Source of the DNA: Marinihelvus fidelis
Lineage (GTDB): Bacteria; Pseudomonadota; Gammaproteobacteria; Xanthomonadales; SZUA-36
Direction: 5' to 3'
Assembly (NCBI RefSeq): GCF_008725655.1
Contig: NZ_VYXP01000004.1
Coordinates: 237,346 to 301,345 of the forward strand
DNA length: 64,000 nt
The first letter of the stretch is position 1. Each line of letters starts with the position of its first letter. Under the pieces are notes generated by a model. It did no database searches. It saw only the letters and a list, made by a program, of their open reading frames with translations, and was not told the DNA's origin. Of the stretch, positions 1 to 64,000 are shown in pieces. Made by a program: the position numbers and the translations under genes.

Positions 1-164
1 AGGTCCGCTTCCGGGCCGTCCTGGCACAGTGCCCACAGGTCAAAACCCAGGGCATCGGAAGCTTCGGCGAAGGTCGCCTTCACCTGCGGGAAATCGTCGG
101 CCAGCCCGGCGAGCATACCGACGGACTGGGAACCCTGGCCGGGGAACAGGAAAGCCGTGGCCAT
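1..164 (-). CDS. fabD: Malonyl-CoA:ACP transacylase, N-terminal part (runs off window)
   Basis: Reading the minus strand from the ATG at 164 gives a protein beginning MATAFLFPGQGSQSVGML, the signature N-terminus of FabD with its FPGQGSQ motif. FabD moves malonyl groups from CoA to acyl carrier protein to supply fatty acid elongation. Only the first 54 codons or so are here; the catalytic GHSLG serine lies beyond base 1. It starts 1 bp after the fabH stop codon, so the two are very probably co-translated in a plsX-fabH-fabD operon. The identification rests on the N-terminal motif plus context and is firm despite the truncation. Confidence 0.93.
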   Translation of the reverse strand, partial: MATAFLFPGQGSQSVGMLAGLADDFPQVKATFAEASDALGFDLWALCQDGPEAD

Positions 165-165
165 C

Positions 166-1137
166 TCAGTACCTCACCAGGGCCGAGCCCCAGGTAAAGC
201 CGCCGCCGAAGGCTTCCAGCAGCAGGTTCTGGCCACGCTGGATACGGCCGTCACGCACGGCCTCGTCCAGTGCCAGCGGCACCGAGGCCGCCGAGGTGTT
301 GCCGTGGCGGTCAACCGTCACCACGACCTGGTCCATGGTCATGTCCAGCATCTTCGCGGTGGCGGAAATAATGCGCATATTCGCCTGGTGCGGCACCAGC
401 CAGTCCAGTTCGGACTTGTCCATGCCGTTGGCGTCGAGGGTCTCGTCAACGATACGGCCCAGGGTGCGAACCGCCACCTTGAACACCTCGTTGCCCTTCA
501 TCTCGATATTGATACCGCCGCGCGGCAGGTCGAAATCGAAACCGGTGGAAATGCCGCGCTTCGTGCGCAGCAGGTCGACGTGCTCGCCATTGGCGTGAAT
601 ATGCGTGGAGATGATGCCGGGTTCGTCGGCGGCCTCGATCACCACCGCGCCGGCGCCGTCGCCAAACAGCACGCAGGTGCCACGGTCGTTCCAGTCGACC
701 AGGCGGGTGATCGACTCGGCGCCGATGACCAGCGCGCGTTTCGCGTCGCCCACCTTGATGAACTTGTCGGCGATGCTGAGCGCGTACAAGAAGCCGGTGC
801 AGGCCGCGTTGACGTCCATGGCGCCCACGTGCGGCAGACCCAGGCGCTGCTGCAGCAGCACAGCGGTGGTCGGGAACACCAGGTCGGGCGTGGTGGTACC
901 GACGATGATCAGGTCGATGTCTTTTGGCGACAGGCCGGCGGCCTCGATGGCGTTCTCGGCCGCGCGGAACGCCATGTCCGAGGTGTACTCGCCCTCGGCG
1001 GCCACCCGGCGCTCCCGGATGCCGGTGCGCGTACGAATCCACTCGTCGGTGGTATCGACCATGGTTTCGAGTTCGGCGTTGGTCAGCACCTTTTCGGGCA
1101 GACCACTGCCGGTGCCAATAATTCGGGAATATTTCAC
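166..1137 (-). CDS. fabH: 3-oxoacyl-ACP synthase III
   Basis: FabH condenses acetyl-CoA with malonyl-ACP to start each fatty acid in the cytoplasm. The protein is 323 residues, the usual length. The catalytic triad is visible: Cys113 in [11 protein letters not shown], His in VPHQANMRI and Asn in [10 protein letters not shown]. The C-terminus has the family's [14 protein letters not shown]. The start overlaps the plsX stop by 4 bases (ATGA), and fabD begins just after its stop, so translation is probably coupled along plsX-fabH-fabD. Confidence 0.97.
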
Positions 1138-2165
1138 GATGCTGTCTCTCGTTCGTGTTTTTTGATCACCGCTTCGATGCGGTCGGGCACGTGATGTTGA
1201 GCCTCCTGCCCGGCTTCCAGAATGGCCTGGGTCGTCGCCAGCCGGCCGGAGCGGCCATGGCTTTTGACGAGGACGCCATTCAGTCCGAGCAACGGTGCCC
1301 CATTATGCTTGGCGGGGTCCAAACGTTCCACCATGGCCTTGAGCGCCGGCTTGGCCAGCAACGCGCCCAGGCGTGACCGCCACGTCGACTCCAGCGTCTT
1401 GCGGAACTCGCCGAACAGCATCGCCGCCAGGCCCTCGCTGGATTTCAGCACCAGGTTGCCGGCGAAACCGTCACACACGGCCAGGTCCACGGTGCCCTCG
1501 AAGATGTCATGGCCCTCGATAAAACCACGGTAGTCGAGGTCCGAGGCCTTCAGCAGTTCGTGCGCCTCGCGGACCACTGCGTGGCCCTTGCCGTCTTCGT
1601 GACCAACGTTGAGCAGACCGACCGACGCGGGCCGCTCGGGGTGCGCGGCGCGGCGCACTTCGGCGCCCATGAACGCGAACTGCGCCAGCTGGCGGGCATC
1701 GACATTCAGGTTGGCACCCAGGTCCAGCATGCCGACGGTGCCGGCGGCATTGGGGAACTGTGACATCAGCGCCGGGCGGCTGACGCCGGGCAGCACGCCC
1801 AGCAATTTCACGCCCAGGGCCATCAGTGCAACGGTATTGCCGGCGCTGACACAGGACTGTGCGCGCCCTTCGTGGACCAGCTGCAATGCGCGGTAAAGAC
1901 TGAACTCGGGGCCGGCGCGCAGGATGGCGCGCGGCCGGGCATCGGACGTGATGACTTCACTGGTCGCCTCGATCACGAGACGGTCCCGCAGACCGGCATC
2001 GACACCGGCCAGCAACGGCTCGATCTCGTCCGGCCGCCCGACCAGGATGATTCGCAGTCCGGGGGATTCGGCCAAGGCATCCACCGCGGCCGGCACGGTC
2101 ACCTTGGGCCCGTGATCGCCGCCATGCACGTCGAGTGCCAGGGTGCTGGACTTGTCCAGGTTCAT
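1134..2165 (-). CDS. plsX: Phosphate acyltransferase PlsX
   Basis: PlsX converts acyl-ACP to acyl-phosphate, the acyl donor for PlsY in phospholipid synthesis. The 343-residue product opens with the typical [12 protein letters not shown] and carries the conserved [12 protein letters not shown] and [15 protein letters not shown] stretches. An AGGGAAG-type ribosome site precedes the ATG at 2165. The gene lies between rpmF and fabH as in enteric bacteria, but a terminator-like hairpin separates it from rpmF, so it may be expressed partly by readthrough and partly from its own start. Confidence 0.97.
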
Positions 2166-2199
2166 CGCTTCCCTGCCCTATTGGTTTCGTTCAGGCGCA

Positions 2200-2230
2200 A
2201 CAAAACAACCGCCGACCCGGGGGCCGGCGG
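2200..2230 (-). terminator. Rho-independent terminator (attenuator) between rpmF and plsX
   Basis: On the minus strand CCGCCG (2230-2225) pairs with CGGCGG (2214-2209) and is followed at once by a T-rich run TTGTTTTGTT (2208-2199). This is a GC stem plus U-tract immediately downstream of rpmF and about 35 bases before the plsX start. Because plsX-fabH-fabD are usually read through from yceD-rpmF, the hairpin may act as a partial terminator that lowers lipid-gene expression relative to L32. Confidence 0.6.
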
Positions 2231-2276
2231 CAGCTACTGTCGTCCAATTGCATCGGGTTTGAAGCCGTTAAGGGCC

Positions 2277-2474
2277 TCAATCCTCGTCGTCGAACTCCAC
2301 GACGGGGCTATCCACAACCTTGCGGCCGCGGTAGTAGCCCTCGGGGCTGACGTGATGACGCAGGTGCGTTTCACCCGTGGTCGGCTCGACGGACAGTGTC
2401 GGCGCCTTCAGGGCGTCGTGCGAACGCCGCATGCCGCGGCGTGAAGGGGTTTTACGACTTTTCTGTACAGCCAT
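2277..2474 (-). CDS. rpmF: 50S ribosomal protein L32
   Basis: L32 is a small protein of the large ribosomal subunit. The 65-residue product starts [20 protein letters not shown] and carries the conserved [17 protein letters not shown] core. It has no CxxC zinc knuckles, so it is the zinc-free form seen in E. coli. I chose the ATG at 2474 because family members begin MAVQ; an upstream in-frame ATG at 2495 would add seven non-conserved residues. It follows yceD by about 37 bases, the normal yceD-rpmF pair. Confidence 0.96.
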
Positions 2475-2511
2475 GTTACTGACTCCTATTACCAATTCTT
2501 ACCGATTCGTA

Positions 2512-3033
2512 CTAGCGCTGCTTGCCGACCAGGTCACCAAGCGCCGCAAAGGGTTTCCGTGTACCCGAATCCTCTTCGGGTTCCGGCAGCTCGCCGCTGC
2601 TGAAATTCACATCGGCAAACTCGGGGTTGCGCGGTACCACCGGCAACCCCAGTATCAATTCATCTTCGACCAGCGTGGCCAGGGCCACCCGGCCTTCGTC
2701 GACCACCACCGGCTCGGCGCTGTCCGGCAACAAGGCCATCTCCGCCTCTTCGGCGATCACGGTCAACACCGTGCGTCGCTCGACGTTTTCCACGTAGGGC
2801 TTCAGGCTGGCCTGGCACACTAGGGTCAACCCCGCCTTCACCGAGAGATCCAGTTCAGGCCGCCCGTCGATATCCGAACTGACCGAAAGCCGGAACTCGG
2901 CCTCGCCGCCCTCGTCTTCGACCATTTCGAGCAGGCGCGGCATACGGACCAATGGCATTGTTCCGCCAAAATCCCTGCGGCCTTGTGCGGCCAACCAGGG
3001 GTTGATCCAGTCTGGAAACTCCCGCGACATCAC
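2512..3033 (-). CDS. yceD: YceD/DUF177 family protein
   Basis: YceD-family proteins are nearly always encoded just upstream of rpmF and are linked to large ribosomal subunit/23S rRNA maturation; the biochemical role is not settled. The 173-residue product has the family fold region with LTLVCQASLKPYVENVE and a late acidic ELILGLPVVPRNPEF segment. The start is either GTG at 3033 or ATG at 3030, adjacent codons with no clear ribosome site to separate them. It is the first gene of the yceD-rpmF-plsX-fabH-fabD series. Confidence 0.9.
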   Translation of the reverse strand: MMSREFPDWINPWLAAQGRRDFGGTMPLVRMPRLLEMVEDEGGEAEFRLSVSSDIDGRPELDLSVKAGLTLVCQASLKPYVENVERRTVLTVIAEEAEMALLPDSAEPVVVDEGRVALATLVEDELILGLPVVPRNPEFADVNFSSGELPEPEEDSGTRKPFAALGDLVGKQR

Positions 3034-3068
3034 TGCTCACCCGCCAAAGGCGCTTGGGCAAACAGGGA

Positions 3069-3098
3069 ATTTTACACCATAAGCGGATGAGGAGCCAA
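3069..3098 (-). promoter_or_regulatory. Candidate sigma-70 promoter for yceD-rpmF
   Basis: Reading the minus strand, TTGGCT (3098-3093) is followed after 18 bases by TAAAAT (3074-3069), about 35 bases upstream of the yceD start. The hexamers are 4/6 and 5/6 to consensus. Prediction from sequence only. Confidence 0.45.
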
Positions 3099-3137
3099 GA
3101 TTTTTCCGGTATTCTGGCGAAGCCCTTCCGGCAGCAC

Positions 3138-3143
3138 TATAAT
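3138..3143 (+). promoter_or_regulatory. Candidate -10 element for the beta-oxidation operon
   Basis: A perfect TATAAT lies 38 bases before the fadJ-type start codon. No good -35 hexamer is seen 17 bases upstream (TGGCGA), so the promoter may depend on an activator. A GGAG ribosome site sits 7 bases before the ATG at 3181. Confidence 0.4.
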
Positions 3144-3180
3144 TGCCCACCATTCTGTGGCGTATGGACGGAGAATCTCC

Positions 3181-5157
3181 ATGAGTGACAACGGTTATCG
3201 ACACTGGCGACTGGACAGCGACCTCGACGGGATCTGCTGGCTCAGCCTCGACCGCGAGGGCGAGAGCGCCAACAGCCTGTCGCGCGAGGTGCTCACGGAG
3301 CTTGAGCGCATTGTTGGCCAGCTGGAAGCGGAACCACCCATTGGCCTGGTGCTGCAATCGGCCAAGAAGGGCTCGTTTATCGTTGGCGCCGATGTGCGCG
3401 AGTTCGACAAGGTTGATAACGCCGCCGAGGCGTCCGAGTTCATTCACCATGTCCACCAGCTGTTTAACCGCATCGAGGCGCTGCCCTTCCCCACCGCGGT
3501 GATCATCGAGGGCTACTGCCTGGGTGGCGGGCTGGAACTGGCGCTGTGTTTCGACTGGCGCATCGCCCGTGATGATGACAACACCCGGCTGGGCTTTCCC
3601 GAGGTACAACTGGGCATCTACCCGGGGTTCGGCGGCAGTGCGCGCAGCGTCCGCCAGTGCGGTGCACTTAAGGCCATGCCTCTGATGCTGTCGGCCCGCA
3701 ACCTGCGTGCCCGCGCGGCACGCGGCCAGGGCCTGGTCGACGAGTTGGTCGGGCAGCACGGCTCGCCGCGCTGGGCCGCGCGCCGCGCGGTATTGAAAGC
3801 GCGCAAGTCCAAAGGGCCCGGCTGGATGGCCAGCGTCCAGGGCATGGCGCCGGTGCGCAAGCTCCTGGCCGGGCAGATGCGCAAGCAGACCGCCGCCAAG
3901 GCCAATCCGGATCATTACCCTGCGCCGTTCGAACTGATCGACGCCTGGGAAGACTGTGGCGACGACCCGCATGCCATGCTGGCCGAGGAAGTGGTCCGTG
4001 TGGGCCGCCTGATCACCAGCGATACCTCGATCAACCTGCGCCGTGTGTACGCGCTCACCGAGCGACTGAAAGGCTATGGCAAGAAGAGCCCGTTCCGCGC
4101 CCGCCGCGTGCACGTGGTCGGCGCCGGTACCATGGGTGGTGATATCGCCGCCTGGTGCGTGACCCGCGGCCTGGAGGTCACGCTGCAGGACCGCGAAATG
4201 AAGTACATCGAGCCGGCCCTGGCGCGCGCCAAGTCGCTGTTCAAGAAGCGCCTGAAGACGCCCGACCAGGTGGCCGGGGCCATGTCCCGGCTGTTGCCGG
4301 ACGTGGCCGGTGATGGCGCGGCCCTCGCCGACGTGGTCATCGAGGCCATCTTCGAGAACGCCGAGGCCAAGAAAGCGCTGTACGCGACCATCGAGCCGAA
4401 ACTGCAGCCACACGCGCTGCTGGCGACCAACACGTCCGCCATCCCGCTGGCCGAACTCGCGGCCGACCTGGAACGCCCCGAGCGCCTGATCGGCCTGCAT
4501 TTTTTCAACCCGGTGGCGAAGATGCCGCTGGTGGAAGTCGTGCATGGTGATGCGACCGACGCCCGCGCCGTGCTCGATGGCGCGGCCTTCTGCAACCAGA
4601 TTGGCCGCTTTCCGCTGCCGGTGGAGAGCAGCCCCGGCTTCCTGGTCAACCGCGTGCTGGCGCCATACCTGATCAAGGCCTTCCGGATGCGCAACACCGG
4701 CGGTGTCAGCGCCGAGAACCTGGATGCCGCGGCCGAGCGCTTCGGCATGCCGATGGGTCCTGTGGAACTGGCCGACGTGGTCGGGCTGGATATCGGCCTG
4801 GGCGTGCTGGGCACGCTGGGCGACAAGGATTCCGGCGCCGAGCGCGAACTGCTGCAGTCCTACGTTGACGCCGGCAAGCTGGGCAAGAAGTCCGGCGAAG
4901 GTTTCTACAAATGGGACAAGGGCAAGCCGTCCAAGGGCTCGGTCACAGCCGGCGAAGATGAGCTGGACGAGATCGCCCTGATGCTGATGCAACCCTATTT
5001 TGACGAGTGCAAGGCGGCGCTGGCCGACGGCATCGTCGAGGATGGCGATGTGCTGGATGCCGGGATGATTTTCGGTACCGGGTTCGCGCCGTTCCGCGGC
5101 GGCCCCCTGCACTACCTGTCGACCCTGGAAGCCGACACGGAGAACGACAATGACTGA
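3181..5157 (+). CDS. fadJ: Bifunctional enoyl-CoA hydratase / 3-hydroxyacyl-CoA dehydrogenase (FadJ/FadB type)
   Basis: This multifunctional enzyme carries out the hydration and NAD-dependent oxidation steps of fatty acid beta-oxidation. Residues about 1-190 are a crotonase domain with both acidic catalytic residues, Glu119 in GGGLELAL and Glu141 in GFPEVQLGIYPGFGG. From about residue 308 there is a Rossmann NAD domain (VHVVGAGTMGGDIA) with the catalytic His in HFFNPVAKMPLVEVV, then the C-terminal dehydrogenase domains. At 658 residues it is a little shorter than E. coli FadJ (714). I preferred the ATG at 3181, with its GGAG site, to an in-frame ATG at 3157. Its stop overlaps the thiolase start by 8 bases, so the two subunits are probably made together. 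Confidence 0.93.
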   Translation: MSDNGYRHWRLDSDLDGICWLSLDREGESANSLSREVLTELERIVGQLEAEPPIGLVLQSAKKGSFIVGADVREFDKVDNAAEASEFIHHVHQLFNRIEALPFPTAVIIEGYCLGGGLELALCFDWRIARDDDNTRLGFPEVQLGIYPGFGGSARSVRQCGALKAMPLMLSARNLRARAARGQGLVDELVGQHGSPRWAARRAVLKARKSKGPGWMASVQGMAPVRKLLAGQMRKQTAAKANPDHYPAPFELIDAWEDCGDDPHAMLAEEVVRVGRLITSDTSINLRRVYALTERLKGYGKKSPFRARRVHVVGAGTMGGDIAAWCVTRGLEVTLQDREMKYIEPALARAKSLFKKRLKTPDQVAGAMSRLLPDVAGDGAALADVVIEAIFENAEAKKALYATIEPKLQPHALLATNTSAIPLAELAADLERPERLIGLHFFNPVAKMPLVEVVHGDATDARAVLDGAAFCNQIGRFPLPVESSPGFLVNRVLAPYLIKAFRMRNTGGVSAENLDAAAERFGMPMGPVELADVVGLDIGLGVLGTLGDKDSGAERELLQSYVDAGKLGKKSGEGFYKWDKGKPSKGSVTAGEDELDEIALMLMQPYFDECKAALADGIVEDGDVLDAGMIFGTGFAPFRGGPLHYLSTLEADTENDND

Positions 5158-6430
5158 TTCCCTGCGCCGGGTCGCCATCATCGGCGGCAGCCGGATTCCC
5201 TTCTGCCGCTCCAACAGCATCTACGCCACGCGCAGCAATATGGACATGCTGTCCGCCGCGCTGCAGGGCGTGACCGACCGTTTCGGCCTGGACGGCGTGC
5301 AACTGGACGAGGTGGTCGCCGGTGCGGTGACCACGCATTCGCGCGACTGGAACCTGGCGCGCGAGGCCGTGCTGTCCACCACGCTCAGCCCGCTGACGCC
5401 CGGCATCACGCTGCAACAGGCCTGCGGTACCAGCCTGCAGGCGGCACTGGGCATCGCCGCGAAGATTGCGGCCGGGCAAATCGAGTGCGGCATTGCCGCC
5501 GGCACCGACACCACGTCCGATCCGCCAATCGTGTTCGGGCCCAAGTTCTCCAGGCGCCTGGTGCAGCTGGGTCGCGCGCGCAGCTTCGGTGACAAGCTGA
5601 AGGTGTTCAAGGGCTTCTCCCCGGCCGAACTGGCGCCCGTGCCGCCGGCCAACGGCGAGCCGCGCACGCGCATGTCCATGGGCCAGCACTGTGAGCGCAT
5701 GGCGCGCGAATGGGGTATCCGCCGCGAGGACCAGGACGAACTGGCCGCGACCAGCCACCTGAACGCCGCGAAGGCCTGGAACGAGGGCTTTTTCGACCCG
5801 CTGGTGACGCCCTGGGGCGGCGCCGCGCGTGACAACAACGTCCGCCCGGATACCAGCGCGGAGAAGCTGGCCGGCCTGAAGACCGTATTCGCGAAGGATG
5901 ACGCCGCTACTCTGACCGCCGGTAACAGCACGCCGCTGACCGACGGCGCCGCCGGCGTGCTGCTGGCTTCCGAGGAGTGGGCGCGCGAGCGCAACCTGCC
6001 TGTGCAGGCCTGGCTGGTGACCGGCCGCTCCGCCGCCGTGGACTTCGTCAACGACGAGGGGCTGCTGATGGCGCCCACCGTGGCCGTGGCGGAACTGCTG
6101 CAGCGCACCGGGCTGTCACTGCAGGATTTTGACTACTACGAAATCCACGAGGCCTTCGCCGCACAGGTGTTGTGCACGCTCAAGGCCTGGGAATCAGAAG
6201 ATTACTGCCGCAACCGCCTGGGGCTGGACGAGCCGCTGGGGCCCATCGACCGCTCGAAGATGAACGTCAAGGGCAGCAGCGTGGCCGTGGGTCACCCGTT
6301 TGCCGCCACTGGCGCGCGCATCCTGGGCACGCTGTCACAGCTGATGGACAACGAAGGCGGCGGCCGCGGGCTGATCTCCGTCTGCACCGCCGGTGGAATG
6401 GGCGTGGCGGCAATCGTCGAACGCGAGTAG
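5150..6430 (+). CDS. fadI: Acetyl-CoA C-acyltransferase (FadI-type thiolase)
   Basis: Thiolase completes beta-oxidation by splitting 3-ketoacyl-CoA with CoA. The nucleophilic Cys92 is in QQACGTSLQAAL, the second active-site region is YYEIHEAFAAQVL with His, a third motif is VAVGHPFAATGARIL and the last cysteine is in ISVCTAGGMGV. The 426-residue length fits the FadI subfamily. It overlaps the preceding fadJ-type gene by 8 bases, the usual alpha/beta operon. Confidence 0.93.
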   Translation: MTDSLRRVAIIGGSRIPFCRSNSIYATRSNMDMLSAALQGVTDRFGLDGVQLDEVVAGAVTTHSRDWNLAREAVLSTTLSPLTPGITLQQACGTSLQAALGIAAKIAAGQIECGIAAGTDTTSDPPIVFGPKFSRRLVQLGRARSFGDKLKVFKGFSPAELAPVPPANGEPRTRMSMGQHCERMAREWGIRREDQDELAATSHLNAAKAWNEGFFDPLVTPWGGAARDNNVRPDTSAEKLAGLKTVFAKDDAATLTAGNSTPLTDGAAGVLLASEEWARERNLPVQAWLVTGRSAAVDFVNDEGLLMAPTVAVAELLQRTGLSLQDFDYYEIHEAFAAQVLCTLKAWESEDYCRNRLGLDEPLGPIDRSKMNVKGSSVAVGHPFAATGARILGTLSQLMDNEGGGRGLISVCTAGGMGVAAIVERE

Positions 6431-6442
6431 CCGCCCGGTGTT

Positions 6443-7324
6443 CTACCCGCCGAAGGCGCGAACCGCGGCGTCCGTCGTGTTGCGCAGCAGCATGGCGATG
6501 GTCATCGGGCCCACACCCCCGGGCACGGGGGTGATGGCGCCGGCCACTTCACGGGCCTCGTCGAAGGCCACGTCACCCACCAGGCGGTAACCCCGCGGGT
6601 CATTGGCGTCATCGATGGCGTTGACGCCAACATCGATAACCGCGGCGCCCGGCTTGATCCAGTCACCCTTGACCATTTCCGCACGCCCAACGGCGGCGAT
6701 CAGGATATCCGCCTGGCGGACCATGGCCGGCAGGTCGGCGGTGCGTGAATGGCAGACGGTGAGCGTGGCATTGCGATGCAGCAACAGCATGGCGACCGGC
6801 AGGCCGACGATATTGCTGCGCCCCAGCACCACGGCGTTGCGGCCGGAAATCTCGATGCCGCTGCGGTCCAGCAGCTCGATGCAGCCCTTGGGCGTACACG
6901 GCACAAACAGCGGGTCGCGGCGCTTCATGGACAGGCGACCGATGTTCAGCGGGTGGAAGCCGTCGACGTCCTTCTCCAGGCTGATCGCGGCCAGCACGGC
7001 CTCGTCATCGATATGGTCCGGCAGCGGCAGCTGCACCAGGATGCCGTGAACCGCCGGGTCGGCGTTCAGGCCTTCGACAACCGCCAGAAGCTCGTCCTGG
7101 CTGATGTCGGCGGGCAGTTCATGGCCGAATGACGCGATGCCCACCTCGGCGCAGGCCTTCTTCTTCATGCGCACGTAGGTTTCCGAGTCTTTGCGCGCGC
7201 CGACCAGCACCGTGGCCAGCCCGGGCACGCGGCCGTGGGCGGCCTGCATGGCGGCCACTTCCTGCCTGATTTCTTCGCGAATGGTGGCCGCGATGGCCTT
7301 GCCGTCGATGATCTCCGCGGTCAT
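6443..7324 (-). CDS. folD: Methylenetetrahydrofolate dehydrogenase / cyclohydrolase
   Basis: FolD interconverts 5,10-methylene- and 10-formyl-tetrahydrofolate, feeding one-carbon units to purines and fMet. The 293-residue protein shows the catalytic Tyr/Lys region [15 protein letters not shown], the substrate loop [10 protein letters not shown], the NADP site [14 protein letters not shown] and the terminal [15 protein letters not shown]. An AGGAG site precedes the ATG at 7324. It converges on fadI with a 12-base gap and is divergent from the peroxidase-like gene. Confidence 0.97.
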
Positions 7325-7363
7325 GGGAGGCTCCTGTCATCAGTAGTGTTTCCAACCGCGCGC

Positions 7364-7390
7364 ATTGTACTGGTTTGTGATTCCGGAATC
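7364..7390. promoter_or_regulatory. folD -10 candidate and 12-bp palindrome in the divergent spacer
   Basis: On the minus strand a TACAAT hexamer (7369-7364) is a good -10 candidate for folD, without a convincing -35. Just beyond it, at 7379-7390, is the perfect palindrome GATTCCGGAATC, placed where a -35 or an operator for either divergent gene would lie. Function unknown. Confidence 0.3.
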
Positions 7391-7435
7391 GTGGACTAGA
7401 CTGGTAGGAAGGCTCTATTCCCTGGGAGAGGATAC

Positions 7436-7924
7436 GTGAACGTATTTGAATACGTTTTCCAGTCCATTGGAGGCGCGCCATTACGACTGCAAAACTGGAC
7501 CGGACAGCCCCTTCTGCTGGTCAACACCGCGTCAGAAAGTGAATTCGCGCCGCAGTACGCACAACTGCAACGGATTTACGATGATTACCGTGAAAGCGGA
7601 CTGGTCATCATCGGCCTGCCCTGTGATGATTTCGGTCATCGCGAGCCGGGCAGCGAAGAAGACATCGCCAAACTCACCTGGGAGGAATACCGGGTGCGGT
7701 TTCCGTTGACGCGCAAGATCAGCGTCATGGGCTACGCCGCGCACCCGCTGTTCCATGCCCTGCGTGAAACCTATGGCGATGACGTCACGCCGCGCTGGAA
7801 CTTCTACAAGTACCTGTTTGACCGGCGCGGGGAACTGATCGAGTGCTGGCCGTCAAAGGTCACGCCGAATGACCCGTTGCTGACACACCAGGTAGAACGC
7901 AACCTGAACTCCTGGGTGTTCTGA
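7436..7924 (+). CDS. Glutathione-peroxidase-family protein lacking the peroxidatic cysteine
   Basis: The 162-residue protein has the thioredoxin-like GPx fold: LLLVNTASESEFAPQYAQL (residues 26-44), IIGLPCDDFGHREPG (58-72) and RWNFYKYLFDRRGE near 120. In active members the first motif reads VNVASKCGxTPQY. Here the peroxidatic Cys is Ser35 (codon AGT at 7538-7540) and the catalytic Gln of FGGQEPG is Arg69. The resolving-type Cys63 and the Trp/Asn of WNF remain. The reading frame is intact, so this is a full-length but probably peroxidase-inactive or repurposed protein. It starts at GTG 7436 behind a GGGAGAGG ribosome site. No signal peptide is seen. Confidence 0.8.
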   Translation: MNVFEYVFQSIGGAPLRLQNWTGQPLLLVNTASESEFAPQYAQLQRIYDDYRESGLVIIGLPCDDFGHREPGSEEDIAKLTWEEYRVRFPLTRKISVMGYAAHPLFHALRETYGDDVTPRWNFYKYLFDRRGELIECWPSKVTPNDPLLTHQVERNLNSWVF

Positions 7925-7936
7925 CGACGCTGGCGG

Positions 7937-9340
7937 CTAGCGGCCCTTCTTGCGGCTGGTGAATTTCTTCAGGCGCTTGCGGCGCTTGACCTGGCGCTCG
8001 GTGAGCGTGTTGCGCCGGTCCTTGTAAGGGTTGTCGCCGCTGCGGAAGTCAATGATGACCGGCGTGCCGGACAGCTTGAACGCCTTGATGAAGGTGTTTT
8101 CAAGGTAGCGCCGGTAGGACACCGGCACGGTGTCGACGCGGTTGCCATGCACGACGATACGCGGCGGCATCTTGCCGCCCATGTGGGCAAAGCGCAGGCG
8201 CGCGGTGCGGCCCTGCTTCATGGGCGGCTGGTGGGCCTCAAACGCCTTGATCAGTACGCGGGTCAGCGCGGACGTCGGCAGTTCGCGCGTTGCGCTTTCC
8301 CAGGCGTCATTGACCGCGCGCAGCAGGATGTCCATGCCGGTGCCATGCAGCGCCGAGATGCGAACCCGCCGCGCCCACGGCACGAAATCCAGCTTGCGAT
8401 CGAGTTCATCCAGCACCTGCTTGCGGTGGTCGTCTTCCAGGCCATCCCACTTGTTGACCGCGATGACCAGCCCCCTGCCCTGTTCCAGCACGTGCGACAG
8501 CAGGGTCATGTCCTGGTCGGTCAGGCCTTCACGGGCGTCGAGCACCAGGATCACCACGTGGGCGCGCTCAATGGCCTGCAGGGCCTTGATCACGCTGAAT
8601 TTTTCGACCGCGTCATGCACCTTGGCGCGGCGCCGCACGCCGGCGGTGTCGATCAGGTCGTATTCCAGCCCGTTCTTGTTCCACTGCACGGTGATGGTGT
8701 CGCGCGTGGTGCCGGGCATGTCGAAGGCCATGACGCGTTCTTCCCCCAGCAGGCGGTTCACCAGCGTCGACTTGCCGACGTTCGGGCGGCCGACGATGGC
8801 CAGCCGGCGACGGTCGGGCTCGTCCTCTTCCGGTTCCTCGGGTTCGGCGGGCGGGAGAAACTCATCGACGCGGCCCATGAGCTTTTCCACGCCGCGACGG
8901 TGCGCGGCGGCCACCTGCGCAGCCTCGCCCAGGCCCAGCGAGGCGAAATCGGCAACGGCGACATCGGCATCCAGGCCGTCGGTCTTGTTGGCCACCAGGA
9001 GCACCGGGACGCCCTTCTGGCGCAGGACCTCGGCCACTTCCTCGTCGGCGGCGGTCAGGCCGTCACGAGCGCTGACCACGAACAGCACCAGCGTCGATTC
9101 CTCGACGGCCTGGTGCACCTGGTGCGCGGTCAGGTAATCGATGCCCTCGGCGCCGGAGACCAGGCCGCCGGTGTCCACGAGCACCAGCGGGCGCTCGCCA
9201 ACCCGGCTGATGCCGTACTGGCGATCACGGGTAACGCCCGGCAGGTCCGCCACCAGCGCGTCACGCGTGCGCGTGAGTGCGTTGAATAACGTCGACTTGC
9301 CGACGTTGGGGCGGCCGACAATGGCGACGACGGGCAGCAT
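7937..9340 (-). CDS. der: Ribosome-assembly GTPase Der (EngA)
   Basis: Der is a double GTPase needed for 50S subunit assembly. The 467-residue protein has two G domains, each with GRPNVGKST (near residues 8 and 185), DLPGVTRD/DMPGTTRD switch motifs and NKTD/NKWD base-recognition motifs. A KH-like C-terminal domain ends in the basic tail KRRKRLKKFTSRKKGR. It is the last gene of the hisS-yfgM-bamB-der series and converges on the peroxidase-like gene. Confidence 0.97.
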   Translation of the reverse strand: MLPVVAIVGRPNVGKSTLFNALTRTRDALVADLPGVTRDRQYGISRVGERPLVLVDTGGLVSGAEGIDYLTAHQVHQAVEESTLVLFVVSARDGLTAADEEVAEVLRQKGVPVLLVANKTDGLDADVAVADFASLGLGEAAQVAAAHRRGVEKLMGRVDEFLPPAEPEEPEEDEPDRRRLAIVGRPNVGKSTLVNRLLGEERVMAFDMPGTTRDTITVQWNKNGLEYDLIDTAGVRRRAKVHDAVEKFSVIKALQAIERAHVVILVLDAREGLTDQDMTLLSHVLEQGRGLVIAVNKWDGLEDDHRKQVLDELDRKLDFVPWARRVRISALHGTGMDILLRAVNDAWESATRELPTSALTRVLIKAFEAHQPPMKQGRTARLRFAHMGGKMPPRIVVHGNRVDTVPVSYRRYLENTFIKAFKLSGTPVIIDFRSGDNPYKDRRNTLTERQVKRRKRLKKFTSRKKGR

Positions 9341-9347
9341 GCGGGGC

Positions 9348-10511
9348 TCAGAGGGCGGCGTTGGCGCGCAAGGCGATCAACTTGCCCTTGCGGGTATAGA
9401 CGTACAGCGTATCGCCTATCACCAGCGGCGCGCCGTTGAAACCCTTGCCGCCGAGCTTGTCGCGGGCCACGAAGTGACCTGTCTCCAGGTCGATCCAGTG
9501 CAGGTAGCCGTCGTAGTCGCCCACGACCACGTAGTCGCCGTAGATGGCGGGACGGGTCAGGTCGCGGTTGCTGAGCGCGTCCTGCTTCCACAGCGTGGTG
9601 CCGTTGCGACGATCCATCAGCCAGACGTGGCCGTTGGCGTCACTGGTGGCCAGGTGGGTGCGCAGCACGGTCACGCCGGTGGCCGAGGACACGTCCTTGA
9701 ACCACAGCAGGCGGCCGGAATCCGCCGCCAGGGACGACACGCGGTTCTTGAAGCTGGAGACAAGCAGGTCGGACGCGACAATGGCCATCTGCCCGTCGAC
9801 GTCCGCCAGGCGGTCCAGTTCGCTACGGCCTTCCGGGGTCACCACGGCCTGTTCCCAGACCAGGGTACCGTCATCCAGGCGCAGCGCGACCACTTCACCG
9901 GAGTCATAACCCAGGTAGACGATGCCGGCGCGGATCAGCGGGTTGGCGTTGCCCCGCAGGGTAAGCAGCGGCACGCTGTGGTCATAGACCCAGACCCGGC
10001 GGCCATTGCGGGCGTCCAGGCCGAACACGCGGCCGTCAATCGAGCGCACGACGACAATGCCGTCGGCCTCGGTGGGCGCCGCGAGAATTTCCGATGACAC
10101 GCGCGCGATCCAGACCGGCGTGCCGGTTTCCGGCGTAAACGCGTGGACTTCGCCGTTTTCGGTACCGACGATCACCAGCGAGGCCCCCAGGCCGGGGCCG
10201 CCGCTGAACGGCAGTTCCGTCTTCAGGCGCCAGATGCGGTTGCCGGACATGGCGTCGACCGCGGTCAGCTCGCCCTCGTAATCGGCCACGTACAGCACGC
10301 CGTCACGGTATACCGGGCGTAGTTGCTGGGTACCGCGGCGGGTGCCGTCGCCCACGCTGAGCGACCACAGTTCATCGGTGCCGACGGTCGGTTCAAACTC
10401 GACCAGTTCGGCCGGCTCACCCGGCTTGGGGTCGCCGCCCCAGCTCTTGAACCAGCTGCAACCCGGCAGCGCGACAACCAGCAGCAGGGCCGCCAGCAGA
10501 CGGTATCGCAT
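9348..10511 (-). CDS. bamB: Outer membrane assembly lipoprotein BamB
   Basis: BamB is the beta-propeller lipoprotein of the BAM complex that inserts outer membrane proteins. The 387-residue product starts with a signal peptide ending in a lipobox (LVVALPGCSW), which predicts lipid attachment at the Cys. Repeated PQQ-type blades are visible, for example LYVADYEGELTAVDAMSGN and VYLGYDSGEVVALRLDDG. It begins where yfgM stops (TGATG junction) and ends 7 bases before der. Confidence 0.96.
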   Translation of the reverse strand: MRYRLLAALLLVVALPGCSWFKSWGGDPKPGEPAELVEFEPTVGTDELWSLSVGDGTRRGTQQLRPVYRDGVLYVADYEGELTAVDAMSGNRIWRLKTELPFSGGPGLGASLVIVGTENGEVHAFTPETGTPVWIARVSSEILAAPTEADGIVVVRSIDGRVFGLDARNGRRVWVYDHSVPLLTLRGNANPLIRAGIVYLGYDSGEVVALRLDDGTLVWEQAVVTPEGRSELDRLADVDGQMAIVASDLLVSSFKNRVSSLAADSGRLLWFKDVSSATGVTVLRTHLATSDANGHVWLMDRRNGTTLWKQDALSNRDLTRPAIYGDYVVVGDYDGYLHWIDLETGHFVARDKLGGKGFNGAPLVIGDTLYVYTRKGKLIALRANAAL

Positions 10512-11161
10512 CAGGATTCCATCCCGGCGTCGGCCTCGAGGGCGTCACGCTTCATTTCCAGCAGCGGGCGGAAGCCGATGCCGGTCTCCTGCCGCTCCAG
10601 CGCCTCGGTGTAGGCGGCAATCGCGTCGGCGTTGCGGCCCAGCGCGGCCAGCGCGTCGCCGCGGATTTCGGCGTAACGCGACTCGAAGCCGGTCTCGGTG
10701 AGCGCGGCATCAATCAATGCCAGCGCGGCTTCGGCATCACCCAGGTCGATCTTCAGCCGGGCCAGGCGCTCGCGGGCGATTTCCCGCAGCGGCGCCGGCT
10801 CACCCGATTTCATGACCGATTCCAGCAGGCTCACGGCCAGCTCACCCTGGCCGGATTCGACCCGCGCGCGGGCCATGCTCAGTGCCGCCAGGTGGGTATA
10901 GGCGGAACCGGCATGGTCCGCCTTCAGGGTCTCGAAATTGGCGACCGCCGGGTCCAGGCGCTCCTCGGCCAGTTCTTCGAGCAGCACCTCGTATTCTGCC
11001 GAGGCACGCTGCGACTTGTTCTGGTCCCAGACCTGCCACTGCTTGAAACCGAAAAGACCGCCAAAAGCGAGCACCAGCCCCATGATGATGGCGCCGCCGT
11101 TTTCGCGCAGCCATCCCTTGACGCGTTCGCTCTGCTCTACCGAATCGTAAACTTCAACCAT
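10511..11161 (-). CDS. yfgM: YfgM-type tetratricopeptide inner-membrane protein
   Basis: The 216-residue protein has one transmembrane segment (GGAIIMGLVLAFGGLFGF, about residues 22-39) followed by a periplasmic helical region with TPR character (YTHLAALSMARARVESGQGE, DAEAALALIDAAL). In E. coli YfgM associates with the SecYEG translocon and periplasmic chaperones. Its place between hisS and bamB is the conserved one. Confidence 0.93.
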   Translation of the reverse strand: MVEVYDSVEQSERVKGWLRENGGAIIMGLVLAFGGLFGFKQWQVWDQNKSQRASAEYEVLLEELAEERLDPAVANFETLKADHAGSAYTHLAALSMARARVESGQGELAVSLLESVMKSGEPAPLREIARERLARLKIDLGDAEAALALIDAALTETGFESRYAEIRGDALAALGRNADAIAAYTEALERQETGIGFRPLLEMKRDALEADAGMES

Positions 11162-11179
11162 GTCGTTCCACTCTATTGA

Positions 11180-12454
11180 TTACGCCGACGCCAGCCAGGC
11201 ATCGATCCATTGATTCAAATCCGCCAGGGACACCGTCTCCTGGGGCAGGTCTTCGCGCAGGTGCTTGACCGTGACCTGGCCCGCGGCGACTTCGTCATCG
11301 CCCAGAACCAGCGCCAGCGGCGCGCCGCTGCGGTCGGCACGCTTGAATTGCGCCTTGAAGCTGCCGCCGCCGGCGTTCATCTGCACCCGCAGGTCGCCAT
11401 TGGCGTCCCGCAACTGTTCGGCCAGGCGCTGCGCTTCCGGGCCGGCGACATCGCCGACGGCCACCACGTAGGCATGTGGCGCCACGGTTTCGCCGGCACC
11501 CAGGTCATTCATCAACGCGACGATACGCTCGGCGCCCATCGCGAAACCGGTTGCCGGCCAGGGCTTGCCACCCTGCAGCTCAACCAGGCCATCATAACGC
11601 CCGCCGGCACAGATGGTGCCCTGGGCACCCAGTGACTGGGTCACCCACTCGAAGACCGTGTGGCAATAATAATCCAGTCCGCGCACCAGGCGGGGATTGA
11701 CCCGGTATCCGATACCCAGGCGATCCAGGCGCTCGCGCAGGCCGTCGAAGTGCGCCCGCGACTCATCGCCGAGGAAATCACCCAGCACCGGTGCGTCAGC
11801 CAGGCGCGCCTGCACGTCCGGATCCTTCGAGTCGAGAATGCGCAGCGGGTTCCGCGCCAGGCGCTCGCGGGCGTCTTCAGGCAGCGATTCGGCATGCGCC
11901 GACATGTATTCAACCAGGGCCTCGCGGTAGGCGACGCGCTCGTCGGTATTACCCAGGCTGTTGATCTCCAGCTGGACGTCGTCAAGGCCCAGGCGCGCCC
12001 ACAGGCGCTCGCCCATGGCCAGCAGCTCGGCATCGACATCCGGGCCGGGTGCGCCGAAGACCTCCGCGCCCACCTGGTGAAACTGGCGGGTGCGGCCCTT
12101 CTGCGGCCGCTCGTGCCGGAACATCGGGCCCATGTACCACAGCCGAATGGGTGCGGCGTACAGCAGGCCGTTCTGCAACGCCGCGCGGACCACGCCGGCG
12201 GTGCCTTCGGGCCGCAGGCTCAGGCTGTCGCCATTGCGGTCCTCGAAGGTGTACATCTCTTTTTCGACCACGTCGGTGGCCTCACCGATGGCGCGGGTGA
12301 ACACCGCGGTCTTCTCAACGATGGGCGTGCGGATCTCCTCGAAGGCATAGGCGCCAAGAACGGCGCGCGCCTCACGCTCGAAGCGCTGCCAGGTGGACAT
12401 TTCCGCGGGCGGAATATCGTGCATTCCGCGTACTGAACGTGGTGCTGAACTCAT
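11180..12454 (-). CDS. hisS: Histidyl-tRNA synthetase
   Basis: HisRS charges tRNA-His. The 424-residue class II enzyme opens [16 protein letters not shown], has motif 2 around [18 protein letters not shown], the histidine-binding [15 protein letters not shown], and a C-terminal anticodon-binding domain. It follows rodZ with only 37 bases between them; the isoprenoid gene ispG that usually lies here is missing. Confidence 0.97.
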
Positions 12455-12491
12455 GAACTGGGGCCTTGCGGGAAGCGCTCTTGCGAACGCT

Positions 12492-13370
12492 TCAGGATTC
12501 CTGGGGCGGCTGTTCCGCTACTTCCTCGCTCTCGGCCGGCGCAGCCGCCGGGTCCAGGCGAAGCCGCGCGACATCTTCGCGGGCATGGGCGCTGAGGTCC
12601 ACGGATTCGCCATCCAGGAACAACTGGATGGCCGAGGACCGGCCGATGGACAGGTCAAATGGTGCCTGGCCACGATAGCTGCGTTTTTCGCCACCTCGGA
12701 CCAGGTCACGCTCCAGGCGCTGGCCGTCCGGGCCGACGATTTCCACCCAGCTGTCGGCCGACGCATGCAGCTCCAGCAGGTGTTCACCCTCGGCCAAAGG
12801 CGCATTGGCCAGGCCGTTATCAACCGCCTGCCAGGCCTGGCGGCCTGCGCCGGCACGGGCCGCGGCCGGAACCCGCAGGCTCTCCAGCGAGGCGATGGAG
12901 GCCGACACATGGGCGCTGGGCGGCGGGGTCATCGTACCCGCGGCCGAAACGCTGTCACCCTCGACATTCGTCAACCGGGCGGCCTCGTGCGTGACCTGCC
13001 AGGCCAGCGTGCCCACCAGCAAAGACGCCAGGGCGTAGCTGGCGACGCGCAGCCAGCGATCGGAAGACTTCAGCTGTCGCGCCTCGGGGAACACCGAGCG
13101 TAACGCGGACGATTCCTCGTAGGTCTCGTCGGTGGCGGACTGCACCAGGGCCGGGTCGATGTCGAGAAACTCGGCATAGGCACGCACGAAACCGCGGCGA
13201 TACACCGGCGCCAGCCGGGCATGCTTGTCGGCCTCGATGGCGCGAATGACCTCGACGCTGCATTTCAATGAACGCGAAACGTCCTCTTCGGACAAACCGC
13301 GATGCTCACGACCCGCCCGAAGGCGTTCGCCGGGGCTCAATGGAATCAGGTCTTGTTGTTGTTCATTCAT
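12492..13370 (-). CDS. rodZ: Cytoskeletal protein RodZ
   Basis: RodZ links the MreB cytoskeleton to the cell-wall elongation machinery. The 292-residue product has the N-terminal helix-turn-helix domain (about 12-85: [19 protein letters not shown], then [20 protein letters not shown]), a single membrane segment near 108-126 ([16 protein letters not shown]) and a periplasmic DUF4115 domain (residues about 200-270, [18 protein letters not shown]). The start overlaps the pilF stop (ATGA). Confidence 0.94.
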
Positions 13371-14137
13371 CCCGTGGTACCCATGCGAATCTGCTCAGCT
13401 TCCGGTGAGTTCGGGTAGCGATCAAAAATCTGGTTTCGGTACGCGCTCGCGCCTTCCGGGTTGTTAAGCCTCGTTTCGACGCGATACCCGACCATCAGCC
13501 CTTCGACCGACGTTGTCCCGGTCGCTTCGTAACGCTGCAGGAAGGCCCGTGCCCGCAGGAAGTCAGACTTCCGGTAACTCAGGCCGGCCATGGACAGCAA
13601 CGCGTCCGGGAACGCGGCATCGTACTTCAGTGATTGTCGCAGATAGTTTTCCGCCGCGTCCATGTCCCCGTGCTCTAGCGCGCAGGAACCCGCATTGGCC
13701 AGAGCCACGGCCGGTGTGCGGTAGAACGGGTCATCCAGCGCGCGCTCGAAGTATTCCTGCGCTTCGCGGCTGCGATTGCTGCGGCACAGGTAGGCCGCGT
13801 AATTGTTGTTGGCGTCGCCGCTATCGGGCTTGGCGCGCACGGCTTCCTTGTAATGCTTGCCCGCCAGCTCATACTCACCAATGCGCTCGTACAGCACGGC
13901 GATGACCGTGTGTGCCGGGGCGTAATCGTTGTCGGAGCGAACGGCGCGCTTGAGTTTTTCCAGCGCGATCTCGTACTGCCCCCGGTTCATGTACTCGGTA
14001 CCCAGCCGGGTGTTGATCTCGGCTGCCCGGCGTGCCGGGTCGGTGGGGCCTCCCATGGTGTCGGTATCAGGCGAACTCGCGCAGCCCGCCAGGATGGCGG
14101 TTGTCAGCATGATGGCGATCAGGCGGCTTGGGAACAT
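13367..14137 (-). CDS. pilF: Type IV pilus assembly lipoprotein PilF/PilW
   Basis: PilF (PilW) is the outer-membrane pilotin that helps the PilQ secretin assemble. The 256-residue protein has a lipoprotein signal (IMLTTAILAGCASSPD, lipobox LAGC) followed by tandem TPRs such as YMNRGQYEIALEKLKRAV and YERIGEYELAGKHYKEAV. The neighbours rlmN and rodZ are the standard ones. Together with fimV it suggests that the organism makes type IV pili. Confidence 0.93.
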   Translation of the reverse strand: MFPSRLIAIMLTTAILAGCASSPDTDTMGGPTDPARRAAEINTRLGTEYMNRGQYEIALEKLKRAVRSDNDYAPAHTVIAVLYERIGEYELAGKHYKEAVRAKPDSGDANNNYAAYLCRSNRSREAQEYFERALDDPFYRTPAVALANAGSCALEHGDMDAAENYLRQSLKYDAAFPDALLSMAGLSYRKSDFLRARAFLQRYEATGTTSVEGLMVGYRVETRLNNPEGASAYRNQIFDRYPNSPEAEQIRMGTTG

Positions 14138-14140
14138 GGG

Positions 14141-15250
14141 TCAGTGCGTCTCCTCGACCTGGCGCAGGCGGATGCGCTCACTGCGACGGGTGCGGTCCTG
14201 GAACTTGCCGGCCAGCTGGCCACAGGCGGCGTCGATGTCCTGCCCACGCGTCTTTCGCACGGTCGCGATCAGGCCGCCCTTGCGGACGATGTCCTGGAAG
14301 CGGTCGATGCGTTCCGGCGTGGAGCAGCGGTAGGCCGTGCCCGGGAACGGGTTGAACGGGATCAGGTTCAGCTTGCTGGGCACGCGGCGCAGCAGCTTGA
14401 CCAGCTGCCGGGCGTGCTCCGGGCTGTCGTTAATGCCGTCCATCAAGGTGTATTCGAAAGTGATGGAGCGCTTGTGCTTGCCGTCGACGTAGTCCTGGCA
14501 GGCCTGCATCAGCTCGGCAATCGGGTACTTGCGGTTCAGCGGCACCAGCTCTTCACGCAGGTCGTCGACCGGGGCGTGCAGTGAAACGGCCAGCGCCACG
14601 TCGACGGTTTCGCGCAGCTGGCGGATGCCCGGCACCAGGCCGGCGGTGCTAACCGTGACCCGGCGCGCGGCCAGGCCGAAGCCCAGGTCGTCGCGCATCA
14701 GCGACAGGGCCGGTGCAACAGCGTCAAAATTCAGCAGCGGCTCGCCCATGCCCATCATCACCACGTTGGTAATGGCGCGCTCACCATTGCGTTCGTGGCC
14801 GAGGGCCTTCGCGGCCTGCCAGACCTGGCCGATGATCTCGCCGGTGGTCAGGTTGCGATTGAAGCCCTGCGCGCCGGTGGAGCAGAAACTGCAGTTGAGC
14901 GCGCAGCCCACCTGCGAAGACACGCACAGCGTGCCCCTGCCCGGCTCCGGGATGAAAACGGTCTCCACGGCGTTGCCGCCGGGGAGACCCATGAGCCACT
15001 TGACCGTACCGTCGGAGGAGATTTTCTCGGAAACCACTTCCGGTGGACGGATTTCGGCCAGCAATGACAGCTTCTGCCGCAAAGCCAGGCCGAGGTCAGT
15101 CATCTGCTCGAAATCACTGACCTGGTGGTGGTAGACCCACCGCAGGATCTGCTGGGCACGAAACGGCTTCTCGCCGATGGAGGCGAAAAACTCGCGCAGA
15201 CCCGGCTCATCCAGGTCCAGCAGGTTGATGCGGGTGGTCTCGCCGGACAT
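14141..15250 (-). CDS. rlmN: Dual-specificity 23S rRNA / tRNA adenine-C2 methyltransferase
   Basis: RlmN is a radical-SAM enzyme that makes 2-methyladenosine at A2503 of 23S rRNA and at position 37 of some tRNAs. The CxxxCxxC cluster is in [16 protein letters not shown] and the C-terminal catalytic cysteine is in [10 protein letters not shown] set the start at ATG 15250 ([15 protein letters not shown]), giving 369 residues; a longer in-frame ATG at 15364 would run 38 low-complexity residues back into ndk. It ends 3 bases before pilF. Confidence 0.95.
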
Positions 15251-15260
15251 CGTCGTTCGC

Positions 15261-15683
15261 TCAGGCGCCCAGGGCGTCTTCGCCGAAGAAGTAGACGATC
15301 TCGGTGCGGGCGGTGTCCGGGCCATCGGAACCGTGCACGGCGTTGGCGTCGATGCTCTCGGCAAAATCGGCGCGAATGGTGCCCGGCGCCGCTTCCTGCG
15401 GGTTGGTAGCGCCCATCAGTTCACGGTTCCTGGCGATGGCGTTTTCGCCTTCCAGCGCCTGGATCATGACCGGGCCCGAGGTCATGAACGCGACCAGGTC
15501 CTTGAAGAACGGACGTTCGCTGTGAACGGCGTAGAAACCCTCGGCCTCGGCCTGGCTCAACTGCGCCATGCGCGCGGCGACAATACGCAGCCCGGCATCT
15601 TCAAAACGGGAGTAAATCTTGCCAATGACATTCTTGGCTACGGCGTCGGGCTTGATGATCGACAGGGTTCTTTCGACGGTCAC
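15261..15683 (-). CDS. ndk: Nucleoside diphosphate kinase
   Basis: Ndk balances NTP pools by moving the gamma phosphate through a phospho-histidine. The 140-residue protein begins [20 protein letters not shown] and has the catalytic His in [10 protein letters not shown] and the ARTEIVYFF terminus. The start codon is GTG (15683-15681), preceded by a CGAGGA site. It lies directly upstream of rlmN, as in many gammaproteobacteria. Confidence 0.97.
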
Positions 15684-15822
15684 TTAAAAAATCCTCGTAA
15701 TAAACTGTTTTGCAAAATTTTAATTCCGCTTCACCGCAAAGACGAAACGGCCACATAAAACGCGTCAATTTTAAGGTTGATGCCGCCTGCCTGCAATGTC
15801 CACGGCAGAATTAGCGCTTCTC

Positions 15823-15852
15823 TTGACCGCTTTGGAGGCCAAAAACTATGAT
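15823..15852 (+). promoter_or_regulatory. Candidate sigma-70 promoter for the acyl-CoA dehydrogenase
   Basis: TTGACC (15823-15828), an 18-base spacer, then TATGAT (15847-15852), 26 bases before the fadE start. Both hexamers are 5/6 to consensus, which makes this one of the better promoter matches in the window. The rest of the 195-base ndk/fadE spacer is AT-rich with no further clear element. Confidence 0.55.
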
Positions 15853-15878
15853 GAGTTGGCCCACCACGGGGGATCCCC

Positions 15879-18383
15879 ATGACGCTTTTGTTCCTCGCCA
15901 TCATCGTCCTGACGCTGATGGTGTTTGCCTACAACCGAATCCCGCTGGGAATCTGCGTGGCCGTGCTGGTGGCCATTACCGTCGTCCTGACCGAGTTGCG
16001 CGAGGTCTATTACACGCCGTCCTGGTTCCGCTGGATGTACGGCATCCTGGCCGTGACGTTGCTCGGATTTTCCATACGACCATTGCGCAGGCTGTTGATT
16101 TCCAACCGTTTACTGCCCATTTTCCGCAAGGTTCTGCCGAAAATGTCCGATACCGAGCGCGAAGCGCTGGATGCTGGCACGGTGTGGTGGGACGCCGAGC
16201 TGTTCTCCGGCCGCCCACGCTGGCGCCGGCTCCTGAAGACCCCGGCGCCATCGCTGTCGGCGCGCGAGCAGGCCTTCCTGGACGGGCCGGTGGAAGAACT
16301 CTGCCGCATGCTCGACGACTGGGAGATCTGCGACCACTACCGCCGACTGCCTGAGCCGATCTGGTCGTTCCTGCGCGAGCACCGTTTCTTCAGCATGATC
16401 ATCCCCGAGTCCTTTGGCGGGCTGGGCTTCTCCGCCCAGGGCAATTCCGCGGTGGTCATGAAACTGGCCAGTCGCAACCTGACCACGGCGGTCACGGTAA
16501 TGGTGCCCAACTCCCTGGGGCCGGGCGAACTGCTGCTGCATTACGGCACCGATGCGCAGAAAAACCACTACCTGCCACGCCTGGCCAGCGGCGAGGACAT
16601 CCCCTGTTTTGCGCTCACCGGACCCACGGCGGGCTCCGACGCCGCCGGCATGCCCGACACCGGCGTGGTCTGCATGGGCGAGCACGACGGCCAGCAGGTG
16701 CTGGGATTCCGCCTGAACTGGAACAAGCGCTATATCACCCTGGCGCCGGTCGCCACGGTGCTGGGCCTGGCCTTCCGGGCGCTGGACCCTGACGGCCTGC
16801 TGGGCGAGGACCCGGAGCCGGGTATCACCTGCGCGCTGATCCCGGTCGACACACCGGGCATCGAGATCGGCAACCGCCACATGCCGGTCGGTTCGGTATT
16901 CCAGAACGGCCCGACGCGTGGCAAGGATGTCTTTATCCCGATGGACTGGGTCATCGGTGGCCAGCCACGGGTCGGCCAGGGCTGGCGCATGCTGATGCAG
17001 TCGCTGGCGGCCGGACGGGCCATTTCCCTGCCGGCGCTGGGCACCTCCGGCGGCAAGATGTCGGCGCTGCTGACCGGCGCCTACGCGCGGGTACGCAAGC
17101 AGTTCGACCTGCCCATCGGTCTGTTTGAGGGGGTTCAGGAGCCGCTGGCGCGAATCGCCGGCCGGACTTACCGCATGGATGCCGCCCGCCGCCTGACCCT
17201 TGTGGCCCTGGATGAAGGCGAGAAGCCCAGCGTGCTGTCGGCCATCGTCAAGTACCAGCTGACCGAGGGCAACCGCCAGACACTCAACGACGCCATGGAC
17301 ATCCATGGCGGCAAGGGCATCATCACCGGCCCCAACAACTACCTGGCGCACGCCTACCAGGCAGTGCCGATTTCGATCACGGTCGAAGGCGCCAATATCC
17401 TGACCCGGTCGCTGATCATCTTTGGCCAGGGCGCCATCCGCGCCCATCCCTGGCTGCTGAAGGAGATGCGCGCCGCCGGTGCGCCGCCCAGCAGCAAGGC
17501 CCGCCGCGATTTCGACCATGCCCTGTTCAGCCACGTGGGCTACGTCATCAGCAACAAGGTTCGCGCCTTCGTACTGGGCGTGACCGGGGGCTGGTCGACA
17601 CGCGCGCCGGTGCGGGGCAAGACCGCCCGCTACTACCGCCAGCTGACCCGCCTGAGCGCGGCCTTCGCCTTCCTGGGCGACAGCGTGCTGCTGGTGCTGG
17701 GCGGCAAGTTCAAGTTTCGCGAAACCCTGTCCGGGCGCTTCGCGGATGCGCTGATTCACCTGTACCTGGCCTCCGCCGTGCTCAAGCGCTTCGAGGACGA
17801 CGGCCGTCCTGCCGAGGACCTGCCGCTGGTCCAGTGGTCGCTGGATGACAGCCTGTACAAGATCCAGCAGAGCCTGCTGGGTGTGATGCAGAACTACCCC
17901 CTGCCCGGCATGGGCCGACTGCTGAAGTGGGCCGTGTTTCCGCTCGGCCTGCCCTACCAGCCGCCCAGTGACGCGGTGGCACAGGCTTCGGCACGGCTGA
18001 TCCTGGCGGAAACGGCGAGCCGCGACCGCATCACCGAGGGCGTGTTCATCTCCGATGCCGACGATGCCGCCGGGCGCGTGCTCAACGCCTTCCACCTGGT
18101 GCTCGAATCCGCCGATGCAGAACAGGCCATCCGCAACGCGCTGAAGGAAAGCGTGACCATCGACAACTACACCAGCCTGGTCCGGCGCGCCGTGGAAAGC
18201 GGCGTGATCACCGAGGAACAGGCCACCGCTGTGCGCCTGGCGCAGCAGGCCGCGGCCAAGGTCATCGCGGTGGATGATTTTCCCAAGTCGGCGATCGAAG
18301 GCTTCGACAAGTCACCGTTCCGCCCGGCATCGGACCGATACGCCCAGGCTGACACCAGCAGGACCGAAGCGCCCGCGGGCTGA
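15879..18383 (+). CDS. fadE: Acyl-CoA dehydrogenase, FadE type
   Basis: FadE does the first, FAD-linked oxidation of beta-oxidation. The 834-residue protein has the FadE layout: an N-terminal hydrophobic region with two membrane segments (about 2-35 and 44-60), the acyl-CoA dehydrogenase domains (FFSMIIPESFGGLGFS, then CFALTGPTAGSDAAGMPDTG), a helical domain with DAMDIHGGKGIITGPNN, and a long C-terminal DUF1974-like extension. Start ATG 15879 follows a GGGGGAT ribosome site. It ends 3 bases before the convergent lipase gene. With the fadJ/fadI-type pair it suggests growth on fatty acids. Confidence 0.94.
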   Translation: MTLLFLAIIVLTLMVFAYNRIPLGICVAVLVAITVVLTELREVYYTPSWFRWMYGILAVTLLGFSIRPLRRLLISNRLLPIFRKVLPKMSDTEREALDAGTVWWDAELFSGRPRWRRLLKTPAPSLSAREQAFLDGPVEELCRMLDDWEICDHYRRLPEPIWSFLREHRFFSMIIPESFGGLGFSAQGNSAVVMKLASRNLTTAVTVMVPNSLGPGELLLHYGTDAQKNHYLPRLASGEDIPCFALTGPTAGSDAAGMPDTGVVCMGEHDGQQVLGFRLNWNKRYITLAPVATVLGLAFRALDPDGLLGEDPEPGITCALIPVDTPGIEIGNRHMPVGSVFQNGPTRGKDVFIPMDWVIGGQPRVGQGWRMLMQSLAAGRAISLPALGTSGGKMSALLTGAYARVRKQFDLPIGLFEGVQEPLARIAGRTYRMDAARRLTLVALDEGEKPSVLSAIVKYQLTEGNRQTLNDAMDIHGGKGIITGPNNYLAHAYQAVPISITVEGANILTRSLIIFGQGAIRAHPWLLKEMRAAGAPPSSKARRDFDHALFSHVGYVISNKVRAFVLGVTGGWSTRAPVRGKTARYYRQLTRLSAAFAFLGDSVLLVLGGKFKFRETLSGRFADALIHLYLASAVLKRFEDDGRPAEDLPLVQWSLDDSLYKIQQSLLGVMQNYPLPGMGRLLKWAVFPLGLPYQPPSDAVAQASARLILAETASRDRITEGVFISDADDAAGRVLNAFHLVLESADAEQAIRNALKESVTIDNYTSLVRRAVESGVITEEQATAVRLAQQAAAKVIAVDDFPKSAIEGFDKSPFRPASDRYAQADTSRTEAPAG

Positions 18384-18386
18384 GTC

Positions 18387-19523
18387 TCAGTCCGCGGCCG
18401 GGCCCAGGAAGTCGCGGATCCGTCGCTGCTGGGCCATGCCATCGGCATAGCCCAGGTCCATCAGGGCCTGGCAGTAAGGCGCCTCGAACAGCAGGTAGCT
18501 GGCCATGCGCCAGTCCCTTCCCCAGCCACCCAGGCTGCGCAGCATCAGCTTCACCGCCCAGGGAATATCGGCCGCGTGGCCGGCGGTCATGTCCCGCAGG
18601 TCGCGGCTGGGACGGATCACCAGGGCGTCGATGTACTTCAGCCCGGTCGCCTGCCGGTCCGTGTCGGGAACCAGCGACAGCGTCCGGTTGACGCGGCCCA
18701 GCCGGGCCAGGTCGGCGTTCAGCGTATCCATGAAGATGGTATCGAGCAGGTAGCCACCGATCTCCGCCGGTGACGGATACCGGGTGGGCGCCGTCGGCGC
18801 CGGGTCGGGGCGCTCGTCGCGGGTGGCGATCACGAGAATTTTCTCCGCGCCCAGGTGGATGGCCGGGCTCAGCGGCGCGGTCATGCGCATGCCGCCGTCA
18901 CCGAAGTACTCGTCGCCCAGCCGTTCGGCGGGAAACAGCATCGGCAGGGCGGCAGACGCCATCAGGTGGGACACATCCAGCCTGGCCGGCAGGCCCTCGC
19001 GCCGGTGCCGGCGCCAGGGCTTGATGCCGGGCCGGGCCTGGAAAAAGCTCACCGCCCCCGCGCGGGTATAGCCTGACGCCGTGATCGCGACGCCGTCCAG
19101 GGCGCCCTGGTCAATGGCCGTCTCGACCCCTTCGAGCTGCAGTGTTGACTGAAGAAAGTTTCGTAAGGGGTTGTTATCCAACAAGGCTTTTGGCGCGACG
19201 TTTAGCAAGCCGCCGGAGCCCAGTCCCATCGCCCAGCGCAGGCCCGAGCCCAGGACGGTGAGCGCGTCGGTACGGTAGATCCGCGCGCAGTGCATGCTGC
19301 CCCAGAACGCCGCCAGGCGCTCGATCCCGGCGGCAAACTCGTGCGCGTGACTGGCCACAACGGCGGCGTTGATGGCACCCGCCGAGGTGCCTGTCACCAC
19401 CCTGAAGGGCCCCGCCGGGCGCGGGTACAGTTCCGCGATCGCCTTCAGCACACCCACCTGGTAGGCGCCGCGGGCACCACCGCCGGGTAACACCAGTCCA
19501 CAAACCCCTGTCGCCTGTTCCAT
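18387..19523 (-). CDS. Patatin-like phospholipase
   Basis: The 378-residue protein has all patatin motifs: the oxyanion loop LVLPGGGARGAYQVG near residues 11-25, the nucleophile in VTGTSAGAINA, and the DGG of the Ser/Asp dyad in YFGDGGMRMTAPL. Such enzymes release fatty acids from phospholipids or other esters. There is no signal peptide, so it is probably cytoplasmic. Its convergent position with FadE suggests, but does not prove, that released fatty acids go to beta-oxidation. Substrate unknown. Confidence 0.88.
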   Translation of the reverse strand: MEQATGVCGLVLPGGGARGAYQVGVLKAIAELYPRPAGPFRVVTGTSAGAINAAVVASHAHEFAAGIERLAAFWGSMHCARIYRTDALTVLGSGLRWAMGLGSGGLLNVAPKALLDNNPLRNFLQSTLQLEGVETAIDQGALDGVAITASGYTRAGAVSFFQARPGIKPWRRHRREGLPARLDVSHLMASAALPMLFPAERLGDEYFGDGGMRMTAPLSPAIHLGAEKILVIATRDERPDPAPTAPTRYPSPAEIGGYLLDTIFMDTLNADLARLGRVNRTLSLVPDTDRQATGLKYIDALVIRPSRDLRDMTAGHAADIPWAVKLMLRSLGGWGRDWRMASYLLFEAPYCQALMDLGYADGMAQQRRIRDFLGPAAD

Positions 19524-19636
19524 GTTCGCTGAACTCTCGCTCCTGTCCGGGGGTCGTAACCCCTGCCGGCAAACTACCGGCGCGGCCGTTCCGGTGCAAC
19601 CATCACGGGGCCCCGGTGTATACTCGGCCGCAGGAT

Positions 19637-19969
19637 ATGAGCCTTTCAGAACGTCAGTGCCGACCCTGCGAAGGTGGAACCGAACGCCTGCCCGTTGAAC
19701 GCGCGCGCAAGTTGCTGCGGCAACTCGAAGACTGGCGCATGGACGCGGATGGACTGGAGATCAAACGCACTTTCCGGATCGAGGGGTTTTCCCGGGTGCT
19801 GGACTTCATCAACCGCCTGGCCTGGCTCAGCCACCGCCAGGGGCACCATCCCGATTTCCGGGTCTTCCCGGGGGGATGCGTGGTGCGGTATTCGACCCAT
19901 GCGATTGGCGGCCTGTCCGAAAATGATTTTATCTGCGCCGCACGGCTGGATCGATTGGCAAGGGACTGA
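19637..19969 (+). CDS. phhB: Pterin-4a-carbinolamine dehydratase
   Basis: This family dehydrates 4a-hydroxytetrahydrobiopterin to recycle the pterin cofactor of phenylalanine hydroxylase. The 110-residue product shows the active-site segment WLSHRQGHHPDFRV, the STHAIGGLSENDFICAA motif and the W19-20 region DWRMDADGLEIKRTF. I preferred ATG 19637 to an in-frame GTG at 19616 because of its AGGAT site and the family's length. No phenylalanine hydroxylase gene is in the window. It ends 4 bases before moxR but is not functionally linked to it. Confidence 0.9.
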   Translation: MSLSERQCRPCEGGTERLPVERARKLLRQLEDWRMDADGLEIKRTFRIEGFSRVLDFINRLAWLSHRQGHHPDFRVFPGGCVVRYSTHAIGGLSENDFICAARLDRLARD

Positions 19970-19973
19970 ACAG

Positions 19974-20933
19974 ATGTCGAGTACGGAAGCAACCGCCGCG
20001 GCGCCCGCCGCAGCCACCCCCCAGGCGCGACTCGCGCGCGCCATGGATACCGTCAACCAGGTCGTGCTGGGCAAGGCCCCGCAGGTGCGTCTGGCCTTCA
20101 GCTGCCTGCTGGCCGGCGGTCACCTGCTGATCGAGGACCTGCCCGGTGTGGGCAAGACCACGCTGGCGCATGCCCTGGCCACGGTCCTGGGCGCACGCTA
20201 CCAGCGTATCCAGTTCACCAGCGACCTGATGCCCGCCGATATCCTTGGCGTATCCATTTACCGGCGCGACCAGGAACGCTTCGAGTTTCACCCCGGCCCC
20301 ATCTTCGCCGACCTGGTCCTCGCCGACGAGGTCAACCGGGCGACGCCGAAAACACAGAGCGCGCTACTCGAAGCCATGGCCGAAGGCCAGGTGACCGTCG
20401 AGGGCGTGACCCATGCCCTGCCCAACCCGTTCTTTGTCATCGCCACCCAGAATCCGCTGGACCTGGTCGGCACGTTCCCGTTGCCCGACTCGCAGCTGGA
20501 CCGGTTCCTGCTGAGCATCCGCCTGGGTTTCCCGGACCCCGCCGCGGAGCGCGAACTGCTGGTCGCCGAAAGCCGCGCCGATGTCCTGGCCCGCGTGCCC
20601 CCGATGCTGTCGATGGACGACGTCGCCGCGCTGCAGGCCGAATGCGCGGCCGTGCACACCAGCGACGCGCTGCTCGACTACGTCCAGGCCCTGCTGGCCG
20701 AGACCCGCGATGACCGCTGGTTCGAGTCCGGGCTTTCACCCCGCGCCGGCATCGCGCTGATGCGCTGCGGCCGTGCCCATGCCTATCTCGACGGACGCGA
20801 CTTCGTCGAACCCGAAGACATCAAGGCGGTCTTCCTGGGCCTGACCCGCCACCGCATGACCGTGCCCGCGGGAATGGATGCGACGGTCGAGGACCAGGTG
20901 ACGGCCTTGCTGGAGCGGGTCGCCATTCCCTGA
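19974..20933 (+). CDS. moxR: MoxR-family AAA+ ATPase
   Basis: MoxR ATPases act as chaperone-like partners of VWA- or DUF58-domain proteins. The 319-residue protein has Walker A in LPGVGKTTLAHAL (about 54-66), Walker B in FADLVLADEVNRA, sensor 1 FFVIATQNP and a C-terminal lid domain. Start ATG 19974 has an AGGGA site. It opens a plus-strand cluster with DUF58, transglutaminase, LemA and DUF2207 genes. Confidence 0.92.
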   Translation: MSSTEATAAAPAAATPQARLARAMDTVNQVVLGKAPQVRLAFSCLLAGGHLLIEDLPGVGKTTLAHALATVLGARYQRIQFTSDLMPADILGVSIYRRDQERFEFHPGPIFADLVLADEVNRATPKTQSALLEAMAEGQVTVEGVTHALPNPFFVIATQNPLDLVGTFPLPDSQLDRFLLSIRLGFPDPAAERELLVAESRADVLARVPPMLSMDDVAALQAECAAVHTSDALLDYVQALLAETRDDRWFESGLSPRAGIALMRCGRAHAYLDGRDFVEPEDIKAVFLGLTRHRMTVPAGMDATVEDQVTALLERVAIP

Positions 20934-20943
20934 CGGCCGGCTG

Positions 20944-21897
20944 GTGAACCTTTTCGGCGATCGACTGCACGCGTGGGCCATTGAACGGGTCCGCCGGCGC
21001 ACCCGCATCGCACCGCCCTACCGGCTGGCCTACCGCCATGTCTTCGTGTTGCCCACGGTTTTCGGCATGGGCTTTGGCGCCATGCTCGTGTTCACCGCGC
21101 TGGGTGGCCTGAACTTCAACAACAACATGGCGCTGTTGATGGTGTTCACGCTGGGCGCGCTGGCGGCCATGACCACGCTGCTGGCCTACCGCGACCTGGC
21201 CGGGGTCGAGATCGACTCGGTCCGCGCCGACCCGGTGTTCGCCGGCGAGCCCGCCCACTTCCACGTGCGGCTGGACAACCGCGACCCGCGCGTCCGCTAC
21301 AGCCTTCAGGCCGCGCTGGCCACGACGGCGGCAAGCGCCTGCATGGACCTGCCCGCCAGCGCCTCCGGCGTGCTCGCTGTCGCCGTGCCCACCGAGCGTC
21401 GTGGCTGGCTCGCGCCACCGCCGTTCCGGGTAGAAACCCGCTACCCGCTGGGCCTGTTCCGGGCCTGGTCCTGGGTCTTTCCCGCCACGCCGGTTCTGGT
21501 CTATCCCGCACCGGCGAAGAAGCCACCGCCGTTGCCCAACCGGGCAAGCGGCCGCCAGGGCCGGCCACGGCTGGGCGATGGCGACCAGGTCCATGGCCTG
21601 CGCGGCTACCGCCCGGGTGACGCCCTGCGCCGGGTGGCCTGGCGCACCAGCGCCCGCCACGACACGCTGTACACGCGGGAAATGGAAAGCCCGCGCGACG
21701 CCGCCTGCGAACTGGACTGGAACGAGGTCCGCGGGGACACCGAACTACGCCTGTCCGTGCTCACCGCCTGGGTGCTGCAGGCCGACCACCGCCAGCTTGA
21801 GTACCGCCTGCGCCTGCCCGGCCAGCCGGCCATCGGCGGCAGCGGCCCGGCGCATCGCGCCCGCTGCCTGGAAGCGCTCGCGGTGTACGGGCTGTGA
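20944..21897 (+). CDS. DUF58 domain protein
   Basis: The 317-residue protein starts at GTG 20944 and has two N-terminal membrane segments (HVFVLPTVFGMGFGAMLVF and MALLMVFTLGALAAMTTLL) followed by a soluble region with the DUF58 core GDGDQVHGLRGYRPGDALRR and VAWRTSARHD. In many bacteria DUF58 proteins sit between moxR and a transglutaminase gene as here, and they are thought to be partners of the ATPase. Molecular role unknown. It overlaps the next gene by 4 bases. Confidence 0.9.
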   Translation: MNLFGDRLHAWAIERVRRRTRIAPPYRLAYRHVFVLPTVFGMGFGAMLVFTALGGLNFNNNMALLMVFTLGALAAMTTLLAYRDLAGVEIDSVRADPVFAGEPAHFHVRLDNRDPRVRYSLQAALATTAASACMDLPASASGVLAVAVPTERRGWLAPPPFRVETRYPLGLFRAWSWVFPATPVLVYPAPAKKPPPLPNRASGRQGRPRLGDGDQVHGLRGYRPGDALRRVAWRTSARHDTLYTREMESPRDAACELDWNEVRGDTELRLSVLTAWVLQADHRQLEYRLRLPGQPAIGGSGPAHRARCLEALAVYGL

Positions 21898-23888
21898 GCA
21901 CCGTGACGCCCGCGTCCGCAGGCCGGCCCACCTACTGGGTCATCGCCTGCCTGCTGGTCGCCCTGCTACCGCAACTGGCGTCGATGCCCGTCCACCTGGC
22001 AGCCCTGACGCTGGTGGCGCCAGCCTGGCGCACACTCGCCGAGTGGCGCCACTGGAAACCGCTGCACCCGCTGGTCCGGCTGGCCGCGACCATCATCGCC
22101 ATGGTGGTGCTGTTCTCCACCTACGGTAACCCGCTGGGACGGCGCACCGCGGTCAGCCTGCTGGCGCTGATGCTGTCGCTCAAGCTGCTGGAAACCTTCA
22201 AGGTCCGTGACGCCCGACTGGTGGCCAGCCTGGCGCTGTTCCTGGCCGCGACCCAGTTCCTGTTCTCGCAGGGCCTGGTCATGGTGGTCTACGCCGCCGC
22301 CGTCATGGCCGCGGCGCTGGTGACCTTCGCCCTGCTCGCCCGCGCCCAGGCCTTCTTCGGGACGGGCCAGCCTGCACCCGCCGGCCCCGGCATGGCCACG
22401 GAAGTCCGCTACAGCCTGCGGCTGATGGTCATCGCCCTGCCGGCGGCGCTGGCGCTGTTCATGTTCTTCCCGCGCTGGAGCAGCCCGCTCTGGGGTGTGC
22501 CCGAGGAGTCGCTGGACGCGCGCACGGGCCTGTCCGGGGAAATGACCCCGGGCTCCATCCAGAACCTGTTCATGGACGACACACCGGCGTTCCGGGTCGA
22601 GTTCACCAGCCCGGTGCCGCCGCAACAGGCGCTGTACTGGCGCGGCCCGGTGTTCTGGAACTTCGACGGCAGGAGCTGGGAAGGCAGCTATTACGGACGC
22701 AATATCGCCGCCCGCGAGAAACCCACCGTGGGCAATGCGGAGAGCCACTACACGGTGCTGATGGAGCCCACCGAGCAGCACTGGATGTTCGCACTGGACT
22801 ACCCGGCCGTCACACCGCCGGACAGCCGCGTCACGCTCGACTTCCAGCTGTTGAGCCGCAAGCCGATCACGCGGCTGCGGCAGTACGAGATGATGTCCGA
22901 CAGCGACTTCATCGACTCACCCGAACTGTCGGCCACGCTGCGTGACCAGGCGCTGCGTCTGCCCGATGGCTTCAATCCGCGAACCCGCGAACTGATGGCC
23001 GAATGGAAGGCCGAAGCCGCGACCGACGCGGAACTCGTCCGCCGCGCGCTGGCCCACTTCAATGCCGAGCCGTTCCGCTACACCCTGAACCCGGCGCTGC
23101 TGACGCGCCATTCCGTGGACGAATTCCTGTTCGACACCCGCGAGGGCTTCTGCGAACACTACGCCTCGGCCTTCACCGTGATGATGCGCATGCTGGGCAT
23201 CCCCGCCCGCGTGGTCACCGGTTACCAGGGTGGCTGGTACAACGAGTTTGGTGATTACGTGCTGGTGCGCCAGTCGGACGCCCATGCCTGGAGCGAAGTC
23301 TGGCTACCGGGAACCGGCTGGACCCGGGTCGACCCCACCGCCGCCGTGGCGCCCTCGCGCGTCGAGCAGGGCGCCATGGATGCGCTCGAGGGCCGGCGTC
23401 ACGCCCTTGACTTCGCCTGGGTGCGCGAACTGCGCAACGGTGTGGACTGGCTCGGTCGCAACTGGAACGACTGGGTCATCGCTTTCGATGCCGCGCGCCA
23501 GTCCCGGCTGCTGTCGGCCTTCGGTATCGAGCAACTGGGGCCGCGCGCCCTGGTCGCGCTGCTGACCCTGGGGCTGCTGCTCGCGTCCGCGTTTATCGTG
23601 CCCTGGCTGCTACGCCGGTCGACGGGGCGTCGGCGTGACCCGCTGGGCCGGGCCTGGGCCCGTTTCCTGCGCCGGCTGGACAAGGTCGGCGTCGAGATCC
23701 GGCCGTCCATGGGGCCACGGGAAGTCGGTGCCGCCGCCGCGGCCACCCTGCCCGACCAGGCTGGCGAGATTGACGCCATCACCGGACAGTACCGGCGGCT
23801 GCGCTACGCCGCCGACGGCGGCAGGCTCGACGCCTTCACGGCCGGCGTGAGAGGATTCCGGGTGAACCCACAACGGAAGTCCGGATGA
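21894..23888 (+). CDS. tgpA: TgpA-type membrane transglutaminase-like protein
   Basis: The 664-residue protein has an N-terminal block of about five to six membrane helices (residues about 10-195), a periplasmic transglutaminase-core domain with an intact triad, Cys420 in REGFCEHYA, His464 in SDAHAWSEVW and Asp480 in WTRVDPTAAV, then another membrane helix near 545-565 (ALVALLTLGLLLASAFIVPW) and a cytoplasmic DUF4129-like tail. In Pseudomonas aeruginosa TgpA is essential. Substrate unknown; cysteine protease or transpeptidase activity is likely. The GTG start overlaps the DUF58 stop. Confidence 0.9.
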   Translation: MSTVTPASAGRPTYWVIACLLVALLPQLASMPVHLAALTLVAPAWRTLAEWRHWKPLHPLVRLAATIIAMVVLFSTYGNPLGRRTAVSLLALMLSLKLLETFKVRDARLVASLALFLAATQFLFSQGLVMVVYAAAVMAAALVTFALLARAQAFFGTGQPAPAGPGMATEVRYSLRLMVIALPAALALFMFFPRWSSPLWGVPEESLDARTGLSGEMTPGSIQNLFMDDTPAFRVEFTSPVPPQQALYWRGPVFWNFDGRSWEGSYYGRNIAAREKPTVGNAESHYTVLMEPTEQHWMFALDYPAVTPPDSRVTLDFQLLSRKPITRLRQYEMMSDSDFIDSPELSATLRDQALRLPDGFNPRTRELMAEWKAEAATDAELVRRALAHFNAEPFRYTLNPALLTRHSVDEFLFDTREGFCEHYASAFTVMMRMLGIPARVVTGYQGGWYNEFGDYVLVRQSDAHAWSEVWLPGTGWTRVDPTAAVAPSRVEQGAMDALEGRRHALDFAWVRELRNGVDWLGRNWNDWVIAFDAARQSRLLSAFGIEQLGPRALVALLTLGLLLASAFIVPWLLRRSTGRRRDPLGRAWARFLRRLDKVGVEIRPSMGPREVGAAAAATLPDQAGEIDAITGQYRRLRYAADGGRLDAFTAGVRGFRVNPQRKSG

Positions 23889-23907
23889 GCGACACGGGGA
23901 CAATGAC

Positions 23908-24480
23908 ATGGCCTGGCTGATCGGGCTGGCACTGGTCGCGCTCGCCGTCTACGCGATCGTCACCTACAACCGCCTGGTCAGGGCCCGTAACGTGATGGCG
24001 GAGGCCTGGGCCGGGATCGATGTGCAGTTGCAGCGGCGCCATGAGCTGGTGCCCAACCTGGTGGCTGTCACGCGACAGTACGCCAGCCATGAATCCACCG
24101 TCCTCGAAGACGTCACCCGGGCACGGGGCGCCGCCCCGGACACCACGGGCGCAAAGGCGCCCGGCCAGCACGGCATGGAATCGCTGGCGTCCCGGGAGAG
24201 TGACCTGTCGCGGGCGCTGGGCCGCCTGGTCATGCTGGCCGAGCAATACCCCGAGCTGAAAGCCGCACAGGTGTTCAGCCAACTGCACGCCAGCCTGGTC
24301 GACACCGAGGACCACCTGCAGTACGCGCGCCGTTATTACAACGGCGCCGTGCGCGACCTCAACAACGCGGTCGAGAGCTTTCCCGCCAACCTGGTGGCGC
24401 GCCTGTTTGGTTTCCGCACCGGGGCGTTTTTCGAGATCGAGTTCGCCAGCCAGCGCGAGGTGCCGGATGTCCGGCTCTAG
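23908..24480 (+). CDS. lemA: LemA family protein
   Basis: LemA proteins have one N-terminal membrane helix and a helical-bundle domain. Here the helix is LIGLALVALAVYAIVTY (about 4-20), followed by the conserved YNRLVRARNVMAEAWAGIDV and QLQRRHELVPNLV, and a C-terminal RRYYNGAVRDLNNAVESFP. The 190-residue length is typical. The function is poorly known; the gene commonly pairs with a DUF2207 or TPM-domain gene, as here. Confidence 0.93.
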   Translation: MAWLIGLALVALAVYAIVTYNRLVRARNVMAEAWAGIDVQLQRRHELVPNLVAVTRQYASHESTVLEDVTRARGAAPDTTGAKAPGQHGMESLASRESDLSRALGRLVMLAEQYPELKAAQVFSQLHASLVDTEDHLQYARRYYNGAVRDLNNAVESFPANLVARLFGFRTGAFFEIEFASQREVPDVRL

Positions 24481-26200
24481 GCGCCCCTTGCGGGCCCTGC
24501 TGCTGGCCGGGCTTATGCTGGCCACCGGCATGGCTGCGGCAAAGGCCGATGAGCGTGTGCTGGACTACGACGTCGACATCACCATCCGCCCCGATGCCCG
24601 CCTGGATATCATCGAGACCATCACCGTGCGCGCCGAGGGCAAGCAGATCCGGCGCGGCATTTACCGGGACTTCCCCACCCGTTACAAGGCCCGCTTCGAT
24701 ACCACGGTCCGGGTGGGCTTCGATGTGCACGAGGTCACACGCGACGGCCAGCCCACACCGTGGCACAGCGTCCGCCAGTTCAACGGCGTTCGCGTCTATA
24801 TCGGCGACAAGGATACGCAACTTGCCCCGGGCACCTACCGGTACCGCCTGCGCTACCAGACCTACCGGCAACTGGGCTATTTCGACAGTTACGACGAGTT
24901 GTGGTGGAACGTCACCGGCCTGGGTTGGGCATTTCCCATCGACCGGGCTACCGCAACGGTGCACCTGCCCGCCGATGTCGAGCCCGGCGACCTGCAACTC
25001 AATGCCTGGACGGGCAGCTACGGCCGCACCGAATCGGACGTCGAGCAGACCATCGTCGACACGCGCACGGTGCAGTTCCGGGCCACGGCCATGCAGGACC
25101 CCGGCGGCGGCCTGACCGTCGCCGTCGCCTGGCCTAAAGGGTTGGTGCACGTGCCCGGATTCGGCGAGAAAATGCGCTGGTTCGTGGCCGACAACCTGGG
25201 CATCGGGGTGCTGGCGGCCGGCCTGCTGGCTACGCTGGCCTGGTACCTGTGGGCGTGGAACCGCGTGGGCCGCGACCCGGAGAAGGGCGTCATCATTCCG
25301 CGGTTCAAGCCCCCGGCCGGCCTGTCCCCGGCAGCCTGTGCGTACATCATGGACATGACCCTGAAGGACGAGGCGTTCACGGCCGCGGTCATCAGCCTGG
25401 GGGTCAAGGGTCACCTGTCGATCGAGGAGGCGGATGGCGAGTACACGCTGCGCCGCCGCCACGGGCGCCCCAAGGCGCCGCCTTCACCGGGCGAGCAGGT
25501 GGTCTTCGACGCCCTGTTGCCAAAGGGCACCGACTATGTGCGCATGAAGCAGGACAACCACAAGGCCTTCGCCGCGGCGCGCTGGGGCCTGCTGCTGGCG
25601 CTGTCGCGCGAATACAAGGGCAGCCTGTTCCGCTTCAACGGTCACTACGCCCTGCCCGCGTTTGCCATCAGCGCGATCGCCGCGGTGATCTCGGTGCCGC
25701 TGGCTGCCGGGCCCTTCGCCTGGGTGATTGCCGGCGCACTGGCCCTGCCCTTGCATGGCCTGTTCCTGTTCCTGCTGCGCGCGCCGACGATCGCCGGGCG
25801 ACGGATCATGGACGAGATCGAGGGCTTCCGGATGTACCTGGGCACGGCCGAGCGCGACCGTCTGCAGGCCATGCGCTCACCGGCGCTGACGCCGGAAGTG
25901 TTCGAGCGCTTCCTGCCTTACGCCTTCGCGCTCGAAGTGGAGAATGACTGGTGCCGCCGGTTTGAGCGCGAGTTCCCGCAGCCGGCCGAGCGCGACTCGG
26001 GCTTCAGCCCGGCCTGGTACAGCGGTGATTTCAGCATGAACGGCTCGGGTTCGGCCCTGAACCGGATGTCGTCGGGCTTTGGCAGCGACCTGGGTGGCGC
26101 CATCTCTGCGTCCTCTCGCCCACCGGGCTCGTCATCGGGCTCCGGCGGGGGTGGCTTTTCCGGCGGTGGGGGCGGCGGAGGCGGCGGGGGCGGCTGGTAA
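24467..26200 (+). CDS. DUF2207 membrane protein with glycine-rich tail
   Basis: The 577-residue product begins with a signal peptide (LRALLLAGLMLATGMAAAKA), then a beta-rich DUF2207 domain (YDVDITIRPDARLDIIETIT), a membrane helix near 235-255 (GIGVLAAGLLATLAWYLWAW), further helices near 390-435, and ends in an almost pure glycine run plus Trp. The glycine tail with low-complexity GGGxSGGG is typical of this family and of TPM-domain proteins. Start ATG 24467 lies inside the end of lemA (14-base overlap), giving a clean signal peptide. Function unknown. Confidence 0.88.
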   Translation: MSGSRRPLRALLLAGLMLATGMAAAKADERVLDYDVDITIRPDARLDIIETITVRAEGKQIRRGIYRDFPTRYKARFDTTVRVGFDVHEVTRDGQPTPWHSVRQFNGVRVYIGDKDTQLAPGTYRYRLRYQTYRQLGYFDSYDELWWNVTGLGWAFPIDRATATVHLPADVEPGDLQLNAWTGSYGRTESDVEQTIVDTRTVQFRATAMQDPGGGLTVAVAWPKGLVHVPGFGEKMRWFVADNLGIGVLAAGLLATLAWYLWAWNRVGRDPEKGVIIPRFKPPAGLSPAACAYIMDMTLKDEAFTAAVISLGVKGHLSIEEADGEYTLRRRHGRPKAPPSPGEQVVFDALLPKGTDYVRMKQDNHKAFAAARWGLLLALSREYKGSLFRFNGHYALPAFAISAIAAVISVPLAAGPFAWVIAGALALPLHGLFLFLLRAPTIAGRRIMDEIEGFRMYLGTAERDRLQAMRSPALTPEVFERFLPYAFALEVENDWCRRFEREFPQPAERDSGFSPAWYSGDFSMNGSGSALNRMSSGFGSDLGGAISASSRPPGSSSGSGGGGFSGGGGGGGGGGGW

Positions 26201-26219
26201 TTCCAGCGCCAGTCATGGC

Positions 26220-26253
26220 TTGAAAAACCGGCGTGGTCTGTATATATTTACAC
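26220..26253 (+). promoter_or_regulatory. lexA-imuA-imuB promoter with LexA box
   Basis: TTGAAA (26220-26225), a 17-base spacer and TATATT (26243-26248) form a good sigma-70 promoter. The 16-mer CTGTATATATTTACAC (26238-26253) overlaps the -10 and matches the enterobacterial LexA box CTG-N10-CAG at all key positions but the last base. Repressor bound here would block polymerase, so lexA is probably autoregulated and imuA/imuB SOS-induced. Confidence 0.82.
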
Positions 26254-26272
26254 CATGCAACGGAGCCGCCCC

Positions 26273-26914
26273 ATGACCCAGGACAACCTCACCAAACGCC
26301 AGCAGGAAATCCTCAACTTTATCTCTGAACATATTGATCAGAATGGGTTTCCTCCAACCCGGAATGAGCTATGCGCCTTTTTCGGCTTCCGTTCGCCGAA
26401 TGCCGCCGAGAGTCACCTGAAGGCGCTTGACCGCAAGGGTGTCATCCAGCTGGGGCGGGGGCGCTCCAGGGGCATCACCCTGACCGCGCTGGCCCGTGCC
26501 AGCCTGCCCGCCGCCGGTGGCCGCACACCGCTGCCCCTGGTGGGCCGGGTCGCCGCCGGCAGCCCCGTGCTGGCCGAGGAGAACATCGAGAACGAATACC
26601 GTTTCGACCCGGCGCTGTTTTCGCCACGGCCGCACTACCTGCTGCGCGTACAGGGCATGAGCATGCGTGACGCGGGCATCCTCGATGGCGACCTGCTGGC
26701 GGTGCACCGCGTGCCGGAGGCGCGCAACGGCCAGATCGTGGTCGCCCGCATCGAGGACGAGGTCACCGTCAAGCGGTTCCACCGTGATGGCCGCCGGGTC
26801 ACGCTACTGCCCGAGAACCCCGACTTTTCCCCCATCGAGATCGACCTGGCCCACCAGCACCTCGAAATCGAGGGCCTGGGTGTCGGCGTCATTCGCAGCC
26901 ACCTGACAGGCTGA
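26273..26914 (+). CDS. lexA: SOS repressor LexA
   Basis: LexA represses DNA-damage genes until RecA filaments trigger self-cleavage. The 213-residue protein has the winged-helix N-terminal domain ([16 protein letters not shown], then [20 protein letters not shown]), the Ala95-Gly96 cleavage site in [10 protein letters not shown], and the Ser/Lys dyad Ser130 ([10 protein letters not shown]) and Lys167 (EVTVKRF). I chose ATG 26273 because CGGAG lies at ribosome-site distance; ATG 26255 is possible and would add six residues. Its stop overlaps the imuA start. Confidence 0.95.
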
Positions 26915-27591
26915 TGCGCCCGGCCCCGCGCCAGGCGCCGGGGCATCCGCTGGTCTGGCGGGGCGGCCAACGCCAACACGCGCTGCCTGTCCTGCCCAGC
27001 GGGCACCCGGTTCTGGATCAACACCTGCCGGGCGGCGGCTGGCCGGTCGGCGCGCTGACCGAATTACGCCCAGCCCGGCCCGGGCTCGGTGAGTTCTGGC
27101 TGCTATTGCCGTTGCTCGCACGGGTCACCCACGGTGGCGGCTGGGCCATCCTGGTCAACCCGCCCTGGATCCCCTACCCGCCGGCACTGCGCGGCCATGG
27201 CATCGAGCTGAAGCGCCTGCTGCGGGTACAGACCGGCGGCGCCGCGGATACCCTGTGGGCCTGCGAGCAGGCCCTGCGGGGCGCGCGGGGCGGCACGGTC
27301 CTGGCCTGGGCAGGCGACGACCGCCGCCAGGGTGCATTCAGCCAGCTGCGGCGCCTGCAACTGGCCGCGCGTGACGGCCACAAGCCGGCCTTCCTGTTTG
27401 CCGCGCCCGGCGACGCGTCGCGGGCCACGCCCGCGGCCCTGTGCCTGGGCCTGGACGCCGGCAAGCGTGGCCTGGAGATCCGGCTGCTGAAATGCCGTGG
27501 CCACCGCCCCGCACAGCCCATCCACCTGCGCCGCCCGCACGATGACGACGCCATCATGATGGCCACGCCAATCCCCACCGGTCATGCCTGA
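26914..27591 (+). CDS. imuA: ImuA (SulA/RecA-like translesion-synthesis accessory protein)
   Basis: ImuA works with ImuB and DnaE2 in damage-induced mutagenesis. The 225-residue protein has the family core PSGHPVLDQHLPGGGWPVGA, which resembles RecA but lacks an intact P-loop, and LLRVQTGGAADTLWACEQAL followed by VLAWAGDD. Start ATG 26914 shares a base with the lexA stop and the gene overlaps imuB by 8 bases, so lexA-imuA-imuB should be one transcript. Confidence 0.9.
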   Translation: MRPAPRQAPGHPLVWRGGQRQHALPVLPSGHPVLDQHLPGGGWPVGALTELRPARPGLGEFWLLLPLLARVTHGGGWAILVNPPWIPYPPALRGHGIELKRLLRVQTGGAADTLWACEQALRGARGGTVLAWAGDDRRQGAFSQLRRLQLAARDGHKPAFLFAAPGDASRATPAALCLGLDAGKRGLEIRLLKCRGHRPAQPIHLRRPHDDDAIMMATPIPTGHA

Positions 27592-29005
27592 AGCCTGGCT
27601 GGCGGTATGGCTGCCACGCCTGGCGCTCGACCTGGTAACCCGCGCTGGCCAGCCGGCCGTCACCGCCATGGCGATCACCGAGGCCCACCGGGGGCGCGCG
27701 GTCATCGTTGACATGAACGACCCGGCCGCCGGCCACGGCGTGCGCCCCGGCATGCCGGTGACGGCGGCGCTCGGGCTCTGCGGCGAGCTGGTGCTACGTG
27801 AACGCAACCTTGCGGCGGAGGAACAGGCCCTGCAGCGCCTGGCCGCCTGGGCCTACCAGTACAGCAGCCGCGTCTCGGTTGGCGACGGCGAGCACGTGCT
27901 GTACCTGGAGGCCGGCGCCAGCCAGCGCCTGTTCGGCGCCGCGGCCGCCCTGGCCTCGCGCCTGGCGGATGAACTGGCCGCGCTGGGCTACCAGGCCCGA
28001 ACCGGCACGGCGCCCACGCCCGCTGCCGCCCGCCTGGCCGCGCGCCTGGGCCAGGACATCGCGGACCGCGAGCAACTGGAGCAGTGCCTGGCGCGCCTGC
28101 CGCTGGAGCAACTCGACCTGTCATCCACCGAGCGCCGCTCATTGTTGCGCATGGGGTTTCGCACCACCGGCGAAATCCTGGGCCTGCCACGGGCGGAACT
28201 GGCCCGCCGCCTCGACCCGCCGCTGCTGGCGCGGCTCGACCGCCTGCGCGGGTTACGGCCCGACCCCCGCCCGGCCTGGCATCCCTCTGCGCACTACCGG
28301 GCCCACCTGGACCTGGCCGCCGAGGTCCACCAGGCCCAGGGTCTGCTGTTTCCGCTGCAACGCATGGTGCAGGAACTCTGCGGCGTGCTGCGCGGCGGCG
28401 ACCAGGGCATCCAGCAACTGGACATCAGGCTGGCCCTGCGCAAGGGCCGGCACCGCTTCAGCCTGGGCCTGCAATCGCCGGGGCGCGACGAGGCCCGCAT
28501 GGTCAGCCTGCTGCGGGAGCGGCTGGAGCACCTGCGCCTGCCGTCCCCGGCGCTGGCCATCGACCTGCATGTCGCCCGGCTGCTGCCCTTCGAGGCCCCG
28601 GCCGGCGACCTGTTTGGCCAGGCCGCGGATGACGAGGCCGGTGACAGCCTGCGCACCGTGCTCGAACGCCTGGGCGCGCGGCTGGGCGATGCGGCCATCA
28701 CCGGCCTGGGGGGCGTCGAGGAACACCGCCCGGAGTACAGCTGGACCCAGCCGCCACCGGGCGAAGACAGCCCCTGCCCCGCGCTGCCGCATCGTCCCAC
28801 CTGGCTATGCCAGCCGCCGCGCCGCTGCGATGTCGGCCAGTACCGGGTGCTGGCTGGCCCGGAGCGGATCGAGGCCGGCTGGTGGGATGGCCATGACTGC
28901 CGGCGCGATTACTACGTCATGCGCGACCCGGACGGCGCCACCGTGTGGGTCTACCGGGAGTTCAAGCCGGCCCCCGGCTGGTACCTGCAGGGCATCTTCG
29001 GATAG
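27584..29005 (+). CDS. imuB: ImuB, inactive Y-family polymerase homologue
   Basis: ImuB is a DinB-like protein that bridges DnaE2 and the beta clamp. The 473-residue product is recognisably Y-family (RPGMPVTAALGLCGELVLRE; helix-hairpin-helix region LLRMGFRTTGEILGLPRAEL). The acidic metal ligands of true Y polymerases are not preserved: the first strand reads WLAVWLPRLALDLV and the SIDE motif position reads VGDGEHVLYLEAGAS. This is the ImuB condition rather than damage to the gene. It is third in the lexA operon. Confidence 0.9.
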   Translation: MPEAWLAVWLPRLALDLVTRAGQPAVTAMAITEAHRGRAVIVDMNDPAAGHGVRPGMPVTAALGLCGELVLRERNLAAEEQALQRLAAWAYQYSSRVSVGDGEHVLYLEAGASQRLFGAAAALASRLADELAALGYQARTGTAPTPAAARLAARLGQDIADREQLEQCLARLPLEQLDLSSTERRSLLRMGFRTTGEILGLPRAELARRLDPPLLARLDRLRGLRPDPRPAWHPSAHYRAHLDLAAEVHQAQGLLFPLQRMVQELCGVLRGGDQGIQQLDIRLALRKGRHRFSLGLQSPGRDEARMVSLLRERLEHLRLPSPALAIDLHVARLLPFEAPAGDLFGQAADDEAGDSLRTVLERLGARLGDAAITGLGGVEEHRPEYSWTQPPPGEDSPCPALPHRPTWLCQPPRRCDVGQYRVLAGPERIEAGWWDGHDCRRDYYVMRDPDGATVWVYREFKPAPGWYLQGIFG

Positions 29006-29055
29006 GCGCGCAGGAAAGCTTTGCGTCGTATCGGGAAATTGCGTAACTTTCCAGC

Positions 29056-29694
29056 ATGAACCGAATCGGATCGTTATTCCTGAAGGGGCTGGTGGTCACC
29101 ATTCCGGTGGCGATGACCATCGCCATTGTCTGGTGGTTTGCCGCCACCGCGGAGCGCGTGCTCGGTGGCCTGCTCACGGAAATCCTGCCCGGCGGCTGGT
29201 ATGTCCCCGGCATGGGCCTGGCATCGGCCGTGGGGCTGGTGCTACTGGTGGGCGTGCTGTCCCATGTGCTGTTTTTCCAGAAGCTGTTCTTCTGGAGCGA
29301 GGCCTGGCTGAACCGCCTGCCCCTGATCAAGACGATCTACACCGCCATCAAGGATTTCATCGGCTACTTCAGCCCCGAGCAGCAGGGGCAACTGTCGAAG
29401 GTGGTGCTGGTCACCCTGCCGGGCCAGCGCTACCAGTGCCTGGGTTTTGTCACCCGCGAGGCCTTCGATGACCTGCCGTTGCCGCTGGCGGTTGACGATG
29501 CCGTAGCCGTGTACCTGCCGATGAGTTACCAGATTGGCGGTTACACGCTGTACCTGCCGCGTGAATGCATTACGGCGGTCGACATCAGCTTCGAGGAAGG
29601 CATGCGCCTGGCCATCACCGGCGGTGTCACCCGCCGTCCGGCCAGCCCGACACCACCGGCCGGAATGGTCAGTGGGACGCCGGAAGATTCATGA
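29056..29694 (+). CDS. DUF502 integral membrane protein
   Basis: The 212-residue protein has two membrane helices (LKGLVVTIPVAMTIAIVWWF, about 9-28, and GLASAVGLVLLVGVLSHVLF, about 55-74) and the DUF502 signature NRLPLIKTIYTAIKDFIGYF. Homologues are conserved in bacteria and plants; the function is unknown. It sits 50 bases after imuB and may be co-transcribed, but nothing ties it to DNA repair. Its last 26 bases overlap the convergent coaX gene. Confidence 0.88.
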   Translation: MNRIGSLFLKGLVVTIPVAMTIAIVWWFAATAERVLGGLLTEILPGGWYVPGMGLASAVGLVLLVGVLSHVLFFQKLFFWSEAWLNRLPLIKTIYTAIKDFIGYFSPEQQGQLSKVVLVTLPGQRYQCLGFVTREAFDDLPLPLAVDDAVAVYLPMSYQIGGYTLYLPRECITAVDISFEEGMRLAITGGVTRRPASPTPPAGMVSGTPEDS

Positions 29695-30451
29695 CCAGCG
29701 CCATCAGCAGGCCACGTAGCACCAGGTCCGGGGCCTGGTTGTCATAGAGCCCGGCCTCGGCAAACAGCGAGGCAAAGCCACCCGTGGCGATTACGCGGGG
29801 CTTCTTCCCATCGAACATTTCCGCCGTCAGGTGCGCGCAGATCGTGCTCAGCGCACCCAGGTGACCAAAGTACAGCCCGGACTGGATACTGGCCGCGGTG
29901 GTCCGGCCCAGGCACTTGTCGGGGCGGATGATCTCGACCGAACTGAGCCGCGCGGTGCCCTGGTCCAGGGCCTGCATGGACAGCCGCAACCCCGGGATGA
30001 TCGCGCCACCCAGGTAATCCCGTTCCGCGCTGATGGCATCGACCGTGGTGGCGGTGCCAAGGTCGATAATGAGCAGGTTCTCATCCGGAAACATGCCGGT
30101 ACCGGCAATCGCATTGGCGATGCGGTCGGAGCCAACCTCGACCGGGTTGCGATAGAGGATCTTCAGCCCGGTCTTGACCCCCGCCTTGAGAATGAACGGG
30201 CGCACGCCGAAGTATTTCTGCATGGATCCAGCGATGCTGTAGACCAGTTCCGGGACAACGCTGCACAGCGCCACGTTGGTGATGGCGTCCGGGTCGAAAC
30301 CGTTCTCGCGCAAGACCGAGCGGAAAAACAACCCCAGTTCATCGGATGACGAGCGCCCGCTGGACGTGCGCCGAAAGGTCAGCCTGAGCTGGTCGCCCTC
30401 GAACAGGCCGCCGTAGATATGGCTGTTGCCGACATCAAGACATAGAATCAT
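29669..30451 (-). CDS. coaX: Type III pantothenate kinase
   Basis: CoaX phosphorylates pantothenate, the committed step to CoA, and is not feedback inhibited by CoA in characterised cases. The 260-residue protein starts at ATG 30451 with LCLDVGNSHIYGGLF (phosphate-binding loop), then NPVEVGSDRIANAIAG and LLIIDLGTATTVDAIS. Its start lies 17 bases inside the end of coaBC, so the last two pathway genes are translationally linked. The ribosome site would be within coaBC. Confidence 0.93.
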   Translation of the reverse strand: MILCLDVGNSHIYGGLFEGDQLRLTFRRTSSGRSSSDELGLFFRSVLRENGFDPDAITNVALCSVVPELVYSIAGSMQKYFGVRPFILKAGVKTGLKILYRNPVEVGSDRIANAIAGTGMFPDENLLIIDLGTATTVDAISAERDYLGGAIIPGLRLSMQALDQGTARLSSVEIIRPDKCLGRTTAASIQSGLYFGHLGALSTICAHLTAEMFDGKKPRVIATGGFASLFAEAGLYDNQAPDLVLRGLLMALVMNLPASH

Positions 30452-31709
30452 CGCTTGCCACCCCCTCATGGCGTTGGCTATCCCCTGACGGATCATACCC
30501 CGGCGCCCTGCCCAGCCTCGAGACCAGCACCTCGGCCAGTGCCCGCGGACCATCGATATCACGGCTGTCGCCGCCGGACTCATGCAGTCGCATGGGATGA
30601 TGATCCACGCCGATTGTTTCAAGATCATTATGGACGATGGCGTCCACGCCGCCACGGCCAAACTGGCGGGCCACGGCGTCGGCCACGGCATCGGGCCCGG
30701 CGCCGACCGTCAGCTTGAAGCCGATGACCTTGATGTCATCGTTCAATGACCGCGCCTTCAGGCCGTTGAGCAGTTTCGGGTTCGGCGCCAGGCGCAGCAC
30801 CAGGTCGCCGTTGCTACCCAGCTTGGCACCACCGGGCGCGTGGCCGTCGATGCCGGCGACGTGAAAATCACTGACCGCGGCCAGGTGAACCACGCCATCG
30901 TGGCCTTGTTCGCCCAGCAGGCGGCCCAGTGCCGTGTCGAGATCCGAAAACGTGACGAAGGTTTCCTGCCGGCAAGGCGTGCTCGGGCGCACCGCGTCGG
31001 CCGCGCCCAGCCAGGTGACCTCACAGCCCAGTTCGACCAGGCGGTCCGTCAGCACCGCTGCGGTTCGGCCACTGCTGCCGTTACCGATATGCCGGACCGC
31101 GTCGATCAGCTCGCGCGTGCCGCCCGCGGTCACCAGTACACGGCACCCGTTGCCGGGCGCGTCCTGGCTCAGCAGGCTCTCGATGGTGTCAATAACGCGC
31201 TCAGGCTCGAGCATGCGCCCTTCACCCTGCTCACCACAGGCCAGTGCGCCCGCACCCACGGGCAGCACGTGCGCGCCCCATTCACCCAGGCGCCGCACGG
31301 CCTCGCGCGTTGCCGGGTAGTTCCACATGCGGGTGTTCATGGCGGGGACGATAAACATCGGCAGCCCCCGGCCCCAGGCCGCCTGCCAGAGCGTACTGAC
31401 GGCCTCGTCGGCGATGCCCGCCGCCAGCTTGTTGAGCAGGTTGGACGTCGCCGGGCAGACAACGACCATGTCGGCCCAGCGGGCGAGTTCGACATGGTCC
31501 ATGATGCGTCCCGACGTGAACGTGTCGTCGAACACCGGTTCCCCGCTCAGCCCCTCCAGCGTGGCCGACCCGACGAAGGAACGCACCGACGGCGTGCAGG
31601 CTACGCGCACGGCATGGCCGGCCTTGCGCCAGGTGGAAATCAGCGTGGTCGCCTTGGCGCAGGCGATGGAGCCGGACATCATCAGCAGGATCTTGCGTGA
31701 AGGCGTCAT
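30435..31709 (-). CDS. coaBC: CoaBC: PPC decarboxylase / PPC synthetase, with an unusual CoaB half
   Basis: CoaBC turns 4'-phosphopantothenate into 4'-phosphopantetheine. The N-terminal CoaC half (residues 1 to about 185) has the active His in DHVELARWADMVVVCPATS, the Asn in VPAMNTRMW and the Cys in LACGEQGEGRM. The CoaB half has the Asn in HIGNGSSGRTA, but where E. coli has the lysine-rich EKIKK it reads AKLGSNGDLVLRL, and GFAAET is replaced by GFKLTVG. From memory these segments look like stand-alone streptococcal and eukaryotic PPC synthetases (KIxS, GFKL). Start ATG 31709 is 1 base after panC. 424 residues, near normal length. Confidence 0.88.
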   Translation of the reverse strand: MTPSRKILLMMSGSIACAKATTLISTWRKAGHAVRVACTPSVRSFVGSATLEGLSGEPVFDDTFTSGRIMDHVELARWADMVVVCPATSNLLNKLAAGIADEAVSTLWQAAWGRGLPMFIVPAMNTRMWNYPATREAVRRLGEWGAHVLPVGAGALACGEQGEGRMLEPERVIDTIESLLSQDAPGNGCRVLVTAGGTRELIDAVRHIGNGSSGRTAAVLTDRLVELGCEVTWLGAADAVRPSTPCRQETFVTFSDLDTALGRLLGEQGHDGVVHLAAVSDFHVAGIDGHAPGGAKLGSNGDLVLRLAPNPKLLNGLKARSLNDDIKVIGFKLTVGAGPDAVADAVARQFGRGGVDAIVHNDLETIGVDHHPMRLHESGGDSRDIDGPRALAEVLVSRLGRAPGYDPSGDSQRHEGVASDDSMS

Positions 31710-31710
31710 G

Positions 31711-32472
31711 TCATGACTCCAGTGCAATGTTATCGATCAGCCGGGTGCTGCCCAGCCGAACCGCACCCAGGCGGCGGCCGTCGATATCCTCGACATAGTC
31801 GACGTCAAACCCGGCCGCCTGCAGCGCCTGGGCCGCGTCATCGGCGGACGCCTGTTGCACCAGCGCACGATGAAACCCCGGCGCCATGGCACGCTCGGCC
31901 GGGCTCAGCCGCTGGTTCCGTGAAGACAGGGCCAGGCCATCGCCTTCCCGTACCGTCGGGCAGCCGACGATGTCGACCGGCATGAAAAAGGCCTCGACCA
32001 TGCCACGGACCAGCGCCAGCTGCTGCCAGTCCTTTTCGCCGAAGTAGGCCCGCGCCGGGCGCACCAGGTTGAACAGCTTCATGACCACGGACAACACGCC
32101 GTCAAAATGCCCGGGACGGTGGGCGCCACACAGGCGTGACGACAGCCCCGATTCGGCCACGCGATAACGGTAACCATCCGGGTACAGGGCGCCGTAGTCG
32201 GGGACCAGCACGTCATCCACGCCCCAGGCTCGCAGCTTGTCCAGGTCGCCGTCGAGATCGGCCGGGTACGCATCCAGGTCGGCGCGCTGGTCGAACTGGG
32301 TCGGGTTGACGAACAGGCTGACCACGGTGCGTTCGTTGCCGTTGACGCTGGCCTCAACCAGTGAGCGGTGACCGGCATGCAGCGCGCCCATGGTGGGCAC
32401 GAAGCCAAGTTCACCGGTGCGAAGTGCCCGGCGATGGGCCTGCCACTGGCCCAGGTCATCGAAGCGGTTCAT
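31711..32472 (-). CDS. panC: Pantothenate synthetase
   Basis: PanC joins pantoate and beta-alanine using ATP. The protein has the nucleotidyltransferase signature VPTMGALHAGHRSLV (HIGH-like HAGH), VNPTQFDQRADLDAYP, YFGEKDWQQLALVRGMV and SSRNQRLSPAER. At 253 residues it is about 30 shorter than E. coli PanC, the loss being in the C-terminal lid. The start overlaps the panB stop (ATGA). Confidence 0.95.
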   Translation of the reverse strand: MNRFDDLGQWQAHRRALRTGELGFVPTMGALHAGHRSLVEASVNGNERTVVSLFVNPTQFDQRADLDAYPADLDGDLDKLRAWGVDDVLVPDYGALYPDGYRYRVAESGLSSRLCGAHRPGHFDGVLSVVMKLFNLVRPARAYFGEKDWQQLALVRGMVEAFFMPVDIVGCPTVREGDGLALSSRNQRLSPAERAMAPGFHRALVQQASADDAAQALQAAGFDVDYVEDIDGRRLGAVRLGSTRLIDNIALES

Positions 32473-33260
32473 CCCGCGTAGCGCTCTTCAGGCGCCGGAA
32501 ATGCCCGCTCACGGACGTCGGAGGCGTACTGGTCCAGCGCCTGGCACACCTGTGCCCGGCCATCCATGTACTGACGCACGAACTTCGGTTTGAAGCCATC
32601 GGTCAGGCCCAGCAGGTCATGCATGACCAGGACCTGGCCATCGGTCCGGTCTCCGGCGCCAATGCCGATGGTGACGATATCGAGCGACCGCGTGATAGCC
32701 TCGGCCAGGCTCTCCGGCACGCATTCAAGCACCAGCGCGAAGCACCCGGCCGCCTGGCATTCACGGGCCTCGCGCATCAGCCGGGCGCGGTCATCCTCGC
32801 TGCGCCCCTGGACCCGGAAGCCACCCAGCTGGTTGACCGCCTGCGGCGTCAGGCCCAGGTGCCCCATGACCGGCACGCCGGAGGCGACGATATGCCTGAC
32901 CAGGTCCGCCTGGCCCTCGATGCCCTCGATCTTGACCGCGCTGGCCCCGGCCTTCATGACCGCTTCAACCGCGTCCATCGCGGCCTCTAGCCCCTTGCGG
33001 GTGGCCAGGAACGGCAGGTCGGCGACAACAAAGGTCTCCGGCGCACCACGGCGCACCGCGCGCACGTGCATGGCCATCTCGTCGACGCTGATCGGCAGCG
33101 TGGTGTCGTGGCCATGCATGACCATCGCGGCGCTGTCGCCGACGAGGATCATGTCGATAGCCGAGTCCGCGACGATGCGGGCCATCGTGTAGTCATAGCA
33201 GGTGACCATGACGATGGCCTCGCGGCCCTTCTTGCGTTCCGGGAAATTCAGGATGTTCAC
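32469..33260 (-). CDS. panB: 3-methyl-2-oxobutanoate hydroxymethyltransferase
   Basis: PanB makes ketopantoate from ketoisovalerate and methylene-THF. The 263-residue barrel enzyme shows VMVTCYDYTMARIV, the metal-binding ILVGDSAAMVMHGHD, VKIEGIEG and GHLGLTPQAVNQLGGFRVQG. ATGA overlaps with both the upstream reductase gene and panC indicate coupled translation of the operon. Confidence 0.96.
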   Translation of the reverse strand: MNILNFPERKKGREAIVMVTCYDYTMARIVADSAIDMILVGDSAAMVMHGHDTTLPISVDEMAMHVRAVRRGAPETFVVADLPFLATRKGLEAAMDAVEAVMKAGASAVKIEGIEGQADLVRHIVASGVPVMGHLGLTPQAVNQLGGFRVQGRSEDDRARLMREARECQAAGCFALVLECVPESLAEAITRSLDIVTIGIGAGDRTDGQVLVMHDLLGLTDGFKPKFVRQYMDGRAQVCQALDQYASDVRERAFPAPEERYAG

Positions 33261-34030
33261 GAGGCACGCTCCTTCCCGGTCACCACCGGGGTAATGGTGC
33301 GGGCCGCGTGCAGGCGCTCGAAGGCGCCGTAGATGTCCGCCAGCGGGTCACCAGCGAGGACCGCGCGATGGCGCTGCAGGGTGCCCTCGTCACCGCGGTC
33401 AAGCGGACCCGTCAGTGCGGCGTCCGGTGCCGCCAGCCAGTTGTCCAGGGATTGCTGCAGGTATGGCCCGAGCAGGTCGGCCGACAGGCCCAGGTCACCC
33501 TTCATGCGCTCGGCGGCCGCGCTCCAGAGCAACTGCGGGAAGTTGCCGGCCACCACGCACAGGGCGTGGTAAAGCGCTTTTTGCTCCACCGGCAAGACGT
33601 GGTGCGGATTGGGCAGGCCCGGGAGCAGCGTGTCGAATGCCTGCCCTTCTTCCACCAGGAATGGAATCCGCCGATACTGGTCCAGCGTGTATTCGCCGTC
33701 ATTGAAGGTCATCAGCGGGTGGGCCCCGGCAACGCCCGGCAGGCTCAGCGCGCCCGAGCAGTGCACCAGGGTGTGCTGGTGCAGGAACGGGTACTGGCGC
33801 AGCAGGCCGGCGATGGCGTCGTCGCTGACCGGTAACAACACGTGGGTGGCGGGCTCCAGCGCCTGGCGCAGGCGTGCCCCGGCATCGGCGTGGCGCGCGG
33901 TGTTGGCCAGGGAGGCACGGCGACGCGCCCAGCCCGTGTGGCGAATGCCCAGCAAATCGAAGTAACGGCGCAGGTGTCGCGCCAGGCGACCGTCACCAAG
34001 GACGGCGTAATGGATGTCGTGGTCTTTCAT
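33257..34030 (-). CDS. panG: DUF2520 Rossmann reductase, probable PanG-type ketopantoate reductase
   Basis: The 257-residue protein has an N-terminal dinucleotide fold (YAVLGDGRLARHLRRYF, residues 8-24), the DUF2520 middle motif LVHCSGALSLPG followed by AHPLMTFNDG, and an all-helical C-terminal half. It is not PanE, which has a different signature. As I recall, a DUF2520 protein (PanG) replaces PanE in Francisella; here the gene is first in an operon with panB, panC, coaBC and coaX and no panE is present, so ketopantoate reduction is the obvious role. Family assignment is good; the reaction is inferred from context. Confidence 0.75.
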   Translation of the reverse strand: MKDHDIHYAVLGDGRLARHLRRYFDLLGIRHTGWARRRASLANTARHADAGARLRQALEPATHVLLPVSDDAIAGLLRQYPFLHQHTLVHCSGALSLPGVAGAHPLMTFNDGEYTLDQYRRIPFLVEEGQAFDTLLPGLPNPHHVLPVEQKALYHALCVVAGNFPQLLWSAAAERMKGDLGLSADLLGPYLQQSLDNWLAAPDAALTGPLDRGDEGTLQRHRAVLAGDPLADIYGAFERLHAARTITPVVTGKERAS

Positions 34031-34166
34031 GGTACCTGTCCTTCGGGATCAAGTCCGGTCTGTCGTGTTCAAGTGGTTGTGGCCCGCACCCCTGGGCTGT
34101 TCGTCGCCGCCTTCCGGTCGGCGCGGCCTGCTCGGACGCGGCTAAGTATTATAACAGGATATGAAG

Positions 34167-34182
34167 GTGTATATTATTACAG
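34167..34182 (+). promoter_or_regulatory. LexA box upstream of dnaE2
   Basis: GTGTATATTATTACAG, 18 bases before the dnaE2 ATG, matches the CTG-N10-CAG LexA operator except at the first base. Read on the opposite strand, the lexA box shares GGTGTA at one end and TACAG at the other with it, so the two sites look like copies of one operator. The surrounding 170-base spacer to panG is AT-rich near dnaE2 and has no clear -35. Confidence 0.75.
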
Positions 34183-34200
34183 CTATTGACCCTTCAGCCC

Positions 34201-37326
<3,126 letters not shown>

Positions 37327-37347
37327 AGGGATGTAGGGCGGGCCGCC

Positions 37348-37376
37348 CCACCCCGGGTGACCAGACACCGGGGTGG
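37348..37376 (+). terminator. Strong hairpin after dnaE2
   Basis: CCACCCCGGGTG (37348-37359) pairs with CACCGGGGTGG (37366-37376) through about 11 base pairs with one bulged G and a six-base loop, 22 bases after the dnaE2 stop. No T-run follows, so it is either a weak terminator or an mRNA-end stabiliser. Confidence 0.45.
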
Positions 37377-37585
37377 AGGCGGTCCGGAGGAGCAGACCCG
37401 CGTGTGCGGATACTGGCGGGCCGGCCCCGTTCTTGCGCTTGCACCCACAAGATGCAAATTCCACGCCATACGTTTTTAGCTAAATATGTCAGTCACTTAG
37501 CCCATCTTTGGCCAGGCCAAACGATACGCAGGGTGGTCAATACCACCACCGCGTGGCCTAAATCACCGGAACGCACCAACCGGCT

Positions 37586-37613
37586 TTGGTTTGCCCCCGC
37601 CAGCCGGTATAAT
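37586..37613 (+). promoter_or_regulatory. Promoter of the cytochrome c operon
   Basis: TTGGTT (37586-37591), 16 bases, then a perfect TATAAT (37608-37613), 39 bases before the first cytochrome ATG. Confidence 0.55.
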
Positions 37614-37652
37614 CGCTCCCCTTGTAGCGCACCAGCCGGAGAACACCCCGTT

Positions 37653-37982
37653 ATGCCCAGATTCATTTTCGCGGTCATCGCGATTGCCGCCCTGCAGGCC
37701 ACACCGGCCATGGCCGAAGGCGACCCGGAAGCCGGTCGCATCAAGGCCTACACCTGTAAAGGTTGCCACGGCATTCCGGACTACAAGAACATCTACCCGA
37801 CCTACTCGGTACCCAAGATTGGTGGCCAGAACGAGGCCTACATCACCGCGGTGCTGAAGGCCTACCGTACCGGCGAGCGCAAACACCCGACCATGCAGGC
37901 CCAGGCCGAGAGCATGACCGACCAGGATATCGCCGATATCGCCGCCTGGCTGGGCAGCCTGGACGACAAGGACGACTCGTGA
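37653..37982 (+). CDS. Small periplasmic cytochrome c (c553/c4-half type)
   Basis: The 109-residue protein has a signal peptide (FIFAVIAIAALQATPAMA) and one haem site, CKGCH with Cys35, Cys38 and His39. A PTMQAQAE segment offers the axial Met. It resembles one half of a cytochrome c4 and probably carries electrons to a terminal oxidase. Start ATG 37653 gives a clean signal peptide. Its stop overlaps the start of the second cytochrome by one base, so the two single-haem proteins may act as a pair in place of a fused dihaem c4. Confidence 0.9.
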   Translation: MPRFIFAVIAIAALQATPAMAEGDPEAGRIKAYTCKGCHGIPDYKNIYPTYSVPKIGGQNEAYITAVLKAYRTGERKHPTMQAQAESMTDQDIADIAAWLGSLDDKDDS

Positions 37983-38320
37983 TGAACAGCACCAAGACAC
38001 TCGCGGCCGTGATTGGCCTTGCCATTGCCCTGCCCCAGTTCGCGGTCGCCGCCGGTGACGCCGCTGCCGGCAAGGAAAAGTCCGTGCCCTGCCAGGCCTG
38101 CCATGGTGAAGACGGCCTGGGCATTGACCCGACCTACCCGAAACTGGCCGGCCAGCATGCCGACTACCTGGCCAAGTCCCTGGCCGACTACCGTGATGGG
38201 CGGCGCGTCAACCCGCTGATGAGCGGTTTTGCGACCAACCTGACCGACGAGGACATCGAGGACCTGGCGGCCTGGTACGCCAGCCTGGAAGGCCTGAAAG
38301 ACCTGTCTGAGGTGAAGTGA
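37982..38320 (+). CDS. Small periplasmic cytochrome c, second of the pair
   Basis: The 112-residue protein has a signal peptide (LAAVIGLAIALPQFAVAA), the haem site CQACH with Cys37, Cys40 and His41, the class I segment YPKLAGQHADYLAKSL and the axial-Met region NPLMSGFATNLTDEDI. It is closest to cytochrome c553/c4 domains. It is cotranslated with the preceding cytochrome and followed by a hairpin. Confidence 0.92.
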   Translation: MNSTKTLAAVIGLAIALPQFAVAAGDAAAGKEKSVPCQACHGEDGLGIDPTYPKLAGQHADYLAKSLADYRDGRRVNPLMSGFATNLTDEDIEDLAAWYASLEGLKDLSEVK

Positions 38321-38325
38321 CCGCC

Positions 38326-38345
38326 GCGGGCGGCGCTTCGCCCGC
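38326..38345. terminator. Hairpin between convergent cytochrome and nfuA genes
   Basis: GCGGGCG (38326-38332) and CGCCCGC (38339-38345) form a perfect 7-bp stem with a six-base loop, 6 bases after the cytochrome stop. Neither strand has a U-tract. It may serve as a shared 3' end for both convergent transcripts. Confidence 0.4.
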
Positions 38346-38365
38346 AGCGAGAATCGAAGAATGAA

Positions 38366-38974
38366 TTACCCGGCGGCCTGGTCGCCGGTTTCACGATCGT
38401 AGTACGGGTTCTCACCACTCTCATGATCGGTGGCATCGAGAATCGCGGTAATTTCCGGAAAGTGCTTCTTCAGCGTGGTCTCGATACCCTGCTTCAGGGT
38501 CACGCCCACCATTCCGCAGCCCTGGCAGCCGCCGCCAAACCGTAGCACCAGTTCGTTGGCCGGGGTCACGCGCTCCAGGTTCACGTGCCCGCCATGCGCG
38601 GCCAGGCCGGGGTTGACCTCCGCTTCCAGCACCCACTGGACCCGCTCGGCCAACGGCGCGTCCTCGGCAGGGGCGTTGCCCTTGATGCCCGGGGCACGAA
38701 TGTTCAGCTGGCCGCCGGCATCGGCTACCTCGAAATCGATCTCGGCGCCTTCCAGCCACTCGGCGCTGGACGGTTCGACATGCACTTCGAAGCCGTCGAA
38801 ATGCAACTGGCGGTCGTTGTCGTTGTGCCGGTCAGCGGGCCAGAACTGCAGGTCGCAGACGGCACGGGGTGTGCCGGGCGCCAGCACGCTGAGGCGCAGC
38901 GCCAGGCCATCGCCACCCTGCTGGTCAATCAGTTTGAGAAAATAGGCCTGCGCCGCCGGGCTGATGTCGATCAC
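38366..38974 (-). CDS. nfuA: Fe/S biogenesis protein NfuA
   Basis: NfuA carries and delivers 4Fe-4S clusters. The 202-residue protein has the degenerate A-type N-terminal domain (ISPAAQAYFLKLIDQQGGDG) and a C-terminal Nfu domain with the cluster-binding pair Cys150/Cys153 in RFGGGCQGCGMVGV. The start overlaps the stop of the upstream esterase gene (ATGA). It is the last gene of the long minus-strand block. Confidence 0.95.
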   Translation of the reverse strand: MIDISPAAQAYFLKLIDQQGGDGLALRLSVLAPGTPRAVCDLQFWPADRHNDNDRQLHFDGFEVHVEPSSAEWLEGAEIDFEVADAGGQLNIRAPGIKGNAPAEDAPLAERVQWVLEAEVNPGLAAHGGHVNLERVTPANELVLRFGGGCQGCGMVGVTLKQGIETTLKKHFPEITAILDATDHESGENPYYDRETGDQAAG

Positions 38975-40005
38975 TGTCTTCCTTCCAGGGCGCCCGCCAT
39001 TCTCGGCAGGGAGATGTCCAGGCGCCAGTCGATATGCGAATGGGTTCCGTCGAATTCTTCAAAATGGTGACGGATGTCGCGTTTTTCCAGTTCCGCCGAC
39101 AACTGCCGGGTGCCGAACTGGATGTTGTACTGGTCCCGGTGGCCGACGTCGATGTGCAGGCACCGAAGGCCACGCAGCGCGTCGGCATGGTCATCGATCA
39201 TGGTCAGCGGGTCGTGCCGCAGCCAGGCCGCCCAACGCTCGTCATCCAGCGCACAGGTGTGCACATCGAAGGGCAGACGGATGTGTTCGGGGTGGTCGGG
39301 GTCCGGGTCGTAGCTGGCGGCCATGGCCACGATCATCAGCGCGGTGAACTCACGACCGCCCGGCTGCCGCTTGCGCCAGAAGGCCTCCACCAGCGCCAGC
39401 GGGTCGCCACCGTATTCCGCCAGCACCTGCGCGGCGGTGCCGAATTCAGGCAGGAACACCCGGTCGAAGCCGCAGTCCCCCGCGTGTACGGCCGCCGCGC
39501 CCCAGGTGTCTGGGTGGCGCATGGCATGCACGAGCGCGCCGTAGCCGCCGGATGACTTGCCGAACACGCCCCGGCCCGCGGCACCGTCGACGACATTGAA
39601 CTGCTCGCTGACGAACGGCACCAGTTCCTCGATGACGTGTGTCTCGTACCGGCCGACAGCCGGAGAATCCACGTACTGGTTACCGCCCAGCGAGGTGTAC
39701 GCGTCCGGCATGACCACGACGACCGGCGGCAGGCCACCCTCGTGGATCAGCCGGTCGAGGCGCTGCGCCAGGTTTTCACCATGGTTGCGCCAGTTCAGGT
39801 GGCCGGGGCCGGCGTTGGTGAACGCGGCAAGGTCCCAGAGCGCGGCAAAGGGTGCACCCCCGTCTTCGTAGCCCGGCGGCAGGTACACGCACAGTTCCCG
39901 TTCATGCGGGTCGCGCCAGGGATTGTCCTGCAGGACAGATGAAACATGGCGCAAACGCCGCACCTGGCCTTGCGGCCATTCGATGGGAGGACGAACCCGG
40001 GGCAT
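38971..40005 (-). CDS. Putative esterase (Fes/esterase-D type alpha/beta hydrolase)
   Basis: The 344-residue protein has the esterase D/enterochelin-esterase pattern: ERELCVYLPPGYEDGGAPF near the N-terminus, VVVVMPDAYTSLGGNQYVDS, the nucleophile in GVFGKSSGGYGALVHAM (GxSxG form GKSSG) and a late His in FDGTHSHIDWRLDI. There is no signal peptide. I set the start at ATG 40005 (MPRVRPPIEWPQG), 5 bases after galU; a longer form from 40122 would run into galU with arginine/proline-rich sequence. Substrate unknown. Confidence 0.82.
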   Translation of the reverse strand: MPRVRPPIEWPQGQVRRLRHVSSVLQDNPWRDPHERELCVYLPPGYEDGGAPFAALWDLAAFTNAGPGHLNWRNHGENLAQRLDRLIHEGGLPPVVVVMPDAYTSLGGNQYVDSPAVGRYETHVIEELVPFVSEQFNVVDGAAGRGVFGKSSGGYGALVHAMRHPDTWGAAAVHAGDCGFDRVFLPEFGTAAQVLAEYGGDPLALVEAFWRKRQPGGREFTALMIVAMAASYDPDPDHPEHIRLPFDVHTCALDDERWAAWLRHDPLTMIDDHADALRGLRCLHIDVGHRDQYNIQFGTRQLSAELEKRDIRHHFEEFDGTHSHIDWRLDISLPRMAGALEGRQ

Positions 40006-40010
40006 GCCGT

Positions 40011-40901
40011 TCAGCCGTTCAGGTCGAGCCCACGCAGGTGGGCGAGCAGGCCTTCGCGCAGGTCCGGGTTGGCCAGCGCATAGTCGATGTTGGCCTTCAG
40101 CATGCCGGCGCGGTTGCCGCAATCGTAGCGCGTTCCGTTAAGCGTGCCGGCGTACACCGGGTGCTCGCCGAGCATACCGGCGATCGCATCGGTCAACTGA
40201 ATTTCACCACCCGCGCCGGCGCCCAGGTCCTGCAACCGGGAAAAGATCCGGCCGTCGAGAATATAGCGGCCAATCACGCCCAGGTTGGACGGTGCGTCTT
40301 CCGGCGCCGGCTTTTCTACCAGCGAGGTAATGCGCGGCGGCTCGCCGCCGTCCACTTCGGCAATGCCGTAACTGCCGGTCATGGCCGGGTCGACACGTTC
40401 CACGCCGACGACACCGCCACCGGTGCGGGCATGCACGTCCGCCATCTGCTGCAGCGCGCCAGGCCCGTCATTGAGCACCATGTCGTCGGGCAGCAACACC
40501 GAGAAAAAGGCGTTTTCGTCAACGTGCTCGCGGGCGCACAGCACCGCGTGACCCAGCCCCAGCGGTTCAGGCTGGTAGGCCACTTCGACGTTGACCCCCG
40601 CAGGCAGGATGTCGTGCAGTCGCTCGACCAGGGCCTGCTTGCCAGCGGCCTGTAACGAGGCCTCCAGGGTGGGATCCGGGCGGAAGTGTTCGGCCACGGA
40701 CTCCTTGCCATGGCTGATGACGAAGACCAGTGTCTTCGCACCCGCCTCGACGGCCTCGTGTACCGCGTACTGTACCAGTGGCCTGTCGACGACAGGCAGC
40801 AACTCCTTGGGAACGGCCCGGGTTGCCGGTAGAAAACGTGTGCCGAGGCCGGCGACGGGGAAAACTGCGGTGGGAATGCCTGCTCGAGGCGTAGATGTCA
40901 T
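40011..40901 (-). CDS. galU: UTP-glucose-1-phosphate uridylyltransferase
   Basis: GalU makes UDP-glucose for LPS core and other polysaccharides. The 296-residue protein opens AVFPVAGLGTRFLPATRA with PKELLPVVDRPLVQYAV, followed by VLLPDDMVLNDGPGAL and VEKPAPEDAPSNLGVIGRYI. The start overlaps the WbpM-type gene's stop by 4 bases, placing it in a surface-polysaccharide operon. Confidence 0.96.
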   Translation of the reverse strand: MTSTPRAGIPTAVFPVAGLGTRFLPATRAVPKELLPVVDRPLVQYAVHEAVEAGAKTLVFVISHGKESVAEHFRPDPTLEASLQAAGKQALVERLHDILPAGVNVEVAYQPEPLGLGHAVLCAREHVDENAFFSVLLPDDMVLNDGPGALQQMADVHARTGGGVVGVERVDPAMTGSYGIAEVDGGEPPRITSLVEKPAPEDAPSNLGVIGRYILDGRIFSRLQDLGAGAGGEIQLTDAIAGMLGEHPVYAGTLNGTRYDCGNRAGMLKANIDYALANPDLREGLLAHLRGLDLNG

Positions 40902-42820
40902 GCTGTACCCTGTTGTCTGAATGGTATGACCCTTGATGTTTCGTCTACCTGCACATGCCGCGACAGTTCGGGCACGAGCCGGTCGAGGCTGGCCGCCAGG
41001 CGCTCGGTATCGTATTCCCTGACCGCCGCTTCCATGATTTTCAGTTCGCGACTGAGCTCGGCCCAGTCGACCTCGCGCGGATGCGCCAGGTAGATCTTCT
41101 CGTGGGTCGTCATTTCGTTCGGCTCGAGTTCGTGGAACAGTTCCTCGAACAGCTTTTCGCCCGGCCGCAGCCCGGTGTAGACGATCTGGATATCGCGCCC
41201 GGGTTCCTTTCCGGCGAGCCGGATCAACTGCTCGGCCAGGTAGGTGATGCGCACCGGCTCACCCATGTCGAGCACGTAGATTTCGCCGCCTGAGCCCTGC
41301 AGGGACGCCTGCATGATCAACTGGCTGGCCTCGGCGATGGTCATGAAATAGCGGGAAATCTCCGGGTGCGTGACCGTCACCGGCCCGCCCTTGCTGATCT
41401 GCTCCTGGAACAACGGCACCACGCTGCCGTTGGAGTTCAGCACGTTGCCGAAGCGGACCGTGATGTAACGCGTATCAGAACGCGTATTCATGTTCTGGCA
41501 GTACATTTCCGCGACCCGCTTGGTCGCGCCCATGATATTGGCCGGGTTGACCGCCTTGTCGGTGGAAATCAGCACGAAGGAACCGACACCATGGCGTTCT
41601 GCCGCCTCCGACAGCCGCATGGTGCCGATGATGTTGTTGCGGATCGCCTCGCGGATCTGCGTCTGCAGGATTGGCAGGTGCTTGTACGCGGCGGCGTGGA
41701 AAATCACGTCCGGCTTGTAGCGCCCGACCACGCGATCCACCGTGGCCGCGTCACAGATATCGCCCAGGATCGAGGTAAACACCAGGTCCTGGTAATCGCT
41801 GCGCAGCTCCAGGTCGATTCGGTACAGCGAGTACTCGCTGTTGTCGACCACCACCAGCTCAACCGGGTTCAGGCGGGCGATCTGGCGACACAGCTCCGAG
41901 CCGATGGACCCGCCACCGCCGGTCACCAGTACGCGCTTGCCCACCAGGCCCTCGCGCATGGAATTCCAGTCCAGCGACACCGGTTCGCGGCCCAGCAGGT
42001 CGTCAATCGCGACCTTCTTCAGCACGTTGACCTGGGTCGCCTTGCTGCCCAGGTCCTGCAGGGTTGGCAGGGTGCGGAATTCCAGGCCACTGTCCTCGCA
42101 GATCCGAACGATGCGCTGCATCTGCTGGTTACTCGCCGACGGCATGGCGATGATGGCCAGGTCCAGCCGCATCGACCGGCCGCGGCTTTCCAGCTCATCC
42201 AGGCTGCCGAGTACCGGCACGCCATGCACATGGGTGCCGCGCAGTCGCTGGTCGTCATCGAGGAAACCCAGCACATTGAAACCGCCGCGATGCCGAAGCT
42301 CACGTTCCAGCATCGCCCCGGAGCGGCCCGCGCCCAGGATCAGCACCCGCTTGTCATCCCGGGCCGGCTCGCGCCGCGGCCCGTTGGAGTCTTTCCAGAA
42401 GCGGTAACACATGCGCGGCAGGGCCAGCAGCACGAACAGCAGCACGGGGTAACCCAGCATGCCGGCCAGCCAGTCGCGCCCCGCGGGCGCGCTGAACACG
42501 GCCAGTGCACCGAAAATCAGCAGTGTGCCGGCGCCGACGGCGCGGAGAATGTTCCAGAGGTCTTCGAAACTGGCGAAGCGCCACAGGCCCTTGTACAGGC
42601 CGGTCGCCCACAGCACCAGGCCCTGCAGGGCCAGCACCAGGGGCAGTTCGACCCAGGGAATGATGTTCTCGGTAAATGGCAGGCCGGACAGGCGCTCGGC
42701 CAGCCAGCGACTGGCCCACCAGGCCAGCGCGACCATCAGCAGGTCGTGCAGCACGACCGCGCCACGCGGGTGATAGACGGGACCCCACGGTAACGGGTTG
42801 TCAGGCTTGTTCACGTACAC
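40898..42820 (-). CDS. wbpM: WbpM/PglF-type UDP-sugar 4,6-dehydratase, membrane anchored
   Basis: This family converts UDP-GlcNAc to the 4-keto-6-deoxy intermediate used for N-acetylfucosamine or quinovosamine in O-antigen. The 640-residue protein has four N-terminal membrane helices (residues about 22-135), a first Rossmann-like domain (RVLILGAGRSGAMLEREL), then the catalytic SDR domain with VLVTGGGGSIGSELCRQIA, HAAAYKHLPILQ and the modified active site LISTDKAVNPANIMGATK. The family has Met in place of the usual SDR Tyr. Start is GTG 42820 or, with a better GGGGGG site, GTG 42814; both overlap the upstream gene. Confidence 0.93.
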   Translation of the reverse strand: MYVNKPDNPLPWGPVYHPRGAVVLHDLLMVALAWWASRWLAERLSGLPFTENIIPWVELPLVLALQGLVLWATGLYKGLWRFASFEDLWNILRAVGAGTLLIFGALAVFSAPAGRDWLAGMLGYPVLLFVLLALPRMCYRFWKDSNGPRREPARDDKRVLILGAGRSGAMLERELRHRGGFNVLGFLDDDQRLRGTHVHGVPVLGSLDELESRGRSMRLDLAIIAMPSASNQQMQRIVRICEDSGLEFRTLPTLQDLGSKATQVNVLKKVAIDDLLGREPVSLDWNSMREGLVGKRVLVTGGGGSIGSELCRQIARLNPVELVVVDNSEYSLYRIDLELRSDYQDLVFTSILGDICDAATVDRVVGRYKPDVIFHAAAYKHLPILQTQIREAIRNNIIGTMRLSEAAERHGVGSFVLISTDKAVNPANIMGATKRVAEMYCQNMNTRSDTRYITVRFGNVLNSNGSVVPLFQEQISKGGPVTVTHPEISRYFMTIAEASQLIMQASLQGSGGEIYVLDMGEPVRITYLAEQLIRLAGKEPGRDIQIVYTGLRPGEKLFEELFHELEPNEMTTHEKIYLAHPREVDWAELSRELKIMEAAVREYDTERLAASLDRLVPELSRHVQVDETSRVIPFRQQGTA

Positions 42821-43847
42821 CCCCCAGGTGTGCCGTTGAGACGGTCCAGACCGCCACCATCAGCGTGACACAGATACCCACTGTTAGCCACGCCGTTCCA
42901 GGATTTTTGTCCGCCAGTACAATCATGGGCACCACGAAGAACACATTGGCACCCTGGTAAACCCACAACACCCGGCCGTGCGACCATCCATGTCTGATCA
43001 GCCTTTGATACAAGTGATTGCGATGCGCAGTATACCACCGCTCCCCGCGCGCGACGCGCCATAACAGGGTCATGCCCGCGTCGACCATGAAGGTTGCCGG
43101 AACCAGCAACGCCACCGGCGGGGAAATGTCCCCACTGGCCACGCCCAGCAGCAGTAGGGCCCCGATGGCGAGTCCCAGAGGGATGCTGCCGGTATCACCC
43201 AGGAAAATGCGTGCCGGCGGGTGATTCCACGCCAGGAAACCCAGGCAGGCCGCCGCCAGTGCGACCGCCGCCTGCATGAGCCCGGTGTCGCCTGCGACCA
43301 GGAACAAAACGGCGATGACCCCGCCGCAAAACATGCCCTGCCCCCCTGCCATGCCGTCACTTCCATCCATGAAGTTGAACATATTCATCATCCAGACCAG
43401 GTAGAACGTCGCCACGGCCATCAACGACACGGTCAGCGTGGCCCCTGGCCAACCGATTCCTGCCTGGCTGGCCTGGGCCAACAGTACCAGCCCCAAACTG
43501 ACTGCAAACTGAACGGACAGCCGCCAGGTCCAGGCCAGGTCGTGACGGTCGTCGACCCAGCCGATGACGACCAGGGGCAGCATGCACACCAGCACCACCA
43601 CCCACTGGGCCGGCACCGACCACCAGGGGAAAGGCAACAACGCCACCAGCAGCATCGCCGCGTACAGCCCGGCACCGCCACCCGTGGGTGTGTCTGTCGT
43701 ATGGCTGGAACGCTCTCCCGGCCGGTCGAGCATGTTTGAGCGCAGCGCAAGCCGGCGCACCAGGCCAACCAGCAGCAAGGAAAGGAACAGGGTGGTTAGC
43801 GCGAGCGGCCACCAGGCCAGCCCCGGTGACGCGGTCAGGAACGACAT
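42801..43847 (-). CDS. wbpL: WecA/WbpL-type undecaprenyl-phosphate sugar-1-phosphate transferase
   Basis: This enzyme starts O-antigen units by loading HexNAc-phosphate onto undecaprenyl phosphate. The 348-residue polytopic protein has about ten membrane helices and the family's acidic loops: GWVDDRHDL, NMFNFMDGSDGMAGGQG, ARIFLGDTGSIPLG, and the HRNHLYQRL motif near the C-terminus. It lies between lapB (4 bases away) and the wbpM-type gene, which it overlaps. Confidence 0.93.
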   Translation of the reverse strand: MSFLTASPGLAWWPLALTTLFLSLLLVGLVRRLALRSNMLDRPGERSSHTTDTPTGGGAGLYAAMLLVALLPFPWWSVPAQWVVVLVCMLPLVVIGWVDDRHDLAWTWRLSVQFAVSLGLVLLAQASQAGIGWPGATLTVSLMAVATFYLVWMMNMFNFMDGSDGMAGGQGMFCGGVIAVLFLVAGDTGLMQAAVALAAACLGFLAWNHPPARIFLGDTGSIPLGLAIGALLLLGVASGDISPPVALLVPATFMVDAGMTLLWRVARGERWYTAHRNHLYQRLIRHGWSHGRVLWVYQGANVFFVVPMIVLADKNPGTAWLTVGICVTLMVAVWTVSTAHLGGVREQA

Positions 43848-43850
43848 GGC

Positions 43851-45017
43851 TCAGTCGCCCAGGACGCCGTGGATCACCCGCGTGGTGCCCCACTGCTTGC
43901 AGCTGGGGCACTGCCAGTAGTGGGTATGCCCGCTGTAGCCGCAGTGTGCACAGCGATGGGTGGGCTGGCGAGCCAGCAATCGCTGCGCCACCGCCCGTAG
44001 AATTTCGTCGCCGGACTCGATCTCCGGGCCGCCATTCAGCTTCAGTTCGATCAAGCGGTCCAGGCCGCGGACCGAGGGATTGCGCGACAGTTCATCGGCG
44101 AGAAACTGCGCCGCCGCGTCGATGCCGTCGGCTTCCTGGATCATGGCGGCGAGCTTGAGTACCGCGCTGGTGCTGCGATGGCGCTCACACCAGTCGCGCA
44201 GGTGCGGATCGACGCGTTCTTCCTCGCCGGCCGCCTGCGCGCAGGCCAGGTAATCTTCCAGCACCTGGGGAATGAAGTCGCTGTCCATGTCGACAATTTC
44301 TTCATACAGGTCCAGCGCTTCGGAATGATGCGCCTGCAGCCGCGCGATGCGGGCCAGCAGCAGCCGCGCGCGAATGCTCTGCGGGTCATGCCGGCGTGCC
44401 GCCCGCAGTTGTTTCCTGGCGTCTTCGAAGGCCTGCTCCTGGATTGCCTTCTCGGCCAGTTCACAGCAAAAATGCGCCATGTAGGCGCCCATCCGCTCGC
44501 CGGTCAGGGCTTCCAGCTTCTCCGCCATCTCCAGTGACTTGGGCCAGTCCTTCTCCTGCTGGTAGATGTCCAGCAAGTGCCGCAAGGCCGGAGGCGCGTG
44601 GGCGCCGCGCTGGGTGAGCTCGGAAAACAGCCGCTCGGCGCGGTCAAACAGCCCGGCACGCATGTAGTCCTCGCCCAGCTCCAGCAGCGCCTTGGTGCGT
44701 TGGCTCTCGTCCAGGTTGTGCTTGGAGATGATGTTCTGGTGCAGGCGGATGGCACGGTCGACCTCGCCCCGTCGCCGGAACAGGCTGCCGAGCGCAAGGT
44801 GGGTTTCCACCGTATCCTTGTTGACCTCGGCCATTTCGAGAAACACCTGGATGGCCTTGTCAGGCTGTTCGCTGAGCAGGTAATTCAGGCCCTGGAAATA
44901 GCGCCGGCTGAAGACACGGTTGCGCTTGCGCTCACCGCGACGGGACAGTTTGCGGGCGAACCAGCCGCCCAGCAGGGCCGCTGCAATCACGCTCAGTACC
45001 CACAGGGCTTCAATCAT
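43851..45017 (-). CDS. lapB: Lipopolysaccharide assembly protein LapB
   Basis: LapB (YciM) controls LpxC stability and so LPS synthesis. The 388-residue protein has one N-terminal membrane helix (ALWVLSVIAAALLGGWFA), a chain of TPRs (AIQVFLEMAEVNKDTVETHL, LALGSLFRRRGEVDRAIRL and more) and the C-terminal rubredoxin-type metal knuckle with two CxxC pairs (CAHCGYSGHTHYWQCPSC). It overlaps lapA by 8 bases. Confidence 0.96.
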   Translation of the reverse strand: MIEALWVLSVIAAALLGGWFARKLSRRGERKRNRVFSRRYFQGLNYLLSEQPDKAIQVFLEMAEVNKDTVETHLALGSLFRRRGEVDRAIRLHQNIISKHNLDESQRTKALLELGEDYMRAGLFDRAERLFSELTQRGAHAPPALRHLLDIYQQEKDWPKSLEMAEKLEALTGERMGAYMAHFCCELAEKAIQEQAFEDARKQLRAARRHDPQSIRARLLLARIARLQAHHSEALDLYEEIVDMDSDFIPQVLEDYLACAQAAGEEERVDPHLRDWCERHRSTSAVLKLAAMIQEADGIDAAAQFLADELSRNPSVRGLDRLIELKLNGGPEIESGDEILRAVAQRLLARQPTHRCAHCGYSGHTHYWQCPSCKQWGTTRVIHGVLGD

Positions 45018-45303
45018 TGCTTGCTGTTTCCGTCAGCGCCTGGCTGGCCGATGCTTCCGATTCCGCCTGGCGACGTTTTACGGTCCGCAAGTGGGCACGC
45101 AGCGGCAATACGCGCACCAGCCAGGTCATCAGCACACCGATGGCAATGCCCAACGACAATGACGCCAGCAGCACCAGGCCGAGCGGCCAGTTGAGCTGGA
45201 CCCAGAGCAGGTCAAGATGGACCGGGTCGGCATTGAGGGTGCCGATGACCAGGCCCAGCGCGGCCACCAGGGCAGCCGCTACGAGGAAGGCGATGCGGGT
45301 CAT
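45010..45303 (-). CDS. lapA: LapA domain membrane protein
   Basis: The 97-residue protein has two membrane helices (IAFLVAAALVAALGLVIGTL and LGLVLLASLSLGIAIGVLM) with the LapA core NADPVHLDLLWVQLNWPLG between them, and a short charged cytoplasmic tail. LapA is the small partner of LapB. Start ATG 45303 gives the typical length. It follows ihfB by 19 bases. Confidence 0.93.
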   Translation of the reverse strand: MTRIAFLVAAALVAALGLVIGTLNADPVHLDLLWVQLNWPLGLVLLASLSLGIAIGVLMTWLVRVLPLRAHLRTVKRRQAESEASASQALTETASND

Positions 45304-45322
45304 TTCAGCCGCGCCGCCGGTT

Positions 45323-45604
45323 TCAGTCGCCGTTGACCCGTTCGCGCAGGGCCTTTCCGGGCTTGAAATGGGGGACGTACTTGCCCGGCAGCGATACGGC
45401 GTCGCCGGTCTTGGGGTTACGGCCCAGTCGCGGTGCACGGTAATGCAGCGAAAAGCTGCCGAAACCGCGAATCTCGATCCGCTCGCCATCGGCAAGCGAC
45501 AAGCTCATCTGCTCGAGGATCGCCTTCACACCCAGTTCGACGTCGGTGTGGTGGAGATGCTTCTGCTGCTCGGCGAGCCGCTCGATGAGTTCTGATTTTG
45601 TCAT
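45323..45604 (-). CDS. ihfB: Integration host factor subunit beta
   Basis: IHF-beta pairs with IHF-alpha to bend DNA. The 93-residue protein begins [17 protein letters not shown] and has the DNA-binding arm [20 protein letters not shown] followed by RNPKTGDAV. The gene is in its conserved place after rpsA. Confidence 0.97.
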
Positions 45605-45644
45605 GTTCGTTCTCTGCGAATTCGATACGTTCAGGCAAAGGTGA

Positions 45645-45671
45645 ACCGGGCGGCCGCGAGGGCCGCCCGGT
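45645..45671 (-). terminator. Hairpin between rpsA and ihfB
   Basis: A perfect 11-bp stem, ACCGGGCGGCC with GGCCGCCCGGT around a five-base loop, starts 9 bases after the rpsA stop. The bases that follow on the minus strand (TTCACCTTTGCC) are only moderately T-rich. It could be a partial terminator setting the S1:IHF ratio. Confidence 0.5.
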
Positions 45672-45679
45672 CATACCGA

Positions 45680-47356
45680 TCAACCGTTCTGGTCGAGCTG
45701 CTCTTTCAGCAGTTCACCCAGTGAGGTCGTACCGCCGGAAGCGCTGGTCTGCTGGTACTCTTCCAGAGCCTCAGCCAGTTCGTCGTCTTCCAGTGCCTTG
45801 ATGGACAGGCTCAGGGAACGGCTCTTGCGATCCAGGCTGACAAACTTGGCCTCGATCTCGTCACCGACGTTCAGCACACGGCTGGCGTCCTCGATGCGGT
45901 CTTTGCTGATTTCCGAAACGCGGAGGTAACCCTCAACGGCATCGGCCAGTTCAACCACGGCGCCACGGGCGTCCACTTCCTTGATCGTGCCCTTCACCAC
46001 GCTACCGCGCGGGTTGTTGGCCATGAAAGTGGCGAACGGATCCTGGTCCATCTGCTTGATGCCCAGCGAGATACGCTCACGCTCGGGATCAACGGCCAGG
46101 ACCACGGCTTCGATTTCTTCGCCCTTGTTGAAGTTGCGAACCGCCTCTTCGCCCGGCGTCAGCCAGGAGATGTCGGACAGGTGCACCAGGCCGTCGATAC
46201 CGCCGTCCAGGCCGATAAAGATTCCGAAGTCGGTGATCGACTTGATCGCGCCGGACACGTGGTCGCCCTTGTTGTGGGTGGCCGCGAAGGCATCCCACGG
46301 GTTGGACTGGCACTGCTTCATGCCCAGGGAAATACGACGACGTTCTTCGTCGATCTCCAGCACCATGACTTCCGTTTCGTCGCCGGTCTGAACGACCTTG
46401 GCCGGGTTGACGTTCTTGTTGGTCCAGTCCATTTCGGACACGTGGACCAGGCCTTCAACGCCGTCTTCGATTTCAACGAAGCAACCGTAGTCGGTGATGT
46501 TGGTGACCTTGCCGAACAGGCGGGTACCCACCGGGTAGCGGCGGCCCAGATCCGTCCACGGATCTTCGCCCAGCTGCTTCAGGCCCAGCGAGACACGGTT
46601 GCGCTCGCGGTCGAAACGGAGCACGCGCACTTCCAGCTCGTCGCCGACGTTGACGACTTCGGACGGGTGACGAACACGCTTCCACGCCATGTCGGTAATG
46701 TGCAACAGGCCGTCGATACCGCCCAGGTCCAGGAAGGCGCCGTAATCGGTCAGGTTCTTGACCACGCCCTTCACGACCAGGCCTTCTTCCAGCTTCTCGA
46801 GCAGTTCTTCACGCTCGGCGCTGTACTCGGACTCGACCACCGCGCGGCGTGACACCACGAGGTTGTTACGCTGGCGGTCCAGCTTGATGATCTTGAAGTC
46901 GAGGTCCTTGCCTTCCAGGTACGCGGGATCGCGCACGGGGCGGACGTCCACCAGCGAGCCCGGCAGGAACGCGCGGATATCGTTGATGTCGACGGTAAAA
47001 CCACCTTTCACCTTGCCGGAAATCTTGCCCTGGACGATCTCGTCGTTCTCGTTGGCCTGTTCCAGCTTGTCCCAGACCATGGAACGCTTGGCGTCGTCAC
47101 GGGACATGCGGGTTTCGCCGAAACCGTCTTCGACGGCTTTCAGCGCGACCTGCACATCGTCGCCCAGCTCGACCTCGAGGTCGCCATTGCTGGACTTGAA
47201 CTGGCTGATCGGCACGATGCCTTCGGACTTGAGGCCGGCGTTGACGACGACGACGTCGTCACGGATTTCCACGACCTGGCCGGTGATGATGGAGCCCGGC
47301 GTCAGGTTTTGCATCGCAGGGCTTTCGTTAAGGAGTTGTTCGAAACTTTCAGTCAT
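45680..47356 (-). CDS. rpsA: 30S ribosomal protein S1
   Basis: S1 binds mRNA on the small subunit. The 558-residue protein begins [16 protein letters not shown] and contains six S1 repeats, with clear repeats such as [40 protein letters not shown] and [21 protein letters not shown] chose ATG 47356 over the in-frame GTG 47371 because the family starts MTESF. E. coli S1 is 557 residues. Confidence 0.97.
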
Positions 47357-47467
47357 TGATTGAATACTCACAGGCTGCTGGCCAACGGGCCAGTGCCCAC
47401 CCGGTAATTCGGCATTAATGCCGGTTAATAAATGTCACGCGAACGTGACCCAAATAATCTATATTTT
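47357..47467 (-). promoter_or_regulatory. rpsA leader with palindromes and candidate promoter
   Basis: The 111-base cmk-rpsA spacer is AT-rich at its cmk end. On the minus strand it has TTGGGT-17-TATTAA as a candidate promoter, a hairpin GTCACG-TTCG-CGTGAC (47449-47434) and the perfect palindrome GGCATTAATGCC (47411-47422). A structured leader fits the known translational autoregulation of S1, but the fold is not computed. Confidence 0.4.
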
Positions 47468-48160
47468 TCAGGAAGATGGATATCTTTCTTCAGCCAGTTT
47501 AACGACTGCATGCACCACTTCTTCGATGCTCATCGCGGTCGAATCGATGGTGACTGCGTCGGGCGCCGGTTTTAACGGCGCGACGTCGCGCTGGGTGTCC
47601 CGCCGGTCGCGGGCTTCCAGGTCCCCGAAAAGGCGCGAGAGATTAACACTTTCCCCTTTTTCTTTCAACTGCTTATATCGCCTTTCGGCGCGGGCCTGGA
47701 CATTGGCGGTCAGAAAGATCTTCAGTTTCGCGTCGGGGAAGATGACGGTGCCCATGTCGCGTCCGTCGGCCACCAGGCCCGGCGCCTGCCTGAACGCCCG
47801 CTGCCGCTTCTCCAGTGCATCCCGGACCGCGCCGACGGACGCCACCCGCGATGCCAGGGTACTGACCGCTTCTTCGCGAATCGCGCCGGTAACCTCGCGG
47901 CCCTGCAGGAAAATCCGCAGCGCGCCCTGCTCGAACCGGAACACCGCATCCAGTTCCGCCGCCAGGCGCTCAAGCGCGGCCTCGTCTTCGGCCGCCACGC
48001 CCCCGTCCATCGCTGACAGCGCCACCAGCCGGTAGAGCGCACCGCTGTCGAGCAGGTGCCAGCCCAGGCGCTCCGCCAGTCGCGCGGCGATCGTGCCCTT
48101 GCCGGACCCGACCGGGCCGTCAATGGTGATCACCGGGATGGCGTCCGCCGGATTTTTCAT
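47468..48160 (-). CDS. cmk: Cytidylate kinase
   Basis: Cmk phosphorylates CMP and dCMP. The 230-residue protein has the P-loop [19 protein letters not shown] near the start, [16 protein letters not shown], and the nucleotide-site [20 protein letters not shown]. Start ATG 48160 overlaps the aroA stop (ATGA). Confidence 0.96.
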
Positions 48161-49464
48161 CCGTCGCGGCGCTCCAGCTGGGCACCGATGCTGAGCATGT
48201 CGGCGCTGAAGCCCGGGTAAGACGTATCGATGTAGTCCGCGCCATCGATCAGCACGCCCTCCTCGATCAACTGCCCCAGCACGGCAAAGCTCATCGCGCA
48301 ACGGTGGTCGTTCTCCGCCTCGACACGCGCCGGGCAGGGTTCACCGCCAAACACGTCGACGCCGTCGGGGCGCTCTGACAGTTCGATGCCCATGCACTCC
48401 AGGCCCCGCGCCATGACCGCCAGTCGGTCGGATTCCTTGACTCGCAACTCGGCCGCGTCGGTGACCCGCGTGCGGCCCTGGGCCGTTGCGGCCAGTGCCA
48501 TCAGGATGGGAATCTCGTCGATCATGGCGGGCACCCATTCCGGCGGCAGGTCGATGCCCTTCAGGCGGCCGTTGTAGCGCACCCGCAGGTCACCCACCGG
48601 CTCCAGGCCGTCGGAGCCATCGTTGACGGTCTCGATGTCGATGCGGCCGCCCATGGCCTTCACGGCGTCAAAAAATGCCGACCGCGTGGGGTTCAGGCCG
48701 ACATTGCGCAGGGTCACGTCCGACCCCGGCACCAGCGACGCCACGGCGACCAGGAAGGCCGCGGACGAGGGGTCCGACGGAACCAGGACCTTCGCACCGG
48801 TGAGCCCCTGCGGGCCCTGCAGCGCGGCGCCCTCGCCCATGCGAACGCCAAACAGCGGCAGCATGCGCTCGGTGTGGTCACGGCTCAGGCGCGGCTCGGT
48901 GACGCGGCTCTCACCCTGGGCGAACAGGCCGGCCAGGAGCACACAGCTCTTGATCTGCGCGCTGGCCACCGGCGAGTCGTAGTGAATGCCCTTCAGCGCC
49001 GGATTGCCATGAATGTGCAGCGGCGCGGTTCCGGCTTCCGTGGCCTCCACGTTCGCGCCCATCTGCGCCAGCGGCGTCATGATGCGGCGCATCGGCCGGC
49101 TGTTCAGTGACGCGTCGCCCGTGAGCACGGAATCGAATGACTGTGCGGCGAGCACGCCCGCGAGCAGGCGCATGGCGGTGCCCGAGTTGCCCATGTCCAG
49201 TGGCGCCGACGGCGCCGACAGGCCGGCCTGTCCCAGGCCGCGAATGCGCAGCACGTCACCCTCATCGGTCACGCTGGCGCCCAGCTGGACCATCGCGTTG
49301 CGTGTCGCGGTGGTGTCGGCGCTGACCAGCAGGCCCTCGACCACGGTTTCGCCGTCGGCCAGGCCGCCAAAGATCAGCGCGCGGTGTGAAATGGACTTGT
49401 CGCCCGGCGGTGTCAGCGTTCCTGCCAACGGCGCCGTGGCTTTCTTAGCGTAAAGCGGCATCAT
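48157..49464 (-). CDS. aroA: EPSP synthase
   Basis: AroA adds PEP to shikimate-3-phosphate. The 435-residue protein shows [20 protein letters not shown], the [16 protein letters not shown] motif, [15 protein letters not shown] and [14 protein letters not shown]. It begins at ATG 49464 or the next ATG at 49461. Its first 20 bases overlap the end of the hisC remnant in another frame. Confidence 0.96.
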
Positions 49465-49582
49465 GCTCCCTGCCCTGTCTGATCGCCCTTTCCAGGCGTT
49501 GGTTCTGCGTCGCCGTGCTCACGGTGACGCGCAAATGATTCGGTAATCCGTAAGTGCCCACCGGCTCAGGACGCTTTCTCAT
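49445..49582 (-). pseudogene. hisC: C-terminal remnant of histidinol-phosphate aminotransferase (hisC)
   Basis: Between pheA and aroA a second minus-strand frame (ATG 49582 to TAA 49445, 45 codons) reads RPEPVGTYGLPNHLRVTV followed by STATQNQRLERAI. This is the conserved HisC C-terminus (RPxxxYGLPxHLRVTxGTxxENxRFxxAL), including the substrate-binding Arg of HLRVT. The rest of the roughly 350-codon gene is gone. In pseudomonads hisC lies exactly here, between pheA and (tyrA-)aroA, so this is most simply the 3' end left by an internal deletion. It overlaps the last codons of pheA and the first of aroA. Whether the short frame is translated is unknown. Confidence 0.8.
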
Positions 49583-50696
49583 TGCCAGCCTGGATTCGTG
49601 ACGTCACCGCCCGCGGGTACGACCCCAGCAACCGGACTTCGCCGCCCACCTTCTCCATTTCCGCCATCGCGGTGCTCAGCGGCGCCTCGTCGGCATGGCC
49701 ATCGACATCGATGAAAAAGACGTAAGACCACTTGCGCCCGGGCGCCGGGCGGGACTCGATGCGTGACATGTTCAGGCCATGCGTGGCCAGCGGCGCCAGC
49801 AGGGCGTGCAGCAGCCCGGGCCCCTCGTCGCCGGTGAGCAGGAACGAGGTCTTGTCATCGCCGGACGGCGAGAACCGCTCGCGACCAATGACCAGGAAGC
49901 GCGTGGTGTTGTCCTGCTGGTCCTCGATGTTCGAGAACAGGGCCGGAATGCCGTAAATCTCCGCGGCGGTCAGGCTGGCGATGGCGGCCGCTTCCGGCGC
50001 GCTGCGTACCCGTCGCGCGGCCTCGGCGTTACTGCTGACCGGCAGCAGTTCCACCCCCGGCAGGTTGCGCCGCAGCCACTCGCGACACTGCGACAGTGAT
50101 TGCTGGTGCGCGTAAACACGCTCGATACCCGACAGGCCATTGGCATGGGTCAGCAGGTTGTGATGAATGCGCAGTTCGATCTCGCCACAGATGTGCAGCG
50201 GCGAGTCGATGAACAGGTCCAGGGTATGGGTCACCACGCCCTGGGTGGAATTCTCAATGGGCACGACGCCGAAATCGGCCTCGCCGCCCTGCACCTGCTC
50301 GAACACGTTCTCGATCCCGGCCTGGCCCATGGCCAGCACCGAGTGCCCGAAGTGTGTGTAAACCGCCTGCTGCGTGAATGTGCCTTCCGGGCCCAGGTAG
50401 GCCACCCGCATGGGCTCCTGGCGGGCCAGGCAGGCGGACATGATTTCGCGGAACAGGCGCAGGATTTCCGAGTCGCTTAGCGGGCCCTGGTTGCGCTCGA
50501 GCACGCCGCGCAGCACCTGCGCCTCGCGCTCGGGGCGATAGTAGTCGGCCGCGGGCAACTGCTCACCCTTGGTTTGCGCGACCTCGAAGGCGAGTTTCGC
50601 GCGTTCACTGATCAGGCGCTGGATGTCGACATCAAGCGCATCAATCCGCGCGCGCACGTCGGCCAGCCGCTTGTCCGTGTCGCTCATGTCTGGCAC
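49566..50696 (-). CDS. pheA: Chorismate mutase / prephenate dehydratase (P-protein)
   Basis: PheA makes phenylpyruvate from chorismate. The 376-residue protein has a chorismate mutase domain (about 8-90, VRARIDALDVDIQRLISERA), a prephenate dehydratase domain (about 95-275, RVAYLGPEGTFTQQA, IENSTQGVV and the TRF motif in DNTTRFLVIG) and an ACT domain with GLLHALLAPLATHGLNMSR and ESRP for Phe feedback. ATG 50696 or 50687 can start it. Its usual partner serC is absent upstream, where purF lies instead. Confidence 0.95.
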   Translation of the reverse strand: MPDMSDTDKRLADVRARIDALDVDIQRLISERAKLAFEVAQTKGEQLPAADYYRPEREAQVLRGVLERNQGPLSDSEILRLFREIMSACLARQEPMRVAYLGPEGTFTQQAVYTHFGHSVLAMGQAGIENVFEQVQGGEADFGVVPIENSTQGVVTHTLDLFIDSPLHICGEIELRIHHNLLTHANGLSGIERVYAHQQSLSQCREWLRRNLPGVELLPVSSNAEAARRVRSAPEAAAIASLTAAEIYGIPALFSNIEDQQDNTTRFLVIGRERFSPSGDDKTSFLLTGDEGPGLLHALLAPLATHGLNMSRIESRPAPGRKWSYVFFIDVDGHADEAPLSTAMAEMEKVGGEVRLLGSYPRAVTSRIQAGNEKAS

Positions 50697-50728
50697 CGGA
50701 TTGCGGGGAATCGTGCATTGTAATGGTT

Positions 50729-50750
50729 CGGGCTGGATGAACCCAGCCCG
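50729..50750 (-). terminator. Hairpin between purF and pheA
   Basis: CGGGCTGG and CCAGCCCG form an 8-bp perfect stem around a six-base loop, about 20 bases after the purF stop. No T-run follows on the minus strand, so termination strength is uncertain. Confidence 0.4.
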
Positions 50751-50771
50751 TAACGCGGGTGATTATCGCAA

Positions 50772-52265
50772 TCAGCCGGTGGCCGTGCGGGCCTCTTCGC
50801 GCCGCTGGGCCTTGACCGCGTCGGAGCGGCGCAATTCCAGCTTCTCCAGGTAGCCCGGTTCCACGCCGGTGATGTACTCGCCGGAGAAGCACGAGGTATC
50901 GAACTGGCCGATATCGTCGTTGCCCTCGCGGCAGGCATCCACCAGGTCGTCGAGGTCCTGGTACACCAGCCAGTCAGCGCCCAGCGCTTCCTGGATCTGC
51001 TTCTCGTCGCGGCCATGGGCGATCAGCTCAGCCGTCGCCGGCATGTCGATGCCGTAGATATTCGGGTAGCGTACCGGCGGTGAGGCAGAGGCAAAGTAGA
51101 CCTTGTTGGCGCCGGCCTCGCGGGCCATCTGGATGATCTGCCGCGACGTCGTGCCACGGACGATGGAGTCATCAACAATCAGCACGTTCTTGCGGCGGAA
51201 TTCAAGGTCGATCGCGTTCAGTTTGCGGCGCACCGACTTCTGCCGCTGCTCCTGGCCCGGCATGATGAAGGTCCGGCCGATGTAACGGTTCTTGATAAAC
51301 CCTTCGCGGTACTTCACACCCAGGTTGTGCGCCAGCGGCAGCGCCGCCGTGCGGCTGGTGTCCGGCACCGGGATTACCACGTCGATATCGTGGTCGGGCC
51401 AGACCCGGTTGATCTTGGCCGCCAGCGCCTCGCCCATGCGCAGGCGTGACTTGTACACGGACACATCGTCGATCATTGAATCCGGACGCGCGAAATAAAC
51501 GTGCTCGAAAATGCACGGCGTCAGCGTCTTCGCCTCCGGGCTCTGGTGGCTGAACATCTCGCCTTCGCTGTTGATGAACAGGGCTTCACCGGGTCGCAGG
51601 TCGCGGACCAGCTCGAAGCCAATGCCGTCCAGCGCCACGCTCTCGGACGCGATCGCGTACTCGGGGCCCCTGGCCGTTTCGCGCATGCCCAGCACCGCGG
51701 GGCGGATACCCCAGGGGTCGCGGAAACCGAGGATGCCCTGGTTCACCAGCAGCGCGATCGCCGTGTAGGCACCCTTGCAGCGACGATGGACCACGTCCAC
51801 CGCCTTGAAGATGCGCTCGGGGGTCAGGCTCTTGTTCTTCTTGGTCTGCAGTTCGTGCGCCAGCACGTTCAGCAGCACCTCGGAGTCGGATTCGGTGTTC
51901 AGGTGACGGCGGTCGCTTTCGAACAGCTCGGAGGCCAGCGCATCGGTGTTGATCAGGTTGCCGTTATGGCCCAGCGCCACACCATAGGGTGAATTGACGT
52001 AAAACGGCTGCGCCTCGGCGGAATGGTCGCCGCCGGCGGTCGGGTAACGGACATGGCCGATACCGACATTGCCGCGAAGCTTGTCCATCTCCGCCTGGCT
52101 GAATGCTTCGGCGACCAGGCCGCGGGCCTTGTGCAGGTTCAGCCAGTGCCCTTCCAGGGTGGCGATCCCGGCAGCGTCCTGCCCGCGGTGCTGAAGGATG
52201 GTCAGGGCATCATAAATGGCCGGCGCGACCGCCGACTGCCCAACGATTCCAATGATTCCACACAT
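50772..52265 (-). CDS. purF: Amidophosphoribosyltransferase
   Basis: PurF commits PRPP to purine synthesis using glutamine. The 497-residue protein begins MCGIIGIVGQSAVAPA, where Cys2 is the glutaminase nucleophile after Met removal, followed by LQHRGQDAAGIAT and the PRPP loop NVLIVDDSIVRGTTSRQII. Start ATG 52265 is required by the Cys; a longer frame from 52394 is spurious. It is 7 bases after cvpA. Confidence 0.97.
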   Translation of the reverse strand: MCGIIGIVGQSAVAPAIYDALTILQHRGQDAAGIATLEGHWLNLHKARGLVAEAFSQAEMDKLRGNVGIGHVRYPTAGGDHSAEAQPFYVNSPYGVALGHNGNLINTDALASELFESDRRHLNTESDSEVLLNVLAHELQTKKNKSLTPERIFKAVDVVHRRCKGAYTAIALLVNQGILGFRDPWGIRPAVLGMRETARGPEYAIASESVALDGIGFELVRDLRPGEALFINSEGEMFSHQSPEAKTLTPCIFEHVYFARPDSMIDDVSVYKSRLRMGEALAAKINRVWPDHDIDVVIPVPDTSRTAALPLAHNLGVKYREGFIKNRYIGRTFIMPGQEQRQKSVRRKLNAIDLEFRRKNVLIVDDSIVRGTTSRQIIQMAREAGANKVYFASASPPVRYPNIYGIDMPATAELIAHGRDEKQIQEALGADWLVYQDLDDLVDACREGNDDIGQFDTSCFSGEYITGVEPGYLEKLELRRSDAVKAQRREEARTATG

Positions 52266-52272
52266 GGTTGAT

Positions 52273-52920
52273 TTACCCTGGTGACGCTGGCCCGGCGTCG
52301 TCGGCGGCGATTCTAACACGGCTGTCCGCGGCCATGCCCGCGTTCGTCGACACCGCGGCGTCATCCGTGGTGGGCTCATCCGCGCCCGGAGCATCTCCGG
52401 GGCCAGCGGGTTCGGACGCTTCGGGCGTCGGATCGAAATCGTGGTATTCCCGGGCGTTCTCCGGCAGGAAAGAAACCGCCCATTCGGCCATCGGCAGGAA
52501 GCTCTGGATGACCCGTGACTGTGGCCACCACGGGTCCGCCGGCAGCGGCGTGAAACCGGCCACGGCGATCAGCAGCACCACCAGCAGGACACCCCGGACC
52601 AGGCCGAAGACGCCGCCCAGCAGCCGGTCGGTGCCGGTCAGCCCGGTCTTGTCCACCAGTTGCCCCAACAGGTAGGTCACCAGCCCGCCGACCAGCAGGG
52701 TGGCGACAAACAGGCCGCCAAAGGCCAGCGCCAGGCGCATGGACGGCAGCGACACCTGCGGTGATATCCATTCGGCCACGCCGCCGGCGTACTGGTAGCC
52801 CACCAGGAAGGCCAGTCCCCAGACCGCCAGCGCGAAGACTTCGCGCACGAAGCCCCGCAACAGGCCAACCAGCAATGACAGGCCGATCACGGCCAGCAGG
52901 AAAATGTCGGCGGGGCTCAT
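52273..52920 (-). CDS. cvpA: CvpA family membrane protein
   Basis: The 215-residue protein has four membrane helices in the first 105 residues or so (DIFLLAVIGLSLLVGLLRGF, then VFALAVWGLAFLVGYQYAGG, and so on) and a long acidic C-terminal tail (about 170-215) rich in Asp, Pro and Ala. CvpA is needed for colicin V production in E. coli and for envelope integrity. The order dedD-cvpA-purF is conserved. Confidence 0.92.
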   Translation of the reverse strand: MSPADIFLLAVIGLSLLVGLLRGFVREVFALAVWGLAFLVGYQYAGGVAEWISPQVSLPSMRLALAFGGLFVATLLVGGLVTYLLGQLVDKTGLTGTDRLLGGVFGLVRGVLLVVLLIAVAGFTPLPADPWWPQSRVIQSFLPMAEWAVSFLPENAREYHDFDPTPEASEPAGPGDAPGADEPTTDDAAVSTNAGMAADSRVRIAADDAGPASPG

Positions 52921-52954
52921 GTCAAGTGAAGTAAAGCGGCTAGTAGGTCCGTGC

Positions 52955-53977
52955 CTAGTCGGTGCTCATGACCAGGCCCGCCAGGCCCATCGATGACTCG
53001 ATATCCGACTCCAACCGGACCGCGTCATCGCGGCTGAGCGTGGGGCCCACGCGCACTTTGTGCGAGGTGCCTGACGTACCTGAAACGGCCACGCTGAAGG
53101 CGCTGTAGCCCGCATCGCGCAAACGGAAAACCAGCTGCTCCGCGTTTTCGGCCTCGCCGAAGCTGCCCAGCTGCACCACCCAGCGAACCAGCGGGTCGGA
53201 CGGGGCGGTCACAGGCGCCTCGTCGCCGGGGCGCAGGTCGAGCACGCGCGGGTTCAGGTCGGAATACTGCTGCCGCAGGCTGGCAATGGCCTGGTCGGCC
53301 TGCGCCTGCTGGTCGAAGGGACCCAGGCGAACCCGGTGCAGGGTGCCGGCCTCGCTGTCGACCGTGTCCTCGATCACCGGCAGGCCCTGGTCACGCAGGC
53401 GCGTGGCCAGCCGGGTGGCGTTGCCGGTGGCGCTGAAACTGGCGACCTGCACCAGGTAGCGGCCACCCGCGGCCGCAGTGACCGGCGCCGTGACCGGCTC
53501 AGGTGTTGGCCCAGGCGCCTGCTCAGGCGGCGGCGCAGGGGCTTCGACGGGTGTCGTTTCGGGTTCAGCCGCGGCGAGCACTTCGCCACCGGCTGCCTGT
53601 TTAACGGCCTCGGCGGTTTCGGCCGACTGGGCAGCCATCGACGCGCCGGTGTCGTCATTCGCCGGCGTCAACGCGCCCGCAGATTCCGCCGATTCATCCA
53701 CAGTCTCGTCGATCGCGGGACGGGCGGCCGGTGGTTGCAAGGCCACGGTGGGCTCATCTTCGATGTCCTCAACCACCGAGGGCTGCGAGGACGGCTGGTC
53801 GCCGATCGGGAATCGGCGGGTCTCGAAACTGGTCTCGCGCGGCTTGGGCGGGATTTCAATCGGCCGCGCGTCCTGGCCCGGTTCGGGCTGGCCACCCAGC
53901 AGCATCGGCAGGACGATCACTGCCAGCGCGACGAGAACACTTGCCCCGACCAATCGTTGTTTTAATGCTTTATCCAT
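52955..53977 (-). CDS. dedD: DedD-like protein with two SPOR domains
   Basis: The 340-residue protein has an N-terminal membrane helix (LVGASVLVALAVIVLPMLLG), a long Ala/Pro/Glu-rich periplasmic linker (about 40-165), then two SPOR repeats: GGRYLVQVASFSATGNATRL (about 168-245) and LVRWVVQLGSFGEAENAEQL (about 260-338). SPOR domains bind denuded septal peptidoglycan. E. coli DedD has one; the tandem pair is unusual. It lies in the folC-dedD-cvpA position, which supports the DedD assignment. Confidence 0.88.
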   Translation of the reverse strand: MDKALKQRLVGASVLVALAVIVLPMLLGGQPEPGQDARPIEIPPKPRETSFETRRFPIGDQPSSQPSVVEDIEDEPTVALQPPAARPAIDETVDESAESAGALTPANDDTGASMAAQSAETAEAVKQAAGGEVLAAAEPETTPVEAPAPPPEQAPGPTPEPVTAPVTAAAGGRYLVQVASFSATGNATRLATRLRDQGLPVIEDTVDSEAGTLHRVRLGPFDQQAQADQAIASLRQQYSDLNPRVLDLRPGDEAPVTAPSDPLVRWVVQLGSFGEAENAEQLVFRLRDAGYSAFSVAVSGTSGTSHKVRVGPTLSRDDAVRLESDIESSMGLAGLVMSTD

Positions 53978-54020
53978 CAGGTCTGCCTGGGCGGAAAACA
54001 GCTTGCGATTCTATCACCCA

Positions 54021-55277
54021 TCACGACGCCCGTTCGGACAGCGCGAGCATGGCCTCGGCCACCGTGTGAAAAGACCCGAACACCAGTACCTTACGCCCAT
54101 CGGCCGCTCGCATGGCAGCATCGAGCGCGATCTCGACGCGGTCATGAACGGCGGTTTCCGCCTGCCCCACCGCGGCGCCGACCCGCGCGGCCAGCGCCTC
54201 ACCACCCTGCCCCCTGGACCCGGACAGCCCGGCGAAATGCCATTCGCCGACGACCGGTGCGAGTTCGGTCACGGCGGCCACCGCGTCCTTGTCCGCCAGC
54301 ATGGCGAGTACACAGACCACCGGCGCCTGGTCTGCCAGTTGTTGCGCCACCACCGCGGCCGCCATCGGGTTGTGGCCGACATCCAGGAGCACGTCGCCAT
54401 GCCCGGGTGGCGAATACAGCCGGCCCGGCAGGCGAACGCCGCGGATGGCGTCGGCGACCCTGTCGGCCTCCTCGCCCAGGTCGGGACGCAATTGGGCGAT
54501 TGCTGCCAGCGCGGCGCCCAGGTTATCGACCTGGTGACGCCCGGCCAGGGCCGGTGCCGGCAGGGCCAGGTCGATCGCCCCCATGCGAAACCGCACACCT
54601 TCCGCGCTGGGTTCACAGTGATAGTCACGGCCCGCAAGGTGAACCTGGCAGCCCAGCCTGGTGGCGCGCTCCAGCACGCTGGCCGGGGGCGCGGTCTCGG
54701 TACAGACCAGCGGTATGCCGGGGCGCAGGATGCCCGCCTTCTCCGCCCCAATGGTTTCGCGGTCATTGCCCAGGAAGGCCTGGTGATCCAGCCCGACCGG
54801 CGTGATCACGGCCACGTCGGCATCGACCAGGTTCACCGTATCCAGGCGGCCGCCCAGGCCCACCTCGAGCACGGCCAGGTCCGGCTGGCGCTGCGCCGAC
54901 AACAGCAGGCAGGCCAGCGTGGTGAATTCGAAATAGGTCAGTGAAATGTCGCCGCGGGCGGCCTCGACGGCGTCGAACGCGTCAACAAGGGAATCGTCGT
55001 CGACCGGCTCGCCGTTAATGCGGAGCCGCTCGTTGAACACCAGCAGGTGCGGGGAAGTATAGGCGGCGGTCTGCCAGCCCAGCGCCTGGGCCAGGGCGCA
55101 GATCGTCGCGACCGTGCTGCCCTTGCCATTGGTACCGGCCACCGTGACCACGTGCCGTCCCGGCCGTGGCGCGCCCAGGCGTTGCCACAACTGGCCACAG
55201 CGCTCCAGGCCAAGGTCGATCTCAACGGGGTGCCGGCGCTCGAGCAGCGCCAGCCAGTCAGTCAGCGCAGGCGACAT
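54021..55277 (-). CDS. folC: Folylpolyglutamate / dihydrofolate synthase
   Basis: FolC makes dihydrofolate and adds glutamates to folates. The 418-residue Mur-ligase-like protein has the P-loop TVAGTNGKGSTVATICAL, the folate region TAAYTSPHLLVFNERLRIN, and VGLDHQAFLGNDRETIGAEK. It lies between accD (15 bases) and dedD. Confidence 0.95.
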   Translation of the reverse strand: MSPALTDWLALLERRHPVEIDLGLERCGQLWQRLGAPRPGRHVVTVAGTNGKGSTVATICALAQALGWQTAAYTSPHLLVFNERLRINGEPVDDDSLVDAFDAVEAARGDISLTYFEFTTLACLLLSAQRQPDLAVLEVGLGGRLDTVNLVDADVAVITPVGLDHQAFLGNDRETIGAEKAGILRPGIPLVCTETAPPASVLERATRLGCQVHLAGRDYHCEPSAEGVRFRMGAIDLALPAPALAGRHQVDNLGAALAAIAQLRPDLGEEADRVADAIRGVRLPGRLYSPPGHGDVLLDVGHNPMAAAVVAQQLADQAPVVCVLAMLADKDAVAAVTELAPVVGEWHFAGLSGSRGQGGEALAARVGAAVGQAETAVHDRVEIALDAAMRAADGRKVLVFGSFHTVAEAMLALSERAS

Positions 55278-55292
55278 GGCGCCGGTCCGGTA

Positions 55293-56183
55293 TCAGGCGC
55301 CGACGACTTCGCCTTCCACCGCGCGTGGCCGGTGGCCCGACATCAGCAGGTCGAGCATCGCGCCCAGGTCGTCACGCAGGTTGCGGCGATCGATAATCTG
55401 GTCGATGGCGCCCTTCTGCAACAGGAATTCGCTGCGCTGGAAACCCTCGGGCAGCTTCTCACGCACGGTCTGTTCGATGACGCGCGCACCGGCGAAGCCG
55501 ATCAGCGCGCCGGGTTCGGCCACATTCAGGTCGCCGAGCATGCCCAGGCTGGCCGACACGCCGCCGGTGGTGGGGTTGGTCAGCACCGAGACAAACGGCA
55601 GGCCGTTCACGGCCATGCGCTCAAGCACGGCGCTGGTCTTGGCCATCTGCATCAGCGACAGCACACCCTCCTGCATGCGCGCGCCGCCACTGGCGGTAAA
55701 GCACACCAGCGGGCAGCCCAGCTTCAGCGCCTCCTGCCCGGCACGGGCGAATTTCTCACCGACGACCGAACCCATGGAGCCGCCCATGAAGGAGAACTCG
55801 AACGCCGCGACCACCACCGGGCGCCCTTTCAGCTCACCCACCTTGACGATCAGTGCGTCCTTCTCGCCCGTGGCTTTCTGCGCGGCACTGATCCGGTCCC
55901 GGTAACGCTTGCTGTCGCGGAACTTCAGCGCGTCCACCGGCTCCAGGTTGGCGGCGATTTCGCGCTGCTCGCCCTCATCCAGGAACAGGTCGATACGGTC
56001 ACGGGCACCCAGGCGCATATGCTCGCCGCATTTCGGGCAGACCAGCAGGTTGCGCTCCAGCTCCGGGCGATACAGCACCGACGTGCACGAGGTGCACTTG
56101 GTCCACAGCCCTTCGGGTACATTGCGCTTGTTTCCGCCCTCGGTACGAATACGGGACGGCATCAGTTTGCTCAACCAGCTCAT
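55293..56183 (-). CDS. accD: Acetyl-CoA carboxylase carboxyltransferase subunit beta
   Basis: AccD with AccA transfers CO2 from biotin to acetyl-CoA. The 296-residue protein has the zinc ribbon with two CxxC pairs ([25 protein letters not shown], residues about 29-54) and the crotonase-fold core [20 protein letters not shown] and [12 protein letters not shown]. It follows trpA. Confidence 0.97.
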
Positions 56184-56201
56184 CGGGTCTTCCTGTCTGT
56201 T

Positions 56202-57023
56202 TCAGCCGATATTGTCCAATGCCCGCCGGACCGACGCAACAAAGTCGCCCGCCAGGCGGCTGGCCTCTTCGGCGTCATCGGCCGTTTCCAGCAGTCGCAC
56301 CAGCGCGCTGCCAATGACCACGCCGTCAGCATGTTCGGCCACGGCGACGGCCGATGCCGCATCGCTGATGCCAAAACCCGCCATGACCGGCAGCTCGGAA
56401 TGGGCGCGGATGCGGGACACGGGCTCCGCTACCGCGGCACTGTCCAGGCGGCTGGCCCCGGTAATGCCCTTGAACGACACGTAGTAGATGAAGCCATTGG
56501 CGGCGGCGCACAGTTTTTCCAGCCGCTGCGGGTCGGTGGTCGGCGCGACCAGGATGATGTTGTCGATGGCCGCCCCGGCCATCGCCTGGTGCAGCGCCCC
56601 GCCCTCTTCCGGCGGACAGTCCACCAGCAGCAGGCCATCCACGCCAGCGTCACGTACGCGCTCGGCGAAGGCCTGTTCGCCACCGGCCTGGCACAGTCGC
56701 TCGACCGGGTTGAGGTAGCCCATCAGGATGACCGGGGTGTCGGGGTCGTCACGGCGGAAATCCGCCACCATGTCGAGCACGGACGACAGCGTCACGCCCC
56801 TGGCAATGGCGCGCTCGCTGGCCACCTGGATGACCGGGCCATCCGCCATCGGGTCTGAAAACGGCACACCCAGCTCAATCAGGTCGGCGCCACCGGCCAC
56901 CAGCGCGTGCATGATGTCGACGGTCCAGCCCGGCTCCGGGTCGCCCGCGGTGATGAAAGGCACCAGCGCCTTGCCACCAGCCTGCCGCCGCGCACCCAGC
57001 GCGGTATCGATCCGGCCACTCAC
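56202..57023 (-). CDS. trpA: Tryptophan synthase alpha chain
   Basis: TrpA releases indole from indole-3-glycerol phosphate. The 273-residue barrel has the catalytic Glu in [19 protein letters not shown] and the catalytic Asp in [14 protein letters not shown], plus the phosphate site [10 protein letters not shown]. The start overlaps the trpB stop (ATGA). Confidence 0.97.
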
Positions 57024-58240
57024 AGCGACAGCCCCTTGATGCCGGCCAGTGTCTCCACGTCCTTGTCGCCGCGACCGGACAGGTTCACCAGCACGACCTG
57101 GTCGGGACGCATCTCGGCCGCCAGCTTCATACCGTAGGCCACGGCATGGGCGCTTTCCAGCGCCGGCAGGATGCCCTCCAGGCGGGTCAGCGCCTGGGTC
57201 GCGTCCAGCGCTTCCTGGTCATTGATGGCCACGTACTGCGCCCGGCCGCTGTCCTTCAGCCAGGCATGCTCCGGCCCCACGCCGGGGTAGTCCAGGCCGG
57301 CGGACACGGAATGGGTATGCACGATCTGGCCCGCATCATCGTCCAGCAGGTAGGTCCGGCAGCCATGTAGCACACCGGGCCGACCCGCGCACAGCGAGGC
57401 CGCGTGTTCGCCGGTATCCAGGCCGTTACCGGCGGCCTCGACGCCATACATCTTCACGTCGGTGTCACCGATAAACGGGTGGAACAGGCCCATGGCGTTG
57501 GAACCACCGCCCACGCAGGCCACCAGCGCGTCGGGCAGCGTCTCGCGCTGCTCCAGCATCTGCCGGCGCGCCTCGCGCCCGACCACGGCGTTGAAGTCGC
57601 GCACCATCTCCGGGTACGGATGCGGGCCGGCGACGGTGCCGATCACGTAGAAGGTATCGTCGATGTTGGTCACCCAGTCGCGCATCGCCTCGTTGAGGGC
57701 GTCCTTCAGCGTCTTCGAGCCGGACGTAACGCTGCGCACCTCTGCGCCCAGCAACTTCATGCGGAAGACGTTGATCGACTGGCGCTTGATGTCCGTCTCA
57801 CCCATGTAGACCACGCAGTCCTGGTCGAGCCGGGCGCAGACCGTGGCGGTCGCCACGCCGTGCTGCCCGGCGCCGGTCTCGGCGATGATGCGGCGCTTGC
57901 CCATCTGCTTCGCCAGCAGGCCCTGGCCCACGGTGTTGTTGATCTTGTGCGCACCGGTGTGATTCAGGTCCTCGCGCTTGAGCCAGATCTGCGCGCCACC
58001 ACAGGCCGCGCTCAGGCGCTCGGCGTGATAGACGGGCGACGGGCGGCCCACGTAATGCGCCAGGTCGTGGTCCAGGCGGCGAATGAACTCGTCGTCCTTG
58101 CGCCAGCGCGACCAGGCCTCGCGCAACTCGTCGAGTGCGTGCATCAGCGTTTCGGAGACATAGCTGCCTCCATAGTCGCCGAAATGGCCGGTGGCGTCCG
58201 GTTGCGGCCGCCCAATGTCGTAATCACTAGCGCCTGGCAT
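57020..58240 (-). CDS. trpB: Tryptophan synthase beta chain
   Basis: TrpB joins indole and serine with PLP. The 406-residue protein has the PLP lysine in [18 protein letters not shown], the [14 protein letters not shown] region and the phosphate-binding [15 protein letters not shown]. Its start lies 14 bases inside the end of trpF. Confidence 0.97.
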
Positions 58241-58835
58241 GGTCTATAAACGTCCTGATCAGGGTGTGGTTCTTCACACCCGGTGAGTCTTCCACGCCGC
58301 TGGAAACATCCACGGCGTAGGGTGAAAATCGTTGCACGGCCTCGGCCACGTTATCCGGGTTCAGCCCGCCGGCCAGCCAGACCGGCTGCTCGACCCGCAC
58401 CGGCCTGCGCCAGTCGAAGGTCTGCCCTGTACCACCGGCGCCGCCGGGCTCATGGCTGTCCAGCACGATACCCTGGGCATCGGGATACGCGGCCGCGAGT
58501 TCGCCGGGATCCCCGGCGCGCATGGAAATCGCCTTGATAAAGGGCCGGCCGAAACTGCGGCAGTACGCATTGGGCTCGCTGCCATGAAACTGCAGCAGGT
58601 CCAGTTCAACCGCGTCCAGGATGGCCTGAACCTCGTCGGCATCCTGGTCCATGAACAGCCCTACCCGGATGATCCCGCCGCGCACCCGCTCCGTCAACCT
58701 CGCGGCCTGCGCAGGCTCCAGCCGCCGCGGACTGCGGGCGAAGATGAACCCCAGCACGTCGGCACCCGCCTCGGCCGCCACCATGACGTCCTGTTCGCGC
58801 ACCAGGCCGCAGATCTTGACCTTGACGTTGCTCAT
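58227..58835 (-). CDS. trpF: Phosphoribosylanthranilate isomerase
   Basis: TrpF isomerises phosphoribosylanthranilate. The 202-residue barrel begins [20 protein letters not shown] with the catalytic Cys in KICGL, and has [20 protein letters not shown] and [18 protein letters not shown] 58835 overlaps the truA stop (ATGA), so truA-trpF-trpB-trpA are translationally coupled. Confidence 0.96.
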
Positions 58836-59623
58836 TCCGGCCGTGAACCCTGCGGCCAGGTCGGCACGCCCTCGGGCAAGCCGAACTCGGCCGGGTAACG
58901 CACGCTCATGAAATACAGCCCGTCCGGCATTGCCGTGACCCCGGCCCGTGTGCGGTCCTTTCCATGCAGCACCTCGGCCACCCAGTCCACGGGCCGCTCG
59001 CCCCGACCGACCGGCAGCAGAGTGCCGGCGATATTGCGGACCATGTGATAGAGGAAAGCATTCGCGGCCACCTCGATATCCACGTGCTCGCCTTCGCGCC
59101 GAACCGAGATTTCCCGGATGGTGCGAACGGGGTGATTGGCACGGCAACCGGCCGAGCGGAAGGCGCTGAAATCATGCTCGCCCACCAGGGCCTGGGCCGC
59201 CTCGTTCATGGCGTCGGCGTCCAGGTGCTGGCGCTCCCAGCTCACCAGCCCGGCATCAACGGCCGGGCGCACCCAGCGGTTGAGCAAGCGGTAGCAATAG
59301 CGTCGCCCAAGCGCGGTGAAACGGGCGTGAAATTCTTCGGGTACCGGCTGGGCCCAGAGCACACACACGGTCGATGGAAGATTGGCGTTCGCGCCCAGGA
59401 TCCAGGAGCGCGCCTGGCGCTCGGAATTGGTATCGAAATGCACCACCTGGCAACGCGCGTGCACGCCGGTGTCGGTGCGGCCGGCGCAGATCACGCTGAC
59501 CGGGTGATTGGCCACCTTGCTGAGCGCACGCTCGAGCGTGGCCTGCACCGTGGGTTCCTGGCGCTGGGTCTGCCATCCGTAGAACGCACGGCCGTCATAC
59601 TCGATACCGAGAGCGATACGCAT
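58832..59623 (-). CDS. truA: tRNA pseudouridine synthase A
   Basis: TruA makes pseudouridine at tRNA positions 38-40. The 263-residue protein has ALGIEYDGRAFYGWQTQ, the catalytic Asp in ICAGRTDTGVHARCQVVHF, and FLYHMVRNIAGTLL. It lies between fimV and trpF in the conserved order. Confidence 0.96.
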   Translation of the reverse strand: MRIALGIEYDGRAFYGWQTQRQEPTVQATLERALSKVANHPVSVICAGRTDTGVHARCQVVHFDTNSERQARSWILGANANLPSTVCVLWAQPVPEEFHARFTALGRRYCYRLLNRWVRPAVDAGLVSWERQHLDADAMNEAAQALVGEHDFSAFRSAGCRANHPVRTIREISVRREGEHVDIEVAANAFLYHMVRNIAGTLLPVGRGERPVDWVAEVLHGKDRTRAGVTAMPDGLYFMSVRYPAEFGLPEGVPTWPQGSRPE

Positions 59624-59638
59624 CAGCTGAATCCGGAC

Positions 59639-61276
59639 TCAGGACAGCGGGTGGCTGTCGACGTATTCGCTGTCGTCCGCGCGCGTACGCAACCACCACA
59701 CCAGGCCGGCGACCAGGGCCACCAGCAGGCCAACCAGCCACCAGACATACTTCGCCAGCCACGGCTCCGGCATATCGTCCGGAACAATGGCGATGGGTTC
59801 GTCCTCACCGGCGGCGCGGTCCTCGCGCAGCTGGTCCTCCATCTGGGCCAGGCCGCTGTCGCTGACCTCGGCACGGGCGCGCTCGATCTCGGCCTCCAGT
59901 TCGAGGATGCGCTCGTTCAGGTAGGTATTCTCCTGCCGGGCATTGGCCAGTTCCTCTTCCGCGCGGGCGAGCTCCTCGACCACGCTTTCACCGGCACTGC
60001 CGGCTTCGCCGGTCGCGCCCTGCGCCAGCGTTTCGCCGCCAGCGTCCGCGCTCTCGGAGGGCGGCACCAGCTCCAGGCGCCCCGCGCTATCCGGCGCGTC
60101 GTCCGCCGTACTGCTGGCCGCCGACTCGGCCGGCTCGGCCAGCGGCTGCTGCGCCAGCTCGGAGACGGTCGGCAGGCTGGACGGATCGACCGGGATGTCC
60201 CAGCGGTTGCGGTAAATCTGCTCCTGGCGCAGCACTTCCAGCATGGCCTGGCGCTGGTCATAGGTGAAATCGTCGGGCGCCTGGGGAATGCGCAGCACCG
60301 CGCCCGCTTTCAATGAGTTGATGTTGCCATTGTTGAACGCGTCGGGATTGCGCTGCTGAACCGCGAGCATCATCTGGTTTACATCCACGCCGTGCGCCTC
60401 GGCCCAGCGCGAGGACAGCCCCCAAAGGGTCTCGCCGCGCGACACTTCGTAGGAATCTGCCGCGGGGGTACCCGGGTCCGGTAGCGCCGAGCGGATTGGC
60501 TCGACAGGCTCTGGTCCTGGCTCTGGCTCTGGCGCAGCTACGGTTTCGACGAGCGAGGTTTCCGCGGCCGCGGGTTCTGTCGTCGCGGGCACCGCCGCTT
60601 CGGGCGGCGCTGCGACTTCGGTTTCGAGCGGCGTGTCGGCAGGCGGCGTCTCTTCAACAACCGGCTCCGGCGCCAAGGCAGGTTCGGACCCGGCCGGGGA
60701 CTCGAATGCCACGGCCGGCTCATCCACCGGGCTGACCGGCTCGGTACCCGGGTCGAACGGCGGGCCGGTCTCGAGCACCGGCGCTTCCTCGACCACTGTC
60801 GGCGGCGTGGCAGGCGGGGCTTCCGGCACCGGCGCGGGCGTAACCGATGGCAAGGGCGCGGCCGAATCGAAGGTCGGCGGATCCAGGAACACCGTGTACT
60901 GGCGCACCATGCGGCCACTGGCCCAGACCACCTCGATGACAATCTGCAGCACCGGCTCAGTGATGGGCTCGCGGCTGCGGACCCGGATATGCGGGTCGTC
61001 CAGGTCACGGACGATAGTGAACTCCAGCGGCACGGCCATGACGCCGGCATCCAGGCCCATGACCCGGAAATCGGCCGCCGACGCCATGCCAGCGGTGACC
61101 GTGGCCATTTCGGCCTCGGAGCGGGATATCAGCTGGATATGCAGGTCCAGCGGCTGCTGCAGGTAGGACAGCGCGCGGGCCTGCCCCAGCCCCAGCGCGT
61201 GCGCCGGCTGGACCAGCCCCAACAGCAGGACGGCCAGGACCAGCCTGGCGAATACCGCACTGAACTTCACATCCAT
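59639..61276 (-). CDS. fimV: FimV-type LysM protein, short form
   Basis: FimV organises type IV pili and type II secretion at the cell pole. The 545-residue protein has a signal peptide (LVLAVLLLGLVQPAHALGLG), the FimV N-terminal domain (LDLHIQLISRSEAEM, GLDAGVMAVPLEFTIVRDL), an acidic Pro/Ala/Glu-rich stretch (about 165-310), a LysM-like domain (SYEVSRGETLWGLSSRWAEA), a coiled-coil segment (about 445-505) and one membrane helix (YVWWLVGLLVALVAGLVWWL). It ends about 20 residues later, so the long cytoplasmic acidic/TPR C-terminal half of P. aeruginosa FimV is missing. Start ATG 61276 gives the signal peptide. Confidence 0.9.
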   Translation of the reverse strand: MDVKFSAVFARLVLAVLLLGLVQPAHALGLGQARALSYLQQPLDLHIQLISRSEAEMATVTAGMASAADFRVMGLDAGVMAVPLEFTIVRDLDDPHIRVRSREPITEPVLQIVIEVVWASGRMVRQYTVFLDPPTFDSAAPLPSVTPAPVPEAPPATPPTVVEEAPVLETGPPFDPGTEPVSPVDEPAVAFESPAGSEPALAPEPVVEETPPADTPLETEVAAPPEAAVPATTEPAAAETSLVETVAAPEPEPGPEPVEPIRSALPDPGTPAADSYEVSRGETLWGLSSRWAEAHGVDVNQMMLAVQQRNPDAFNNGNINSLKAGAVLRIPQAPDDFTYDQRQAMLEVLRQEQIYRNRWDIPVDPSSLPTVSELAQQPLAEPAESAASSTADDAPDSAGRLELVPPSESADAGGETLAQGATGEAGSAGESVVEELARAEEELANARQENTYLNERILELEAEIERARAEVSDSGLAQMEDQLREDRAAGEDEPIAIVPDDMPEPWLAKYVWWLVGLLVALVAGLVWWLRTRADDSEYVDSHPLS

Positions 61277-61325
61277 GTTCTGGCCATCTCCCGGTCCCCC
61301 GACCTGCCCGGACTTCACGCCCAGT

Positions 61326-62384
61326 TTAAGTGCGTGACGCCGAGGCCGCCACCTGCCCGCCTTCGGCACGGGCTTCAATGGCCTGCAGGATCTGCACGGC
61401 ATTCAGCGCCGCGCCCTTGCGCACATTGTCGGCCACCACCCACAGGTCGATGCCCTGCGGGTGGCTGAGGTCGCGGCGCAGGCGGCCGATAAAGACGCCG
61501 TCCTTACCCGCCGCCGTGAATGCCGGCGTCGGTGCCAGGCCGGGGTCATCGCTTTCCGGCATGGTCACACCGGGCGCGTTGCGAAGCAGTTCGGCGGCAT
61601 CTTCGATCGACAGCGGCTCACGCGTTTCCAGGTGCACGGCCTCGGCATGACCGAAGAACACCGGCACGCGCACCGCGGTGGCGTTCACGGCGATGGCGTC
61701 GTCCTCGAGAATCTTGCGCGTTTCCCAGTGCATCTTCATTTCTTCACGGGTGTAGCCGTTGTCCTGCAGCGTGTCGATCGCTGGGAGCACGTTGAAGGCG
61801 ATGGGCTGGCTGAACTTGCTCGGCTTCACTTCCCGCATGCCCAGGCGGTCTGCGGTCTGGCGAGCCAGTTCCTCCATGCCCAGGCGCCCGGCGCCGGACA
61901 CGGACTGGTACGTGGCCACGTTCACGCGTGAAATACCCACGGCGCGGTGGATCGGCGCCAGTGCTACCACCATCTGGATGGTGGAGCAGTTGGGGTTGGC
62001 GATCAGCGTGCCGGGGCCGGCATCGTCCAGCAGGTGACCGTTAACCTCGGGCACAACCAGAGGAATATCGTCTACATATCTAAATTCACTGGTGTTATCG
62101 ATAACAATCGCGCCGGCCTCGCAGGCCCGCGGCGCGTGCTCGCGGCTGATGGAGCCACCGGCCGAGAACAGGGCGTAATCGATACCGCTAAAATCAAAGG
62201 TGGCCAGGTCTTCCACGTCCAGCTGCTTGCGGCCGAACTCGACCTGTTTGCCCAGCGAACGCTCGCTGGCCAGCGCGTGCACTTCGTGGCCCTTCGTGCC
62301 CAGCCGCTCGGCGAGGATGGAAAGCATGGTTTCGCCAACGGCGCCGGTTGCGCCGACGACGGCGATCTTCAGTTGTCTTGTCAT
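61326..62384 (-). CDS. asd: Aspartate-semialdehyde dehydrogenase
   Basis: Asd makes aspartate semialdehyde for Lys/DAP, Met and Thr. The 352-residue protein has the NADP loop [18 protein letters not shown], the catalytic Cys in [13 protein letters not shown] and [13 protein letters not shown]. It starts 4 bases inside the aroC stop and is followed after 49 bases by fimV. Confidence 0.96.
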
Positions 62385-63445
62385 TGTCCTGTCTGTCCCC
62401 GGTGGCGCAGTGCGTGATCCATCAGCACCAGCGCCAGCATGGCTTCTACGATGGGGGTCGCCCGGATGCCCACGCAGGGATCGTGGCGGCCCTTGGTGAC
62501 CACTTCAATTTCATTACCGTCCATGTCGATCGAGCGGCACGGTAGCCGCAGGCTCGAAGTCGGCTTGAACGCCACGGACACGGTCACGTCCTGTCCGCTG
62601 CTGATACCCCCGAGGATACCGCCGGCATGGTTGCCGAGGAACCCCTCGGGCGTCATTTCATCACGGTGCTCGGTACCCAGCTGCGACACGCTGTCGAAAC
62701 CGGCGCCGATCTCCACGCCCTTGGTCGCGTTGATGCTCATCATCGCGGTGGCCAGGTCCGCATCCAGCTTGCCATAGACGGGCTCGCCCCATCCCGCCGG
62801 CACCCCGGTGGCGCGGGCGTCAACACGCGCGCCGGTGGAATCGCCGGACTTGCGCAGCTTGTCCATGTACGCCTCCAGCTCAGGCACGCGCGCCGGGTCC
62901 GGGCAGAAGAACGGGTTGTCGTTGACCGTGTCCCACTGGGTGTCGGTATCGCAGCGGATCTCACCCAGCTGCGCCAGCCAGCCGTGGATGGCGATGCCGT
63001 GGGTCTGCGCCAGCCACTTCTTGGCCAGCGCGCCGGCGGCCACGCGCATCGTGGTCTCGCGCGCAGAGGAGCGCCCGCCGCCCCGGTAATCACGGTGGCC
63101 GTATTTCTTGAAATAGGTGTAATCGGCATGCCCCGGACGGAACTGCCGGGCGATGTTGCCGTAGTCCTTGGAGCGCGCGTCGGTATTTTCGATGAACAGC
63201 GAAATGGGCGTGCCGGTGGTACGGCCCTCGAACACGCCGGAGAGGATCTTCACGTCATCGGCCTCGCGGCGCTGCGAAGTGTGGCGGCTGCGCCCGGTGG
63301 CACGCCGCTCCAGTTCGACGCGAATCTCTTCTTCGCTGATTTCCAGGCCCGGCGGACAGCCATCGATGACACAGCCAATGGCCGGCCCATGACTCTCACC
63401 CCAGGTGGTCACCCGGAGCATCCGCCCGAAGGTATTAAGGGACAT
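62381..63445 (-). CDS. aroC: Chorismate synthase
   Basis: AroC makes chorismate from EPSP with reduced FMN. The 354-residue protein has [54 protein letters not shown] and [12 protein letters not shown]. The gene overlaps prmB by 11 bases, the usual prmB-aroC pair. Confidence 0.97.
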
Positions 63446-64000
63446 GCTTCCTGCTCTCCAGTCGCGCCAGCACCCGCGGCCGCGCGTCGTTCAGTTCGTT
63501 TTTCGACATTGTAAAGACACCGTCGCCGCCATGCTCGAATTCTATCCACGTAAAGCCGACATCCGGCAGTTCCGCCTCGAGCCGCTCGGCGGACTCGCCC
63601 ACCTCGCAGACCAGGATGCCGTCATCGGCCAGCCGCGCCGGCGCGTCGGCCAGGATGCGCAGCGGAAGGTCCAGGCCATCATCACCCGAGACCAGCCCAA
63701 GGGACGGCTCGGCCAGGTATTCGCGCGGCAGTTCGTTCAACGCGGCGTTCGGCACATACGGCGGGTTCGTGACGATAAGGTCCCAGCGCCGCTCCGGCAG
63801 GTCATCGAAACCGTCCGAAGCCCAGGCACTGACACGCTCGCCCAGGCCATGGCGCTGAATGTTCTCGCGCGCCACCGCCAGTGCCGCGTCGCTGACATCC
63901 GACAGGTCGACCTGCCAGCCCGGCAGGTGAACCGCCGTGGCAATCCCAATACAGCCGCTGCCACAACACAGGTCCAGCGCCCTGCCCCGGGACCGCTCCG
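63435..64000 (-). CDS. prmB: Ribosomal protein L3 glutamine methyltransferase, C-terminal part (runs off window)
   Basis: Only the C-terminal 188 codons are present; the frame is open to the window edge. It shows the SAM-binding [17 protein letters not shown] and the catalytic [14 protein letters not shown] (NPPY for glutamine-amide methylation), then [20 protein letters not shown]. The aroC overlap favours PrmB (L3 methylation) over the release-factor enzyme PrmC. Confidence 0.93.

Follow-up and report, generated by a model that had tools for sequence, protein, structure and literature searches.

Deletion of hisC between pheA and aroA and its probable connection to an acquired TyrB-type aminotransferase

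A 45-codon open frame between pheA and aroA is, in our judgement, the 3' leftover of an operonic hisC2 gene that underwent a deletion of about 1 kb, with an acquired TyrB/AspC-type enzyme most likely having made HisC2 redundant (probability roughly 0.85). We use hisC2, equivalent to hisHb, for the aminotransferase gene of the pheA-hisC-aroA unit. The frame had been noted in a sequence-only reading of the window, a 64,000-nucleotide stretch of Marinihelvus fidelis (genome G000), and was compared with the five other genomes of the genus (G001-G005, G001 being the nearest), with the family and with the order. The analysis showed the deletion, relaxed evolution of the remnant, a surviving second hisC and a foreign-looking TyrB-type gene found only in G000 within the genus. 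It also showed that, in genomes of the order, the two enzymes rarely occur together. We infer that the TyrB-type enzyme and HisC2 perform the same aromatic transamination, and that the gain of the former preceded the loss of the latter.

Results

The frame between pheA and aroA retains the end of hisC

The genes on the minus strand follow the order pheA (50696-49566), the 45-codon frame (49582-49445) and aroA. The features of the region are as follows.

49445-49582, minus strand: 45-codon open frame with the hisC remnant, starting with ATG (read from the sequence and compared with relatives)
49445-49564, minus strand: hisC residue, namely the final 40 codons with the stop counted (aligned codon by codon to G001 hisC without gaps)
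49564-49582, minus strand: deletion junction zone, which on its left derives from the pheA tail or from what is left of the hisC start
49566-50696, minus strand: pheA (chorismate mutase / prephenate dehydratase / ACT; PF01817, PF00800, PF01842)
48157-49461, minus strand: aroA (EPSP synthase), with the start that matches G001 at the second ATG, 49461, and the first ATG at 49464

The claim that the frame encodes a HisC C-terminus held up against the nearest relative. G001 carries a complete 385-codon hisC between pheA and aroA, and the last 40 codons of that gene, stop included, align to the residue without gaps, with 74% amino-acid identity over 39 residues; the stop codon is TAA in the residue and TGA in G001. 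The match to G001 hisC had an E value of 2.3e-16 in a search of 30 loci and of 1.4e-14 in a whole-genome search, and the residue matched the hisC ends of all five other genus members. When a profile of 33 intact hisC ends was run against the 23 hisC-less pheA-aroA loci of the family, it found the residue in the window's own locus (E 1.2e-13) and gave no hit better than E 1.1 in the other 22. A protein search against HisC succeeded with near relatives (E 2.3e-16) but, contrary to what the sequence-only reading led one to expect, failed with general libraries: the 45 residues matched no Pfam family, no NCBIfam HisC model (one unrelated match, E 0.04) and no sequence in the PDB. The HisC identification rests on near relatives and position. 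The frame falls short of a full-length HisC (TIGR01141), with 40 of 386 codons (stop included) remaining relative to G001 and no HisC model hit. On homology and position, we regard the frame at 49445-49582 as confirmed to be a real hisC remnant.

The nearest named record was the MAG contig CAJXKA010000001 (uncultured Oceanospirillales bacterium), with further matches named Wenzhouxiangella, Lysobacterales and Gammaproteobacteria, among others. Elsewhere in the window, we take the plus-strand genes at 27584-29005 and 34186-37326 to be ImuB-like and DnaE2-like, respectively, and the opposite-strand genes between them presumably serve pantothenate and coenzyme A synthesis.

About 1 kb of hisC is missing

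In each of the five other genus members, an entire hisC separates pheA from aroA (a contig end truncates pheA in G003), which is the place that the sequence-only reading gave for hisC in related operons. The spacer from pheA to aroA measured 1118-1163 bases in four of these genomes and 102 bases in G000, indicating that about 1 kb of hisC was deleted. On the minus strand, a single base separates the pheA stop codon (49566-49568) from the start of HisC homology at 49564, and the hisC tail and the aroA start share 17 or 20 bases, depending on the ATG. With the full gene at the same place in sister genomes, these data support a hisC deletion scar between pheA and aroA and agree with the proposal of a deletion end point. 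Among the six genus genomes, the deletion is confined to the G000 lineage.

The left side of the junction allows either of two readings: the deletion may extend into the pheA tail, or it may be internal to hisC and in frame, with the native hisC start codon retained. The left flank finds its best local match in the G001 hisC start, which would favour the second reading, but the match is not significant, since 212 of 1000 shuffled sequences scored equally.

Loss of operonic hisC tends to coincide with a TyrB-type enzyme

Among 39 family genomes, operonic hisC is kept in 10 and absent from 24; the other five (G006, G025, G030, G032 and G062) were unscored at the locus. Its presence changes four times on a PheA tree, with three of the changes forced by well-supported branches, and these changes are separate losses if hisC was never regained at the same spot. 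No smaller remnants were found in the other hisC-less loci (22 in the family and 24 further genomes), where a well-decayed one would escape detection. The pheA-aroA spacer of G007 measures 274 bases and holds no hisC residue; on visual inspection its ends resemble an inverted repeat, which might mark a small mobile element. TyrA (PF02153) was weak or missing in many of the 61 relatives searched.

A search for another hisC, as the sequence-only reading had suggested, found one. G000 has one HisC-model hit over the cut-off, beside other his genes, and G001-G005 have two each. We take the neighbours of the remaining G000 gene to be hisG, hisD, hisB, hisH, hisA, hisF and hisI by recognition, with only hisC checked against a library. 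This second gene is an argument for ordinary loss of a redundant paralogue, in which the other HisC already covered for HisC2 and TyrB played no part; the repeated hisHb losses in other lineages that the available text of PMC1173090 describes would also fit. We nevertheless consider this explanation unlikely. The other HisC does not explain which genomes lose HisC2, because G001-G005 have a second HisC over the cut-off and yet keep HisC2, and the presence of a TyrB-type enzyme predicts the loss better.

The TyrB-type enzyme was scored with NF006719, an aromatic aminotransferase model of the AspC/TyrB type that, to our knowledge, does not separate AspC from TyrB. Within the family, the model was found in none of the 10 genomes with operonic hisC and in 20 of the 24 without it; the matches in G036 and G061 are fragments below the model cut-off. 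Within the genus, G000 alone (1/6) has the enzyme. Four family genomes (G009, G019, G028 and G029) have neither operonic hisC nor a TyrB-type enzyme, and three of the four are less than 90% complete.

The same pattern extended to 250 genomes of the order, with 119 carrying HisC2 only, 94 TyrB only, 13 both and 24 neither (Fisher 4e-31, uncorrected for kinship); genome incompleteness may account for some of the absences. This count sets aside, after inspection, six HisC rows of 37-42% identity (G010, G020, G023, G053, G069 and G174); with them included, there are 121 genomes with HisC2 only, 90 with TyrB only, 17 with both and 22 with neither. The HisC hits counted are mostly operonic: all 16 checked for position adjoin aroA, and 13 of them also adjoin pheA; in G041, the hit lies about 50 kb from pheA. 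The two enzymes do not exclude each other strictly, given the 13 genomes with both enzymes and the 24 with neither, which include four family genomes read as hisC-less. Most of the 24 are listed without a genus, and further variable genera may therefore exist. Within genera g1, g40 and g66, the genomes listed alternate between the two enzymes, having HisC2 where TyrB is absent and the reverse. Genus g8 is variable too, with G030 (60% complete) having neither. G172, which has a TyrB-type enzyme and no operonic hisC, has a pheA (G172:C3:57673-58658) that looks broken: the match is split in two, and three stops interrupt the second part.

Taking kinship into account, a PheA tree built from 36 genomes, 32 of them in the family, yielded 3 independent contrasts, which were opposite in 2.8 cases on average and never parallel; this less selected set has too few contrasts to reach significance (median P 0.25). 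A tree of 74 of the 250 order genomes gave 10 contrasts, 8-9 of them opposite and none parallel, and the remaining 1-2 showed no difference (sign test 0.004-0.008); the selection of these genomes followed the availability of pheA loci and in part the trait itself (most have one enzyme), a choice that favours opposite pairs. Twelve of the 13 genomes with both enzymes belong to genus g51 and one to g78 (G249), and the three that are present in the 74-genome tree form one clade. Possibly, the both-enzyme genomes represent an intermediate state.

The tyrB-type gene of G000 looks foreign

The gene lies within a variable stretch of 5.7 kb (G000:C4:216555-222299).

G000:C4:221010-222203: tyrB-type gene of G000, about 65 kb from the scar

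The same interval spans 0.1 kb in G004, 0.9 kb in G002, 4.2 kb in G005 and 5.8 kb in G001, and no tyrB was found between those flanking genes in any of these four relatives. The G000 stretch presumably also holds an IS3-type transposase and small toxin-antitoxin-like genes, and we take its flanks to be, on one side, a 151-codon gene that adjoins a GCS2/CBS-type gene and, on the other, an Lhr-type helicase, all named by recognition.

We compared 31 TyrB proteins drawn from the 107 genomes with TyrB. Among the 30 others, the only close relative of the G000 protein is that of G017, which belongs to another genus of the family and also lacks operonic hisC. The two proteins are 87% identical, and their DNA is 86.7% identical over 1,266 bases, compared with 67.5% identity for PheA and 58% for AroA between the same genomes; both TyrBs are 38-45% identical to the other 29. 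The surroundings of the two genes differ, with no further match in the compared stretches of 14.0 and 5.8 kb. A search for a plasmid donor returned 282 matching plasmid records, all below 60% identity. Together, these comparisons make the G000 tyrB look foreign in origin. In the PDB, the best 60 of 80 relatives of the protein carry the names of aspartate or aromatic aminotransferases, apart from one designed protein; the substrate is inferred from pathway logic.

The remnant evolves without constraint on a peptide

In codon comparison with G001 (stop codon omitted), the residue differs by 10 replacement and 2 silent changes. The corresponding counts between the same two genomes were 45:110 in pheA (Fisher versus residue 3e-4) and 94:128 in aroA (7e-3), and five pairs of intact hisC ends, hand-picked from 45 pairs, gave 11:38 (1.7e-4). 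Differences were spread evenly over the codon positions, at 7, 8 and 6 of 40 for positions 1, 2 and 3. Within the first 32 codons, 11 changes fell on the G000 lineage, 2 on that of G001 and 4 were ambiguous. The residue has lost an N that is kept in 32 of 33 intact hisC genes and a G that is kept in all 33; at conserved columns, 27 of the 33 intact ends show no departure, 4 show one and 2 show two. Judged by its codon changes, the residue is a relic that shows no selection on its peptide.

One observation is not what plain decay predicts. Of the first 30 codons, 21 encode a shared residue, and a silent difference occurs in 1 of these 21, versus 0.354 in the neighbours (P 0.001), and a second count gave 2 of 29 (P 4e-4), both being post hoc tests. 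We considered slow silent change as a general trait of hisC ends and rejected it, since tails in close intact pairs are often somewhat slower than the rest of the gene but not always. As intact tails of close pairs are often slow too, the low silent value in the residue is only suggestive.

The sequence-only reading had offered recent loss as one explanation for the clean frame, and chance plus limited time does suffice. Only 10 of 351 possible single changes in the frame create a stop, and in simulated decay the probability of no stop was about 0.7 at 16 substitutions, indels not counted; the probability of no indel was 0.2-0.45, assuming 0.05-0.1 indels per substitution. With so few stop-making changes and about 70% of simulated decays free of stops, the open frame needs no function.

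The end of the remnant overlaps the start region of aroA

The ribosome-binding site of aroA falls inside the residue.

49465-49472, minus strand: aroA ribosome-binding site CAGGGAGC, within the hisC residue and unchanged in G001

Its predicted pairing with the anti-Shine-Dalgarno sequence is -7.8 kcal/mol in both G000 and G001. The last ~30 bases of the residue persist because they hold this site and the aroA start, and constraint from overlapping genes, another explanation that had been put forward, applies to those bases. A broader version of this idea is that the hisC end was kept as a DNA or RNA control element of aroA, either as its translation start region or as a reinitiation leader from pheA, with selection thereby setting the bounds of the deletion. 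We hold this to be unlikely; were it true, the few silent differences in the residue would be its trace. A 27-base run identical to G001 was rejected as a conserved element, since pheA and aroA have runs of 30 and 29 bases.

It has also been suggested that the frame is translated as a leader or coupling peptide, selected so that ribosomes from pheA reach aroA. The frame is open, starts inside pheA and overlaps the aroA start, its own start may be the old hisC start, and its silent sites differ less than those of the flanks. However, the 10:2 ratio of replacement to silent changes indicates that peptide constraint is gone, and the ATG of the frame has a weak ribosome-binding site (-3.7 kcal/mol), whereas aroA has a strong site of its own. 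Scans of the region for promoter and terminator patterns and for Rfam families were negative, and its RNA fold was not unusual (z 0.26). No hisC residue was found in 22 of the 23 hisC-less family loci or in another 24 genomes lacking operonic hisC, namely G061 from the family and 23 from other parts of the order, and a frame in which so few single changes make a stop easily stays open. A selected coupling peptide is therefore very unlikely.

Least credible is an assembly artefact, in which hisC dropped out of the contig through a collapsed or chimeric join: the residue carries its own changes at the two positions conserved in 32 and 33 of the 33 intact genes, changes are in excess on the G000 lineage, and no other HisC2 sequence was found in the G000 genome (98.9% complete, 17 contigs), where the next best matches are at most 32% identical.

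Discussion

We propose that a TyrB/AspC-type aminotransferase gene entered the G000 lineage and that the acquired enzyme would have taken over aromatic transamination, leaving the operonic HisC2 dispensable. About 1 kb of hisC2 would then have been deleted, with a 40-codon 3' end remaining. This residue makes no enzyme and drifts without visible peptide constraint, and its last ~30 bases were probably kept for the ribosome-binding site and start of aroA.

The available text of PMC1173090 describes a supraoperon, pheA-hisHb-tyrA-aroF, in which HisHb is a broad aromatic aminotransferase. According to that text, hisHb was lost repeatedly, in Burkholderia, some Pseudomonas and Xylella/Xanthomonas, with serC-pheA-aroF left in the last of these (PMC1173090), and an entry in its Table 6 has hisHb replaced by an aspC duplicate linked with three ORFs. 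The gene neighbourhood is the same as ours, aroF there corresponding to aroA here, but the supraoperon includes tyrA and the G000 unit does not. Going by these parts of PMC1173090, the G000 case is a further instance of hisHb replacement by an AspC-type enzyme. The same parts describe no sequence scar for the losses and no count of HisHb versus TyrB across genomes, whereas G000 has a scar.

The case resembles non-orthologous gene displacement in that a genome which lost the old gene has an enzyme of another lineage, apparently suited to that step. Since the TyrB-type enzyme and the remaining HisC of G000 both match Pfam Aminotran_1_2, the displacing enzyme would be a distant homologue. It likewise resembles a truncated pseudogene or deletion scar, with a short 3' piece at the old place evolving unconstrained; unlike a typical truncated pseudogene, the end of the residue stays useful as the aroA start region. 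Literature searches found no account of the G000 hisC remnant, which does not disprove that one exists. As far as these searches show, the readable scar and the order-wide count are new.

The readable scar fixes one step of a gene swap that is otherwise seen only as presence or absence. Because the acquired enzyme, the deleted gene and the intact sisters are all known, the idea that an incoming TyrB releases the operonic HisC can be put to the test, and elsewhere in the order there are repeats of this swap together with a clade that still has both enzymes.
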